NCBI GenBank assembly: GCA_019695235.1
Contig: JAIBAI010000016.1
Coordinates: 1 to 52,525 of the forward strand
DNA length: 52,525 bases
Source of the DNA: Bacteroidia bacterium
GTDB taxonomy: Bacteria; Bacteroidota; Bacteroidia; M30B66
Reading direction: 5' to 3'
In this document: positions 1 through 52,525 of the stretch, piece after piece
Layout of the letters: the number at the start of each line of letters is the position of its first letter
Position numbering within the stretch: position 1 is the first letter of the stretch
Position numbers and translations under genes: made by a program
The notes under the pieces: generated by a model
Told to the model about the DNA's origin: nothing
What the model saw: only the letters and a program-made list of their open reading frames with translations
Database searches by the model: none

Positions 1-348
1 TTGTTTGTGGGCAGATGGAAGGTACGAGATACCTTAATCAGCAACAAAGATCATAAACCAGAAGATGAAAAACTGCTGACAATTCTCAGTGAGCAAAACA
101 ATGAAGCTTCATTGAAATTGATTTGGAAATATACCGGTGGGCAGTATTCTGATACTTTGGATGCCAATTTGGTGCCACTTGCCATTTCAATACCAGAACA
201 GCCTTTTGGTAATCGCAGCTTCAAGGGCTCGATTATATATATGTTTTATACTGAGAATCCAAGCCCAATGATTAGGCTTGCCTATACACTGAAGGACGCG
301 TATGGCAATTCAGTGGAGATACGTGGTGTGGGGGAGAAAATGAACTAA
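1..348 (+). CDS. Hypothetical protein, 5'-truncated (C-terminal 115 residues)
   Basis: The reading frame is open from the first base and ends with TAA at 346-348, so the true start probably lies before the window; the TTG at base 1 is only the first usable codon seen. The visible part is mixed alpha/beta with alternating hydrophobic residues. GRWKV near its start and the later strand-like segments faintly recall small lipocalin-like beta-barrels, but I do not recognise a family and assign no function. Its stop overlaps the stop of the convergent cinA gene by 4 bases, with no terminator between them. It is real coding sequence in that the frame uses ordinary codons and stays open, but its function is unknown. 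Confidence 0.55.
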   Translation: MFVGRWKVRDTLISNKDHKPEDEKLLTILSEQNNEASLKLIWKYTGGQYSDTLDANLVPLAISIPEQPFGNRSFKGSIIYMFYTENPSPMIRLAYTLKDAYGNSVEIRGVGEKMN

Positions 349-1598
349 GCTTCATTTAAAGTTTTCAAAAGCAAATGAAGCGCTGCCAGCGTGGCAACAG
401 TGATGTTGCGGTTTCTGTCGGCTCCTAAGCGAAATAGGCGCGAGCTTACCTTGCCTTCAGCGGCAACGGCTATCCAAACAGTGCCAACAGGTTTTTCCTC
501 AGAGCCGCCATCCGGCCCGGCAATACCAGTAACTGCAAGGGCAAAATCACTGCCGAAACGCGTCAAAGCACCATAGGCCATTTCTTCTGCAGTTTCACGA
601 CTCACAGCTCCAAAGCGTTTGATTGTTTCTTCATTAACACCAAGTACCGACACTTTGAGTTCATTGCTGTAAACCACAGCCCCGCCTTTGAAATAAGCTG
701 AACATCCGGGCAAGAGGGTAAGCAGATGGGCGATGCGTCCACCGGTGCAACTTTCTGCCAGCGACAGGGTTATCCCCTTTTGTAACATTGTCTGATGCAC
801 TATTTCCGGAAGCTGTGTATTGCCTTCGCCGTAGATAACTTTCGGGATAATTGCGTAAAGCTTTTGGGCCTGTTCTTCGAGTGCAGATTGAGCCATTTCA
901 GGCTCCATACCACGAATGGTAAGGCGTAAGCGTACTTCGCCCGGACTTGGCAAATATGCAAGCTTCATGCTTTGGGGCAATGCTGTTTCCCATGTTTCAA
1001 TTTTTTCTGCAAGGTCGCTTTCACCAATACCCTGTGTTAAAAATGTGCGATGAAGTACCGGCGGACTTTTAATCTTTTGTTGAAGCATAGGCAAAACCTG
1101 CCCTTGCATAAGGGTTTTCATCTCATAAGGCACCCCTGGCATGGATACGTATATATGTTGGTTCTGTTCAAACCACATGCCCGGTGCGGTACCTTTTGGG
1201 TTTACAAGACAGATACAAGTGTCAGGTACTTCTGCTTGTTTTCGGTTCAGTTCAGATACTTCTTTGCCGTAACCAGCAAAGATTTCCTCTATTTTGCTTA
1301 GCTGCTCAAGGTTCAGCACCATTTTGCCTCCAAAATAGGCGTTAAGCGTAGTTTTGGTAATATCGTCTTTGGTGGGCCCTAAGCCTCCGGTAATCAGTAT
1401 GATGCCTGCTCTTTGTTCTGCTTCTTTTATTGCCAGCAGGATTTCGTTTGCACTGTCGGGTACAGAGCTGATTTGGCGTACGTTAATGCCCTGCAGATTG
1501 AGCTGCTGCGCCATCCAGGCCGAGTTGGTATCAATTACCTGCCCTATCAGGAGTTCGTCGCCGATGGTGATGATTTCGGCATCTGTTGCTTTATACAT
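345..1598 (-). CDS. cinA: CinA-family nicotinamide mononucleotide deamidase-related protein
   Basis: At 417 residues this is the usual length of full CinA. The N-terminal half is a MoCF/MogA-like domain with GDELLIGQVIDTNSAWMA at about 14-30 and TGGLGPTKDD at 70-79. The C-terminal half is the CinA/PncC domain with LAESCTGGRIA and GIAGPDGGSEEKPVGTVWIA. Family knowledge: the C-terminal domain deamidates NMN to nicotinate mononucleotide in pyridine nucleotide salvage, and the N-terminal domain can act as an ADP-ribose pyrophosphatase. In naturally competent bacteria the protein is linked to DNA uptake, but no competence gene is adjacent here. It is the last gene of a leftward run ychF, nitronate monooxygenase, cinA, with 42 bases before it. 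Start ATG at 1596-1598. Confidence 0.93.
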   Translation of the reverse strand: MYKATDAEIITIGDELLIGQVIDTNSAWMAQQLNLQGINVRQISSVPDSANEILLAIKEAEQRAGIILITGGLGPTKDDITKTTLNAYFGGKMVLNLEQLSKIEEIFAGYGKEVSELNRKQAEVPDTCICLVNPKGTAPGMWFEQNQHIYVSMPGVPYEMKTLMQGQVLPMLQQKIKSPPVLHRTFLTQGIGESDLAEKIETWETALPQSMKLAYLPSPGEVRLRLTIRGMEPEMAQSALEEQAQKLYAIIPKVIYGEGNTQLPEIVHQTMLQKGITLSLAESCTGGRIAHLLTLLPGCSAYFKGGAVVYSNELKVSVLGVNEETIKRFGAVSRETAEEMAYGALTRFGSDFALAVTGIAGPDGGSEEKPVGTVWIAVAAEGKVSSRLFRLGADRNRNITVATLAALHLLLKTLNEA

Positions 1599-1640
1599 CT
1601 TGCAATATGGTTGGCTTAGAAAATACCCGGAGAAAACAGG

Positions 1641-2585
1641 TTAAAGCTTAATTGTACATAGCCGCTGAAGTGTTTCACGACATTCGCTGATAATTTCATG
1701 TACCAGTTCAGCTGCCGGCTTGAGTGTATTCACCATACAGCTTATTTGGCCTATCTCAAGTTCACCCTGTTCAATGTCACCTTCAAACATGCCAAGCTTT
1801 GCCCTTCCTCTTCCCAACAGTGCGTGTAGGTCTTCTTTGCTGGCACCGCGGTCTTCTGCTTCCTGCACCTGTAAGGCAAATTGGTTTTTTAAAAGTCTGA
1901 CTGGTGTTAATTGTTTGAGCGACAGTCGCGTATCGCCTTCGGCGGCATCGAGTAAACGGTTTTTAAAAGCCTGATGGGCTGATGATTCGGGCGTACCAAC
2001 AAAACGGCTTCCTATCTGAACCCCGTCGGCACCCAGGGCAAGGCAAGCAGCCATTTGTCTCCCTGTTCCAATTCCTCCGGCAGCAATCAATGGAATTTGT
2101 ACCGTATCCTTAATTAAAGGAATAAGTACCAGTGTAGTAGTTTCTTCGCGACCGTTATGGCCTCCGGCTTCAAAGCCTTCGGCCACAATTGCATCCACTC
2201 CTGCGGCCTGGGCTTTTAAAGCAAATTTGGTATTTGCGATTACATGCACCACTGTAATTCCCCGTTCTTTGAGCCAAGCAGTCCATGTAGCGGGATTTCC
2301 GGCGGAGGTAAAAACAATTTTCACACCTTCATCCACAACAGTTTGCATGTGCTGTTCAATATCCGGATAGAGCAGTGGAATATTAACCCCAAAAGGCTTG
2401 TTGGTGGCGGCTTTGCACTTGCGTATTTGTTGGCGTAAAACATCCGGGTACATTGAACCGGCGCCTAAAAGCCCAAGGCCACCGGCATTGCTCACCGCTG
2501 ACGCAAGTTCCCAACCGCTACACCAAATCATTCCGGCCTGAATGAGCGGATATTGTATGCCAAACAATGAGCTTATGCGGTTCAT
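1641..2585 (-). CDS. Nitronate monooxygenase-family flavoprotein (NPD/2-nitropropane dioxygenase fold)
   Basis: This 314-residue TIM-barrel FMN protein opens with GIQYPLIQAGMIWCSGWELA, a typical NPD-family N-terminus. The phosphate-binding segment AAGGIGTGRQMAACLALGAD and the following QIGSRFVGTPES place FMN. Family members oxidise alkyl nitronates to carbonyl compounds and nitrite. The same fold also serves as the enoyl-ACP reductase FabK, and I cannot separate the two with certainty; the GFEAGGHNGREETTTLVLIP segment (a GGH-type motif) fits either. No fatty-acid genes are adjacent, which favours the nitronate monooxygenase label. It lies 20 bases downstream of ychF on the same strand and is probably co-transcribed with it. 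Start ATG at 2583-2585. Confidence 0.85.
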   Translation of the reverse strand: MNRISSLFGIQYPLIQAGMIWCSGWELASAVSNAGGLGLLGAGSMYPDVLRQQIRKCKAATNKPFGVNIPLLYPDIEQHMQTVVDEGVKIVFTSAGNPATWTAWLKERGITVVHVIANTKFALKAQAAGVDAIVAEGFEAGGHNGREETTTLVLIPLIKDTVQIPLIAAGGIGTGRQMAACLALGADGVQIGSRFVGTPESSAHQAFKNRLLDAAEGDTRLSLKQLTPVRLLKNQFALQVQEAEDRGASKEDLHALLGRGRAKLGMFEGDIEQGELEIGQISCMVNTLKPAAELVHEIISECRETLQRLCTIKL

Positions 2586-2605
2586 AACTAATGTTTTACA
2601 TGGTA

Positions 2606-3706
2606 TTAAACATTAAAGCGGAAGTGCATAATATCACCATCCGCAACGATATATTCTTTGCCTTCTACCGCTAATTTACCCTGTTCACGGCATGCTGATT
2701 CAGAGCCAAATTTCAGAAAGTCAGCGTATTTGACCACTTCTGCGCGAATAAATCCTTTTTCAAAATCAGTATGAATCACACCGGCTGCCTGTGGAGCTTT
2801 CATGCCTTTGGTGATCGTCCATGCGCGTACTTCCTTTACGCCTGCAGTGAAATAGGTTTGCAGGTTCAATAGATGATAGGCTGATTTGATAAGTTTGTTT
2901 ACGCCCGGTTCTTCCAAACCTATTTCGGCCAAAAATGCCACTTTGTCTTCATACGATTCAAGTTGGGCGATTTCAGCTTCCATTGCCGCGGTAATAACCA
3001 GAATTTCTGCCTGTTCATTTTGTACTGCTTTACGAACAGCTTCAACATGTGCGTTGCCTGTTTTTGCGGAAGCCTCATCAACATTGCAAACATACATCAC
3101 CGGCTTATTGGTGAGCAGGTAAAGTTCGGCAGCAAATTCAATGTCTTCAGGCTTTTCAAGGCTTACAGTACGTGCCGACAATCCCTGCTCAAGGGTTTGT
3201 TTATACCGAATTAAAAGGTCATAAGCTCTTTTAGCATCTTTATCGCCTGCTTTGGCTTGTTTCTCTACCTTTTGAATCCGCTTTTCAACTGTGTCAAGGT
3301 CTTTCAATTGCAGCTCCAAATCAATAACTTCTTTGTCACGTACCGGGTTCACCTGCCCATCAACGTGCACTACATTAGGGTCGTCAAAACAACGTAATAC
3401 GTGCAAAATGGCATCACATTCACGTATGTTTCCCAGAAATTGGTTGCCCAGACCTTCACCCTTACTGGCTCCTTTTACCAGGCCTGCGATATCTACTATT
3501 TCTACCGTGGTAGGTACGATACGTTCAGGGTTTACCAAACGCGACAATTCAGTAAGGCGCTCATCAGGTACAGTGATTACCCCTACATTGGGCTCAATGG
3601 TACAGAATGGAAAGTTTGCTGCCTGCGCTTTTGCGTTGCTTAAACAATTGAATAGGGTTGACTTGCCAACATTTGGAAGTCCTACGATACCGCACTTTAA
3701 TGCCAT
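2606..3706 (-). CDS. ychF: Redox-regulated ATPase YchF (Obg-family, OLA1-like)
   Basis: The 366-residue length is normal for YchF. The P-loop GLPNVGKST is at residues 9-17, switch II DIAGLVKGASKGEGLGNQF follows, and the base-specificity motif reads NVDE, the NxxE form that makes YchF prefer ATP over GTP. A coiled-coil insertion (EKRIQKVEKQAKAGDKDAK) and a C-terminal TGS-like domain (TWTITKGMKAPQAAGVIHTD with an A in place of the first T, then FIRAEVV) complete the family order. YchF binds ribosomes and is involved in translation and oxidative stress responses. It is the first gene of the leftward run with nitronate monooxygenase and cinA; a TATCTTTG -7 element lies 18 bases before the start ATG at 3704-3706. 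Confidence 0.97.
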   Translation of the reverse strand: MALKCGIVGLPNVGKSTLFNCLSNAKAQAANFPFCTIEPNVGVITVPDERLTELSRLVNPERIVPTTVEIVDIAGLVKGASKGEGLGNQFLGNIRECDAILHVLRCFDDPNVVHVDGQVNPVRDKEVIDLELQLKDLDTVEKRIQKVEKQAKAGDKDAKRAYDLLIRYKQTLEQGLSARTVSLEKPEDIEFAAELYLLTNKPVMYVCNVDEASAKTGNAHVEAVRKAVQNEQAEILVITAAMEAEIAQLESYEDKVAFLAEIGLEEPGVNKLIKSAYHLLNLQTYFTAGVKEVRAWTITKGMKAPQAAGVIHTDFEKGFIRAEVVKYADFLKFGSESACREQGKLAVEGKEYIVADGDIMHFRFNV

Positions 3707-3723
3707 AATTCTTAAAATGGGCG

Positions 3724-3731
3724 CAAAGATA
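3724..3731 (-). promoter_or_regulatory. -7 promoter element TATCTTTG for ychF
   Basis: On the minus strand this reads TATCTTTG, an exact TAnnTTTG match. By the spacing seen at the SRP RNA gene, transcription would start near 3719, giving a leader of about 13 bases. I see no clear -33 TTTG at the expected distance. Confidence 0.55.
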
Positions 3732-3832
3732 GAGTTTTAAAGAAAGAACCCTGATTGAATGTTCAATTAGATACTTATCAGCGTATTTTATGCTTTGAAT
3801 TATTTTGTTCCGGAATTCAATCTCATTGTTTG

Positions 3833-3840
3833 TATTTTTG
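3833..3840 (+). promoter_or_regulatory. -7 promoter element TATTTTTG for the DUF4256 gene
   Basis: TATTTTTG matches TAnnTTTG exactly, with a TTTG at 3804-3807, 25 bases upstream, which is longer than the usual 17-23. Predicted transcription start near 3845, about 50 bases before the ATG. Confidence 0.5.
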
Positions 3841-3894
3841 AATCAGAAATAGCATTCTGCAAGCTGAAAACCGGGTTGTGGCTAAATAATATAT

Positions 3895-4464
3895 ATGAAA
3901 GAAAAATTGAATCATGCATCTATCGAAGCCTTGGTAGAACTATTAAAGGCAAGGTTTATCAAAAGCAAACACCTTCAGGATCAGCTAAAATGGCCAGAGG
4001 TGCATGCAAAACTTGAAAAAGCAAGAACTGAGAATGAGCAAGGTATCAGAACACTACTTGCAATGGAACAAAGTGGTGGAGAGCCGGCACTGGTAAAATA
4101 CGACAAAGAAAAAGATAAACTTGTCTTTTATGATTGTGTTCCTGAAAGTCCGGCAGGACGAAGAAGCCTTTGTTATGATTGGGATGCGCTTGAAGCAAGA
4201 AAGGAGCATAAGCCAGCGCACAGTGCCGAAGGAATGGCAGAAGAAATGGGTGCTGAATTACTCAATGAAGAGCAGTACCGCTTTTTACAAAGCCTTGGAA
4301 AGTTTGATACAAAAACTTCTTCCTGGTTAAAAACGCCAGCATCCGTTCGCAAGTTAGGTGGAGCTATTTTTGGCGACTTCCGCTACGGGCAGGTATTTGT
4401 TTACCACAATGGTGCCCAGTCGTATTATGCTGCGAGGGGCTTCAGGGTTTCAGTTGAGATTTAA
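3895..4464 (+). CDS. DUF4256 domain-containing protein
   Basis: This 189-residue soluble protein has no signal peptide or membrane segment. It matches what I know of DUF4256 proteins: an N-terminal helix pair (KEKLNHASIEALVELLKARF, LEKARTENEQGIRTLLAMEQ), then GGEPALV, an SPAGRRSLCYD segment, a central EQYRFLQSLGKFDTKTSSWL and the C-terminal VRKLGGAIFGDFRYGQVFVY. The KFDTKTSSWLKTP and GRRSLCYD blocks are the strongest family marks. No biochemical role is known to me for the family. The gene stands alone on the plus strand between leftward ychF and the convergent cytochrome c peroxidase gene, whose stop is 8 bases away. Start ATG at 3895. Confidence 0.85.
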   Translation: MKEKLNHASIEALVELLKARFIKSKHLQDQLKWPEVHAKLEKARTENEQGIRTLLAMEQSGGEPALVKYDKEKDKLVFYDCVPESPAGRRSLCYDWDALEARKEHKPAHSAEGMAEEMGAELLNEEQYRFLQSLGKFDTKTSSWLKTPASVRKLGGAIFGDFRYGQVFVYHNGAQSYYAARGFRVSVEI

Positions 4465-4472
4465 GCTTTAGG

Positions 4473-5528
4473 CTATTTTGGCATTTCTGGAATGATGAGG
4501 GCATCTTTAGGCACATCGGCGGTAAGGGCATGCAAAAACGCTTTAATTTCACTCACGTCGCCATCATTCAGGTCTTTGTTCAGCTGAAGTTTCCCCATAA
4601 TTTGAATTGCTTGACCCAAATCAGCAACGCTACCGTCGTGGAAGTAGGGTGCTGTTTTACCTATATTGAGTAAAGACGGAACTTTAAAGATGAATTTATC
4701 ACTTTCTTTTTTCGATACATCCATCTTTCCAAGGTCTTCTGTTTTACTTCCTGTGAATGATTTGTATTCCTGTCCGATAAGCGGAAATTTCTGGAACATA
4801 TTTCCTCCGACGGTGGCGCTGATATGGCACGTTATACATCCTACTTCAATGAATTTTTTTAGCCCTGCCTTTTCTTCTGCGTTCAGAGCGTTTGCGTCAC
4901 CTGCAAGGTATTGGTGAAACTTGCCGGGGGTAGATAATGTACGTTCAAATGCTCCGATTGCGGTTTTCAGATTTTCATAAGTAATTGGGTCTTTTGCATC
5001 CGGAAATGCTTGTGCAAAGAGCGTTTTATAGCCCTGAATACTTTTTAAACGGTCAACAACAAAATTTTCAGAGGGCATGTTCATCTCCACGGGGTTCAGG
5101 ATGGGCATTCCGGCCTGTTCTTCAACATGCTGCGCTCTTCCGTCCCAGAACTGAGCAAAATGAAATGCTGCATTGTAGACTGTTGGTGAGTTTCTGGCAC
5201 CGGTTTTGCCCAAATCACCTTCGCTAACCGGCTTGTTATCAACGCCGTAGGTGGCAAGATTATGGCAGGTATTACAGCTTTGGGTATTGTTTTTTGAAAG
5301 TCTTACATCATGAAACAGGGTACGTCCTAACAAGATTTTTGCCTGTTGATCTGCCCCGGGTTCTTCTGCCGGAAGTACCTGAAAATACGTTTGTGCCTCA
5401 CTCATAAGCGTATCCTTTGCCTCGGGTTGTTCTACTACTTTTGAACCATTTCCGTCACAGGATGTTATAAAGTACGCCATCCCAACGAAAGCGCTAAACA
5501 GACTCAATTTTACGTAATGAAATTTCAT
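4473..5528 (-). CDS. Di-haem cytochrome c peroxidase (CcpA/MauG family), lipoprotein
   Basis: I start this at the ATG at 5526-5528 rather than an in-frame TTG 54 bases upstream, because the ATG begins a clean lipoprotein signal ending in FITSC (Cys24). The 351-residue protein carries two haem c sites, CNTCH at 85-89 and CITCH at 231-235, plus the WDGRA segment (128-132) typical of bacterial di-haem peroxidases. Family members reduce hydrogen peroxide to water in the periplasm using electrons from small cytochromes; here the lipobox suggests anchoring to a membrane. The N-terminal haem would be the peroxidatic one and the C-terminal the electron-accepting one. It is divergent from the DUF488 gene, with a small dyad between them at 5592-5611. 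MauG-type oxidase activity cannot be excluded. Confidence 0.92.
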   Translation of the reverse strand: MKFHYVKLSLFSAFVGMAYFITSCDGNGSKVVEQPEAKDTLMSEAQTYFQVLPAEEPGADQQAKILLGRTLFHDVRLSKNNTQSCNTCHNLATYGVDNKPVSEGDLGKTGARNSPTVYNAAFHFAQFWDGRAQHVEEQAGMPILNPVEMNMPSENFVVDRLKSIQGYKTLFAQAFPDAKDPITYENLKTAIGAFERTLSTPGKFHQYLAGDANALNAEEKAGLKKFIEVGCITCHISATVGGNMFQKFPLIGQEYKSFTGSKTEDLGKMDVSKKESDKFIFKVPSLLNIGKTAPYFHDGSVADLGQAIQIMGKLQLNKDLNDGDVSEIKAFLHALTADVPKDALIIPEMPK

Positions 5529-5591
5529 ACAATGCAATTTTGGGTCGAAGATAAAGATTTCGTTACTGACAATAAAACGCAAAGCGACAAT

Positions 5592-5611
5592 ACCTTGTAA
5601 GGTGGCAAGGT
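5592..5611. repeat. Dyad ACCTTG-N8-CAAGGT between divergent genes
   Basis: ACCTTG at 5592-5597 is mirrored by CAAGGT at 5606-5611, and an extra AAGGT at 5599-5603 gives a second shorter dyad with the left arm. It sits 64 bases upstream of the peroxidase start and 29 bases upstream of the DUF488 start. It may be an operator for either gene; there is no direct evidence of function. Confidence 0.35.
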
Positions 5612-5640
5612 GTATGTTAAGTATTAAATTTTGAAATGCA

Positions 5641-5997
5641 ATGAGAACGATTCAAATAAAACGGGCTTATGCAGCGCCAGAGGATTCAGATGGTTACCGG
5701 ATGCTGGTAGATCGCCTTTGGCCGAGGGGCTTAAAGAAAGAATTTGCCCGCTTAGATGAGTGGAACAAAGCGGTAACGCCTTCAATTGATTTGCGAAAAT
5801 GGTTTGGGCATAAACCAGAAAATTTCGAAAGGTTTGCTGAATTATACCGTGCCGAACTGGCTACGAAATTGCCTGAATTGCACAGGGTGAGAGGCTTAAG
5901 CAAAAAGCAAACACTTACGCTTGTTTACGCAGCCAAAGACGAAAACATCAATCACGCAAGGATTTTGCGGGATGTGTTGATAAACCTTAAGGATTAA
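5641..5997 (+). CDS. DUF488 family protein (YeaO-like)
   Basis: The 118-residue protein begins MRTIQIKRAYAAPEDSDGYR and has the hallmark VDRLWPRGLKKE block at about 23-34, then DLRKWFGHKPENFERFAELY and a C-terminal LTLVYAAKDENINHA-type segment. These are the standard marks of the DUF488/YeaO family (COG3189), small soluble proteins of unknown activity. No signal peptide is present. Its last 11 bases overlap the 3' end of convergent aguA. It is divergent from the cytochrome c peroxidase gene; the short intergenic dyad may regulate one or both. Start ATG at 5641. Confidence 0.9.
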   Translation: MRTIQIKRAYAAPEDSDGYRMLVDRLWPRGLKKEFARLDEWNKAVTPSIDLRKWFGHKPENFERFAELYRAELATKLPELHRVRGLSKKQTLTLVYAAKDENINHARILRDVLINLKD

Positions 5998-7057
5998 GGG
6001 AGGCAGGCGTTACCGGCTCCTGCTGACTCAGGCAGTGAAAGCTTCCAAGACCCCAAATAAGGTCGGTTGAATCAATAGGTACAATTGTTCTGTCAGGGAA
6101 GCAATCCTGGATTATCCGAAGTGCAATTTCATCGTTTTTACATCTGAATACCGGAACGATTACCGATTGATTGGCAATATAGAAATTTGCATACGATGCA
6201 GGCAGGCGTTGGTCTTCCCAAATAACAGGGTCGGGCATAGGCATTTCTACAATATCGGGCTGACTACCATTAAGCAGGCGCATGCTTTTTAATTCTTTCA
6301 GGTTTGTTTGTAGCAGCGGGTAATTTTCATCGCTTTTACGGGTTTCAATTACTGTGAGCAGTGTATGTTCATTTACAAATCGCACAGTATCGTCAATATG
6401 CCCGTCGGTATCGTCGCCCACAATACCTTCACTTACCCAGAGTACCTGTTCGATACCGTAATAATCACTGAGGTATTGTTCTATCTGTTCTTGTGTTAAA
6501 TGAGGATTCCTGTTGGGGTTGAGCAGGCAGGAACGGGAAGTAAGGAGGGTTCCTTTGCCGTTAAATTCAACGGAGCCCCCTTCCATCACAATACCCGGAT
6601 GAAAAACAGGTAGTTGAAACCGCTTGGCGATAAGGGTAGGGATTACATCGTCAAGGTCGTAAGGAGGATATTTGTCTCCCCAGGCATTATAGCCCCAGTC
6701 AACAATTACCTTTGAATCTTTTGCAGCCGGGTTTGTAAGAAAAGCAGGTCCATGGTCACGACACCAGGCATCATTGGTGGGGTGAAGGTAGAACTCAACC
6801 TGTTCGGGTGCTACGCCGTTTTGGCCTAAAATCAGGCTTGCATCCTTGCGCATTTGTTCGTTGTTAACGTTGATACGCACCTTTTCGCCTTTTAATAATT
6901 CAGCAATGAAGCGGGCATAAGCGGGATAAATGGCTGCAATTTTTCCGGGCCAGGAAGCTTCTTTATGAGGCCATGAAAGCCAGGTAGCTTCATGCGGGGC
7001 AAATTCTGCCGGAAAGGTGTACCCTAACTCACGGGGTACCGATCTTTCAGTTTTCAT
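5987..7057 (-). CDS. aguA: Agmatine deiminase
   Basis: The 356-residue protein has the peptidyl-arginine deiminase fold of agmatine iminohydrolases: FAPHEATWLSWPHKEASWPG near the N-terminus, NDAWCRDHGPAFL (substrate-binding acidic residues), GNGVEF-like MEGGSVEFNGKGT, GDDTDGHIDD with the catalytic His and Asp, and the catalytic cysteine Cys342 in GLGSFHCLSQQEP. It converts agmatine to N-carbamoylputrescine and ammonia. Its start overlaps the 3' end of aguB by 11 bases, so the two enzymes of the pathway are translationally coupled and together give putrescine. No arginine decarboxylase is in the window, so the agmatine source lies elsewhere. Start ATG at 7055-7057. Confidence 0.95.
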   Translation of the reverse strand: MKTERSVPRELGYTFPAEFAPHEATWLSWPHKEASWPGKIAAIYPAYARFIAELLKGEKVRINVNNEQMRKDASLILGQNGVAPEQVEFYLHPTNDAWCRDHGPAFLTNPAAKDSKVIVDWGYNAWGDKYPPYDLDDVIPTLIAKRFQLPVFHPGIVMEGGSVEFNGKGTLLTSRSCLLNPNRNPHLTQEQIEQYLSDYYGIEQVLWVSEGIVGDDTDGHIDDTVRFVNEHTLLTVIETRKSDENYPLLQTNLKELKSMRLLNGSQPDIVEMPMPDPVIWEDQRLPASYANFYIANQSVIVPVFRCKNDEIALRIIQDCFPDRTIVPIDSTDLIWGLGSFHCLSQQEPVTPASLNP

Positions 7058-7922
7058 CTAAAAAGCGCTTGGTAATAGGCTGATAGGAGTCAATACGCCG
7101 GTCGCGCAGGAATGGCCAATGTGTGCGGTAAAACCCGCTTTGGGCAGTATCAATTTCAATGATAGCTACTTCTTCCTGGTCATGGCTTGCCTGAAAAATC
7201 ACGCTACCCATGGGGTTTGCCACAAAAGAGCCCCCCCAGAATTGCATGGCACCATTTTGCTCAAAGCCAACGCGGTTAACGCTTACAACAGGTATTCCAT
7301 TTGCCACAGCATGGCTGCGCTGGATGGTTTGCCAGGCATTGTATTGCTCAGTGTTGGTAGCCTGGTCTTGGCTGGTGGCCCAACCAATAGCAGTTGGGTA
7401 GAACAATATTTCGGCTCCCATCAGTGAGGTGATACGTGCGGCTTCGGGATACCACTGGTCCCAGCAAATCAGCACGCCAAGTTTACCGTAACGGGTACTA
7501 AAAACTTTGTACCCCAAGTCACCTGGTGTGAAGTAGAACTTCTCATAATAAGCCGGGTCGTCGGGGATGTGCATCTTCCGGTAACGACCGAGATAGGTTC
7601 CGTCGGCATCCAAAACGGCAACAGTGTTATGGTACAGACCTTCGGCCCGTTTCTCAAACAATGAAGCAATGATAACCACCTTTAGTTCAGCTGCGAGGGC
7701 AGACAACAGATCTGTCGAAGGGCCGGGTACTGGTTCGGCGAGGTTGAAGTGCTTATAGTCTTCAGTATCACAGAAATACAATGATCTGAAAAGTTCCTGT
7801 AGACAGATAATCTGAGCGCCACCTGCTGCGGCCTCTCTTATCCGGCTAATAGCCTTGTTCATGTTTTCAGATGGGTTGTCACTGCAACTCATCTGCACCA
7901 GGCCTGTTTTGATGATTGCCAT
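7047..7922 (-). CDS. aguB: N-carbamoylputrescine amidase
   Basis: This 291-residue nitrilase-superfamily enzyme shows the complete catalytic triad: Glu43 in LQELF, Lys116 in YRKMHIPDD, and Cys153 in LICWDQWYPE. The IPDDPAYYEKFYFTPGD block is characteristic of N-carbamoylputrescine amidases rather than of general nitrilases. It hydrolyses N-carbamoylputrescine to putrescine, carbon dioxide and ammonia in the cytoplasm. It is the middle gene of a leftward operon: a small membrane protein gene ends 12 bases upstream and aguA overlaps its 3' end. Length and ends are normal. Start ATG at 7920-7922. Confidence 0.96.
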   Translation of the reverse strand: MAIIKTGLVQMSCSDNPSENMNKAISRIREAAAGGAQIICLQELFRSLYFCDTEDYKHFNLAEPVPGPSTDLLSALAAELKVVIIASLFEKRAEGLYHNTVAVLDADGTYLGRYRKMHIPDDPAYYEKFYFTPGDLGYKVFSTRYGKLGVLICWDQWYPEAARITSLMGAEILFYPTAIGWATSQDQATNTEQYNAWQTIQRSHAVANGIPVVSVNRVGFEQNGAMQFWGGSFVANPMGSVIFQASHDQEEVAIIEIDTAQSGFYRTHWPFLRDRRIDSYQPITKRFLDEN

Positions 7923-7934
7923 TTTTGCAGGAAA

Positions 7935-8372
7935 TTAACGGAGGAAGCTCCAGCTTGGAATACGGCTAAGAATCAGTACCAAAGCGATGGTAGTGTATAT
8001 CGCCATTGTTTTGTGCTTGCGAATAGCAATTTTCGCCTTTTTTGCTTTACTGTAACCGATTTGAACCAGTGTTACTGCAATAATGGCCACCAAAGGGTGT
8101 TCCATTACAATTTTACGTAGTTCGGCGTTTTTCATAGCGGCTCCAAAATCGTCAAGGGCAAGTTGTACCATTGGGCTTACAAAATAGAGTATCAGGCCCA
8201 GCAGTAATTGAAGGTGCACAAGGCCCAGCATTGAGACGCCCAGTGTTTTGTCTGATTTACGGTATTCGCGATTGGTAAAAAATCCTGACCAGCTTAAGAC
8301 CACGACAACTAACATTAATGGGAGTACAATCCATCGAATCAGGTTGTGGGTGTTTGCTAAAAACTCATACAT
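7935..8372 (-). CDS. Small polytopic membrane protein, cytochrome b561-like
   Basis: I start at the ATG at 8370-8372 (145 residues), since the extra upstream codons overlap the predicted promoter. The protein has four hydrophobic segments: HNLIRWIVLPLMLVVVVLSW, LGLVHLQLLLGLILYFVSPM, HPLVAIIAVTLVQIGY and TMAIYTTIALVLILS. A histidine sits in or near three of them (HNLIRW, VHLQLLLG, EHPLVA), which is the pattern that leads such Bacteroidota proteins to be labelled cytochrome b-like; haem binding is not shown. It is the first gene of the operon with aguB and aguA, so a link with polyamine metabolism is possible but unproved. The TACCTTTG element at 8397-8404 gives a leader of about 20 bases. Confidence 0.75.
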   Translation of the reverse strand: MYEFLANTHNLIRWIVLPLMLVVVVLSWSGFFTNREYRKSDKTLGVSMLGLVHLQLLLGLILYFVSPMVQLALDDFGAAMKNAELRKIVMEHPLVAIIAVTLVQIGYSKAKKAKIAIRKHKTMAIYTTIALVLILSRIPSWSFLR

Positions 8373-8396
8373 ATTCAAAAAGTCTAAAAACGGCTG

Positions 8397-8430
8397 CAAA
8401 GGTACACTCCCTGACGGATATAAAAACAAG
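8397..8430 (-). promoter_or_regulatory. Promoter of the membrane protein-aguB-aguA operon
   Basis: On the minus strand TACCTTTG (8397-8404) matches TAnnTTTG, and CTTG (8427-8430) lies 22 bases upstream as a -33 candidate. Predicted start near 8392, 20 bases before the ATG. Confidence 0.6.
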
Positions 8431-8487
8431 AAATATCACTTGCTGTGTTGAACGTGCTTTTTCGCTTTCAGGTTCATTTGTTTATCT

Positions 8488-8495
8488 TATTTTTG
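8488..8495 (+). promoter_or_regulatory. -7 promoter element TATTTTTG for the TraB/GumN gene
   Basis: Exact TAnnTTTG match, 18 bases before the chosen ATG at 8514. It lies inside the longer open frame, which argues that the longer frame is not the real start. No good -33 TTTG is seen. Confidence 0.55.
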
Positions 8496-8513
8496 CAGAA
8501 AATATTTTTGTTG

Positions 8514-9416
8514 ATGAAGCAGTTATTTGCGCTGATATGTTCGGTTTTCTTTTTTAGTAACGGGGCTGTTGTAAAGGCTTCCGGAACAGACACATTGGCT
8601 CACGCTCTTTTGTGGAAGGTTACGGGGAAGAATCTTCAAAAACCAAGCTACTTGTTTGGTACTTACCATTTAATGACCAATGAGTTTTCAAAAACGGTTA
8701 AGGGTTTGAACAAGGCTTTTAAGAAGTCAAACATTGTGGTAGGTGAAATTGTGATGAACAGTGAACTTTCGTCACAACTTATGCCTTACATGGTGCTTAA
8801 AAACGGTACCCTTGACAGTTTGTTGGGCAAGGAGCGTTTTGATTCACTTGATAAGGCACTTAAGTCACGTGCAGGTTTATCGGCAATGATTCTGAATAAG
8901 CTGAAACCTACCGCTGTGTACACGATTTTTGTAACTACAGAGTTGAAAAAGAGTGGTTTGTTAGAAAGTGGCAATGGCTCACCTATGGATGTTTATTTCC
9001 AAGACCACGCGAGGGAGAAGAAAAAAGAAGTGAAAGGTCTTGAAACCGTTGAAGAACAAGCCGCCATTTTGTTTGGCACTACCAGTCTTGAGCGCCAATG
9101 TGATTTGTTGATGGACTATGTTAGAAAAGGTGGAGCGGAATCACACGAGCAGAATAAAAAGATGAAGGAGTGTTATACTGCACAAAACCTTAACTGCCTG
9201 TCAGGTATGATGAGTTCATCAGAGTTCTCAGATGCAGAAACTACTGACTTGCTTGATAAAAGAAACAATGCCTGGGTACCGCAACTTGAAAAGTGGATGC
9301 CTGATAACAGTCTATTTGTTGCAGTAGGTGCCTTGCACCTTACCGGAGAAACAGGTTTGATTACCCAACTGCGTAAGCGTGGATACACAGTTGAGCCAGT
9401 AAGTACTACGCGTTAA
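8514..9416 (+). CDS. TraB/GumN family protein, exported
   Basis: The ATG at 8514 starts a Sec signal peptide (MKQLFALICSVFFFSNGAVV) and is preferred over an upstream in-frame codon that overlaps the promoter. The 300-residue protein has the TraB/GumN signatures in order: LFGTYHLM near the N-terminus, a GSPMDVYF segment, ETVEEQ in the middle, RNNAWVPQL, and VGALHLTGETGL near the C-terminus. The conserved GTYH, EE and GALH residues suggest a metal-dependent (Tiki-like) peptidase fold in the periplasm; the substrate is unknown. It stands at the head of a rightward group with DUF6580 and a GT2 gene, with 22 bases to the next gene. Confidence 0.9.
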   Translation: MKQLFALICSVFFFSNGAVVKASGTDTLAHALLWKVTGKNLQKPSYLFGTYHLMTNEFSKTVKGLNKAFKKSNIVVGEIVMNSELSSQLMPYMVLKNGTLDSLLGKERFDSLDKALKSRAGLSAMILNKLKPTAVYTIFVTTELKKSGLLESGNGSPMDVYFQDHAREKKKEVKGLETVEEQAAILFGTTSLERQCDLLMDYVRKGGAESHEQNKKMKECYTAQNLNCLSGMMSSSEFSDAETTDLLDKRNNAWVPQLEKWMPDNSLFVAVGALHLTGETGLITQLRKRGYTVEPVSTTR

Positions 9417-9438
9417 TTTTTTAAGTATCGAAAGCGTT

Positions 9439-10023
9439 ATGAAAACAAGCACCCCAAAACTATTTATTGTTCTTGCCATTGTAATCACAGCAACGGTATT
9501 CAGGTTGTTGCCACACTGGCCTAATTTCACCCCTTTGGCTGCCATTGCATTGTTGAGCGGGGCATATATACGTGATAAAAAACTCGCATTACTTGTTCCC
9601 ATGCTGGCATTATTTGTGTCGGATTTGGTGACTATTCAATGGCTGAATCCTGAATGGTTGTCGGTGTCAGAATTTTTCACCAGTCCGGGTACTATTTTCA
9701 TTTATGCCGGATTTTTTCTGATGACATTTATCGGTTTTGGGCTTCGTAAATCAGTCAAAGCAAAAAATATCGCGGGTTCTGCTTTGGCCTGTGCCCTGAT
9801 TTTTTTCCTGCTGAGCAATTTTGGCGTATGGCTTATCAATGACCTTCCAAAAGACATGGCAGGGCTTTTAGCTACTTACGCACGAGGTATCCCATTCTTT
9901 GGGTATGACTTGGCAGGCAACCTTTTCTATTCGTTTGTTTCATTCGCACTTGTAAGTTACCTTGTAAAAACATGGCCGCAACTTGCAGTTCAACCGCTTG
10001 GAAGAACATCAGGCAGAGGATAA
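9439..10023 (+). CDS. DUF6580 family integral membrane protein
   Basis: The 194-residue protein has about five hydrophobic segments. Its N-terminal signature FRLLPHWPNFTPLAAIALLS followed by GAYI is the mark of DUF6580-type membrane proteins; this arrangement resembles substrate-binding S components of ECF-type vitamin transporters, but no ECF ATPase or T subunit is nearby and no substrate can be assigned. The C-terminal segment ARGIPFFGYDLAGNLFYSFV also fits. It is 22 bases after the TraB/GumN gene and 21 bases before a glycosyltransferase, all rightward, so a shared transcript is likely. Start ATG at 9439. Confidence 0.75.
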   Translation: MKTSTPKLFIVLAIVITATVFRLLPHWPNFTPLAAIALLSGAYIRDKKLALLVPMLALFVSDLVTIQWLNPEWLSVSEFFTSPGTIFIYAGFFLMTFIGFGLRKSVKAKNIAGSALACALIFFLLSNFGVWLINDLPKDMAGLLATYARGIPFFGYDLAGNLFYSFVSFALVSYLVKTWPQLAVQPLGRTSGRG

Positions 10024-10044
10024 TACCCCAGGTACAGGTAATAC

Positions 10045-10791
10045 ATGTTTAACAACCGCAAAGTGGTGGTGGTACTTCCAGCATATAATGCTGAGAAGAC
10101 CCTGGAGAAGACGTATCGGGAAATTCCGTTCGATATTGTTGATGATGTGGTGTTGGTAGATGACCACAGCAAAGATCAGACCTCTGACCTTGCACGGCGC
10201 TTGGGTATCAGGCATGTAATTCGTCATGAGTCGAACAAAGGTTATGGCGGCAATCAGAAAACCTGTTACCGTAAAGCCCTTGAGTTAGAGGCGGATATCG
10301 TGGTGATGTTGCATCCTGATTACCAATATACGCCAATGTTAATTCATGCGATGGTATCAATCATTGGCAACGATTTGTATCCGGTAGTATTTGGTTCGCG
10401 AATTTTGGGCAAAGGAGCATTGAAAGGGGGGATGCCCATGTATAAATATGTTGCAAACCGTTTTCTGACATTTAGCCAGAACCTGTTGATGAACCAGAAA
10501 TTGTCAGAGTATCATACCGGATACAGGGCATTTTCAGGGAAGGTACTTCGGGCAATAGCGCTTGAGGCCAATTCGGATGATTTCATTTTCGACAATCAGA
10601 TGATTGCCCAGATTTTTAGCCATGATTTTGAGATTGCTGAAATTACTTGTCCGACAAAGTATTTCGATGAGGCATCATCTATTAATTTCAGTCGGAGTGT
10701 TAAGTACGGCATGGGAGTTTTAGGGGTATCATTCAGGTATATGATGCACAGAGCAGGATTACTGCGCTGGCATTTGTTGAAAAGGGCCTGA
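10045..10791 (+). CDS. Family 2 glycosyltransferase (DPM/dolichol-phosphate mannosyltransferase-like)
   Basis: The 248-residue protein has the GT-A fold N-terminus VVVVLPAYNAEKTLEKTYRE, the nucleotide-binding DDVVLVDDHSKDQTSDLARR, then NKGYGGNQKTCYRKALE and the metal-site region VMLHPDYQYTP, in which the usual DxD is replaced by HPD. The TGYRAFSGKVL segment is typical of DPM-like enzymes. It has no C-terminal membrane anchor, unlike the GT2 at 16227-17162. Such enzymes transfer sugar from a nucleotide or lipid donor to lipid carriers or cell-surface glycans; the acceptor is not predictable. It is last in the rightward TraB/GumN group. Start ATG at 10045. Confidence 0.88.
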   Translation: MFNNRKVVVVLPAYNAEKTLEKTYREIPFDIVDDVVLVDDHSKDQTSDLARRLGIRHVIRHESNKGYGGNQKTCYRKALELEADIVVMLHPDYQYTPMLIHAMVSIIGNDLYPVVFGSRILGKGALKGGMPMYKYVANRFLTFSQNLLMNQKLSEYHTGYRAFSGKVLRAIALEANSDDFIFDNQMIAQIFSHDFEIAEITCPTKYFDEASSINFSRSVKYGMGVLGVSFRYMMHRAGLLRWHLLKRA

Positions 10792-10864
10792 ACGCTGTTC
10801 GTAGCTTGTGAAAAAGTTCTCCACTCGGAGGGCATTCAGGCGTAATTCAGGCCTTAAATTTCAT

Positions 10865-10872
10865 TATATTTG
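10865..10872 (+). promoter_or_regulatory. -7 promoter element TATATTTG for gyrB
   Basis: Exact TAnnTTTG match. Predicted start near 10877, giving a 65-base leader before gyrB. No clear -33 TTTG is present. Confidence 0.6.
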
Positions 10873-10938
10873 CACGGCTTTCGTAGAAAAGCAATCAAGC
10901 TCCAAGCCCTAATGGCAAAAGAGTACCAATACAGTTAA

Positions 10939-12918
<1,980 letters not shown>

Positions 12919-12923
12919 AGACT

Positions 12924-13334
12924 ATGGAGTTGCAAAACCTTGAATTTACGCTATTTGTGCTTAAATTGGCGTTTGCAGCCTTTTTTGCAATATTGTTTCT
13001 TCAGTCGGGTTTTGACAAGCTTCTAAATTTCCGCGATAACTTAAGTTGGCTAAGTGGTCATTTTGCCCAATCGCCTTTGGCAGGTTTTGTACCCTTGTTG
13101 CTGATTTGCATAACATTAACAGAGCTTTGTGCCGGCTTGCTGTCGGCATGCGGTTTGGTGCAATTGCTCGTTTTTAGGCAGGCATCGCTTGCGGTTTGGG
13201 GAAATATTGGTGCTTTATTGGCATTGCTTTGCCTGTTTTTAGGTCAAAGAATAGCCAAAGATTATGCAGGAGCAGCCACTCTGGTAGGCTATTTTATAGC
13301 AGCTACCGCAGGTTTGCTTGTACTGAGCTTGTAA
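12924..13334 (+). CDS. DoxX-like small membrane protein
   Basis: The 136-residue protein has four hydrophobic segments covering most of its length: LKLAFAAFFAILFLQSGFDK, FVPLLLICITLTELCAGLLS, VWGNIGALLALLCLFLGQRI and LVGYFIAATAGLLVLSL. FLQSGFDKLLNF in the first and RIAKDYAGAATLVGYF in the last match the DoxX/SURF4-like superfamily pattern. Some members form complexes with thiol-oxidoreductases or act in redox stress; nothing here fixes a role. The ATG at 12924 is only 5 bases after the gyrB stop, so it is probably translated from the gyrB transcript. It ends 24 bases from the convergent PUR-family gene with no convincing terminator between. Confidence 0.7.
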   Translation: MELQNLEFTLFVLKLAFAAFFAILFLQSGFDKLLNFRDNLSWLSGHFAQSPLAGFVPLLLICITLTELCAGLLSACGLVQLLVFRQASLAVWGNIGALLALLCLFLGQRIAKDYAGAATLVGYFIAATAGLLVLSL

Positions 13335-13358
13335 TAAAAATGAAAAAGCCGGAAAGAA

Positions 13359-13745
13359 TTACGGTTTATCGTTACCTAAATCTTCAAAATTAATATCCGA
13401 CCAGGTATTATCGCCTTTTTGTTCATCAATGGCGGTAGAGGCGTCTGAAACAGTAGAAGGGGCAACATTGGTGTTGTTTGATTGGCTGGTATTATTGTTG
13501 AGAATAAATCGTACAGCCTCATTTAAACCTTCTGAAAACTTATCAAAATCTTCTTTATAAAGGAAAATCTTATGTTTTTCGTAGAAAAAGGTGCCATCAT
13601 CGCGGAAACGCTTTTTACTTTCAGTGATGGTGAGGTATAAGTCTTCACCTTTGGTACTTTTTACATCAAAGAAATAAGTTCTTTTGCCTGCTCTTACTGG
13701 TTTTGAGTAAATCTCTTCCCTGTCAGCTTGATCGTTAAATTCCAT
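13359..13745 (-). CDS. PUR-family DNA/RNA-binding protein (DUF3276)
   Basis: The 128-residue protein carries a single PUR domain: EEIYSKPVRAGKRTYFFDVK, STKGEDLYLTITESKKRF and FFYEKHKIFLYKEDFDKFSE, followed by a low-complexity tail rich in Asn, Ser, Thr and Asp. Family knowledge: bacterial PUR-alpha proteins such as Borrelia BpuR bind single-stranded nucleic acids as dimers, and Bacteroidota carry one or two copies of this DUF3276 form. It probably acts in the cytoplasm as a nucleic-acid chaperone or post-transcriptional regulator. It is monocistronic, divergent from ppiD across about 250 bases. Start ATG at 13743-13745. Confidence 0.9.
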   Translation of the reverse strand: MEFNDQADREEIYSKPVRAGKRTYFFDVKSTKGEDLYLTITESKKRFRDDGTFFYEKHKIFLYKEDFDKFSEGLNEAVRFILNNNTSQSNNTNVAPSTVSDASTAIDEQKGDNTWSDINFEDLGNDKP

Positions 13746-13932
13746 TACCTTTTAATAATCTTGTTTCCGGCCAAAATTAAGCAAATTTTAACTTGAACCA
13801 ATTTTAATTACAAACAGCCAATGATTATTTCTTCTTCTGATATAATACCAGCTCTTTTTGTTGAAATTCGACCTTTTACTCGCCTTTTAAGCATTATGAA
13901 TCCGGGCGTAAGTTATCAATTTGTTTAGGCTA

Positions 13933-13962
13933 TTGTCTGACCGGCGGGATATCGTATATTCG
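13933..13962 (+). promoter_or_regulatory. Promoter of ppiD (TTG-N19-TATATTCG)
   Basis: TTG at 13933-13935 and TATATTCG at 13955-13962 (one mismatch to TAnnTTTG) are separated by 19 bases, the usual Bacteroidota -33/-7 spacing. Predicted start near 13967, 28 bases before the ATG. The rest of the 249-base gap 13746-13994 shows nothing else I can name. Confidence 0.6.
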
Positions 13963-13994
13963 CACCCCAAATTGAAATTAGTACAAACCATTCT

Positions 13995-16124
13995 ATGGCA
14001 GTTTTAGAAAAAATCAGATCACGGGCAGGCCTACTGGTTGGCCTTATTGCACTTGCCCTTTTATCATTTATTATTCAAGGCTTGTTTAGTCCGGGAAGTT
14101 CAATCTTTGGCGGAAGAGGAAACAATGTTGGTGAAATCAACGGCCATGAAATATCCGGAGAGGATTTCCAGAAGACTTTGACGGATATGGAAGCCCGGGT
14201 AGCAGAAAATCAAAATGCACCTGTGGATGAAAGTACCCGCGAACAATTGGTAAATCAGGTGTGGAGTGATTTTTTGGATAAATTTTTATTTGATGAGCAG
14301 ATTGAATCAGCTGGTATTGCCGTATCAGATGCTGAGATGCACGATATGGTTCAGGGTGAGAACATTGACCCTCAGGTTAAAAGCATTCCTATTTTTCAAG
14401 ACAGCCTTACCAAGCAGTTCGATGTGAAGCTTGTGCAAAAATTCCTTGAAGTTCAGTTGGCCGAGGAGAACGACCCTGACGGGAAATTTCGTCGTTCATG
14501 GGATGAGTTTCAGGGAAGTTTGAAGAAGCAAAAGTTGAAAACCAAGTACAACAACTTGATTCGTAAAGCAATTTACACAACTACCTCACAGGCGAAACAA
14601 GATTTTCAGGATAAGAATGCTACTGCATACTACCGTGTTGCTGTGAAACCTTATGAGAGTATTGTTGACTCGCTGGTAAAGCTTAACGATGAAGATTACA
14701 AGAAGTACTACGATGCGCATAAGCAAGAATTTGAGCAAAATGAAGAAACCAGAGGACTTGAGTATGTTGTTTTCCAGGTAACTCCAACTGCACAAGACCG
14801 GGAAGAAATTATGAAGTCAATGGAGAAATTGAAGACAGAATTTCAAACTACTACTGATGATACAGGTTTTGTGAATGTTAATTCAATCGAGCCATTTGAT
14901 GCAAAACCAACCAGAAAAGGACAGCTAAGTCCGCAAATTGATTCAGCAGTTTTTGCTGGCACCGCAGGAAACGTGTATGGTCCGTTTATTGAAGGTGAGC
15001 AAGTGAAAATTGTAAAACTACTTGGTTTCAAGCTTTCCTCAGATTCTGTGAAAGCGCGCCACATCCTTATTTCTACCACTAAGCCGGGCATGAATGTTGC
15101 AAAAGCAACAGCAATTGCCGACAGTCTGAAAAATCTGATCAAAACGGGTTCAGATTTTGCAGGGTTAGCCATGCAATTTTCTGAAGATCAGGGCTCAAAA
15201 ATTAAAGGGGGTGATCTTGGGTTCTTTACCGAAGGCATGATGGTAAAACCATTTAATGATGCTTGTTTCAACGGAAAGCCTGGCGATTTAGTAGTAGTTG
15301 AATCACAATTTGGTATACACCTGATTAATATTCAGGAAAAAACCAAGCCCTACAACAAGGCATTGTTAGCTTATGTAAGCCGTGAAATTGAACCAAGCAC
15401 TAATACAGTTGACAAGGTTTATTCACAAGCAAATGACTTTGCTGTTATGGCACAGAATTATGAAAGCTTTAAAAAAGAAGCCGAAGCGAAGCAATATGTT
15501 ATTGGTGAGTATGACAACCTAAAAGCCAATGAGCGTAATATCAATGATTTGGCAAATTGTCGTGAGATTGTTCAGTGGTCATTCAACCCAGAACGAGAGT
15601 TGAATGAAGTATCGAAAGTGTTTACCCTTGACGCTAAATATGTTGTTGCAGCAATAACAGGTAAAAGAGACAAAGGAATTCCTACACTTGAACAGGTACG
15701 TGAGTTGATGGAACCAATGGTTCGCAAAGAAAAGAAAGCAGAAAAATTAGCAGCAGAAATGAAAGCTGCAATGAATGGCGCAAAAACAATTGAAGAGGTT
15801 GCTGCAAAACTCAACATCAAAGCCGACTCAACTTTTGGCGTGCACTTCTCAACCTATACACTTGATCATCATGGGTTTGAACCAAAGGTAATTGGGGCAA
15901 TCTGTGGTGGTAAAGCAGGAGCATTTGTTGAACCGATTCAGGGCAACAAAGGCGTTTTCCTAGTTTTTGTTGAAAAGCATGAAAATACAGTAACACCTCC
16001 GACTGACTGGAACGAATCAAAACGACAAATTTCTTCAGCTTTAAGAGGGCGTGCTGACAGCAATATTTACAATTCGATTCTTAAAAACGGAAACGTAGAA
16101 GATAAGCGCTCGCTGTATTTCTAA
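13995..16124 (+). CDS. ppiD: PpiD-like peptidylprolyl isomerase/periplasmic folding chaperone
   Basis: The 709-residue protein begins with a cytoplasmic tip and one N-terminal membrane anchor (LLVGLIALALLSFIIQGLF) and then a SurA_N-like chaperone region with VGEINGHEISGEDFQ. A parvulin rotamase domain follows at about 355-450, marked by KARHILIST, DFAGLAMQFSEDQGS, KGGDLGFFTEGMM and ESQFGIHLINI. The C-terminal region contains a second, degenerate parvulin-like segment. PpiD proteins sit in the inner membrane beside the Sec translocon and help fold secreted proteins; the length and order fit. The gene is monocistronic with its own promoter and a strong terminator 20 bases after its stop. Start ATG at 13995. 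Confidence 0.93.
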   Translation: MAVLEKIRSRAGLLVGLIALALLSFIIQGLFSPGSSIFGGRGNNVGEINGHEISGEDFQKTLTDMEARVAENQNAPVDESTREQLVNQVWSDFLDKFLFDEQIESAGIAVSDAEMHDMVQGENIDPQVKSIPIFQDSLTKQFDVKLVQKFLEVQLAEENDPDGKFRRSWDEFQGSLKKQKLKTKYNNLIRKAIYTTTSQAKQDFQDKNATAYYRVAVKPYESIVDSLVKLNDEDYKKYYDAHKQEFEQNEETRGLEYVVFQVTPTAQDREEIMKSMEKLKTEFQTTTDDTGFVNVNSIEPFDAKPTRKGQLSPQIDSAVFAGTAGNVYGPFIEGEQVKIVKLLGFKLSSDSVKARHILISTTKPGMNVAKATAIADSLKNLIKTGSDFAGLAMQFSEDQGSKIKGGDLGFFTEGMMVKPFNDACFNGKPGDLVVVESQFGIHLINIQEKTKPYNKALLAYVSREIEPSTNTVDKVYSQANDFAVMAQNYESFKKEAEAKQYVIGEYDNLKANERNINDLANCREIVQWSFNPERELNEVSKVFTLDAKYVVAAITGKRDKGIPTLEQVRELMEPMVRKEKKAEKLAAEMKAAMNGAKTIEEVAAKLNIKADSTFGVHFSTYTLDHHGFEPKVIGAICGGKAGAFVEPIQGNKGVFLVFVEKHENTVTPPTDWNESKRQISSALRGRADSNIYNSILKNGNVEDKRSLYF

Positions 16125-16144
16125 GCAGGGCTTTACAAATTATC

Positions 16145-16193
16145 AACTCCGGCAACGCGCAATATGTTCATTTTGCGTTGCCGGAGTTTTTTT
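16145..16193 (+). terminator. Intrinsic terminator after ppiD
   Basis: AACTCCGGCAACGC (16145-16158) pairs perfectly with GCGTTGCCGGAGTT (16175-16188), a 14-bp GC-rich stem, followed by a run of T to 16193. On the other strand there is no T tract, so it mainly stops rightward transcription from ppiD. Confidence 0.95.
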
Positions 16194-16226
16194 ATGCGTT
16201 TTCTGGTGAGCTGCTGAGTACCCTCT

Positions 16227-17162
16227 CTAAAATTGTTCGCGGATATTATAACGATTGCGGTCAGCCCCATTTCGTGAAACCAACTCGCCTAAAAATCCGG
16301 CTAAGAATAATTGACTGCCAATAACCATAAACAACAACCCGAAATAAAAGATAGGTCGGTCGGTCATTCGGTAAACCTGGTTGACAAATTTCTCATAGGT
16401 GAGATAAACTGCAATCAGGAAGCCAAAAAAGAAACAAAGCGTGCCTAAGAGGCCAAATAGGTGCATCGGACGCCTTCCGAAACGGGAAACAAATGTGATA
16501 CTAAGTAAATCAAGGAATCCATTTACAAAGCGGTTCCAGCCAAACTTTGTAGTGCCATATTTTCTTGACTGGTGCTGGACGGCCTTTTCGCCAATTTTTT
16601 TATATCCGGCCCATTTTGCCAACACGGGGATATAGCGGTGCATTTCACCGTAAACCTCTACGGCTTTTACCGTTTCTAATTTATAGGCTTTTAAGCCGCA
16701 GTTGAAATCATGAAGGTAAATCCCGCTCATCTTGCGGGTAGCCCAGTTAAATAATTTTGTCGGAATGGTTTTTGTCAACGGGTCGTACCGTTTTTGCTTC
16801 CAACCGCTTACCAGGTCGTAGCCTTCAGCTACAATCATTTTATAGAGCTGCGGAATTTCATCAGGACTGTCTTGCAAATCTGCATCCATTGTAATGACAA
16901 CCTTGCCGGTACAGGCTTGAAAGGCCTCATTGAGGGCAGCAGATTTTCCATAGTTTCGCTGGAAACGAATACCGCGCACCTGGGGATCCTTCTTTTTTAG
17001 CATTAAAATGACATCCCAGGATTTATCATGACTACCGTCGTCTACAAAAATAATTTCATAGCTAAAGTCATGAGCAATCATGACTTTTTGAATCCAGGTG
17101 TGTAATTCGCCCAGAGATTCTTCTTCGTTGAGCAGTGGTATAACCACTGAAATATCAGGCAT
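16227..17162 (-). CDS. Family 2 glycosyltransferase with two C-terminal membrane segments (GtrB/DPM1-like)
   Basis: The 311-residue protein has the GT-A start ISVVIPLLNEEESLGELHTW, then IIFVDDGSHDKSWDVI, the FQRNYGKSAALNEAF block and the metal-binding MDADLQDSPDEIP. DFNCGLKAYK and KYGTTKFGWNRF are typical of polyprenyl-phosphate glycosyltransferases. Two membrane helices follow: LFGLLGTLCFFFGFLIAVYL and IFYFGLLFMVIGSQLFLAGF. Family members load a sugar onto undecaprenyl phosphate at the cytoplasmic face for later transfer to glycans. It is translationally coupled to the DUF4199 gene: the upstream TGA shares one base with this ATG. The GT39 gene at 17909 could use such a lipid-linked sugar, but it is on the other strand. 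Confidence 0.93.
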   Translation of the reverse strand: MPDISVVIPLLNEEESLGELHTWIQKVMIAHDFSYEIIFVDDGSHDKSWDVILMLKKKDPQVRGIRFQRNYGKSAALNEAFQACTGKVVITMDADLQDSPDEIPQLYKMIVAEGYDLVSGWKQKRYDPLTKTIPTKLFNWATRKMSGIYLHDFNCGLKAYKLETVKAVEVYGEMHRYIPVLAKWAGYKKIGEKAVQHQSRKYGTTKFGWNRFVNGFLDLLSITFVSRFGRRPMHLFGLLGTLCFFFGFLIAVYLTYEKFVNQVYRMTDRPIFYFGLLFMVIGSQLFLAGFLGELVSRNGADRNRYNIREQF

Positions 17163-17704
17163 CAGAGCGTGTCTTTATCAAATGCGTTGTAAGGAGCTTC
17201 TCTTTTTAAGAAGATACTTAATATTAAGCTGATAATCAGGCCTAATATTAAATTGTTTAATACTGTTCCAATGGCTATCAACCCTGGTGAGATAAGCATT
17301 TTGTTCATTTCAATGGCTTTCTCTGCCTGTGCTTCATCCTTGATAGTTTCAAGGATATAATCTTCTGATTCAAGAAGCATCCGGTCAATCATATTTGGGT
17401 CAATGTATTTAAATAATACATAAACAAAAGCGGCAGAAAGAATACCTGAAAATACTGATAGCAGAACACCATAGCCCAGAGAGCGCCCATAAGAAATATA
17501 ACCATCGTTAACATGGTCGCGGAATTGAAGGGTGAAAAAGTATATGCCTCCTGCAAGAATTACTAACGATAAATAACGAAGGTTTGATTGATTGCCGATA
17601 TCAGCCAGATACATAACCGCCTGAAAAACAATGAGTGCCAGGCCTAGGTAGAAGCCATTTTTAGAAGCTGAAGGCATCATAGGGCTTTGTGAATTTTCCT
17701 GCAT
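17162..17704 (-). CDS. DUF4199 domain-containing membrane protein
   Basis: I choose the ATG at 17702-17704 (180 residues), since upstream in-frame codons run towards the SRP RNA gene. The protein has four hydrophobic segments: GFYLGLALIVFQAVMYLAD, LRYLSLVILAGGIYFFTLQF, GVLLSVFSGILSAAFVYVLF and AIGTVLNNLILGLIISLILS, with a charged loop EDYILETIKDEAQAEKA between the last two. This is the DUF4199 pattern, a family found almost only in Bacteroidota, often next to a GT2 gene as here. Its function is unknown; the arrangement and one-base coupling suggest a partner or regulator of the adjacent polyprenyl-phosphate glycosyltransferase. Confidence 0.85.
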   Translation of the reverse strand: MQENSQSPMMPSASKNGFYLGLALIVFQAVMYLADIGNQSNLRYLSLVILAGGIYFFTLQFRDHVNDGYISYGRSLGYGVLLSVFSGILSAAFVYVLFKYIDPNMIDRMLLESEDYILETIKDEAQAEKAIEMNKMLISPGLIAIGTVLNNLILGLIISLILSIFLKREAPYNAFDKDTL

Positions 17705-17780
17705 GTGCGATTTATTGGGCTCAAATATACAATGATTGCCGGGATGGCTGAAACTATAGCGGAAATTCAAAATCATTTGT

Positions 17781-17788
17781 TATTTTTG
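17781..17788 (+). promoter_or_regulatory. -7 promoter element TATTTTTG for the SRP RNA
   Basis: Exact TAnnTTTG match ending 5 bases before the first paired base of the SRP RNA at 17793. Because the RNA 5' end is fixed by structure, this gives an internal estimate of the distance from the -7 element to the transcription start: +1 is about 5 bases after the final G. Confidence 0.75.
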
Positions 17789-17792
17789 CAGC

Positions 17793-17888
17793 GGGTAAGT
17801 CTTATACGACCAGCTCCTGCTGAAACCCCCCAGGTCCGGAAGGAAGCAAGGGTAAGCGGTTGAGCGGTGCGATGTAAGTAACTTACCC
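17793..17888 (+). ncRNA. ffs: Signal recognition particle RNA, small bacterial type (4.5S)
   Basis: The ends GGGTAAGT (17793-17800) and ACTTACCC (17881-17888) pair to close the RNA. Inside are the conserved parts of the SRP RNA: AGCTCCTGCTGAAACCCCCC, then the apical AGGTCCGGAAGGAAGCAAGG with the GGAA tetraloop and the two internal loops that bind Ffh, and the return strand GGTAAGCGGTTGAG. It is the small form of about 96 bases without an Alu domain. With Ffh it targets nascent membrane proteins to the translocon. A run of eight T (17890-17897) right after the closing stem makes the end of the RNA its own terminator. The -7 element is at 17781. Confidence 0.95.
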
Positions 17889-17908
17889 ATTTTTTTTGCC
17901 CTATTAAC

Positions 17909-19582
17909 ATGCTGCGTGTAATTGAAAAGTATCCCTTTTTAGTGCCTTCTCTGGCAGTTATTGTTTATCTTCTTGCAATTCCGGTTGACATCATGGAAAT
18001 TGATTCAGCTCAGTATGCAGGTATGGCCAGAGAGCTGATTGAACGCAATGATTACCTGCATTTCTATGACAGGGGGGTTGAGTACCTTGATAAACCACCG
18101 CTGATTTTTTGGATTTCAGCATTTTTCTATAAAATTTTTGGGGTAAATGAGTTTGCATTCAAGCTGCCTTCCATTTTGTTTTCAATTGGTGGCATCTATG
18201 CAGTTTATCGGTTCACCCTGCTTTATTATGACCGTCAGACTGCAACTATGGCTGCTGCTATACTCGCAACCACGCAGGGTTATTTTCATTTTAATAATGA
18301 CGTCCGCACCGATACCTATCTGACCAATGCAGTGATTATGTCGGTATGGATGCTGGCTGAGTTTCTCAAAACTCCGCGATGGTATTGGTGGGTAAGCGGC
18401 TTTTTCATGATGGGCATTGCGATGTTGGCCAAGGGGCCCATGGGACTTGTAGCACCAGCCTTGGCACTTTCAACCCATTTTGTATTGACGCGTTCGTGGA
18501 AAGATTTCTTTCGCTGGCAATGGTTGGCAGGTCTGGGAATAATTCTAATTGTGCTTACTCCGATGATGATTGGCTTGTATGAGCAGTTCGACAGCCAACC
18601 AGCGAAATGGGTAAATGGTCGTCAAGCTGTTTCTGGGCTTCGTTTCTTCTTCTGGGAGCAAAGTTTTGGGCGGATTACCGGTGAAAATGTATGGAAAAAT
18701 GATACCGGACCCTTTTTCTTTGTACACAACCTTGCTTGGTCGTTTTTGCCCTGGTCATTGCCCTTGGTTTTCGCTCTGGTCATGTTTATACTAGGGTTTT
18801 ATTCTAAAAAGACTGGTTTTCAATTGCCTGCACGTAATGAATGGATGAGCATGGGGGGATTTCTGTTGCCATTTATTGCATTGTCAACATCACACTACAA
18901 ATTGCCTCATTACATCTACGTGGTCTTTCCGTTTGCTGCTGTAATAGCCGCCGATTGGATGGTGCAGGTATTCAAATCAAAACAGTTGAAAGGGGTGCTG
19001 GCAGCCCAGGGAGTTGTTTTGTTGGCCTGTTGGGTTTTTGCAGGCTTAATATTTGTTTGGTTCTTTCCGCTGAACAACCCGCTGCTGGTTCTGGTGGCAT
19101 TTACTGGTCTGGGTGTTTGCATTTATGGACTATCAAAAGCGGACTTAACTGTATTTGACCGGTTTATGGTTGTTTCACTAAGCTCAGTTTTGGCAGTAAA
19201 CGTCTTGCTGGCATTGCACTTTTATCCATCAATTCTGGCGTACCAGGCACCCGGAGTCATTGCGAAGAAGTTCGATACATTAGATACAAAGGTGGAGCAT
19301 GTGTACCATTTGCATTTAAGTGGACGTGCAATGGATTTTTATTCAAAGAAGGTTATTCCGGAGATTTCAATCAATCAGATTGATAGTTTGGTTCAATTAC
19401 AGAAACAAATCTACATCCATACAAATGATAAAGGATTGCAACAGTTAAAAGAGAAAGGGTATCAGGCACGTGTGGTTTTGAGTGCCGATAACTACTCTAT
19501 AACACTCCTGAGTATGAACTTTGGTAATCCAAGCACCAGAGCATCAACACTTGATAAACACTATCTGGTTGTATTGCCCTGA
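17909..19582 (+). CDS. Family 39 glycosyltransferase (ArnT/PMT-like), integral membrane
   Basis: The 557-residue protein has about 11-12 hydrophobic segments. The first periplasmic loop carries MEIDSAQYAGMARELIE, in which Asp is the expected catalytic base of GT39, followed by DKPPLIFWISAFFYKIFG, the second family signature. DVRTDTYLTNAVIMSVW and MLAKGPMGLVAPALAL are also typical. Such enzymes take a sugar from a polyprenyl phosphate and attach it to lipid A, protein or another glycan on the outer face of the inner membrane. The C-terminal soluble part ends without a recognisable domain. It starts 11 bases after the T run of the SRP RNA, leaving no space for its own promoter downstream of that terminator. 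Start ATG at 17909. Confidence 0.92.
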   Translation: MLRVIEKYPFLVPSLAVIVYLLAIPVDIMEIDSAQYAGMARELIERNDYLHFYDRGVEYLDKPPLIFWISAFFYKIFGVNEFAFKLPSILFSIGGIYAVYRFTLLYYDRQTATMAAAILATTQGYFHFNNDVRTDTYLTNAVIMSVWMLAEFLKTPRWYWWVSGFFMMGIAMLAKGPMGLVAPALALSTHFVLTRSWKDFFRWQWLAGLGIILIVLTPMMIGLYEQFDSQPAKWVNGRQAVSGLRFFFWEQSFGRITGENVWKNDTGPFFFVHNLAWSFLPWSLPLVFALVMFILGFYSKKTGFQLPARNEWMSMGGFLLPFIALSTSHYKLPHYIYVVFPFAAVIAADWMVQVFKSKQLKGVLAAQGVVLLACWVFAGLIFVWFFPLNNPLLVLVAFTGLGVCIYGLSKADLTVFDRFMVVSLSSVLAVNVLLALHFYPSILAYQAPGVIAKKFDTLDTKVEHVYHLHLSGRAMDFYSKKVIPEISINQIDSLVQLQKQIYIHTNDKGLQQLKEKGYQARVVLSADNYSITLLSMNFGNPSTRASTLDKHYLVVLP

Positions 19583-19600
19583 AAATGTGATGTTTCAGCC

Positions 19601-20071
19601 TTATTTGTTGAGGGTTGCCACGCAGGAATAATATACCGGTGAGGCGTTATACGGGTGTTCAATACTGTACTGGATTGTAATTGACCCTCCCACAATATTG
19701 CCAGAGCCTACGATGGCCTGCCATTCATGCTGGATAATATTTCTGCTTTTAAATATCTTAAACTCAGATTTATTTACTGTTGCACGGGTAGGGATTGTGT
19801 AGCCGTTGAGCCCGTAAATAAGTATATCAGTAAGGTTGTCGTTGGCTGCTTTTACCTCAATAAGTTTAACCTCAGGTTGCTTGTTGGCTGAACATTGATA
19901 CATTACAGTGTATATTCCTTTGAATTTATCCCTGGGAGAGATACAGGTATTGTCTTCAACCTCAGCCGATGGATCAAAGTTTTCAGCATTGGGGTCTGTA
20001 CAGCCCCCCTTGCCTTTGCAGCCTGCCAGTATTACCATGATAATCAAAGGCACTATTTTTAAAAACTTCAT
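19601..20071 (-). CDS. CTD-motif lipoprotein (paralogue 2), function unknown
   Basis: The ATG at 20069-20071 starts a lipoprotein signal, MKFLKIVPLIIMVILAGC, so I use it rather than a codon 33 bases upstream; the protein is 156 residues. After the lipobox Cys comes the motif CTDPNAENFDPSAEVEDNTC, a cysteine-bracketed repeat common in Bacteroidota surface proteins. The rest is predicted beta-rich (FKGIYTVMYQCS, LTDILIYGLNGYTIP, GSGNIVGGSITIQYS). It resembles the next gene upstream in length, motif, a following RDKFKGIY/RDRYIGDY block and a NIVGGS/NIVGDS block, so the two are tandem paralogues. No enzymatic motif is seen. It ends 18 bases from the convergent GT39 gene. Confidence 0.75.
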   Translation of the reverse strand: MKFLKIVPLIIMVILAGCKGKGGCTDPNAENFDPSAEVEDNTCISPRDKFKGIYTVMYQCSANKQPEVKLIEVKAANDNLTDILIYGLNGYTIPTRATVNKSEFKIFKSRNIIQHEWQAIVGSGNIVGGSITIQYSIEHPYNASPVYYSCVATLNK

Positions 20072-20160
20072 TGTGTAGCCCGGCTTTTTCTCTAATTGGA
20101 GCAAATATAAACATTGCTTCCCTTATTTACAGACTTTTAAGCTATATTTCTGCTGTAAAT

Positions 20161-20637
20161 TTATATATCATTGAGTTTTATAGCCTTTGTATAACAGGTG
20201 TCAATGCCGGAAGAATTTTCCCAAATAATCTGAATAAACAAAGAGTCTCCTACTATATTGCCTCCACCTGAAACGTTTGAGGAATCTAAAGCACTTAAAA
20301 ACAGTTGTGGCGGAATAAAAAAAGTATTAGGGTCGGATTTAAGGTCGGCATAAGAAAAATTACCGGATAATGGAATGCCAGAAAGTTGGATGCGGTTGAT
20401 ATTATCAGGTGAGGGTTGTACTGAAAAGGTAAATGTTGAATCAGCAGTATTTCCGCAAACATTAATCCCTTGGTAATCACCAATATAACGGTCTCTTAAA
20501 TATCGGCAACTACCATCATCTGATTCAGCTGTTGCCTGGTAATTTTGTGCCTGGGAGTCGGTGCAGCCTCTAATTTTTTCTTTTTTACACGATAGCAGTG
20601 TACAGCAGAGCAATAAAATCAGACCTTTTTTGAGCAT
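20161..20637 (-). CDS. CTD-motif lipoprotein (paralogue 1), function unknown
   Basis: The ATG at 20635-20637 begins the lipoprotein signal MLKKGLILLLCCTLLSC; the longer open frame would run back through the upstream terminator, so I reject it. The 158-residue protein has CTDSQAQNYQATAESDDGSC directly after a short charged linker, then RDRYIGDYQGI and a beta-rich body with GGGNIVGDSLFIQIIW. It shares this layout with the gene 89 bases downstream. The T run of an intrinsic terminator ends 5 bases before the start codon, which is unusual: the gene must be reached by readthrough or by a promoter inside the hairpin region. Function unknown; probably anchored in the outer membrane. Confidence 0.75.
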   Translation of the reverse strand: MLKKGLILLLCCTLLSCKKEKIRGCTDSQAQNYQATAESDDGSCRYLRDRYIGDYQGINVCGNTADSTFTFSVQPSPDNINRIQLSGIPLSGNFSYADLKSDPNTFFIPPQLFLSALDSSNVSGGGNIVGDSLFIQIIWENSSGIDTCYTKAIKLNDI

Positions 20638-20642
20638 TGGTT

Positions 20643-20711
20643 TGTATAAAAAAAAGAAGGGGTTTGCTTTAGTTGAAGGCTTTTTAATGGCCTTAGAAAG
20701 CAAACCCCTTC
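20643..20711 (-). terminator. Intrinsic terminator after the T9SS hydrolase-fold gene
   Basis: On the minus strand GAAGGGGTTTGCTTT (20697-20711) pairs with AAAGCAAACCCCTTC (20656-20670), a perfect 15-bp stem that continues inward with an AAGGCC/GGC part, followed by a run of T (20643-20655). It lies between the stop of the hydrolase-fold gene (20722) and the lipoprotein start (20637). Confidence 0.9.
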
Positions 20712-20721
20712 AGGTTAAGAT

Positions 20722-22434
20722 TTATTCAAAAATAATCCTTGCTGTATATTCAGCAGATTTTGTTTGGATACGTACCAGATAAATGCCGGAAGGCAGGTCG
20801 CCCTTCTCAATTTTTATCTGTTGCCCTTGTACCTCAATGTTTTTGGAGATTTGTGCTCCCGTAATATTGAAGAGGCTAGTAGCGGTAATTGCATCAGACT
20901 TACCTTTCAGTTTTACATATACGGTTTGGTTGGCCGGATTTGGGTAAACTGTAAGATTGGAAGTGTTGACAACATTTTTGGCAATACCCACATTGCCAAA
21001 GAGGGCACATTCTTCCAGGCCAAGTGCACAAACAATGCGTGGGTGAATGAACTGCTGGATTGAATCAATGTATAACAAAGCTTTTTCGCGGCCTACGGCA
21101 TCACTCTGAGCCATAAATGGATTGCTTGCACTGGAAGCCTGGTGGGTAGTGATAGCAGGGTTAGAGCCTGGTACATTTGCCATAGCAGTTGGCTGGGTAG
21201 AGCTCCAGAATTGCCAGGGGCCACCGTGGTTGTATGGTCTGGGTGAGGCTTCGGTTAAAATAAATGGAAGCAAACCTTTACCACTGCCGGTATTGATTGT
21301 ACCCGGAGCAAATGGAATTTCCTGGTTGTAACGAGATTCAGCGGCAACAGTCACAGGGTCAGTGTACACCTTGTTGGCAAATGAATCATTGTTGCCGTAG
21401 TCAGTGGCTTGTTTAACGTTATGTCCGGCACCAGAAGCAAAAGGGATAACAATATCACCGGTAGTATGTACAATTACATCACCAATTTGGTAAGGAGCGT
21501 TAGGGTCTCTAACAGCCTGAATTCCGATAAGTGGAATCTGACCTGGATCAAGCCAGCTGGAGTCGCCCAAAGCACCTCCAAGATTGATAACTAACTGAAC
21601 ATTAGAAGGTTGGTCAGGGTAATTGCCCACATTCCCTTTTACTTTCATCAAGTCGCCACCAGACAATGCGAAATCCATGAGGTTCATTGTAATGCTGTTG
21701 GTTCCGTCGAAATTACCTACTCTATTGGTGTCAACAACAGAAGTGTCAGGGTTGGAAGTTCTTAAGAATTTATCGTCACCAAGACCTGGCAGGCGGCCTA
21801 TTTTCCAGGGAGCATCCAGGAATGCGTGTGCCATGGCAACATAACCTCCGGTACCTTCACCCAAGAGTACAACTTTATTGGGGTCAATCTTGTACTCATT
21901 GGCATGTGCGTTATCATCACGGAAATATCTTACGGCTGTTTTTGAATCTTGTTGCCCCTTATAGGCGGCGTTCAGGATGGTTCCTGTACGAACAATCTGG
22001 TTTTGAGAAACGGGGTTCCAGCCTTTACGGTAATCTACAACTGCACAAACATATCCACGTTTTGCCAATTGACGGGCAAAATTTACAGCAGAACTGTCTT
22101 TACGGTTACCATTGGGCGAGCCGTTTATTACAGGAGGCAGAAAGTCACCAGTAGGCAGGTAGATAATTAAAGGCCTTGCCTCTACCGTGTCAATTTCATT
22201 AATGGGTTGGTAAACATCCATTTTCAATTCAATGGTATCGGGCGCAACAGGAGGTTGCCCTTGCATGGCTGAAATCACGGTTGCTTCAACTGAAATGTTT
22301 TGACCATAGACTACGTTTGTAGTTATAACTATTTGGTCGTCAGTGAAAACTTCTGTTAAATAACGTTGGGCATGCAGCTGCCCTCCAAGACACACAAGCA
22401 TCCCGGCGGCTAATAAATTGTACACTTTTTTCAT
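20722..22434 (-). CDS. Secreted alpha/beta-hydrolase-fold protein with T9SS type A sorting domain
   Basis: The 570-residue protein starts with a Sec signal peptide (MKKVYNLLAAGMLVCLGG, cut after HA at 22). The body is an esterase-like alpha/beta-hydrolase: RPLIIYLPTGDFLPP, FARQLAKRGYVCAVVDYRKG, RTGTILNAAYKGQQDSKTAV, RYFRDD and KVVLLGEGTGGYVAMAHAFL. At the nucleophile elbow the usual Gly-x-Ser-x-Gly reads GEGTGG (192-197), so the Ser position (194) is Gly; classical esterase chemistry is therefore doubtful. The C-terminal VYPNPANQTVYVKLKGKS to SGIYLVRIQT region is a T9SS type A sorting domain, which directs export across the outer membrane and surface attachment. Start ATG at 22432-22434. A good promoter with an internal dyad precedes it and a strong terminator follows. 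Confidence 0.88.
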   Translation of the reverse strand: MKKVYNLLAAGMLVCLGGQLHAQRYLTEVFTDDQIVITTNVVYGQNISVEATVISAMQGQPPVAPDTIELKMDVYQPINEIDTVEARPLIIYLPTGDFLPPVINGSPNGNRKDSSAVNFARQLAKRGYVCAVVDYRKGWNPVSQNQIVRTGTILNAAYKGQQDSKTAVRYFRDDNAHANEYKIDPNKVVLLGEGTGGYVAMAHAFLDAPWKIGRLPGLGDDKFLRTSNPDTSVVDTNRVGNFDGTNSITMNLMDFALSGGDLMKVKGNVGNYPDQPSNVQLVINLGGALGDSSWLDPGQIPLIGIQAVRDPNAPYQIGDVIVHTTGDIVIPFASGAGHNVKQATDYGNNDSFANKVYTDPVTVAAESRYNQEIPFAPGTINTGSGKGLLPFILTEASPRPYNHGGPWQFWSSTQPTAMANVPGSNPAITTHQASSASNPFMAQSDAVGREKALLYIDSIQQFIHPRIVCALGLEECALFGNVGIAKNVVNTSNLTVYPNPANQTVYVKLKGKSDAITATSLFNITGAQISKNIEVQGQQIKIEKGDLPSGIYLVRIQTKSAEYTARIIFE

Positions 22435-22459
22435 GTCAGCTAGTTTTGAATGGTTTCAG

Positions 22460-22490
22460 CAAATGTGATGAACAATCACCGGAAATCAAA
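22460..22490 (-). promoter_or_regulatory. Promoter of the T9SS hydrolase-fold gene with a dyad in the spacer
   Basis: On the minus strand TTTG (22487-22490) and CACATTTG (22460-22467, one mismatch to TAnnTTTG) are 19 bases apart, the standard spacing. The spacer holds a perfect dyad GTGAT-GAACA-ATCAC (22465-22479) overlapping the -7 element, a likely repressor site. Predicted start near 22455. Confidence 0.6.
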
Positions 22491-22531
22491 AACAAATTTT
22501 AAACCATTTCGAACGGATGCCTGAATGTTTG

Positions 22532-25327
22532 TTAATTACTTAAATCAACCAATACAGAAACATAGGCAAGCCGCCCAATCTGAGGACCTCCATACACCAT
22601 GTAAACCTTGTTGTTTAGCAGATTTGAAGCACCAAGCTTTAATTGGGTGTTATGCCAAACCAATTTCCAGCTTATTTGTGCATCCAGCAGGCCGTAAGAT
22701 GGAATAGAGCCGGTGAATTGTGGCGAACCTTCAAAGGTGAAGCCCTGAACCCATTTGTAATTTACCTGAAAACCCAAACGCTCACCTTTAATATATGGTA
22801 ACTTGAGGTCCCTTCCATTGAGGCTGAGATTGAACTTGTTAAGAGGTGTATTAAATGCAGTGATAATTTCATCGGTACTATCAGGCCTTATCAAACGATT
22901 GTATGAATAATTACCACTTAAGGCAAATTTCTCATTGAGATAGTAGTTAAGCCCTGCTGAGAAGCCCATGGTATAAACCACATCGTTGGTATTGGCTGCC
23001 AAACGATACGCCTGAATAGCGGGTACCCCGGAAGAGAAATCTACATCTAAGCCAACCTTATAGCCGATAAAGTCGTGGTAAATGCTGTAATAATAACTCA
23101 TGTCGAGAAAAACCTTGTTGAACAGGGTCGAACGGTATCCGGCTTCAAAGGTCATCACCCGCTCAGGCTGAAGGCGTGCTACATTAAAATATTGCAGCTT
23201 TGAAATATCAAGGTTCTCAAGATAATTAAAGAATGAGTTAATACGTATCAGTGAGTCTTTACCTTGAATGTTGCCCAAAAGAATAGCCCTGCCTACATTG
23301 TAATAGAGGTATTGGTCGGCAAGCGTTGGATTGCGTATAGCAGAAGAAAAAACAAGCCTAAAGGTATGGTTGTTATTATGTGTATAAATACCAGAAACCG
23401 ATTGGGTTGAAATCATCCTGAAATTTTGGTTTTTATCAACCCGAACGGTAGCACTTAATTTAAACTTCTCGGCAAGAAATTTCTTTTGAGCTCCGATATA
23501 GGCACCCCCTTCTATATTATTAATTATCCGGCGTTTAAAGGTGGTATCACCGGCACTGATTTTGTCAATCACCAGGGTGTCGCTAAATATAGTACCATCT
23601 GAGTTGGGGCGGTAAAGCCTTCCGTTAGCGCCGGTGGTGAAATCTGCAAATGAGCCTATTTTGAATTTGTATTCTCCGTGCAGGTGATAAAGGGCAGAAC
23701 GGTCCTTTAAAAGCGAACCTTTGTTTGCAAGGGTTCTTGATTTTACGGCAGCCAATGCTGAATCGAACCGTTCAGTTTCAGGTCTGTAAAAATCACTGGT
23801 GCCAAGTCCGATTTTACTATTGGCATAGGCCCTCACATTACCGTGCAATTCATTGAGTAGCGTGCTATTAGCGGCTATTACCGAGTCGTACACTGCTTCA
23901 TTAAATGGCGATGGGTAGCCGGGCAGGTTGCGTACAATAAACCGTGGGGCATTCAGCCCTCCACCAACCCAGCCGTTTTGGTAGGCTTCTTTCCAGGCAT
24001 TGTTCGACTTAGACAGGTTCTGTAACTCAAATGCTGTTACCACTGCATCATAAGAATCGCCTGCGTTTTCATGTGTTGCATAAGCCCTTATGAAGAAGCG
24101 CTCTTTTTTCGTTAGCTCGATTCGGTTCTGAAAAAAAAGGATATTTTCTAATCTGAAGCGATTTTCTCCTTGATAAATCGTAGAACCGGTGCCGAAGTTG
24201 CTTGTGAATATCAGTTCTACATCCGGCTTTACCTTGTAGTGTGCAGCAAAAGCAGCTTTGAGGTTGCGGGTATTATAGTCTACTAAGTCTTTTTCGAAAT
24301 ATCCATCGCGGTATATAACCCCTAAACCTGCATAGGTAGATTTAAGCTGTGGTGTGCCAGTATAATTATTTCTATATCCCCCCAGCTCTTCGTCGCCATA
24401 CCTGTTTACGGCATCATATCCACCAGGATTCCCCTTCACGGCAAGGCTTTGTTCAGTAGGGGCACTATTGTTTGCCATCCAGTCTAAAGCCTGCATATAT
24501 GCCAGATTGACTTTAAATGCAAGACGGTCTTGTCCTGCTTTATCTTTTATTTTCCATGCATACCGCAGGGCAAAGTCGAGGAGATTTCTCTCTCCGGCTT
24601 TCATCTGTACCGATAAACCAGTATAGTCAAATGGGTTCTTGGTACTCATACTTATTACCCCGTTAAATGCATTTGGGCCATAAAATGCAGAGCTGGCGCC
24701 AACAATGATGTCTACTTTCTGAACATCCAATTCAGAGGAACCTAAGAAATTACCCAGTGAGAAATTGAGGCCAGGCGCCTGATTATCAACACCATCAATT
24801 ATTTGAAGAGAGCGCACCGGTGATGTACTGTTAAAGCCCCGGGTATTGATTATCTTAAAACCAAGACTTGCAGCGGTTAGGTCAACGCCTTTAAGTGAGC
24901 CCAGACCGTCATAAAAATTAGCAGCCGGTGTTTCTTTGATGGCAAGTAAATCAAGTGCCTCCACAGTGAGCGGCGATTCACGTTGTTTCTCAGTTAAACG
25001 ATTGTCAATAATTTCAACCCCTTTCAGGTTGGTTTCTATTCGTGCCATTCGGATGTGAATAAATTCATCCGGACTTGAAACAACTTTTTCAAATTTGGCA
25101 TAGCCCATGAAAGAAGTTTCAAGGGTCAGGGGGAGTTTTCCGGCATCAGTGATTTGAAAATTCCCATCAATATCAGCAATGGCTCCCTTAGTAGTACCCT
25201 TGATAACAACAGTTGCCCCTGGTAATACCTCTCCTGATTTCCCATCGCTAACACGCCCCTTTAAAGTTTGCGCATTCGTGTAATAGGTTGATAGCGTAAG
25301 GCAAAAAAGTATAAATACTAATCTCAT
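22532..25327 (-). CDS. TonB-dependent outer-membrane receptor
   Basis: I start at the ATG at 25325-25327, which begins a Sec signal peptide (MRLVFILFCLTLSTYYTNAQ); 931 residues. Domains in order: carboxypeptidase-like regulatory domain (LKGRVSDGKSGEVLPGATVV to the GYAKFEKVV strand), plug domain (ESPLTVEALDLLAIKETPAA to VDIIVGASSAFYGPNAFNGV), and a 22-stranded barrel to the C-terminus. The final KVYMVYGGPQIGRLAYVSVL strand is typical. No SusD partner follows, so polysaccharide uptake by a SusCD pair is unlikely; an iron, cobalamin or metal substrate is possible but not shown. It is divergent from the SDR gene and its likely surface partner downstream is the T9SS hydrolase-fold gene, 97 bases on. 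Confidence 0.92.
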   Translation of the reverse strand: MRLVFILFCLTLSTYYTNAQTLKGRVSDGKSGEVLPGATVVIKGTTKGAIADIDGNFQITDAGKLPLTLETSFMGYAKFEKVVSSPDEFIHIRMARIETNLKGVEIIDNRLTEKQRESPLTVEALDLLAIKETPAANFYDGLGSLKGVDLTAASLGFKIINTRGFNSTSPVRSLQIIDGVDNQAPGLNFSLGNFLGSSELDVQKVDIIVGASSAFYGPNAFNGVISMSTKNPFDYTGLSVQMKAGERNLLDFALRYAWKIKDKAGQDRLAFKVNLAYMQALDWMANNSAPTEQSLAVKGNPGGYDAVNRYGDEELGGYRNNYTGTPQLKSTYAGLGVIYRDGYFEKDLVDYNTRNLKAAFAAHYKVKPDVELIFTSNFGTGSTIYQGENRFRLENILFFQNRIELTKKERFFIRAYATHENAGDSYDAVVTAFELQNLSKSNNAWKEAYQNGWVGGGLNAPRFIVRNLPGYPSPFNEAVYDSVIAANSTLLNELHGNVRAYANSKIGLGTSDFYRPETERFDSALAAVKSRTLANKGSLLKDRSALYHLHGEYKFKIGSFADFTTGANGRLYRPNSDGTIFSDTLVIDKISAGDTTFKRRIINNIEGGAYIGAQKKFLAEKFKLSATVRVDKNQNFRMISTQSVSGIYTHNNNHTFRLVFSSAIRNPTLADQYLYYNVGRAILLGNIQGKDSLIRINSFFNYLENLDISKLQYFNVARLQPERVMTFEAGYRSTLFNKVFLDMSYYYSIYHDFIGYKVGLDVDFSSGVPAIQAYRLAANTNDVVYTMGFSAGLNYYLNEKFALSGNYSYNRLIRPDSTDEIITAFNTPLNKFNLSLNGRDLKLPYIKGERLGFQVNYKWVQGFTFEGSPQFTGSIPSYGLLDAQISWKLVWHNTQLKLGASNLLNNKVYMVYGGPQIGRLAYVSVLVDLSN

Positions 25328-25411
25328 AGAAGCTTTTTTCGTTTGCAGCAATATCGTAAAACCTCCCGATGAAAGTACAAAATTTGAAATCAGTTCTGAA
25401 CATTTAAAAAA

Positions 25412-25419
25412 TACCTTTG
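25412..25419 (+). promoter_or_regulatory. -7 promoter element TACCTTTG for the SDR-VOC pair
   Basis: Exact TAnnTTTG match. It overlaps the longest possible SDR reading frame start (TTG 25417-25419), which is why I place the SDR start downstream. Predicted start near 25424. Confidence 0.6.
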
Positions 25420-25440
25420 CAGGAAATTTCTTCAAAAGTT

Positions 25441-26229
25441 TTGAATCACTACCAAACTAAGATATATTGGATTACAGGAGCGTCATCCGGCATAGGCGAA
25501 GCATTGGCCTACCAATTGGCGAGGCGAGGAAATAAATTGATCTTAAGCGGGCGCAATATCAAAGCACTTGAACAGGTGAAGGTAAATTGCGGAAATGCAG
25601 CCGTACAAATTCTGCCATTCGATATGGAAGAAATCGGAGAATTTGCCAAAATTGCTGCGACCGCCTGGGGGTACTTTGGCCGGATTGATGTATTGGTGAA
25701 CAATGCAGGATTCAGTCAGCGTTCGCTGGCGATAGATACTCCTGAGGCGCTTGAGAACCGGATTTTTAGAGTGAACTATTTCGCACCCGTTGCTTTAAGC
25801 AAAGCTTTAATTCCTTATTTTGTACAGCAGGGCAGGGGGCATATAGCGGTGGTATCAAGTATTGCCGGAAAGTTTGGCTTTCCACTCAGAAGCAGTTACG
25901 CCGCATCAAAACACGCCCTACACGGTTATTTTGAAGCACTTCGACTTGAGTTGTCGCAGGTTCCGGTTTATATAACGTTGATCTGCCCGGGGCGTGTGAA
26001 AACAAATATCTCACTGAACGCTGTGTTGGCCGATGGGTCTAAGCATGGAGTGATGGATGATGGGCAACGAAAAGGTATTAGTGCTGCTTCCTGTGCAAGC
26101 GTAATCGTAAGGGCAATAGAAAAGAAAAAATACGAAGTACTTGCCGGAGGTGCAGAATTAATACCGGTCTATCTGAAGCGTTTTGTTCCTTCTTTATTTT
26201 ATTTCCTGATTAAAAAAATCAAACCATGA
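25441..26229 (+). CDS. Short-chain dehydrogenase/reductase (SDR) family oxidoreductase
   Basis: No ATG is available near the N-terminus. I use the TTG at 25441, which gives an 11-residue lead before the Rossmann motif and lies 17 bases after the predicted transcription start; a TTG at 25417 sits inside the promoter. The 262-residue protein has the cofactor-binding TGASSGIGEALA, NNAG (VLVNNAGFSQRS), the catalytic Ser in VVSSIAGKFG, and the YAASK motif with catalytic Tyr and Lys (SYAASKHALHGYFEALRLEL). The GRVKTNIS segment is typical of classical SDRs related to DHRS7. It oxidises or reduces an alcohol/carbonyl with NAD(P)H; the substrate is unknown. Its TGA overlaps the ATG of the VOC gene by 4 bases. 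Confidence 0.9.
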   Translation: MNHYQTKIYWITGASSGIGEALAYQLARRGNKLILSGRNIKALEQVKVNCGNAAVQILPFDMEEIGEFAKIAATAWGYFGRIDVLVNNAGFSQRSLAIDTPEALENRIFRVNYFAPVALSKALIPYFVQQGRGHIAVVSSIAGKFGFPLRSSYAASKHALHGYFEALRLELSQVPVYITLICPGRVKTNISLNAVLADGSKHGVMDDGQRKGISAASCASVIVRAIEKKKYEVLAGGAELIPVYLKRFVPSLFYFLIKKIKP

Positions 26230-27275
26230 AAAACGTAACTTCTGTACTTAGTGGAATCCAGCAGATTGGCATCGGTGTAAAGGATGCCGATAAAGCGTTT
26301 GCATGGTACCGCAAGTATTTTGGGATGGACATCCCGGTTTTTAAAGATGCCTCAAAAGCGGGCTTTATGACCCCTTATACGGGTGGTGAAGTACGTAGTC
26401 GTTATGCTATTCTGGCCATCAATATTCAGGGTGGTGGCGGCTTTGAGATATGGCAGTTTACCGACCGTGACCCACAGCTTCCTGCGTTTTTACCGCAGCC
26501 TGGCGATTTAGGAATAAATGGGATCATCATAAAGTCGCGCAATGTTGAAAAGTCACATGCCCAATTTAGGAGACAGGGGCTTGAAGTCTCCGATATTTTT
26601 GAAACGCCCTGGGGTAGTAAGAGATTTCATCTGAACGACCCCTGGAATAACCGTTTTACTTTCACCGAAGGTAAAGGCTGGTTTAGAAGTGGGAAGGCTC
26701 TAAACGGGGGTATCGCTGGGGCGCAAATTGGGGTGTCTGATATAGACCGCTCAGTTCAATTTTACCAGCAAGTGATAGGAGCCGATCAAGTAGTATCTGA
26801 CACAACTGGTATTAGTCATGAACTGGGTCGTGGTACATTTCGCCGTGTGCTTTTACGACCTTCAGCAGCCTGGGGCGGGGCATTTAGTCGGCTTTTGGGC
26901 CCTTTTGAAATCGAATTGATACAGTCTTTAGATCATCCGGGCAGAAAGATTTACGAAGGAAGGTTCTGGGGTGATCCGGGCTTTATCCATCTGTGTTTCG
27001 ACGTTAATGATATGGTGGCACTTGAAAACAGGTGCAATCAGCATGGATTTCCTTTTACGGTGAATAGCGGTAACAGCTTTGATATGGGAGAAGCAGCAGG
27101 TCAATTTACCTATTGTGAAGACCCGGATGGCACCCTGATAGAGTTTGTGAAAACCTACCGCTTGCCCGTCATGAAAAAGTGGGGCTGGTACCTGAATTTG
27201 GAAAAACGTGATCAATCGAAACCATTACCTGACTGGATTTTAGGTGGAATGCGTTTCCAAAGAGAGAAAGATTAA
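26226..27275 (+). CDS. VOC-superfamily protein with two glyoxalase/dioxygenase-type domains
   Basis: The 349-residue protein contains two vicinal-oxygen-chelate domains. The first starts at IQQIGIGVKDADKAFAWYRK and the second at AGAQIGVSDIDRSVQFYQQV, each with the beta-alpha-beta-beta-beta layout. Possible metal ligands are the Glu of EIWQFTDRD in the first and GFIHLCFDVND (His) and GTLIEFVKTY (Glu) in the second. The family includes glyoxalases, extradiol dioxygenases and methylmalonyl-CoA epimerases; none can be assigned. It overlaps the SDR stop by 4 bases (ATGA), so the two are translationally coupled and probably act on the same substrate. Start ATG at 26226. Confidence 0.88.
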   Translation: MKNVTSVLSGIQQIGIGVKDADKAFAWYRKYFGMDIPVFKDASKAGFMTPYTGGEVRSRYAILAINIQGGGGFEIWQFTDRDPQLPAFLPQPGDLGINGIIIKSRNVEKSHAQFRRQGLEVSDIFETPWGSKRFHLNDPWNNRFTFTEGKGWFRSGKALNGGIAGAQIGVSDIDRSVQFYQQVIGADQVVSDTTGISHELGRGTFRRVLLRPSAAWGGAFSRLLGPFEIELIQSLDHPGRKIYEGRFWGDPGFIHLCFDVNDMVALENRCNQHGFPFTVNSGNSFDMGEAAGQFTYCEDPDGTLIEFVKTYRLPVMKKWGWYLNLEKRDQSKPLPDWILGGMRFQREKD

Positions 27276-27338
27276 CAGTGCATTTGCCTGTCTGGCAGCG
27301 AGATACAAGAAGATTGAAAATAAAATTTCGGATATTTT

Positions 27339-27367
27339 TTTGACACAAGTAAAATCGTCTATATTTG
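27339..27367 (+). promoter_or_regulatory. Promoter of tRNA-Lys (TTTG-N17-TATATTTG)
   Basis: TTTG at 27339-27342 and TATATTTG at 27360-27367 give a textbook Bacteroidota -33/-7 promoter with a 17-base spacer. Predicted start near 27372, about 31 bases before the mature tRNA 5' end. Confidence 0.85.
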
Positions 27368-27402
27368 CACCCGCTTTTAAGGAAGCATTTCTTCTGAAAG
27401 CC

Positions 27403-27478
27403 GATTCCGTAGCTCAGCTGGTAGAGCATTACACTTTTAATGTAGTGGTCCTGGGTTCGAATCCCAGCGGAATCACCA
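27403..27478 (+). tRNA. tRNA-Lys (anticodon TTT)
   Basis: The cloverleaf folds fully: acceptor GATTCCG/CGGAATC, D arm GCTC...GAGC, anticodon stem TTACA/TGTAG around the loop CTTTTAA with anticodon TTT, variable loop TGGTC, and T arm CTGGG-TTCGAAT-CCCAG. The discriminator is A and the CCA end is encoded (27476-27478). The anticodon reads Lys codons AAA and AAG. The first anticodon-stem pair is a T-G wobble. A strong stem-loop begins 2 bases after the CCA, followed by mfd. Confidence 0.97.
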
Positions 27479-27480
27479 CC

Positions 27481-27515
27481 AAATCGCCAAGTAGAAATCT
27501 TCTGCTTGGCGATTT
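27481..27515 (+). terminator. Stem-loop directly after tRNA-Lys
   Basis: AAATCGCCAAGTAGAA (27481-27496) pairs with TTCTGCTTGGCGATTT (27500-27515), 16 bp with a single T-G wobble and a 3-base loop. The T run that follows is poor (GTCATTTAATC), so it may be a 3'-processing or weak termination structure rather than a full terminator. Confidence 0.6.
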
Positions 27516-27545
27516 GTCATTTAATCTACCCGATAACACATCATT

Positions 27546-30500
27546 TTGAAAGAGCTTCTTGCCAAATACAGTCAGAATCAAACCTTCGAGGCGCTTAGTT
27601 TGAAATGGAATGCGGGTGCTGGCCATCCAGTATTATGTCAGGGTTTGGCAGGTTCAATGCGCTCATTTGTTTTAGCAGCTGCATGGCAGAAGTTAAAACG
27701 TTGCATGTTGGTTATTTTGCCTGATAAAGAAGAAGCATTGTACCTTTTTAATGATCTTGAAAACATCACAGGGGAGGCACAGGTACACTTTTTCCCTTCA
27801 TCGTACAAGAAGCGCTATACTTCAGAAACCCACGACCCGGGCGGAAAACTATTGAGGGCGGAGGTGCTTACCCGAATTCAGTCAGGTAAAAACTATCCGC
27901 TTATTGTTACCTACCCCGAAGCAATCATCGAGAAGGTTGTTGCAGCAAGCACCTTGAATACAAACACCTTTTCTTTGGGTGTTGGTGAGCAGGTAAGCAC
28001 TGATTTTCTCAATGAGTTGCTCTACGAATACGGGTTTGAACGGGTTGACTTTGTTACAGAGCCGGGGCAATTTGCCGTTCGTGGCGGAATCATTGACTTG
28101 TTTTCTTTTTCGGATGCGAGTCCTTACCGCATTGAGTTTTTTGGCGAAGAGGTGGAGTCATTGCGCATATTCGACCCGGTTACGCAGGTTTCAGAAAAAA
28201 CGCTGAATACAATTAAGATTATTCCGGATGTTCAAGGGAAAATATTGAAGGAGGCATCTTCTGATTTTCTTGATTTTATTCCGGCAAACAGCCTGGTATG
28301 GCTTCAAGACCCCGGTTTAGTTGAAACGCTCATAAACAAAGAGTGGCAAAGAGTAGCTGAAGAATATTTGCCGGATGACCAAATTTCAGAGCCACAAGCT
28401 GAACTTTTTAGTCGCCCTGATGAAATTATTGCATCATTAGGCCGGTTTGCCACAGTGAAATCCGGAAACCTGGCACAGCAGGCAAGCGGGGAAGTAATAC
28501 AGTTCAAAGGAAGTCTGCAACCCTCTTTTAATAAGAACTTCAAACTCATTACCGAGCATTTGCGGTCATTAGAAAAAAAAGGAGCAAAGCTTTATATATG
28601 TTCTGACAGCAAGCGGCAGATTGAGAGACTGGAAGCAATTTTGGAAGATATAGCACCAGATATCAGGTTTGCTGTGCTGAGCCAGGCCCTTTACAAAGGC
28701 TTTTATGACGAAACTTTACAAGTTGCCTGTTTTACCGACCACCAGTTATTTGACCGCTACCACCGTTACCGGCTAAGAGATGGGTACGATAGAAAAGAAG
28801 CTATCAGTTTAAAGGAACTGAGTGGCTTACAACCTGGCGATTTTGTAACACATGTTGACCATGGGGTTGGCCGCTACGGTGGCCTTGAGAAAATTGATGT
28901 TAATGGCAAAGAGCAAGAGGCTATACGCCTGGTATATAAAGACAATGATATCCTTTATGTAAGCATTCATTCATTGCACCGGATTTCAAAATTCAGTGGT
29001 AAAGAAGGTACAGACCCTAAACTAAATAAGCTGGGAAGCGGTGCCTGGGCGGCTTTAAAGCAAAAGACAAAGTCGAAGGTTAAGGACATTGCGCGTGACC
29101 TGATTAAATTATATGCAGAGCGAAAAACAAAAAAAGGGTTTTCGTTTCAACCGGATAACTACCTTCAGGATGAATTAGAGGCCTCATTCATATACGAAGA
29201 TACACCTGATCAGAACAAGGCAACGCAAGAAGTAAAACGCGACATGGAAAATGATGCTCCCATGGATCGCCTGGTATGTGGTGATGTAGGGTTTGGGAAG
29301 ACAGAGGTTGCCATCAGGGCTGCCTTTAAAGCAGTAAACGATAACAAGCAAGTGGCTGTTTTGGTGCCAACTACAATTTTGGCACTACAACACAACAGAA
29401 CCTTCACTGAACGTTTAAAAGATTTTCCGTGTAAGGTTGATTTTATTAACCGCTTTAAAAGTGCAAAAGAGCAAAAGCAAACTTTGGAAGAACTTGCCGA
29501 AGGCAAGATTGACATCATTATCGGAACGCACCGGCTCCTGAGCAAGGATGTTAAATTCAGAGATCTCGGCTTGATGATTATTGATGAGGAGCAAAAGTTT
29601 GGGGTAGCAGCAAAAGAAAAACTCAAAAGCATCAAGGTCAACGTTGATACCCTTACCCTCACAGCGACACCCATCCCCAGAACCCTGCATTTTAGCATGA
29701 TGGGGGCAAGAGATTTAAGTGTAATTCAAACCCCACCACCCAATAGGTATCCGGTGCAGACAGAGTTGCATACTTTCAACGAGGAGGTAATTAAGCAAGC
29801 CATAGACTTTGAAATGCAAAGAAACGGGCAGGTATTCTTTGTGCATAACAGAGTGCAAAATATCACTGAGATTGCAGATATGATTCGCCGTTTATGCCCC
29901 GGGATTTCAGTGGCTATCGGGCATGGCCAAATGGATGGGGAAGCACTTGAAAAGGTGATGTACAGCTTTATTGAAGGGGAGTTTGATGTGTTGGTTGCCA
30001 CCACCATTATTGAATCGGGATTGGATATACCCAATGCAAATACCATCATTATTAACAATGCTCATTTATTTGGTTTGAGTGATCTTCACCAGATGAGGGG
30101 CAGGGTAGGAAGGAGCAACAAAAAAGCATTTTGTTACCTGCTTTCTACGCCAGAGTCGTTGCTTTCATCAGAAGCAAGAAAACGACTTAAAGCAATTGAA
30201 GAATTTGCCGAGCTTGGAAGCGGGTTTAATATTGCTTTACGCGATCTTGACATAAGAGGAGCCGGGGATGTTCTTGGGGGTGAGCAAAGCGGATTTATAA
30301 GCGAAATTGGCTTTGATATGTATAATAAAATTCTTGATGAAGCCATTGCAGAGCTAAAAGAGAATGAGTTTACGGATGTATTTAAAGAAGAGCTTGAACA
30401 AAAAAAGCAATCCTGGGCTCCTGACTGTCAAATAGATACAGATTTAGAATTGCTTATTCCAGACAAATATGTGAGCAATATTGCAGAGCGCTTATTACTC

Positions 30501-30893
30501 TACAGAGAACTTGATGATTTAGACAGTGAAGACGCTTTGGAAAAATTTGCTGAACGCTTGCTTGACCGTTTCGGCAAGGTGCCCGAACAGACAATTGAAT
30601 TGATGAATGCAGTACGTTTACGTGCCATTGCAAGAGATTTAGGTTTCGAGAAGATAGTCTTAAAACAGGGCACCTTGGTGACCTATTTCATCAGCAATCA
30701 ATCTAGCGCATTCTATAGTTCGATTGAATTTCAGAAACTAATGCAAATAGTTGCCCGAAACAAAAACACAATGCGGATGAAAGAAAAGAACAATAAACTT
30801 TCGTTGGTACTTGAAAAGGTGAAAACCATTCGGCAGGCACTTGATATGCTCGGTAAATTAAGAGCAGAGGTGCAGGCGACGCCAGCTACATAA
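27546..30893 (+). CDS. mfd: Transcription-repair coupling factor Mfd
   Basis: The 1115-residue protein has the full Mfd order: UvrB-like N-terminal domains (GLAGSMRSFVLAAAWQKL; VTYPEAIIEKVV; GFERVDFVTEPGQFAVRGGI), an RNA-polymerase-interaction domain with LSGLQPGDFVTHVDHGVGRY, a RecG-like translocase with Walker A GDVGFGKTEVA and IIDEEQKFGV, helicase motif LTATPIPRTLHFSMMG, MRGRVGRSNKKAFCYL, and the C-terminal TRCF domain. It releases RNA polymerase stalled at lesions and recruits UvrA. The only start near the expected N-terminus is TTG at 27546, so this start is less certain. It may be partly co-transcribed with tRNA-Lys, whose stem-loop lies 30 bases upstream. Confidence 0.97.
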   Translation: MKELLAKYSQNQTFEALSLKWNAGAGHPVLCQGLAGSMRSFVLAAAWQKLKRCMLVILPDKEEALYLFNDLENITGEAQVHFFPSSYKKRYTSETHDPGGKLLRAEVLTRIQSGKNYPLIVTYPEAIIEKVVAASTLNTNTFSLGVGEQVSTDFLNELLYEYGFERVDFVTEPGQFAVRGGIIDLFSFSDASPYRIEFFGEEVESLRIFDPVTQVSEKTLNTIKIIPDVQGKILKEASSDFLDFIPANSLVWLQDPGLVETLINKEWQRVAEEYLPDDQISEPQAELFSRPDEIIASLGRFATVKSGNLAQQASGEVIQFKGSLQPSFNKNFKLITEHLRSLEKKGAKLYICSDSKRQIERLEAILEDIAPDIRFAVLSQALYKGFYDETLQVACFTDHQLFDRYHRYRLRDGYDRKEAISLKELSGLQPGDFVTHVDHGVGRYGGLEKIDVNGKEQEAIRLVYKDNDILYVSIHSLHRISKFSGKEGTDPKLNKLGSGAWAALKQKTKSKVKDIARDLIKLYAERKTKKGFSFQPDNYLQDELEASFIYEDTPDQNKATQEVKRDMENDAPMDRLVCGDVGFGKTEVAIRAAFKAVNDNKQVAVLVPTTILALQHNRTFTERLKDFPCKVDFINRFKSAKEQKQTLEELAEGKIDIIIGTHRLLSKDVKFRDLGLMIIDEEQKFGVAAKEKLKSIKVNVDTLTLTATPIPRTLHFSMMGARDLSVIQTPPPNRYPVQTELHTFNEEVIKQAIDFEMQRNGQVFFVHNRVQNITEIADMIRRLCPGISVAIGHGQMDGEALEKVMYSFIEGEFDVLVATTIIESGLDIPNANTIIINNAHLFGLSDLHQMRGRVGRSNKKAFCYLLSTPESLLSSEARKRLKAIEEFAELGSGFNIALRDLDIRGAGDVLGGEQSGFISEIGFDMYNKILDEAIAELKENEFTDVFKEELEQKKQSWAPDCQIDTDLELLIPDKYVSNIAERLLLYRELDDLDSEDALEKFAERLLDRFGKVPEQTIELMNAVRLRAIARDLGFEKIVLKQGTLVTYFISNQSSAFYSSIEFQKLMQIVARNKNTMRMKEKNNKLSLVLEKVKTIRQALDMLGKLRAEVQATPAT

Positions 30894-30984
30894 ACAGGTG
30901 TTTCTTAGAAATACTATCTATGTGTTTGTAAATTAAACAAGCGTCGGTTTTGAATTTAACTGCTAATTCGCTGAATAGCTGAAA

Positions 30985-31000
30985 CTTGACAAAAATCAAG
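30985..31000. promoter_or_regulatory. Fnr-like palindrome upstream of the Crp/Fnr gene
   Basis: CTTGACAAAAATCAAG contains TTGA-N6-TCAA, the spacing of an Fnr/Dnr-type site. Its centre (30992.5) is 57.5 bases before the final G of the -7 element at 31050, about -62 relative to the predicted start. The same 16-mer with two bases swapped recurs at 32975-32990. The rest of the 273-base gap 30894-31166 holds nothing else I recognise. Confidence 0.7.
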
Positions 31001-31042
31001 GATATTTTTATTAATTGAATAAATAGATTTAACTATAAGGGA

Positions 31043-31050
31043 TACATTTG
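31043..31050 (+). promoter_or_regulatory. -7 promoter element TACATTTG of the Crp/Fnr operon
   Basis: Exact TAnnTTTG match with no TTTG 17-21 bases upstream, as expected for an activator-dependent promoter. Predicted start near 31055, leaving a 112-base leader. Confidence 0.6.
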
Positions 31051-31166
31051 TAGGCGAATAAACCAGCTAAAACCTTAATCAAATTAAGGCATGTGTAAAC
31101 AGAGGGGCATGTTTATTGTTTCATTGAAGACAACTGAAGGTGAGTTTTTAATTCATCCCGCTTAAA

Positions 31167-31760
31167 ATGACCCAAATTGATATAAATATTCTCATTGTCT
31201 GGGGAGCGGTAGCACGAAAATTCAAGAAGGGTGAAATGATTTTTTGGGAGGACGAGGTTGCGCATTTTTATCACCAGATTCAATCAGGAACTGTTCGGGT
31301 TTACAATATTAATGACGAAGGGCGCGAATTTACCCAGGGCATATTTTCTGACGGAAACAGTTTTGGAGAACCACCACTTTTTAGTCAGGATACTTATGCG
31401 GCATCAGCAATTGCCATGACAGATGCAGTGATTTACAAACTCAATATTGAAGGTTTCCAACGTCTTCTTAAAGAATACCCGGAAGTTCAGCATGGGTTTA
31501 ACGTGCTTTTTGCAAAACGGCTTTATGATAAAGCTTGCATGGCCCGTGAAATAATCAACAGCCCCGAATCAAGAATACTTGCCTTTTTAAAGAAGACCAA
31601 ACATGCCGCAACAAAGGAGGAAGGCCTGTTTCGGATACCCTATACAAGGCAGGAAATTGCCAATAGTACCGGGCTGCGTGTAGAAACGGTAATTCGCACT
31701 TTAAAACGGATGGTTAAGGAAAATAAAGTTGAAGTTAAAGGACATAAATTGTTTTATTGA
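31167..31760 (+). CDS. Crp/Fnr-family transcriptional regulator
   Basis: The 197-residue protein has a cyclic-nucleotide-binding-type beta-barrel (FKKGEMIFWEDEVAHFYHQI, GEPPLFSQDTYAASAIAMTD), a dimerisation helix around KRLYDKACMAREI, and a C-terminal winged helix with RQEIANSTGLRVETVIRTL. The recognition helix keeps the Glu and Arg of the Fnr pattern (VETVIR) but has Ile where Fnr has Ser. There is no N-terminal Cys cluster and only one Cys overall, so it cannot carry an Fnr-type [4Fe-4S] centre; a haem-based, Dnr-like NO or redox sensor is possible. An Fnr-like palindrome lies upstream of its own promoter, suggesting autoregulation. The next gene overlaps its stop by one base. Start ATG at 31167. 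Confidence 0.92.
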   Translation: MTQIDINILIVWGAVARKFKKGEMIFWEDEVAHFYHQIQSGTVRVYNINDEGREFTQGIFSDGNSFGEPPLFSQDTYAASAIAMTDAVIYKLNIEGFQRLLKEYPEVQHGFNVLFAKRLYDKACMAREIINSPESRILAFLKKTKHAATKEEGLFRIPYTRQEIANSTGLRVETVIRTLKRMVKENKVEVKGHKLFY

Positions 31761-32995
31761 TGTTGCAATTTTCTAGGTATGGCTGGATTAGAATCGGCCT
31801 GGTAAATCTTTGTTTGGTTGCCCTTATGGGTACCCTTATGCGTTATAAAATCTTATTTGAGTTCCCTTGGCTCAACCAGGGGCACCTGCTTCATGCACAT
31901 TCACATTTTGCATTCGCCGGTTGGGTTGGGCATTCACTGCTGGTTATGATTAGCAGCTGGCTGGCGCGTATGCGTGGTTGGGATTTTCTGAAAGCTACTT
32001 TGTACCAGCGTTTGATTTTAATCAATTTGATTTGTTCCTATGGTTTACTGGTTTCGTTTGCTTTATTCGGATACCATCCCATTTCGAACACATTTTCAAT
32101 AGGGGCTGTGATAACCCATGGGGTGTTTATATACAGTTTCTTTCGTGATTCACATGGTATTAAGCACCCCTCTTTAAAATGGTTCAGGGCTGCATTTTGG
32201 TTTTACCTGCTCTCTTGTGTTGGCATAATGAGTCTTGCTTATTTAATGGTGTATGGCCCGTTTTCAACCAAAACTTATTTGTTTTCAATTTATTTCTATC
32301 TTCATTTCCAGTACAATGGTTGGTTCTTCTTTGCATGTATGGGGCTGTTAACCGACTGGCTGGTAAGAAATGAACCAGCAGATTTACCCAGGCGCAAAGA
32401 TGGGTTCTTGCTGTTCTGGATTACCTGTATCCCTACCTTGTTGCTTTCGGCGCTGTGGCTTGATTTGCCATTATGGTTGTTGCTGATTATTGCTTTGGCC
32501 GCTATTCTTCAACTAATTGCGTTTTTACAGCTTTGGAAGCGACTTGTTTATTCACCTGCTTTTAAATCGGCAAATGTTGGAAAACTGATGCAGGTGCTTT
32601 GTGTACTCATCCTACTTGCACTTGCCGTGAAGGTGCTATTGCAAACAGGGTCAACCGTACCGAAAATAAGCGAGATGGCATTTGGTTTCAGGCACATTGT
32701 TATTGCCTATTTGCATTTAGTATTGTTATGCATCGTCAGTCTTTTCTTATTGCTCTATTTCAGGATGGAAAAGATATTTCCAAGAACAAGATCATATATC
32801 GTTGCAGTGGCTGTCTTTGCCATTCTTGCCTACCTTAATGAACTTACACTTGCAATTCAAGGGATTGCATCTTTTAGTTATGTACCAGTTCCGGGAGGCC
32901 ACCAGGTATTACTGTTTGTTTCAGCAGGCTTGTTACTGACAGCCTTGTTCATTTTGATTATTTCAAGCAGAAAACTTGCAAAAAATCAAGTTTGA
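31760..32995 (+). CDS. His-rich polytopic membrane protein resembling haem-copper oxidase subunit I
   Basis: I start at the ATG at 31760, which shares one base with the regulator stop (TGATG); 411 residues. About 11-12 hydrophobic segments are visible. Histidines cluster in or beside helices: HLLHAHSHFAFAGWVGH (His42, 45, 47, 49, 58), a later YLHFQYNGWFFF (His182), FRHIVIAYLHLVLL (His312, 319) and GGHQVLLF (His381). This order resembles the HxHxxxxGW start, central His and late paired His of the NorB/cbb3-like haem-copper oxidase superfamily or of NnrS-type membrane haem proteins, but the canonical binuclear-centre motifs are not all present. The gene is in an operon with a Crp/Fnr regulator and next to a nos cluster, so a role in NO or oxygen handling is likely. 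Exact family unknown to me. Confidence 0.75.
   Translation: MLQFSRYGWIRIGLVNLCLVALMGTLMRYKILFEFPWLNQGHLLHAHSHFAFAGWVGHSLLVMISSWLARMRGWDFLKATLYQRLILINLICSYGLLVSFALFGYHPISNTFSIGAVITHGVFIYSFFRDSHGIKHPSLKWFRAAFWFYLLSCVGIMSLAYLMVYGPFSTKTYLFSIYFYLHFQYNGWFFFACMGLLTDWLVRNEPADLPRRKDGFLLFWITCIPTLLLSALWLDLPLWLLLIIALAAILQLIAFLQLWKRLVYSPAFKSANVGKLMQVLCVLILLALAVKVLLQTGSTVPKISEMAFGFRHIVIAYLHLVLLCIVSLFLLLYFRMEKIFPRTRSYIVAVAVFAILAYLNELTLAIQGIASFSYVPVPGGHQVLLFVSAGLLLTALFILIISSRKLAKNQV
32975..32990. promoter_or_regulatory. Fnr-like palindrome upstream of the fasciclin gene
   Basis: CTTGCAAAAAATCAAG differs from the site at 30985-31000 only by AC/CA at positions 5-6. It lies inside the last codons of the membrane-protein gene. 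Its centre (32982.5) is 58.5 bases before the final G of the -7 element at 33041, nearly the same spacing as at the regulator promoter. Confidence 0.65.
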
Positions 32996-33033
32996 GTATG
33001 ACGCAACTCATATATTAAGCTTTAACACTCGTT

Positions 33034-33041
33034 TACATTTG
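33034..33041 (+). promoter_or_regulatory. -7 promoter element TACATTTG of the fasciclin gene
   Basis: Exact TAnnTTTG match, identical to the regulator's -7 element, again with no -33 TTTG. Predicted start near 33046, 11 bases before the ATG. Confidence 0.6.
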
Positions 33042-33056
33042 TTAAAAATTAAACCT

Positions 33057-33620
33057 ATGAAACGCGTTTTATTCATTTTTGGCATTTCCGGCGCAATTGC
33101 TTTTGCAGGATGTAATTCAGGTACAAATAACACGGAAAATGCAACTCAAACAGCCGGAACTGAAACCGCTATGACAGGTCAGTCAGGCGTACAGGATGAG
33201 GTTTCCACCCCCAATGTTGTACAAATTGCAGTGGGTAGTAAAGACCACACCACACTTGTAAAAGCTGTACAAGCTGCAAAGCTGGTTGATGCTCTGAGCA
33301 ATGCAGGGCCATTTACAGTATTTGCACCGGTTAATGCAGCATTTGATAAACTGCCTGCTGGTACTGTAGAAGATTTGCTCAAACCTGAGAAATTAGAAGC
33401 ATTGGTTGATGTACTTGAATACCACGTGTATGTCGGTGTACTTCGCCCTGAAATGCTACAGGATGGCATGGTATTAAACCAGGTAAACGGTAAAAATGTT
33501 ACCATTTCGAATAAAGACGGTAAAGCAATGGTAAACAATGCAAACATAGTGGCGTCAATCCCGGCAGCCAATGGAATCATCCACGTTATTGATGCTGTAT
33601 TGGTGCCTGCTGCGAAATAA
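33057..33620 (+). CDS. Fasciclin-domain lipoprotein
   Basis: I start at the ATG at 33057, which begins a lipoprotein signal (MKRVLFIFGISGAIAFAGC, Cys19); the longer frame begins inside the previous gene. The 187-residue protein has a low-complexity Thr/Ala/Gly linker and then one fasciclin (FAS1/beta-Ig-h3) domain: DHTTLVKAVQAAKLVDALSN, GPFTVFAPVNAAFDKLPAGT, LEYHVYVGVLR and the C-terminal NGIIHVIDAVLVP. FAS1 domains bind other surface molecules; in bacteria they are cell-envelope proteins with unclear ligands. An Fnr-like palindrome at 32975 suggests it is co-regulated with the Crp/Fnr operon. A bidirectional terminator follows, shared with the leftward nos operon. Confidence 0.9.
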   Translation: MKRVLFIFGISGAIAFAGCNSGTNNTENATQTAGTETAMTGQSGVQDEVSTPNVVQIAVGSKDHTTLVKAVQAAKLVDALSNAGPFTVFAPVNAAFDKLPAGTVEDLLKPEKLEALVDVLEYHVYVGVLRPEMLQDGMVLNQVNGKNVTISNKDGKAMVNNANIVASIPAANGIIHVIDAVLVPAAK

Positions 33621-33641
33621 TAATTTATCTGTTAAACCCAG

Positions 33642-33673
33642 AAAAAGGTGTAGAGAAATCTACACCTTTTTTT
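33642..33673. terminator. Bidirectional intrinsic terminator between the fasciclin gene and the nos operon
   Basis: AAAAAGGTGTAG (33642-33653) pairs with CTACACCTTTTT (33660-33671) around a 6-base loop. The T run to 33673 serves the plus strand and the A run at 33642-33646 serves the minus strand, so it ends both the fasciclin transcript and the globin end of the nos operon. Confidence 0.85.
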
Positions 33674-33706
33674 ATTACTTTATTTCTGAGAATACCTTCT
33701 TTAAGC

Positions 33707-34081
33707 TTATTGAAAAAGCTTCAAATGCATTACCAGTGCAATGCTTTTGGCATGCTGTTTCAGCTTTTCCGCCTGCTCACCCTCGTACATGAGGTCAACG
33801 GTTTCAATAAACAGGTTAATCCATTTGCTGAAATCAACAGACTTTAACGGATGCTTTAGATGAAGCTGTAAATGAACCTGCATCGGATTGCCGGCGTAGT
33901 TTCCGGTATGAAACAACACATTCTCCCAAAAGTCATACATTACCGGTATATGGGTGTTCCAATTGATTTTATACACATTCTCAAAAAGAGAGCCTAAGAT
34001 GGCATCCTTTCTTACCTGGTTATAGAAATCATCTACCAGCAGTTCAATGTCGCGCCGACTGGAAATGTCATTCTTTTTCAT
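33707..34081 (-). CDS. Group III truncated haemoglobin
   Basis: The 124-residue protein has the 2-on-2 globin pattern of group III truncated haemoglobins: DIELLVDDFYNQVRKDAILG, IPVMYDFWENVLFHTGNYAG, HLQLHLKHPLKSVDFSKWIN (with the likely proximal His) and LFIETVDLMYEGEQAEKLKQ. Such proteins bind oxygen and NO and may act in NO detoxification. It is the last gene of the leftward nos transcript, 22 bases after nosY, which fits a protective role around NO and N2O metabolism. No signal peptide, so it is cytoplasmic. Start ATG at 34079-34081. A bidirectional terminator follows. Confidence 0.88.
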   Translation of the reverse strand: MKKNDISSRRDIELLVDDFYNQVRKDAILGSLFENVYKINWNTHIPVMYDFWENVLFHTGNYAGNPMQVHLQLHLKHPLKSVDFSKWINLFIETVDLMYEGEQAEKLKQHAKSIALVMHLKLFQ

Positions 34082-34103
34082 CTGATAATTATGAATACAG
34101 GAT

Positions 34104-34871
34104 TTACAAATTTTCCTTTTTGAACTTTCTCAATGAGATCTGAAATGGAATCCAACACCAGATACATAATGCAATAAAAGTCAATAGGATACCTGTGCTG
34201 CTTCCAAAAAAATCAAAAAATAGTGCGCCGGTATATCCCAGCATTGCTGAAACATCAAGGTGCAATAAAATCATGATTCTGGCTAAATCAATAGGGTTTA
34301 AGAACGAAATCATCATCAAGGCTCCTTCAATCGGATAATCAGACAATTGGAAGAGTATAAACAAAATCAATCCGTCAAAAAGCAAGGCATAAAAAAGCCA
34401 AAGCATTACAGCAATCCCCACACCCTTTGATTTGTCACGTGTAAACATCGTTGCCAGAAATGCCAGCGAAACAAAAACGAGAGAAACCAAAATTCCCAAT
34501 GCCAGCATCATAAAACCAGCTGTGTTTAACTGAAAAATGAGTAGAGGAATTCCGGCGCCAATAAAAAATGATAGCATTAAACTCAGAGAAACACCTGCAT
34601 ACAAGCCAAGCCAGACCGTACTTCGCTTTAATGGCTGACTTAGAAGTAATTCTAAGAACTCATTGAAATTATACACGTAGATAGTACTAAACAGCACCGA
34701 AACAAGTGGTACCGTTAAGATGATGATGTTCAAAAGGGTTAGCATACCCTTTGATGAATTGTCTTCTAAAAGGAAGGAAGCCCATGCGAGGGCACCCAAC
34801 AAAAGTGTATAAACCAGCAGTACACGGTTCTTGAGTATATCTGCCAGCACTATTCGCAATACCTTATACAT
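34104..34871 (-). CDS. nosY: NosY, ABC transporter permease of the nitrous oxide reductase maturation system
   Basis: The 255-residue protein has six hydrophobic segments, including VLLVYTLLLGALAWASFLL, LLNIIILTVPLVSVLFSTIY, AGVSLSLMLSFFIGAGIPLL, MLALGILVSLVFVSLAFLAT and GIAVMLWLFYALLFDGLILF. The NFNEFLELLLSQPLKRSTVW block after the second helix is the NosY signature. With NosF and NosD it forms the NosDFY complex needed to assemble the CuZ centre of NosZ. Its start overlaps nosF by 8 bases (34864-34871), so translation is coupled. The globin gene follows after 22 bases. Start ATG at 34869-34871. Confidence 0.92.
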   Translation of the reverse strand: MYKVLRIVLADILKNRVLLVYTLLLGALAWASFLLEDNSSKGMLTLLNIIILTVPLVSVLFSTIYVYNFNEFLELLLSQPLKRSTVWLGLYAGVSLSLMLSFFIGAGIPLLIFQLNTAGFMMLALGILVSLVFVSLAFLATMFTRDKSKGVGIAVMLWLFYALLFDGLILFILFQLSDYPIEGALMMISFLNPIDLARIMILLHLDVSAMLGYTGALFFDFFGSSTGILLTFIALCIWCWIPFQISLRKFKKENL

Positions 34872-35577
34872 AGCTTGCTTGTTTTAACATACGTACTACC
34901 GCCTTCGACAACATTGTCTCTCCGGTTATTTCCTTTAATTCAGTAATGTCACGATGATATTTAATCTCGCCTTCCTGCATATAAATCACCTGGGTGGCCA
35001 GTTCGTCGAGTTCATTTAATAAGTGTGAGCTAATGATAATCAGTTTGCCTTTTGCCAATTCTTTCTTAATTTTTTCTTTCAGTATTTCTGATGCCAATGG
35101 GTCTAAGCCCGCGGTAGGTTCATCTAAAATTAGCACTGAAGGATTAAACATAAATGCGATGGTAGCACTCACCTTTTGAATTGTTCCACCCGATAAGGAG
35201 CGCATGGGTTTTTCAAACATGCTTTCAAGGTGGTACTCTTCTAATAATTCAAGATCTGCTTGTGTTTCTTCTTCACGCAATTGTCTTATCAGATAAATTA
35301 ATTGCCCTATGCTCAGATTCGACGGGTAGCGGCCAATTTGTGGCATATAGCCAATGCGCGAACGGTACAAATGCGAACGAATCAATGTAGAGCCATCAAA
35401 TGAAATATCACCCGAATCAGGCACCACCAGGCCAAGAATACTTTTAAACAAGGTTGTCTTGCCACATCCATTGGGGCCTACAAGGGCAATGCATTGCCCT
35501 GCTTCACAATTCAAACTTACATTGCGTAGTGCATGCAATTTGCCAAAGTGCTTATTTACTTGCTCAAATCTTATCAT
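34864..35577 (-). CDS. nosF: NosF, ABC transporter ATP-binding protein of nitrous oxide reductase maturation
   Basis: The 237-residue ATPase has Walker A GPNGCGKTTL at about 34-43, the signature LSGGTIQKV, Walker B VLILDEPTAGLDP, and the switch His in IIISSHLLNEL. It supplies energy to the NosDFY complex that delivers sulfur or metal for CuZ assembly. Its ATG overlaps the nosD stop by 4 bases (ATGA, 35574-35577), and its end overlaps nosY by 8. The order and overlaps with nosD and nosY fix the identity within the ABC superfamily. Start ATG at 35575-35577. Confidence 0.93.
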   Translation of the reverse strand: MIRFEQVNKHFGKLHALRNVSLNCEAGQCIALVGPNGCGKTTLFKSILGLVVPDSGDISFDGSTLIRSHLYRSRIGYMPQIGRYPSNLSIGQLIYLIRQLREEETQADLELLEEYHLESMFEKPMRSLSGGTIQKVSATIAFMFNPSVLILDEPTAGLDPLASEILKEKIKKELAKGKLIIISSHLLNELDELATQVIYMQEGEIKYHRDITELKEITGETMLSKAVVRMLKQASYV

Positions 35578-36806
35578 AATTTGTTCATCCGTGGCGCCGG
35601 GTCTATAAACTCATCCGGGGTTAATGAAGGCAAAATCCTTTCAGACCGCTCTAAAAGTGTTACTATAAAGCTTCTGAATAAAATCATTGCCTGTGCGTTT
35701 TGCTCTGCGATGTATGAAAATAAACTTAAGGGATGAAAGGGCACATCACCAATACCATCCTTGTTTATGTCATAGCCTTCGTATTTGTCCCAAAAGTTAC
35801 CCTTGAAACGGTTCAATACAAGGGTGCCGTTTGTACTTACATCAAATGTGTTTGACGAGAAGTTATTACTAAATACATCAATATCCATGCAGCTTGCCTG
35901 TATTTTCATTCCCCAACCATTATTGTTAAAACTGTTTCCCTGCACAAAAATTCTGCTACTGCCTTCCATATAAATCCCAATTGTATTACGCATAAATTGA
36001 TTGTTCTCGATATGACTATCTGTAATGTCTTTAAGGAGCAAGCCGTATGAAGATGCCCCCCAGTTTTCATAAAAATGATTATTAAACATCTTAACTCTTT
36101 TGGTGTACATCACTGCTACGCCCGCACCATTGTTCTTAAGCACATTGCCGATATAAACATCATCATTTGAGAACATAAAATGCAAGCCATACCGTATGTT
36201 AGCTGTTGAGATGTTTCTCCAGATGATACTATGGGTAACAAATTCAAAATAAATGCCATCACGGTGACCATCAATCCGATTGCCAATAATCTGTAAGCTA
36301 TCGCTCTTCCAGCAATGAATACCATTTCCAGTTTCCTGCTCGTTAAGGGCTTTGGCAAATATCTGGTTGTTGCGTACCAGGCATTTTGCACCATTCTGGA
36401 TGTATATCCCAAAAAAATTATCCCGAAGTATATTATTTACAACACTTACATTTTTGCAATTGTACACCTTGATCCCTCCCGGGTCGTCAAGACTTGATTT
36501 TCCGCTTCGAATTACCTCGAAACCTTCAAAGTGAACATTGTTGCTTCTGATTGACACCACTTCATATTTCTTCTGACCATCCAGCACCGGGCGATTCACA
36601 CCAATCAATGTCAATGCTTTGTTTATTGTGATATTACCCTCCTTGAAGTGCCCCTTTTGAACATAAATTGTGTCTCCAGGTGAAGCCAGCCCCACAGCAG
36701 TACGTATATACCTTAAACTGCCCTGCTGGTCAACATTCCATACCTTTCCTGCTGCCTGTAAATGAAACAGGCATAAGCAAGAAAGTATATGAAGGAGGTA
36801 TTTCAC
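35574..36806 (-). CDS. nosD: NosD, periplasmic beta-helix protein for CuZ assembly
   Basis: I use the GTG at 36804-36806, which overlaps the nosL stop as GTGA; the longer frame begins at a TTG 21 bases upstream with no signal there. The 410-residue protein has a Sec signal (MKYLLHILSCLCLFHLQAAG) and a right-handed beta-helix of CASH/NosD repeats: SLRYIRTAVGLASPGDTIYV, HFKEGNITINKALTLIGVNR, then NNVHFEGFEVIRSGKS, NNILRDNFFGIYIQNG and similar turns, ending GNFWDKYEGYDINKDGIGDV, the NosD C-terminal mark. It works with NosF and NosY to supply the CuZ site of NosZ. The overlap with nosF (ATGA) supports coupled translation. Confidence 0.93.
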   Translation of the reverse strand: MKYLLHILSCLCLFHLQAAGKVWNVDQQGSLRYIRTAVGLASPGDTIYVQKGHFKEGNITINKALTLIGVNRPVLDGQKKYEVVSIRSNNVHFEGFEVIRSGKSSLDDPGGIKVYNCKNVSVVNNILRDNFFGIYIQNGAKCLVRNNQIFAKALNEQETGNGIHCWKSDSLQIIGNRIDGHRDGIYFEFVTHSIIWRNISTANIRYGLHFMFSNDDVYIGNVLKNNGAGVAVMYTKRVKMFNNHFYENWGASSYGLLLKDITDSHIENNQFMRNTIGIYMEGSSRIFVQGNSFNNNGWGMKIQASCMDIDVFSNNFSSNTFDVSTNGTLVLNRFKGNFWDKYEGYDINKDGIGDVPFHPLSLFSYIAEQNAQAMILFRSFIVTLLERSERILPSLTPDEFIDPAPRMNKL

Positions 36807-37810
36807 TGAGTGCTTACTGTGTTCCAATCAAGTAAGTTGCCGCCTTGTTCATTGCTAAACTTCTCCGCGAGTGCTCTGTCGGTAAATGCGGCAGTATTTC
36901 CTCCCATAGGGCTGCTAAGTTTGCCCCCTTTTACATACCAAGCAGTTGTTGCTTCAACAAATGAATTTGGATTGTTATAGTCAGCAATAAACAAAGTCAG
37001 ACCATTTTCTTTGCCTTGTTGTTCATTGTATTGCAGCAGGCATTTTAAATCATCAAACGTGAACACTTTACCATTTTTGTTTACAGCTTCAGCACTGTAG
37101 GGTAGTTCAGTAATATTCATTTTACAATTGGCACAAACATCACGGTTAACCTGAATAGGCCGGCTTTCAACCTTCCCACATCCGGTTAAAAGAAGAAATG
37201 GGATGAACAAAGATGCAGCAGCTGGCGCTTTTTTTCTCAATTTTTGCCACCAACCGTTCTCGTAAACTGTCAATCCGAACATTATCAAACCGCTTACAAG
37301 TAGCATCCAACCCCCAATGTCAGGAATTGAAAATGCTCCGAAGTTCAACAACTGTTTAAACCCAAGAAGCGGCGGTTGGTAGGCCATACCCGGCACAATA
37401 ATAGGAGCATTGGGGTCAAGATTGTGCCCATATTTATATTCCCACCACCAAAAGTCTGCAATTGATACAATGCCAAAAACCAGAAATAAAATGCAGAGTG
37501 CTGTTAACCATTTCCGGTTTCCGGCCAACATCACAAGCAAGGTAAGAGCGGCAAATGCATATAAAATATAGGGTAGAATGGTGAATTCAAAGAAGTCGTC
37601 AGTGTGCAGCGTCTGCATCCCAATATAATGGTTCAAACCATTGATGATTTCTACGTCGCCTCCAATTTCATCTGCAAAAATCAATAACCTTAGTCCTTCG
37701 GGGTATTGAGGCGCTACCAGGTCAATTTGCCAAATCGGCACATGAACCGCTCCTGCAAGTAACATGGCGGCAATTAAAAGCATAACCCGGGAGAGAATAT
37801 TCAGTTTCAT
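36803..37810 (-). CDS. nosL: NosL fused to an N-terminal membrane domain
   Basis: The 335-residue protein has two parts. Residues 1-210 hold about four or five membrane segments with conserved-looking INGLNHYIGMQTLHTDDFFE and WWWEYKYGHNLDP. At 200-211 the sequence LFIPFLLLTGC reads like a lipoprotein signal with Cys211, and residues 212-335 are a NosL domain with VCANCKMNI (Cys226, Cys229, Met231) for copper, FTFDDLKCLLQYN and FVEATTAWYVKGGKLSSPMG. NosL is normally a separate lipoprotein that delivers Cu(I) to NosZ. Here there is no stop between the parts, so I read it as a fusion; the N-terminal part may equal the separate membrane protein (NosB-like) found in other clade II clusters. A terminator lies upstream. 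Start ATG at 37808-37810. Confidence 0.85.
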   Translation of the reverse strand: MKLNILSRVMLLIAAMLLAGAVHVPIWQIDLVAPQYPEGLRLLIFADEIGGDVEIINGLNHYIGMQTLHTDDFFEFTILPYILYAFAALTLLVMLAGNRKWLTALCILFLVFGIVSIADFWWWEYKYGHNLDPNAPIIVPGMAYQPPLLGFKQLLNFGAFSIPDIGGWMLLVSGLIMFGLTVYENGWWQKLRKKAPAAASLFIPFLLLTGCGKVESRPIQVNRDVCANCKMNITELPYSAEAVNKNGKVFTFDDLKCLLQYNEQQGKENGLTLFIADYNNPNSFVEATTAWYVKGGKLSSPMGGNTAAFTDRALAEKFSNEQGGNLLDWNTVSTQ

Positions 37811-37835
37811 AATTGATTTTTTAAGGTTTGGGAAG

Positions 37836-37872
37836 AAAAAAGGGAGCAGGGAATTGACCCTCTGCTCCCTTT
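37836..37872 (-). terminator. Intrinsic terminator between nosZ and nosL
   Basis: On the minus strand AAAGGGAGCAG (37862-37872) pairs with CTGCTCCCTTT (37839-37849), an 11-bp stem, followed by a T run (37836-37841). It lies 21 bases after the nosZ stop and its T run ends 25 bases before the nosL start, so only readthrough would reach nosL, nosD, nosF and nosY from the nosZ promoter. Confidence 0.88.
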
Positions 37873-37893
37873 GAATGAAATTCTTTATGTGAA

Positions 37894-39867
37894 TTACTTG
37901 GCTTCTCCTATGTTTTTGCCAAGGCTAAAGCCAATGGGAACATTGCTGCCAGCGGGCGATACCCTAACGTATCCCTGCATCTCCTGATGTAAAGCACTAC
38001 AGAAGTCGGTGCAATAGATAGGGTACATACCTACACGGTCTGGAACCCATTTCAAGGTTTGAGTTTCACCTGGCATTATCAGTAATTCGGCAGCGTTAGC
38101 ACCTTTTACCGCAAAGCCATGGGGTACGTCCCAGTCTTGCTCAAGGTTTGTAACGTGGAAGTAAACTTCATCGCCTAACTTCACACCTTCAATGTTGTCA
38201 GGTGCAAAATGCGAGCGAATTGCTGTAATGTAAACGTGTACTTCTTTTCCTTCACGAACCACCTTTGCATTTGCCTCAGAGGTAGTGGCATATTTATGCT
38301 TGTTCTCACCGATTTTGTATAGCTTCAACTGGCCGTTGTTGCGAACCAAATCAGCTGGAATGGCTTGTGCATAGTGCGGTTCACCAATGGTTGGGAAGTC
38401 AAGAATTAACTGCATTTTATCGCCACTGATATCATACAGTTGCGCACTTTGTGTAAGTTCAGGACCAGTTGGCAAATACCTGTCTTTGGTGATTTTGTTG
38501 TAAGCAATAAGGTATTTTGAGTAAGGTTTACGGGTATCTCCACCTGGAACACACAAGTGCCCTACTGAGTAGAAAGTAGGTACGCGGTCAAGAACTTTCA
38601 GGTCTTTGATATTCCATTTAACAACTTCTGATGATACAAAGAATGAAGTATAAGCATTTCCTTTATCGTCAAATTCTGTATGCAAAGGCCCAAGACCTGG
38701 CTTCTTTACTTCACCGTACAATGCTGATTCATACTTAATCACAGGAATACCGTCATAAGTGCCTTCAAATTCTTTCTTTGCAATAGCATTCAGCATTTTG
38801 TCGAAGCTAAATACAGGAAGAAGTGCAGCCAATTTACCACTACCAACGATGTATTCTCCTGAAGGATCTACGTCGCAACCATGAGGTGATTTCGGACAAG
38901 GAATCATATAGCAGATGTCAGCCAGCTCTTTAGCATTCAGTACTGTAACTTCTGTTTTAATAGTTGAAGTTGCACTGTGAGTTTCATCATTGTAAACGTT
39001 ATGAGCATATTTTACAGGTACTTTTTTACCCTTACCTGCTTTCAGATACTCCTCGGCTTTTTTCCAGTTCACTGCCATGATGAAGTCTTTGTCGTTTTTC
39101 GACGCATTCACTTCTAACAGGGTATTTGCTTGCTCTGTATTGTAGCATGAGAAGAAGAACCATCCATGTGATTTTTGTTTACCAGCACGGCTTAAGTCGA
39201 AATTAACACCCGGACATTCAATCTGGAAAGCAATGTCCATGTTACCGCTTTCTTTATTAACGCTGATGAAGCTCAAATAACCTTTAAAGTTCTCTTTATA
39301 GGTTGCAATGGGTACGTCACCGTTTGAGTTATCATCAGGTACACTAAAACGAGTACCTGCAACTACATACTCAGTGTTCTCAGTAATGTAAGGGGAGGAG
39401 TGGTTACCTGCACTGTTTGGAATTTCAAGAATCTCTGCTGCACGGAATGTTTTCAGGTCAATACGTGCAACACGTGGGGTGTTATTTGCATTACCAAACG
39501 CCCATTTCCCATCATATTCACCATTTGATTTCGACATTTGTACGTGGTGCAAATCATCCCAGGGTACGAAACCATGAGAGGTGTTAAGCATTGGTTTGGT
39601 TTCTTCTGAATAACCCCAGCCCTTTTCAGGATCAACCGAAAATACAGGAATTACTCTGAATAAACGACCGCTCGGTAAGCCATAAACGCTCATCTGACCG
39701 CTGAAACCTCCACTGACAAAGTTATAAAATTCGTCATACTTGCCTGGAGCTACATAGGCCTTAGAAGCAGCATCGCCACCTACTGCACTGCCCATGTCTT
39801 TGGGCTTGCACGAAATAATCAGCGCACTAAGTGCCGCCGGAATAATAATTGAATGTTTGTATTTCAT
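37894..39867 (-). CDS. nosZ: Nitrous oxide reductase, clade II (Sec-dependent, lipoprotein)
   Basis: The 657-residue protein reduces N2O to N2. Its signal MKYKHSIIIPAALSALIISC lacks the twin-arginine motif and ends in a lipobox with Cys20, the pattern of clade II enzymes in Bacteroidota. The seven-bladed propeller region has DDLHHVQMSKSNGEYDGKW near the N-terminus and PKSPHGCDVDPSGEYI and GLGPLHTEFDDKGNAYTS further on, which supply His ligands to CuZ. The CuA site is at the C-terminus: YCTDFCSALHQEMQGY, Cys619, Cys623, His627 and Met630. It is 18 bases after a cytochrome c gene and followed by a terminator, then nosL-D-F-Y. No nirS, nirK or nor is in the window, so this may be a non-denitrifying N2O reducer. 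Confidence 0.98.
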   Translation of the reverse strand: MKYKHSIIIPAALSALIISCKPKDMGSAVGGDAASKAYVAPGKYDEFYNFVSGGFSGQMSVYGLPSGRLFRVIPVFSVDPEKGWGYSEETKPMLNTSHGFVPWDDLHHVQMSKSNGEYDGKWAFGNANNTPRVARIDLKTFRAAEILEIPNSAGNHSSPYITENTEYVVAGTRFSVPDDNSNGDVPIATYKENFKGYLSFISVNKESGNMDIAFQIECPGVNFDLSRAGKQKSHGWFFFSCYNTEQANTLLEVNASKNDKDFIMAVNWKKAEEYLKAGKGKKVPVKYAHNVYNDETHSATSTIKTEVTVLNAKELADICYMIPCPKSPHGCDVDPSGEYIVGSGKLAALLPVFSFDKMLNAIAKKEFEGTYDGIPVIKYESALYGEVKKPGLGPLHTEFDDKGNAYTSFFVSSEVVKWNIKDLKVLDRVPTFYSVGHLCVPGGDTRKPYSKYLIAYNKITKDRYLPTGPELTQSAQLYDISGDKMQLILDFPTIGEPHYAQAIPADLVRNNGQLKLYKIGENKHKYATTSEANAKVVREGKEVHVYITAIRSHFAPDNIEGVKLGDEVYFHVTNLEQDWDVPHGFAVKGANAAELLIMPGETQTLKWVPDRVGMYPIYCTDFCSALHQEMQGYVRVSPAGSNVPIGFSLGKNIGEAK

Positions 39868-39885
39868 GATTTTGGGTTTACAATA

Positions 39886-40362
39886 TTATTTTACACCATC
39901 GTTTTGACGCATAAACTCAAGGATATTTCTTGCGTCATCATCAGAAAGACCCTGGTTCGGCATTCTAACCAGACAGATTTCAAGTTGTGCCTGCACTTCC
40001 GGGTCTTTGTCAATCATCGGATCAGGATTGGTGATGAAATTCATAATCCATTGTGGAGTTCTTCTTTGTGTTACACCTTTCCAGCCCGGCCCTACCAAAC
40101 GTTCATCACTTAGCTTATGGCAAGAAATACACTTTACATTCGACACTTCTTCGCCTTTTTTCGCCAAAGCTGCATCAAGGTTGCTCGCCAATTCTATTTT
40201 GTCAAATTTCCCCTCTCCGCGATGTGGGTCATAAGAACTTGGGTCGGCACTTGCTTGCGTTGCTGCCGAATCTGTGCTTCCTTCTTGCTTTGCAGGTTGG
40301 TTTCCGCCGCAGGCAGCCAGGAAGAGGAGGCCGCTGGTCAAACCGAAAATGAGCTTTTTCAT
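39886..40362 (-). CDS. Monohaem cytochrome c lipoprotein, likely electron donor to NosZ
   Basis: I start at the ATG at 40360-40362, which begins the lipoprotein signal MKKLIFGLTSGLLFLAAC (Cys18); upstream in-frame codons fall in the promoter. The 158-residue protein has one haem c site, CISCH at 78-82, and a likely axial Met134 in LVRMPNQGLS. LVGPGWKGVTQRRTPQWI is typical of class I cytochromes c. It is first in the nos operon, 18 bases before nosZ, a position usual for the cytochrome thought to feed electrons to clade II NosZ. Its promoter carries an Fnr-like palindrome about 41.5 bases before the predicted start. Confidence 0.92.
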   Translation of the reverse strand: MKKLIFGLTSGLLFLAACGGNQPAKQEGSTDSAATQASADPSSYDPHRGEGKFDKIELASNLDAALAKKGEEVSNVKCISCHKLSDERLVGPGWKGVTQRRTPQWIMNFITNPDPMIDKDPEVQAQLEICLVRMPNQGLSDDDARNILEFMRQNDGVK

Positions 40363-40395
40363 AAGCGTTCTGTTAAAGTTTGTTAAAATTTTACG

Positions 40396-40403
40396 CAAAT
40401 GTG
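40396..40403 (-). promoter_or_regulatory. -7 promoter element CACATTTG of the cytochrome c-nosZ operon
   Basis: On the minus strand CACATTTG has one mismatch to TAnnTTTG and equals the -7 of the hydrolase-fold gene at 22460-22467. There is no TTTG at the -33 position, which instead holds the palindrome. Predicted start near 40391, 29 bases before the ATG. Confidence 0.55.
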
Positions 40404-40425
40404 AATCGGTTTTGCCGGATGATTT

Positions 40426-40439
40426 ATGACTTTGGTCAT
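40426..40439. promoter_or_regulatory. Perfect palindrome ATGAC-N4-GTCAT at the nos promoter
   Basis: ATGACTTTGGTCAT is a 14-bp perfect inverted repeat with Fnr/Dnr-like spacing. Its centre (40432.5) is 41.5 bases upstream of the predicted start, the classical position for a class II activator. The rest of the 263-base gap to tnaA has a single TTGAT half-site at 40443-40447 and otherwise nothing I can name. Confidence 0.65.
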
Positions 40440-40625
40440 GTTTTGATGCTATTTATATTATTTGCCCGATTTTATTAAAGATTTATTCGGTTTCTGGTTA
40501 AAAGTCAGGAAATAATATGAGCAGAATCATGATTGTGTTTCTAATTTTTTATTTACTCATTAGAATGTTTAGCGCCTGATTAATTGCCATCTTTGCAGCC
40601 TAGTGAATTTGATTTTTCCTTTACG

Positions 40626-42047
40626 ATGAAAACAATAATTGAACCCTTTAGAATCAAAACAGTTGAGCCCATTTATTTCACCACCAGAGCAGAAAGGGAA
40701 GAGGTAATTAAAAATGCGTTTTATAACCCATTTTTTATTCGTTCAAAAGATATTTTAATTGACTTGTTGACTGATAGTGGCACCAGTGCCATGAGCAGTG
40801 AGCAGTGGGCAGGTATGATGCGCGGTGATGAAACCTATGCAGGAAGCACCAGCTTCTTTCACTTTGAAGAAACTGTAAAAAGAATCACCAGCATGCCACA
40901 CATTATCCCAACCCATCAGGGACGGGCATCAGAGAAGATCTTCTTTAGTATCATTGGCGGGCCTGGCAAGTATATTGTGAGTAATACCTTATTTGATACC
41001 ACCAGAGCCAATATTGAGATTTGTGAAACTGAAGGTGTTGACCTGCTTTGTGATGAAGGGAAAATTCCAGCTGTACCCTCTGATTTTAAAGGTAATATTA
41101 ACCTGAATGCTCTAAAAGAATTTATACAACAGAAAGGAGCATCTAACATCCCTGTATGCGTACTTACCGTTACCAATAATTCAGGTGGCGGACAGCCGGT
41201 AAGTATGCAGAATATCAGGGAAACAAGTAAAATTTGCAGAGCAAATGGCATCCTTCTGGTTATTGATGCTTGTCGCTTTGCAGAAAATGCCTATTTCATT
41301 AAACTAAGAGAACCTGGTTACGCAAACAAAAGCGTTGAAGAAATTGCACGTGAAATGTTCTCTTATGCTGATGCAAGTACCATGAGCGCCAAGAAAGATG
41401 CATTTGCCAATATTGGCGGCTTTTTAGCCCTGCATGATGAGGCCCTGGCGGTTAAATGCCGTAACTTATTAGTGGTTACTGAAGGTTTTCCAACCTACGG
41501 CGGGCTCGCCGGACGCGATTTAGAAGCCATTGCCATTGGCTTAAATGAAGTAATGGAAGAGCCATACCTGCAGTACCGGATACGCAGCACAGCGTATTTA
41601 AGTGCAAAACTTTCTGAGGCCGGAATTCCTGTAATGCAACCTCCCGGCGGACATGCAGTTTACATTGATGCAAAAGCTTTTCTGCCACATATTCCGGTTG
41701 ACCAGTACCCGGGTCAGTCATTGGTATGTGCACTGTATCTTGAAGGTGGTATACGCTCATGCGAAATTGGCTCGCTCATGTTCGGAAAGTATGATGATAA
41801 TGGTAAGCTAATTCCGGCACAAATGGAGCTTGTACGCTTGGCGATACCCAGAAGAGTCTATACCCAAAGTCATATTGATTATGTAGCGGAGGTAATTCTT
41901 GAATTATTTGAAAAACGTGAAAGTATTCAAGGTATGAGAATCAAGGAAGAAGCGCCTATTCTAAGGCATTTTACTGCAAAACTGCTGCCTTATTATGGTG
42001 AAAATCTTCTTGTCAATTATGAAAATATGGCGGAGGGAAACCGGTAA
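40626..42047 (+). CDS. tnaA: Tryptophanase (tryptophan indole-lyase)
   Basis: I start at the ATG at 40626; 473 residues, the usual length. The PLP site is in DASTMSAKKDAF with Lys257, and Asp214 in VIDACR pairs with the cofactor nitrogen. IIPTHQGRASEK and VTVTNNSGGGQPVSM-like TVTNNSGGGQPVSM are shared by tryptophanase and tyrosine phenol-lyase. At the residue that separates the two, the sequence is GGIRSCEIGS with Ile381, as in tryptophanase; tyrosine phenol-lyase has Arg. It splits tryptophan to indole, pyruvate and ammonia. It has a CATCTTTG element at 40588-40595 (one mismatch) and is divergent from the nos operon. No tna leader peptide or tnaB permease is visible. Confidence 0.93.
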   Translation: MKTIIEPFRIKTVEPIYFTTRAEREEVIKNAFYNPFFIRSKDILIDLLTDSGTSAMSSEQWAGMMRGDETYAGSTSFFHFEETVKRITSMPHIIPTHQGRASEKIFFSIIGGPGKYIVSNTLFDTTRANIEICETEGVDLLCDEGKIPAVPSDFKGNINLNALKEFIQQKGASNIPVCVLTVTNNSGGGQPVSMQNIRETSKICRANGILLVIDACRFAENAYFIKLREPGYANKSVEEIAREMFSYADASTMSAKKDAFANIGGFLALHDEALAVKCRNLLVVTEGFPTYGGLAGRDLEAIAIGLNEVMEEPYLQYRIRSTAYLSAKLSEAGIPVMQPPGGHAVYIDAKAFLPHIPVDQYPGQSLVCALYLEGGIRSCEIGSLMFGKYDDNGKLIPAQMELVRLAIPRRVYTQSHIDYVAEVILELFEKRESIQGMRIKEEAPILRHFTAKLLPYYGENLLVNYENMAEGNR

Positions 42048-42107
42048 AACACATGCTTTACCTTTAGATTGCTTTGTACAAAATAATTGCTGGCGAACAT
42101 CCAATGT

Positions 42108-42159
42108 TTTTGTATAAATATTTTGTATAATTGAACAAGTAAAATAATTAATAATTTAG
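42108..42159 (+). promoter_or_regulatory. Promoter of the Rrf2 gene with a tandem direct repeat
   Basis: TTTTGTATAA occurs twice, at 42108-42117 and 42121-42130, with a 13-base period. Right after it come TTG (42131-42133) and TAATTTAG (42152-42159), an 18-base spacer, a plausible -33/-7 pair. The repeats abut the -33 element, a natural place for an autoregulatory site. Predicted start near 42164. Confidence 0.45.
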
Positions 42160-42183
42160 CACTCATCTTCAAAATTAAGCCTT

Positions 42184-42615
42184 ATGTTTTCCAGATCTAC
42201 AGAGTATGCCCTTAGGGCGGTAATGTATGTGGCAAAGCAAACAGATGCCGGGAAATATCCGGGTGTGGAAGAAATTGCAAAGGCCACAGGCTCACCTAAA
42301 TCGTTCACGGCGAAGGTGCTGCAAACCCTTTCAAGAGATGGTTCAATCATCTCCTCTTTTAAAGGACCTGGAGGTGGTTTTTTCCTGGTAAAAAATGCCG
42401 GAAAAAAGAACCTAAAGTCAATTCTCAAAGTAATGGGTGAAGAGAAGATTTTTACCAAATGCCTGTTGGGGGTGAAAAATTGCACAGACGAAAACCCATG
42501 CCCGCTTCATCAACAATACGCACCTTCACGTAATGCGATGAACCTTCTGTTTGAGAAAAGCACTATCTCAAATATGGTAGATAAGCTCGAAGGAGGAAAA
42601 GTAAGATTGCGTTAA
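42184..42615 (+). CDS. Rrf2-family iron-sulfur transcriptional regulator
   Basis: The 143-residue protein has the Rrf2 winged helix: FSRSTEYALRAVMYVAK, PGVEEIAKATGSPKSFTAKV, LQTLSRDGSIISSFKGPGGG. The cluster-binding loop carries Cys93, Cys100 and Cys106 (C-x6-C-x5-C), the three ligands of IscR/NsrR-type proteins with a slightly longer first spacing, a form common in Bacteroidota. It may sense NO (NsrR-like) or iron-sulfur status (IscR-like); the nearby nos cluster and globin favour an NO role, but no isc or suf genes are here to test the alternative. Probably autoregulated through the direct repeats upstream. Start ATG at 42184. Confidence 0.88.
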   Translation: MFSRSTEYALRAVMYVAKQTDAGKYPGVEEIAKATGSPKSFTAKVLQTLSRDGSIISSFKGPGGGFFLVKNAGKKNLKSILKVMGEEKIFTKCLLGVKNCTDENPCPLHQQYAPSRNAMNLLFEKSTISNMVDKLEGGKVRLR

Positions 42616-42630
42616 TTTGATAAGAAGGAC

Positions 42631-42667
42631 ATTGGGGTGTTTTTTTGCAATTTCCACATACCCCAAT
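42631..42667. terminator. Weak stem-loop between convergent genes
   Basis: ATTGGGG (42631-42637) pairs with CCCCAAT (42661-42667) around a long 23-base loop that contains a T run. It separates the Rrf2 gene from the convergent T9SS protease gene. The stem is short, so its role as a terminator is uncertain. Confidence 0.3.
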
Positions 42668-42668
42668 T

Positions 42669-44840
42669 TCAATTCACCAAAAACTTCCCGGTTTGAATGC
42701 GCGTTCCTGAAACGTAGCTAACAAGATACAAGCCTGGAGAAAAGCTGCTTAGATCAAGCTGAACCTGGTCGGCAGTAATTAGAAGGGTTTTAACTATTCG
42801 GCCACTGAGTTCACGAATAATAATTTGCCTTTGCATCACAGGGCCTTTAAAAAATATTTTGGCTTCGTTTTTTGCAGGTATTGGGAAAATTGTCATCCCA
42901 TCAAGGGGGGCAACATCTCCTGTAAGCAACAGTGAGTCAACACAAAAATTCACTTGCTGTTCATTGCCAAACGGGCCGCCGGTGGCAATTATCTGGTCAA
43001 AAGGGTCGCTCAGGTAATAGGCCCCATTACCATGATTACAGCAAATGCCGTTCCCGCCCTGATCTTGCATAACTATGGTGTAACATCCCGGCGGCAAACA
43101 GAAGTAAAAGTTAAATTCTGCTTCATCACCTAAACTTGCAACAGGTAATTCGCGGAGCACTTGTTGATTGTTGTTCAGCAAACGGAAGGATGTTTCATTA
43201 GAACGCTCATCAGTGAAAATTGAAAATTTATAAGTATATCCTTGCGTTACACGAATACGCTTCACCAATGTGTCATTTTCAGCCCGGCTGTCAGGCCCCG
43301 GTTGTGTGCTACTGAGCCAAACCTTTAGCGTGAAATCACCTGAACCCTGCGGCGCTGCAATCGAAATATTTCTCGTACCTAAAGGTGCTAAAGGTGCAGA
43401 AATACTAAGTGTTTGTATGGCTCCTTGGTTATATTGGTATTGTATTTCAGCATTTTGAACGCTATTCAAACCCATATTTTTTATTTCAACAAGCGGGCTT
43501 ACCTCATGCTCCCCACAAATTTCATCCGGAAGACTTGTTACCTGAACAAGCCGTAAATCAATATTTTGTCTGCTAAAACTATAAGACATCCCACTTAAAG
43601 TATCTGAAGCCTGCAGTTGAGGGTCTAACCAGTCGTGAAGACGTTCTGAAGCATTATTGCCCAGCCACGATAAAGAGAACTTCCCGTAATAATCATCTTC
43701 CGGAAAACTGCAATCAGCATAGCCACCATATAACTGACCAATAATAAGCTTCTCCGGGTTAAAGAGGGGAGAACCTGAGGAACCCGATTCAGTTGTACCG
43801 GATTCATAGTGAAGTATTTCCCAACACATTGCACCCAGATATGGCGCTGTACCTGCCGGATGATTGTCTGATGAGATTTTCTTGATATCACCTTCAGGGT
43901 GGTGAATTACAGTGGTATGTGTGGGAACAGTACCAGATTTATCCCAGCCAGACAAAAAGGTATTAAAATTCTCCGGAGGGCGATTCAGCTCGGCAAGACA
44001 GAAATCAGTTCCCGGGCTGGTAGCCCGCACCTTACAGCCCTGTATAACCTGATCAAGCGGACCATCCTGATTAGAGCAACCCGGGCTTTGGTAATTAAAC
44101 ATAAACAAATCAGTACTTGCAGGGTTGCAGTGTGCCGCCGTTAAAATGTACGGAGTGCCATCACGGGAGCTGTTATTTATCAATGTACCGGTGCAAAATC
44201 TTGAATTTGTTGAAGTTAACATTAAAACAACTGCCGAAGCCTGTGCAGCCCAATCAGCTCCCTGCGGACAATTGACATTAACATTACAAGCACCGCTTTC
44301 CTGGTAGTCACGCAATACTTTCCAGAAGTCTTTGGTGCCATGCACTATCCAATCAATATGAATTGCTGCTGTGTCATCAAGTGTTCCATTGTATTCAAGC
44401 ACTATCTCTTCGCCTGAAATAGGAATGCTTGCACCTTGTCCGTTTTCAATAAATTCAATTCTATGGAGTTGCGAACCATCCGGAGCATAAGCATAGAGTG
44501 CAGAATTTTCAGCGGATGACAATCCGGAAAAAATTAGATTCAGGTGTGTTGCGCCCCTGGAGCGAATACGAAGTAGGCTTGCAACAGAACCATCCGGGTT
44601 CTTAAAGCGCAAGCCAAGTTTTTTGAGATTGAGGTCTTGCCCAACCGGAATGCCTACCTGATAAACTTTGAGCTCAGGTGCAGGCGTTTCATTACTTGCT
44701 TGCACCAGGTGTGCGGGTAATTCAAATACCGGAATCCGGGAGAGGGGAAGCCGGTTGTAATACAAGGGAAAGCCTGTTTGAGAAAAGCCAACCTGCAGGC
44801 TAAAAACATAGAAAAGTAAAAAGTAGAACTTGTTTCTCAC
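42669..44840 (-). CDS. Secreted trypsin-like serine protease with T9SS type A sorting domain
   Basis: The 723-residue protein starts at GTG (44838-44840) with a Sec signal MRNKFYFLLFYVFSLQVGFS. A pro-region to about 185 is followed by a lysyl-endopeptidase-like S1 domain with the full triad: His237 in ILTAAHC, Asp279 in PGTDFCLAEL and Ser355 in GSSGSPLF. Paired cysteines (ESGACNVNVNCPQGADW, SRFCTG, QSPGCSN) fit the disulfides of this family. Further domains include a CARDB-like beta-sandwich (DEICGEHEVSPLVEIKNMGL) and a segment with CLPPGCYTIVMQDQGGNGIC. The C-terminal GMTIFPIPAKNEAKIFFK to SPGLYLVSYVSG is a T9SS type A sorting domain. It is likely exported to the surface or medium to cut proteins, possibly after Lys. 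Confidence 0.92.
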   Translation of the reverse strand: MRNKFYFLLFYVFSLQVGFSQTGFPLYYNRLPLSRIPVFELPAHLVQASNETPAPELKVYQVGIPVGQDLNLKKLGLRFKNPDGSVASLLRIRSRGATHLNLIFSGLSSAENSALYAYAPDGSQLHRIEFIENGQGASIPISGEEIVLEYNGTLDDTAAIHIDWIVHGTKDFWKVLRDYQESGACNVNVNCPQGADWAAQASAVVLMLTSTNSRFCTGTLINNSSRDGTPYILTAAHCNPASTDLFMFNYQSPGCSNQDGPLDQVIQGCKVRATSPGTDFCLAELNRPPENFNTFLSGWDKSGTVPTHTTVIHHPEGDIKKISSDNHPAGTAPYLGAMCWEILHYESGTTESGSSGSPLFNPEKLIIGQLYGGYADCSFPEDDYYGKFSLSWLGNNASERLHDWLDPQLQASDTLSGMSYSFSRQNIDLRLVQVTSLPDEICGEHEVSPLVEIKNMGLNSVQNAEIQYQYNQGAIQTLSISAPLAPLGTRNISIAAPQGSGDFTLKVWLSSTQPGPDSRAENDTLVKRIRVTQGYTYKFSIFTDERSNETSFRLLNNNQQVLRELPVASLGDEAEFNFYFCLPPGCYTIVMQDQGGNGICCNHGNGAYYLSDPFDQIIATGGPFGNEQQVNFCVDSLLLTGDVAPLDGMTIFPIPAKNEAKIFFKGPVMQRQIIIRELSGRIVKTLLITADQVQLDLSSFSPGLYLVSYVSGTRIQTGKFLVN

Positions 44841-44910
44841 GCTGATGCAATGATAATCAATGCCAGCATAGATGCCATACCTTCTTGTACTGTAATTTGA
44901 GCATCCTGTT

Positions 44911-44918
44911 TATTTTTG
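44911..44918 (+). promoter_or_regulatory. -7 promoter element TATTTTTG placed for a leaderless mRNA
   Basis: Exact TAnnTTTG match ending 5 bases before the A of the FMN reductase ATG. By the spacing seen at the SRP RNA, transcription would start on that A. TTG at 44885-44887, 23 bases upstream, could serve as -33. Confidence 0.6.
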
Positions 44919-44922
44919 CCGG

Positions 44923-45444
44923 ATGATATATGTAATATCGGCTACAACGCGTCATGGAAGTTTTTCTTTAAAGGTTGCCGAGAAGTATGTGCAAATATTA
45001 ACAGAATCAGGTCAGCAGGCCGAATTATGCAGCCTTGATAGCATGCCATTGGCAGAATACAATGACCAGGTTTACCGGAAAGGCGAAAATACACTTCGCA
45101 ATTACGCACACAGGATATTTCTGGCAGCCGAACGCTTTGTGATTGTAGCGCCAGAGTATAATGGGAGCTTCCCGGGAGTAATGAAAGTTTTACTTGATGT
45201 ATGCGAACCGGATATTTTCCTTGGAAAGAAATTTGCGTTGGTTGGAGTGTCATCCGGCAGGGCAGGAAATCTGCGAGGCCTTGACCATTTAACGGATATT
45301 CTGCATTTTCTACGGGCAGAAGTTTACTCTCTTAAACAGCCTGTCTCCAGAATCAGACAATTAACCAATCAGGAAAAAGAACTGGTTGACGATGAAACCA
45401 TCCGTGTGTTATCAGCACAATGTGCCGGGTTTTTGAAATTTTAA
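44923..45444 (+). CDS. NADPH-dependent FMN reductase
   Basis: The 173-residue flavodoxin-like protein has VISATTRHGSFSLKVAEKY (the FMN phosphate loop, more usually GSxRxxS), the APEYNGSFPGVMKVLLD block that binds the FMN ring, and LVGVSSGRAGNLRGLDHL. It transfers electrons from NAD(P)H to flavins, quinones or azo compounds. It is monocistronic; its stop falls in an AT-rich palindrome (45430-45455). The ATG at 44923 lies directly after a -7 element, so the mRNA may be leaderless. Start choice is firm because an upstream start would precede the promoter. Confidence 0.9.
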   Translation: MIYVISATTRHGSFSLKVAEKYVQILTESGQQAELCSLDSMPLAEYNDQVYRKGENTLRNYAHRIFLAAERFVIVAPEYNGSFPGVMKVLLDVCEPDIFLGKKFALVGVSSGRAGNLRGLDHLTDILHFLRAEVYSLKQPVSRIRQLTNQEKELVDDETIRVLSAQCAGFLKF

Positions 45445-45455
45445 AATTTCAAAAA
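45430..45455. repeat. AT-rich 26-bp perfect palindrome at the convergent gene ends
   Basis: The arms 45430-45442 and 45443-45455 (TTTTTGAAATTTT and its complement) are perfect. The palindrome includes the stop codon of the FMN reductase gene and ends 55 bases before the convergent phospholipase stop. It could form a weak terminator hairpin or a cruciform; the low GC content argues against strong termination. Confidence 0.4.
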
Positions 45456-45510
45456 AATATTTGTGTGGGTACTTTTGTCAGCACTTACAAGGTGGAAACC
45501 GGGAAATACA

Positions 45511-46491
45511 TCAGTCACAGATGCGTCCTTTTACCTTTCCTTGTTCAAATATTTTTTCCTCTTCAATTAACTCCTGCTCCGTTTGTGGACTTATTTTTCG
45601 GTGCAGAAAACGTGAAAGGTCAGGCTGGCCGGCATTCACCCAGGCAGTAAACCACAGGCTACCGGCACCTATGATGGCTGCCCGCATGCGGCGTTCAACC
45701 ATACCATCGAGCATTTTATTGTATTCAGTTGAATAGTCTTCGCTATATACACGCATTACCGAAGCACCCCGGTTTTCATAACTGTATTTTCTATCGGATG
45801 AAAAGCGTTGGTTAAGCTCGGCTTCAAAAAGCAATACCGAATCTTTGGCTGCAAAACTTTCACCAACCACTTTCCATGCGTAGGAGAGCGGGTCGGCGAT
45901 ATAACGTGCTTTGCCAACAAAGAAATCATAATTTTCGCTAAACAGTTCAGGAAGCCTTGACTCCCAGAAAGCATGAATGCCACGCTGATTGGTCAACTGC
46001 CCGTTGTAATTCTTGGTGGTGTGTAAAGGCACATGGGCATCAGCAACATAATGACCAAGGTCAGATGAAAGGCGAAGTATCCGGTCAAAATCTTCATCAC
46101 GAAAGGCTTTTGTTAATCGGCGTACCATTACATCAATATGCCAGGGCACGATTCCGTGCGCCTTTAAAGTGTCTTCTGAGTATTTTTTAACGGCATCATC
46201 CCATTTCTTAGGAATTGAATCTAAAGGGGAAACCCCATACCTGTCAAGGTCAATAAAATGGCGCTCGGCTTCACCGTTAACGGCATATCTTCGTTTGTCA
46301 GGGTCAACTGCGTGTTCTGTAATGAATTCAATGTTTTCCTTATAGAAACCAATCAAATCTTCCGGCAATGTAAATACAGCAATCCGGTTAATCTGCTTGT
46401 GTGCAAAAAAGCCCCATGAATGCAGCAAAGGCAGTCCGGCAGCAAACAGACCCAGTACAATAAGAAATGAAATGAACAGCTTATGACGCAT
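45511..46491 (-). CDS. Zinc-dependent phospholipase C/S1-P1 nuclease-superfamily protein
   Basis: I start at the ATG at 46489-46491 rather than an in-frame TTG 6 bases upstream; 326 residues. A Sec signal (MRHKLFISFLIVLGLFAAGL) is cut before Trp26, so the mature N-terminus would be Trp-Gly, as in zinc phospholipases C and S1/P1 nucleases where the N-terminal Trp binds zinc. Further ligands are seen in HKQINRIAVF, a RHFIDLD segment, and LGHYVADAHVPLHTTKNYNG with several His and Asp, then GIHAFWESRL. The enzyme cuts phosphodiesters, either phospholipids or nucleic acids; the sequence alone does not decide. It is 42 bases after comB on the same strand. Confidence 0.88.
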   Translation of the reverse strand: MRHKLFISFLIVLGLFAAGLPLLHSWGFFAHKQINRIAVFTLPEDLIGFYKENIEFITEHAVDPDKRRYAVNGEAERHFIDLDRYGVSPLDSIPKKWDDAVKKYSEDTLKAHGIVPWHIDVMVRRLTKAFRDEDFDRILRLSSDLGHYVADAHVPLHTTKNYNGQLTNQRGIHAFWESRLPELFSENYDFFVGKARYIADPLSYAWKVVGESFAAKDSVLLFEAELNQRFSSDRKYSYENRGASVMRVYSEDYSTEYNKMLDGMVERRMRAAIIGAGSLWFTAWVNAGQPDLSRFLHRKISPQTEQELIEEEKIFEQGKVKGRICD

Positions 46492-46539
46492 TCTCAAAAA
46501 TAAGAAAAAAGCCTAAGCGACAGACAGGGTTGCTGCAAA

Positions 46540-47295
46540 TCAATTGTTACGACCCCAGCTTATCCCATGCACTTCCGGTTGCATGTCAATAAGGCCTTCT
46601 CCTTTAAATACCGGTATCACAGCGGTGTAGTCAAGCTGCAAACAAAAACGGATGTCGTCTTCAAGGTGTAAGTTTTGCAGGCGTTTCCGGTGAGATGAAT
46701 TTTCAAGGAAGCCGAACAGGTCATTACCGCCCAACTGGTACAGGTGTGCAGCCGAGATACTTGCATCACAATGGGTGTAAAATGCACCGCTTTCAATAAG
46801 GTTCTTTGAAAGTGCACCTGCAAAAAGGGTGTCTTCCATATTGTATCGGTTTTTCCAGCCGGCACAAAGAATCACTACTTTTTTATTCTGATGAATTAGC
46901 CAGTTGCTCAATGCAGAAAGATTCAGAAATGAGCCAATTACAATGGTAGCCGCCTTCTTTGCTGCTTCAATTGCCTGTGTGCCATTGGTGGTACTGATGG
47001 CAATGGTCTTCCCCTGAATTTCGGGAGTGATAAAACTCAAAGGCGAATTTCCAAAATCAAAGCCATCCTGCTTGATAGCATCCCGCTCGCAGGCAACTAA
47101 AAAGCCACGTGATTTATATGCCTTAGCTTCTTCAATTCCGGCAACAGGTACCATCATTTTCACTCCATGATGAATAGCCGTGCAAATTGCCGAAGTAGCT
47201 CTTAGTACATCTACAATAACGACAATTGCTTCCGGATCATGGTATAGATCGTATAGGGCTGGACTGTAGCAGGTTTGAACCTCAGGTTTGTTCAT
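46540..47295 (-). CDS. comB: 2-phosphosulfolactate phosphatase (ComB family)
   Basis: The 251-residue protein has the ComB signatures: VVIVDVLRATSAICTAIHHG near the N-terminus, FDFGNSPLSF, AISTTNGTQAIEAAK and CAGWKNRYNMEDTLFAGAL. Family knowledge: ComB removes phosphate from 2-phosphosulfolactate in coenzyme M synthesis in methanogens, and many bacteria keep a homologue, sometimes in sulfolactate metabolism. No comA or other sulfonate gene is nearby, so the substrate here is uncertain. The ATG at 47293-47295 is 6 bases after the gcvT stop, so the two form an operon. No signal peptide is present. Confidence 0.9.
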   Translation of the reverse strand: MNKPEVQTCYSPALYDLYHDPEAIVVIVDVLRATSAICTAIHHGVKMMVPVAGIEEAKAYKSRGFLVACERDAIKQDGFDFGNSPLSFITPEIQGKTIAISTTNGTQAIEAAKKAATIVIGSFLNLSALSNWLIHQNKKVVILCAGWKNRYNMEDTLFAGALSKNLIESGAFYTHCDASISAAHLYQLGGNDLFGFLENSSHRKRLQNLHLEDDIRFCLQLDYTAVIPVFKGEGLIDMQPEVHGISWGRNN

Positions 47296-47301
47296 ACTTG
47301 T

Positions 47302-48402
47302 TTATCCGGCTTTATAAAATGGCAATTTAACCACCTGTGCTTTTAGAAGCTTTTCACGTACTTCAATGAAAATTTCGGTTCCAACGGCAGCCAATGTAGC
47401 TGGAACATAAGCCAGGCCGATTGCTTTTTTTAAGCTGGGCGACATAGTACCGCTTGTTACACGACCAATGACATTATGTGCGGCATCACATACCTGATAG
47501 CCTTGCCTTGGCACGCCCTTGTCAAGCAGTTCGAAACCTACCAGGCGTTTTGCAATACCTGCCTTTTTTTGGTCCTCTAATATTTGCTTGCTTATGAAAT
47601 CCTTGTTGAATTTAGTAATCCATCCCAGACCGGCTTCTAATGGAGATGTTGTGTCATCAATATCATTGCCATACAGGCAAAAGCCCATCTCCAGTCGAAG
47701 CGTGTCTCTGCTTGCCAGTCCTACCGGTTCAATGCCAAAAGAAGCTCCGGCATCAAAAATGGCATTCCAAACCTTTTCAGCATGCTCAGCTTTAAAGTAA
47801 ACCTCAAAGCCACCTGCTCCGGTGTAACCTGTGGCTGATATTAACACGTTGTCAATTCCGGCAAATTGCCCAACTGCAAAGGTATAATATGCCATTTCCG
47901 ACAGGTTTAAATCCGTTAGTTTTTGAAGAATTTCGGATGCCTTTGGCCCCTGTACGGCAAGTAAAGCAGTTTGGTCTGAAATGTTTTCGGCGTCCACTCC
48001 CCAGCGATCATGCTTTTTTATCCAATCCCAGTCTTTCTCAATATTAGAAGCATTTACAACCAACATGTATTGGTCTTCACGGATGCGGTAAACCAAAAGA
48101 TCATCAACAATACCGCCCTGTTGGTTGGGCATGCAAGAGTATTGCACCTTACCGTCAGTAAGAACAGAGGCATCGTTGCTTGTCACCAACTGGATAAGAT
48201 CAAGTGCATGGGGGCCACGTAAAATAAACTCGCCCATGTGTGAAACATCAAACACACCCGCTTTCGAACGTACACACTCATGTTCCTGGATTACGCCGGC
48301 ATAGGTGATGGGCATGTCGTATCCTGCAAAGGGCAACATACGGGCACCAAGGTTGATGTGAATCTGATGAAATGGGGTTTGTTTAACAACTGTAGCTTCC
48401 AT
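47302..48402 (-). CDS. gcvT: Glycine cleavage system aminomethyltransferase (T protein)
   Basis: The 366-residue protein has the folate-binding GcvT domain and the C-terminal barrel: [43 protein letters not shown]-like [66 protein letters not shown] and [11 protein letters not shown]. It transfers the methylene group from the lipoyl H protein to tetrahydrofolate and releases ammonia. No gcvH or gcvP is in the window, as is common in Bacteroidota where the gcv genes are scattered. I see no glycine riboswitch in the 50-base gap upstream. It is followed by comB after 6 bases. Start ATG at 48400-48402. Confidence 0.97.
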
Positions 48403-48452
48403 GAAGTTGATGATTTTTAGAGGTGCAAAGGAAAGAAATTTAGACCAATTGC

Positions 48453-49385
48453 CTAAGCGGTGTGGTCATTAGGATTGCTGCCTTTCAAAATACCCATCAT
48501 TTGCTGGAAATTTCTTTGCATACTTTCAGCTGAACCATCGAGAAATATTACGTTACCCGTGCCATTCTCTGCGAAATGTTTGATGGCCTCTGTCCACATT
48601 GTAAATAAAATAACCGAAGTATCCATATCTGCCTGTTGCATTTCACGGGCAGCCTGCGACATACCCTTGGCAACCTCTTCACGAAACAATGCAACCCCTT
48701 GCCCGCGTAACTGCGCCGCCTGACGTTCGGCTTCAGCCGCAATTTTAATAGCATTGCCTTCCGCCTCGGCTGCTTTGGTCTTGGTAATCAGTAAAGCCTG
48801 GCCTTCATTCTCAGCAGCCGCTTTCAGGTTGTTTGATGCCACAACCTGCGACATTGATTTCATAATTGCTTCGTCAAAGGTGATATCATTAATCTGTAAG
48901 TCAATCAAGTGATAACCCCAACCGTCAAGGGTATGGTCAATTTGGTCTTTTACATCTTCAACGATTTCCCGGCGAAGCCCCAAAACCTCACTTTGCTTTT
49001 TTGAGGCAACATACGCCCTGATAGAACCTTCGATGGTGCGGACCAATGCCTGCATAAGGTTTTTGTCGTCAATAAATTTAAAAGCTACATTCTTAATCGT
49101 TTCTTCGCCCTGACTATGCACAGAAAACAGCAGCATTGATTTAAAGTAAACATTTGCTTGGTCAATAGTAACTGCCTGAAATTCAAGCTCTACCGAACGG
49201 TTCTGAATTGAAATTCTTTTGAATACACGTTCAATCAGCGGAATTTTTACATTCAATCCAGGATTCAGCATACGGTTGTATTTTCCGAATATGGTTGTTA
49301 CGGCAACTGTTCCTTGTTGAACGGTCGTAAATGAGATGAGCACCAGAAATAGTGCAACTAAAAGAATAATGTACAATGTAGGCAT
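48453..49385 (-). CDS. SPFH/Band 7 (stomatin/prohibitin) family membrane protein
   Basis: The 310-residue protein has one N-terminal membrane segment ([19 protein letters not shown]), then an SPFH domain ([60 protein letters not shown]) and a long Ala/Glu-rich coiled coil ([20 protein letters not shown] to [13 protein letters not shown]). It resembles the HflC/QmcA/stomatin group that forms large membrane rings and organises microdomains or controls proteases. No NfeD or HflK partner is adjacent. It is monocistronic, divergent from the yjdM-like gene across 207 bases. Start ATG at 49383-49385. Confidence 0.92.
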
Positions 49386-49565
49386 TAGCTATTTTTATTT
49401 TTCTCAAAAATCGGAAATTTCTTGTTGCATGGAGTTATTTCTTCGTGCATTGAGCAAAATATTTCATCAAATGTTGAGATACATAAGGTGCTAAAGTATC
49501 GGGAACTGTCAACACCGACGCATTATAGATAGGTCTTGCCTCCATAATCAGCAGATTTTATTTGC

Positions 49566-49573
49566 TACTTTTG
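49566..49573 (+). promoter_or_regulatory. -7 promoter element TACTTTTG for the YjdM/PhnA gene
   Basis: Exact TAnnTTTG match. Predicted start near 49578, 15 bases before the ATG at 49593. A TTG at 49536-49538 is 27 bases upstream, longer than usual for -33. Confidence 0.6.
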
Positions 49574-49592
49574 AAGCGCCAAATTTCAAGCA

Positions 49593-49937
49593 ATGAGTAA
49601 AAGTATGAATTGTCCGGAATGTGAATCTGAATTTACCTATCCCGATAATGGCAAGATGGTTTGTTCGCAGTGTTTTTTTGAATGGCAAGCGGATATTGGT
49701 GCTCTTGCCGACGGTACTGGTGAAAAGGTGCTTGACGCCTTTGGCAACGAACTGGTTTCAGGCAACACAGTTGTAGTAATAAAAGACCTTCCTGTTAAAG
49801 GGGCACCCAAACCTGTGAAGGCTGGTACTAAGGTGAAGAATATCCGTATTAACAGCAGTTCAGACCATAATATTGATTGTAAGATAGATGGTTTTGGTGC
49901 AATGGCCTTAAAGTCTGAATTTGTAAAGAAGGCATAG
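49593..49937 (+). CDS. yjdM: YjdM/PhnA-family zinc-ribbon protein
   Basis: The 114-residue protein has an N-terminal zinc ribbon with MNCPECESEFTYPDNGKMVC and the next CxxC (SQCFFEW), and a C-terminal PhnA domain with DAFGNELVSGNTVVVIKDLP, VKAGTKVKNIRI and DCKIDGFGAMALKSEFVKK. The family was once linked to alkylphosphonate use, but its role is unproved. It is monocistronic. The 257 bases between it and the convergent subtilase gene (49938-50194) contain no open frame I would support, and I see no strong terminator there. Confidence 0.92.
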   Translation: MSKSMNCPECESEFTYPDNGKMVCSQCFFEWQADIGALADGTGEKVLDAFGNELVSGNTVVVIKDLPVKGAPKPVKAGTKVKNIRINSSSDHNIDCKIDGFGAMALKSEFVKKA

Positions 49938-50194
49938 CTGTACTAAACAGATAAACAAAAACAAAGCTTTCACCCTGCAAGAGCCGGGTACTACCTGCTT
50001 TCAGAGGTTTTCAACTGCCTTGTTCAAACTTACATGTTTAAACCGGTTTAGCAGTTTTGAACCAATAATTAGCCTTTGTAACTTGAACACGGGGCAGCGG
50101 GTGCTGTCCCCGGGCAGAAACATCACCCCGAAAATTCGTAAGTGTTTGATAATTAATATGTTAACACCAAACAAGCCTGCTGAAAATTTCACCC

Positions 50195-52525
50195 TTACGG
50201 CTTCACCACACTAAAGGCACGGTAACAATTGCCTTCGGGCAATTGCAGTTCAAGAAAATACATTCCTTCTGAAATAGCAGTCAGGTTGAGCGGACTTGAA
50301 TCCAACCAAAGCATTCCGGAGGCTACACAGGCGCCCAGGCTATTGTATATGCGATAGTGACATTGTTGGCTCGCCTTATCCGTTTTAATCCATAGTTCAT
50401 GGCTGGCGGGTACTGGGTATAGGCTGACGTTATTCCGGATAGTTTCAAGCGATACTGTACTTCCAACTATAACCTGCAGCATGACGGTATCAGCGCACCA
50501 TTGGTTGTAGGCAATAAATTTCACCTGATACGTGCCGGTGTCAGTGTATGTATGGAATGGGTCTTTGACATTTGCAGAGTCGCCATCACCAAACTGCCAT
50601 AAATAGCTTTCAGCATGCGTTGCGTTGCCCTGAAACTGAATCTCGGGTTGTGCAAGGGTAGTAGCCGGTGGATTGGCTTCTGCATTGGCTTCAACGGGCA
50701 TAAGTTCTGAAATAGAAATTGTTGTTTCCCAGCTTGTTTGATCAGCGAAAATGTAACGGATGAAGTAATTGCCAGCCGGTAAACCCTGATAGACAAAGCT
50801 TGACAAAGCACCTGAATCACGTTTAAGCGTTACCCTGTCATTGTTTAAAAGGTAAATTTCAATACCGGCCTGCTCCTTAAAGTTCAGAAGAACAGCGCCA
50901 CTTGGCAAGGCACATGTTGGGTCAATAACGGTTTGGTAAACATCAAGTGAAGAATAATGATACATGCCTTGTGCCTGTCGGCTCTGCTCTATGAGTGCCT
51001 CATAAGACTCTCCGGCAAGCATGGCGTATGATATAGTGATTGAATCGCCAGGGGCAATTGATACAGAGCCTGTTCCAATAAGGCTTGCAATATCACCCAC
51101 CGTGCTTTGTATTCTAACCGAGTCGCCCGACAGGGTATTAAATTTTTCCTCATCACTATAACCATCAAAAAGGTTGATACTGCCCGAAGCGCCATCACTA
51201 TTAAAAGCATAGCCATGTGTTGCCAGATTACTAAGATGCCGCACACCTGCATATATGGTTCCCACACCTGTGTCGTGCGCAAAGGCAAGTTTCTCAGCAG
51301 GTAGGAACCAGGCCTGGTTTTCGTCAGATTGCCGAATATCCCAGTCGGTGAAAATACCTGAATGAAGGTTGTTTAGCGTGTCGTTGCCTTGGTTTATCAA
51401 GGTATAGTGAAGAAACACAACCTTGTCAATTGCCGGATTTGAAAAAGCTTCAGCGAAATGTTTAACCTCAATTCGTTGCGAGGCAGCTGAATCAGTATTG
51501 TAGGCAGATGAAATTGATTTTGCACCCGGCCAGGAAGTACTACGTACACCTTGCAAGCGCACAAAGTCTGCATCGTAACCGGGCAGGGTGGAGCCATAAG
51601 CATTGTCTGCTGTTTTTGTTTCAGCGCTTCCCAACATAAGCCCTGAGTAATACATCAGCTGTTCGCCCTTGTAAACAAAACCTTGTCCGTTTTGCGCAAA
51701 ATCGGCTGCATATCCGGTGTTCCCCCTTGAACTGATGGTAGTGTGAATCTGGTTGACATCCAGGTTCATATAATCTTTGTTGACCAGAAATTCAATGTAC
51801 TCAAACGCCCGGTAATTACTGTCTGAATATGTTAATTTTAGAAGAATATCCAGGTTATAGGGAGCATTAGCTTTGATGCGAAACCGAAAGGGGAGAGGGG
51901 TATTTGAAAGTGAATCCCCGCTTGCTATTACGCCTGCTAAAAAAGTGCTGTCGAGCATTTCAATATATGGTGAAGCACATTGCATGCTCACCTTCAGGTT
52001 GCGGCTGGCCGACAGGTAGTTTTTAAAGATGCCGTGCATGCTTATTTCATCTCCGGCTGAAGCAAATTGATTTCCGTCATCATCACTAAAGCCACGCTGA
52101 TAAAAATGTATTGAAGGACGTTCCGGGTCTGTAAGGGCACGGTACACATTAAGCCTACCGGCGCCCATCAGATGATGCCATGCTGCATTTTCAGGTAAAG
52201 TATAGATACTTGTATCAGCGGTGACTTTCAAACGTTCAGCAAGTTGTAAAGCATTGTATGCCGGAAACTTACTTTTTACCAGAGCCGCTGCAGCCGAAAC
52301 TAATGGAGCGCTGAACGAAGTGCCCGAACTACTGTTATACCCATTAAAAGGCCATGTGCTGCGTACATTTTCGCCCGGTGCTGCGATATCAATCCTGGCT
52401 CCGAAAGTAGAGTTTGGCCACTTTAAATCTGCCGGTCCTGTAGCACCAACACTTAATACACCAGGGTATGATGCAGGAAAGTATTTTACATCCGTTCCGG
52501 TATTTCCGGCAGCGGCTACAATAAG
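50195..52525 (-). CDS. S8 subtilisin-like protease with PKD and T9SS type A domains (5'-truncated)
   Basis: The frame is open to the right edge, so the N-terminus, including the catalytic Asp and His, is outside the window; 776 residues are visible. The subtilase core shows AAAGN with the oxyanion-hole Asn at the very edge, then DIAAPGENVRSTW and SSGTSFSAPLVSAAAALVK with the catalytic Ser encoded at 52316-52318. A long beta-rich region follows, then a PKD domain (SYLWQFGDGDSANVKDPFHT to YQVKFIAYNQWC) and a C-terminal T9SS type A sorting domain (SLYPVPASHELWIKTDK to EGMYFLELQLPEG). It is likely a cell-surface or secreted protease. A start at the TTG 52229-52231 would cut off the catalytic domain and is rejected. 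Confidence 0.93.
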   Translation of the reverse strand, partial: LIVAAAGNTGTDVKYFPASYPGVLSVGATGPADLKWPNSTFGARIDIAAPGENVRSTWPFNGYNSSSGTSFSAPLVSAAAALVKSKFPAYNALQLAERLKVTADTSIYTLPENAAWHHLMGAGRLNVYRALTDPERPSIHFYQRGFSDDDGNQFASAGDEISMHGIFKNYLSASRNLKVSMQCASPYIEMLDSTFLAGVIASGDSLSNTPLPFRFRIKANAPYNLDILLKLTYSDSNYRAFEYIEFLVNKDYMNLDVNQIHTTISSRGNTGYAADFAQNGQGFVYKGEQLMYYSGLMLGSAETKTADNAYGSTLPGYDADFVRLQGVRSTSWPGAKSISSAYNTDSAASQRIEVKHFAEAFSNPAIDKVVFLHYTLINQGNDTLNNLHSGIFTDWDIRQSDENQAWFLPAEKLAFAHDTGVGTIYAGVRHLSNLATHGYAFNSDGASGSINLFDGYSDEEKFNTLSGDSVRIQSTVGDIASLIGTGSVSIAPGDSITISYAMLAGESYEALIEQSRQAQGMYHYSSLDVYQTVIDPTCALPSGAVLLNFKEQAGIEIYLLNNDRVTLKRDSGALSSFVYQGLPAGNYFIRYIFADQTSWETTISISELMPVEANAEANPPATTLAQPEIQFQGNATHAESYLWQFGDGDSANVKDPFHTYTDTGTYQVKFIAYNQWCADTVMLQVIVGSTVSLETIRNNVSLYPVPASHELWIKTDKASQQCHYRIYNSLGACVASGMLWLDSSPLNLTAISEGMYFLELQLPEGNCYRAFSVVKP

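Follow-up and report, generated by a model that had tools for sequence, protein, structure and literature searches.

The position of a Crp/Fnr regulator gene (crp) beside an N2O-reduction cluster raises the question of whether the two belong to one regulon and, if so, through which operator. A sequence-only reading of the window, the whole 52,525-nucleotide stretch of DNA analysed here, had answered with two near-identical palindromes of the form CTTG-N8-CAAG, one in the crp promoter and one in that of a fasciclin lipoprotein gene (fas), and had concluded that crp is autoregulated and shares a regulon with fas. The genes concerned and the proposed elements are as follows.

30985-31000, no strand assigned: CTTGACAAAAATCAAG, first proposed palindrome, which keeps a TGA-N6-TCA core
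31043-31050, plus strand: TACATTTG, fitting TAnnTTTG, candidate -7 element for crp
31167-31760, plus strand: Crp/Fnr regulator P0001
31760-32995, plus strand: unclassified membrane protein, adjoining crp in most relatives
32975-32990, no strand assigned: CTTGCAAAAAATCAAG, second proposed palindrome
33034-33041, plus strand: TACATTTG, -7 element of the fas promoter, exactly 36.5 bp from the operator described below
33057-33620, plus strand: fasciclin-domain lipoprotein gene (PF02469, E 2.6e-33)
33707-34081, minus strand: probable truncated globin, with no Pfam match of its own and a homolog in a relative just above the Bac_globin cut-off
34104-40398, minus strand: operon of cytochrome c, nosZ (Sec-type, clade II), nosL, nosD, nosF and nosY

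The order of these genes recurs in Bacteroidota. Among 80 loci with a P0001 ortholog, and within the stretch available for each, the membrane protein is found in 67/80, fasciclin in 54/80 and nosZ in 45/80. These loci were gathered with an alignment query; the P0001 sequence alone gave no match. Counts over the 80 loci are not independent observations, since Flavobacterium supplies most of them and only a minority carry the labels Chitinophagaceae, Saprospiraceae, Sphingobacteriales or Pedobacter. Among closer relatives, within the order, a P0001 ortholog (E ≤ 1e-30) was found only in genome G005. The membrane protein had no match in Pfam, NCBIfam or the PDB; it carries a HAHSHFAFAGW motif. 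The cytochrome gene likely starts at 40362.

As a description of the DNA, the proposal is accurate. The two 16-mers lie at the positions given for them and differ only by an AC/CA exchange, each is followed by TACATTTG, the palindrome centre stands 57.5 bp (first) and 58.5 bp (second) before the final G of this element, and a -33 TTTG is missing from both promoters. CTTG-N8-CAAG alone is unremarkable in the window, with three occurrences against 1.24 expected and at least three in 14/100 shuffles. Genome-wide it was rejected as an operator, occurring 49 times against 36 for the reversed control and at no promoter besides these two. The suggested genome-wide search for the palindrome near TAnnTTTG likewise returned only this pair at a gap of 20-50 bp, and nothing for the control. 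A matched pair (complementary 4-bp ends, at least 14/16 positions alike, matching offsets) arose in 0/150 dinucleotide shuffles of the window and, with likeness relaxed to 12/16, in 2/60, figures that overstate the significance, as the pattern was picked after the data had been viewed. The pair is thus a genuine oddity, though one chosen post hoc.

First inspection of the relatives revealed no TTGA-type sites and a different palindrome, TATGAY-N4-RTCATA, repeatedly. Over the 80 loci, 79/103 pairings of ATGA-N6-TCAT with TAnnTTTG placed the palindrome 35.5-37.5 bp upstream of the last G; no spacing preference was seen for TTGA-N6-TCAA (11 pairings) or CTTG-N8-CAAG (1). With any TTTG allowed, the counts were 141 at 36.5, 50 at 37.5 and 13 at 35.5, the background being 2.8 per offset. 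An operator at a fixed 36.5 bp (35.5-37.5) from the final G of the -7 element overlaps the -35/-33 region, the arrangement of a class II site. At the class II fas and cytochrome promoters (loci L066-L145) the TTTG is kept and the leading TA is often lost (GTACTTTG, GAAATTTG), so scans with TAnnTTTG miss such promoters.

The conserved site also follows the genes. It stands upstream of fas in 54/54 relatives and of the cytochrome-nos operon in 38/38 at a score of at least 9/12; scores of 7-10 (of 12) also occur at chance level within 320 bp, and the weaker fas sites were counted owing to their constant place and form, TATGAT-N4-CGCATA. At 11/12 or better, a site precedes 43 of the 54 fas genes, 37 of the 38 cytochrome-nos genes and crp in 50/80 relatives, 30/80 lacking a strong crp site. 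TTGA-N6-TCAA was found upstream of 0/80 crp, 2/54 fas and 0/38 cytochrome genes, where the ATGA type is present in nearly all. As an operator, TTGAY-N4-RTCAA was set aside: it occurs 488 times against 295 for the control (one mismatch allowed) but shows no spacing preference to the -7 element.

A matrix was built from 64 distinct sites of the relatives, whose own scores are mostly 14-23 bits. Applied to the window, it scored the following sites, listed with the -7 element of the second promoter.

32997-33012, plus strand: TATGACGCAACTCATA, conserved candidate class II operator of the fas promoter, its centre 36.5 bp upstream of the last G of the -7 element; ranked third in the window at 13.4 bits
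40396-40403, minus strand: CACATTTG, -7 element in the promoter of the cytochrome c-nosZ operon
40425-40440, minus strand: CATGACCAAAGTCATA, conserved candidate class II operator in that same promoter, its centre again 36.5 bp upstream of the last G of the -7 element; 15.0 bits, the top score in the window
40516-40531, no strand assigned: TATGAGCAGAATCATG, a further strong operator-like site, the third, in the stretch that separates the nos operon from a tryptophanase-like gene; 14.5 bits

The fas site, which the sequence-only reading had missed, sits between its second palindrome and the -7 element and has the right half ACTCATA typical of fas promoters in the relatives. Both TATGACGCAACTCATA and CATGACCAAAGTCATA have counterparts in every relative counted above for the respective gene. 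For TATGAGCAGAATCATG, no TTTG at class II spacing was present on either strand; in G005, TATGA-type sites likewise precede the tna gene. The window's crp promoter contained no copy of the conserved operator. A perfect inverted repeat, CCTTAATCAAATTAAGG (31074-31090), follows the crp -7 element ahead of the start codon, and may form a hairpin in the crp leader.

These results separate what was right in the earlier conclusions from the element on which they were built. A common regulon that includes crp and fas gains support from the conserved site in the relatives, and a Crp/Fnr-type palindrome does appear to serve as its operator; the CTTG palindromes do not fit that role. The strong site upstream of crp in 50/80 relatives argues for autoregulation in those relatives, whereas in the window, where the conserved operator is absent, autoregulation is unproven. 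The 30 relatives lacking a strong crp site include several non-Flavobacterium records, and the window's crp groups with them.

From the observed sites, with their spacing, conservation and synteny, we consider it likely that a Crp/Fnr-type activator runs the Bacteroidota N2O-reduction cluster through TATGAY-N4-RTCATA by a class II mechanism. A dimer of the activator would bind the operator with its centre about 41.5 bp before the transcript start, which would fall about 5 nt past the TTTG, a position derived by assuming -41.5. The -33 element would be missing because the activator occupies its place; the bound dimer would substitute for it by contacting RNA polymerase directly. In the window, such activation is predicted at the fas (32997-33012) and cytochrome c-nosZ (40425-40440) promoters, and the signal may be NO or low oxygen.

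How, then, are the CTTG palindromes to be read? In this lineage the same regulator might use them as genuine secondary sites, autoregulating crp from a class I-like position near -62 and, at fas, binding an upstream partner of the class II site, with the two sites 22 bp, or two helical turns, apart. The TGA-N6-TCA core and its spacing are retained in CTTGACAAAAATCAAG, the offsets match at two promoters that are co-regulated in the relatives, and the rarity of the combination, both genome-wide and in the shuffles, points the same way. Yet with the matrix of the relatives' operators CTTGACAAAAATCAAG scores -4.2 bits (rank 145 in the window) and CTTGCAAAAAATCAAG -14.6 bits, and CTTG-N8-CAAG is missing from all 80 relatives (upstream of 0/80 crp, 0/54 fas and 0/38 cytochrome-nos genes), whose aligned promoters have no conserved feature at that distance. 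The fas copy, moreover, lacks TGA in one half and is coding: translation of the gene upstream of fas places it wholly within the 3′ end of the membrane-protein reading frame, where the residues are KLAKNQV, and the relatives have A-rich coding sequence at the matching position (e.g., aaaaaagttaaaa) and no palindrome. This explanation is therefore unlikely. A bolder version, in which crp has swapped its TATGA class II operator for a class I operator, CTTGAC-N4-ATCAAG, and fas has both in tandem two turns apart, so that one regulator would read two half-site types and keep feedback on itself separate from the control of its targets, strikes us as decidedly unlikely. Assignment of the CTTGAC site as the class II site of an alternative -7 element, TAGATTTA (31024-31031), was discarded, the offset of 38.5 being outside the 35.5-37.5 of the relatives.

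Alternatively, the palindromes could be operators of a different, FNR- or DNR-like Crp/Fnr protein of the genome, acting in a cascade onto crp and fas. CTTGAC-N4-ATCAAG does resemble the FNR box and the HcpR motif yTTGACnnnnGTCAAr given for delta-proteobacteria in the passages covered of PMC1274295, and the genome encodes six further PF00027 proteins, one with the helix PEQITR. However, TTGA-N6-TCAA followed by TAnnTTTG occurs only four times genome-wide, with no common spacing, and it is the ATGA type that is found on the nitrate-respiration contig, which makes such a cascade highly improbable. Most likely the two CTTG-N8-CAAG palindromes are coincidental, and 30985-31000 would be no more than a weak class I-like site specific to the lineage.

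The class II operator finds a candidate binder in P0001 itself. It belongs to the Crp/Fnr superfamily, with PF00027 (72.5 bits) and PF13545 (38 bits) both over the cut-off, and has a cNMP-binding-type sensor followed by a Crp-type helix-turn-helix. Across 81 orthologs its recognition helix, TGLRVETVIR, varies only by a single Val-to-Ile change. P0001 has one cysteine, and the best cysteine column among the 81 orthologs reaches 28/81; lacking conserved cysteines to bind a [4Fe-4S] cluster, P0001 is not an Fe-S FNR. E. coli FNR has E-x-x-S-R at the contact positions and CRP has R-E-x-x-x-R. Contact residues unlike either make it plausible that the first base of the half-site is altered relative to FNR. 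The E-x-x-I-R residues of P0001 recur in two further Crp/Fnr proteins, encoded on contigs C110 and C111 of the genome, so the operator is probably common to a small set of regulators. P0001 is most likely the binder, and either of the other two could be the real one.

Matches elsewhere in the genome extend the proposed regulon. ATGA-N6-TCAT with NAnnTTTG occurs 23 times against four in the control; seven matches are at the 36.5 spacing, several of them on contig C110. A nitrate reductase operon (PF00384 and neighbours) lies on this contig, together with moaA, two MFS transporter genes and three genes for Crp/Fnr proteins; positions 36000-60331 of C110 (genome G000) form a nitrate-respiration island, with a narG-like operon, transporters, molybdenum cofactor genes and the three Crp/Fnr genes, over which TATGA-type sites are scattered. 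In some relatives the genes behind such sites encode a NorC-like cytochrome, Rrf2, a ScdA/RIC-like protein or a globin, which fit a nitrate/NO/N2O-respiration regulon. The evidence thus supports a shared Crp/Fnr class II regulon of this kind, with the half-site ATGAY and not the TTGAT of FNR. In 25 relatives (e.g., L115, minus strand near 10675) the operator is followed by the gene of a small conserved protein that carries the motif LCxNKxxPELHCNGKCYLKKEL and belongs to no Pfam family.

Bacteroidota with clade II nosZ count among N2O consumers. How nosZ is switched in them is little described, and no operator for them was found in the literature searched. With a conserved operator at a near-exact promoter spacing, the regulon could be looked for in any genome of this kind. 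The result is also a warning not to search such genomes with the proteobacterial box TTGA-N6-TCAA, the motif scanned for in a study of nosZ in Nitrosophilus labii (PMC11539149). The proposed pairing of the recognition helix VETVIR with the ATGA half-site is a testable link. No description of an ATGA operator was found in the freely accessible papers searched, and the operator is provisionally taken as new for Bacteroidota nos genes.

Analogous to E. coli FNR at class II promoters, the proposed system combines a Crp/Fnr fold with a 22-bp-type palindrome, a TGA-N6-TCA core and a centre that would lie near -41.5. It differs in the half-site (ATGAY in place of TTGAT), in a contact residue (Ile in place of the Ser of E-x-x-S-R), in the lack of cysteine ligands for an Fe-S cluster in P0001 and in the Bacteroidota TAnnTTTG-type -7 element. 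Rodionov et al. (PMC1274295) described the DNR, NnrR and HcpR motifs and linked helix residues to the bases contacted; the passages covered contain no motif of this sort for nos in Bacteroidota. According to those passages, NnrR and DNR, both of the Crp/Fnr type, activate nor, nos and NO-detoxification genes in proteobacterial denitrifiers. The targets here are similar, the cytochrome-nos operon in 38/38 relatives and NO/N2O-related genes in some, and DNR is among the relatives with a solved structure. The DNR box TTGAT-N4-ATCAA and the NnrR motif ctTTGcgnnnncgCAAag, as given there, are unlike the present operator. HcpR of delta-proteobacteria and of Bacteroides/Porphyromonas is likewise a Crp/Fnr regulator of nitrogen-oxide genes in the parts covered of PMC1274295 and PMC13370916, and its delta-proteobacterial motif is what the first CTTG palindrome resembles. 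HcpR controls hcp, whereas the linked genes here are those for nos, with TATGAY-N4-RTCATA as their conserved operator.
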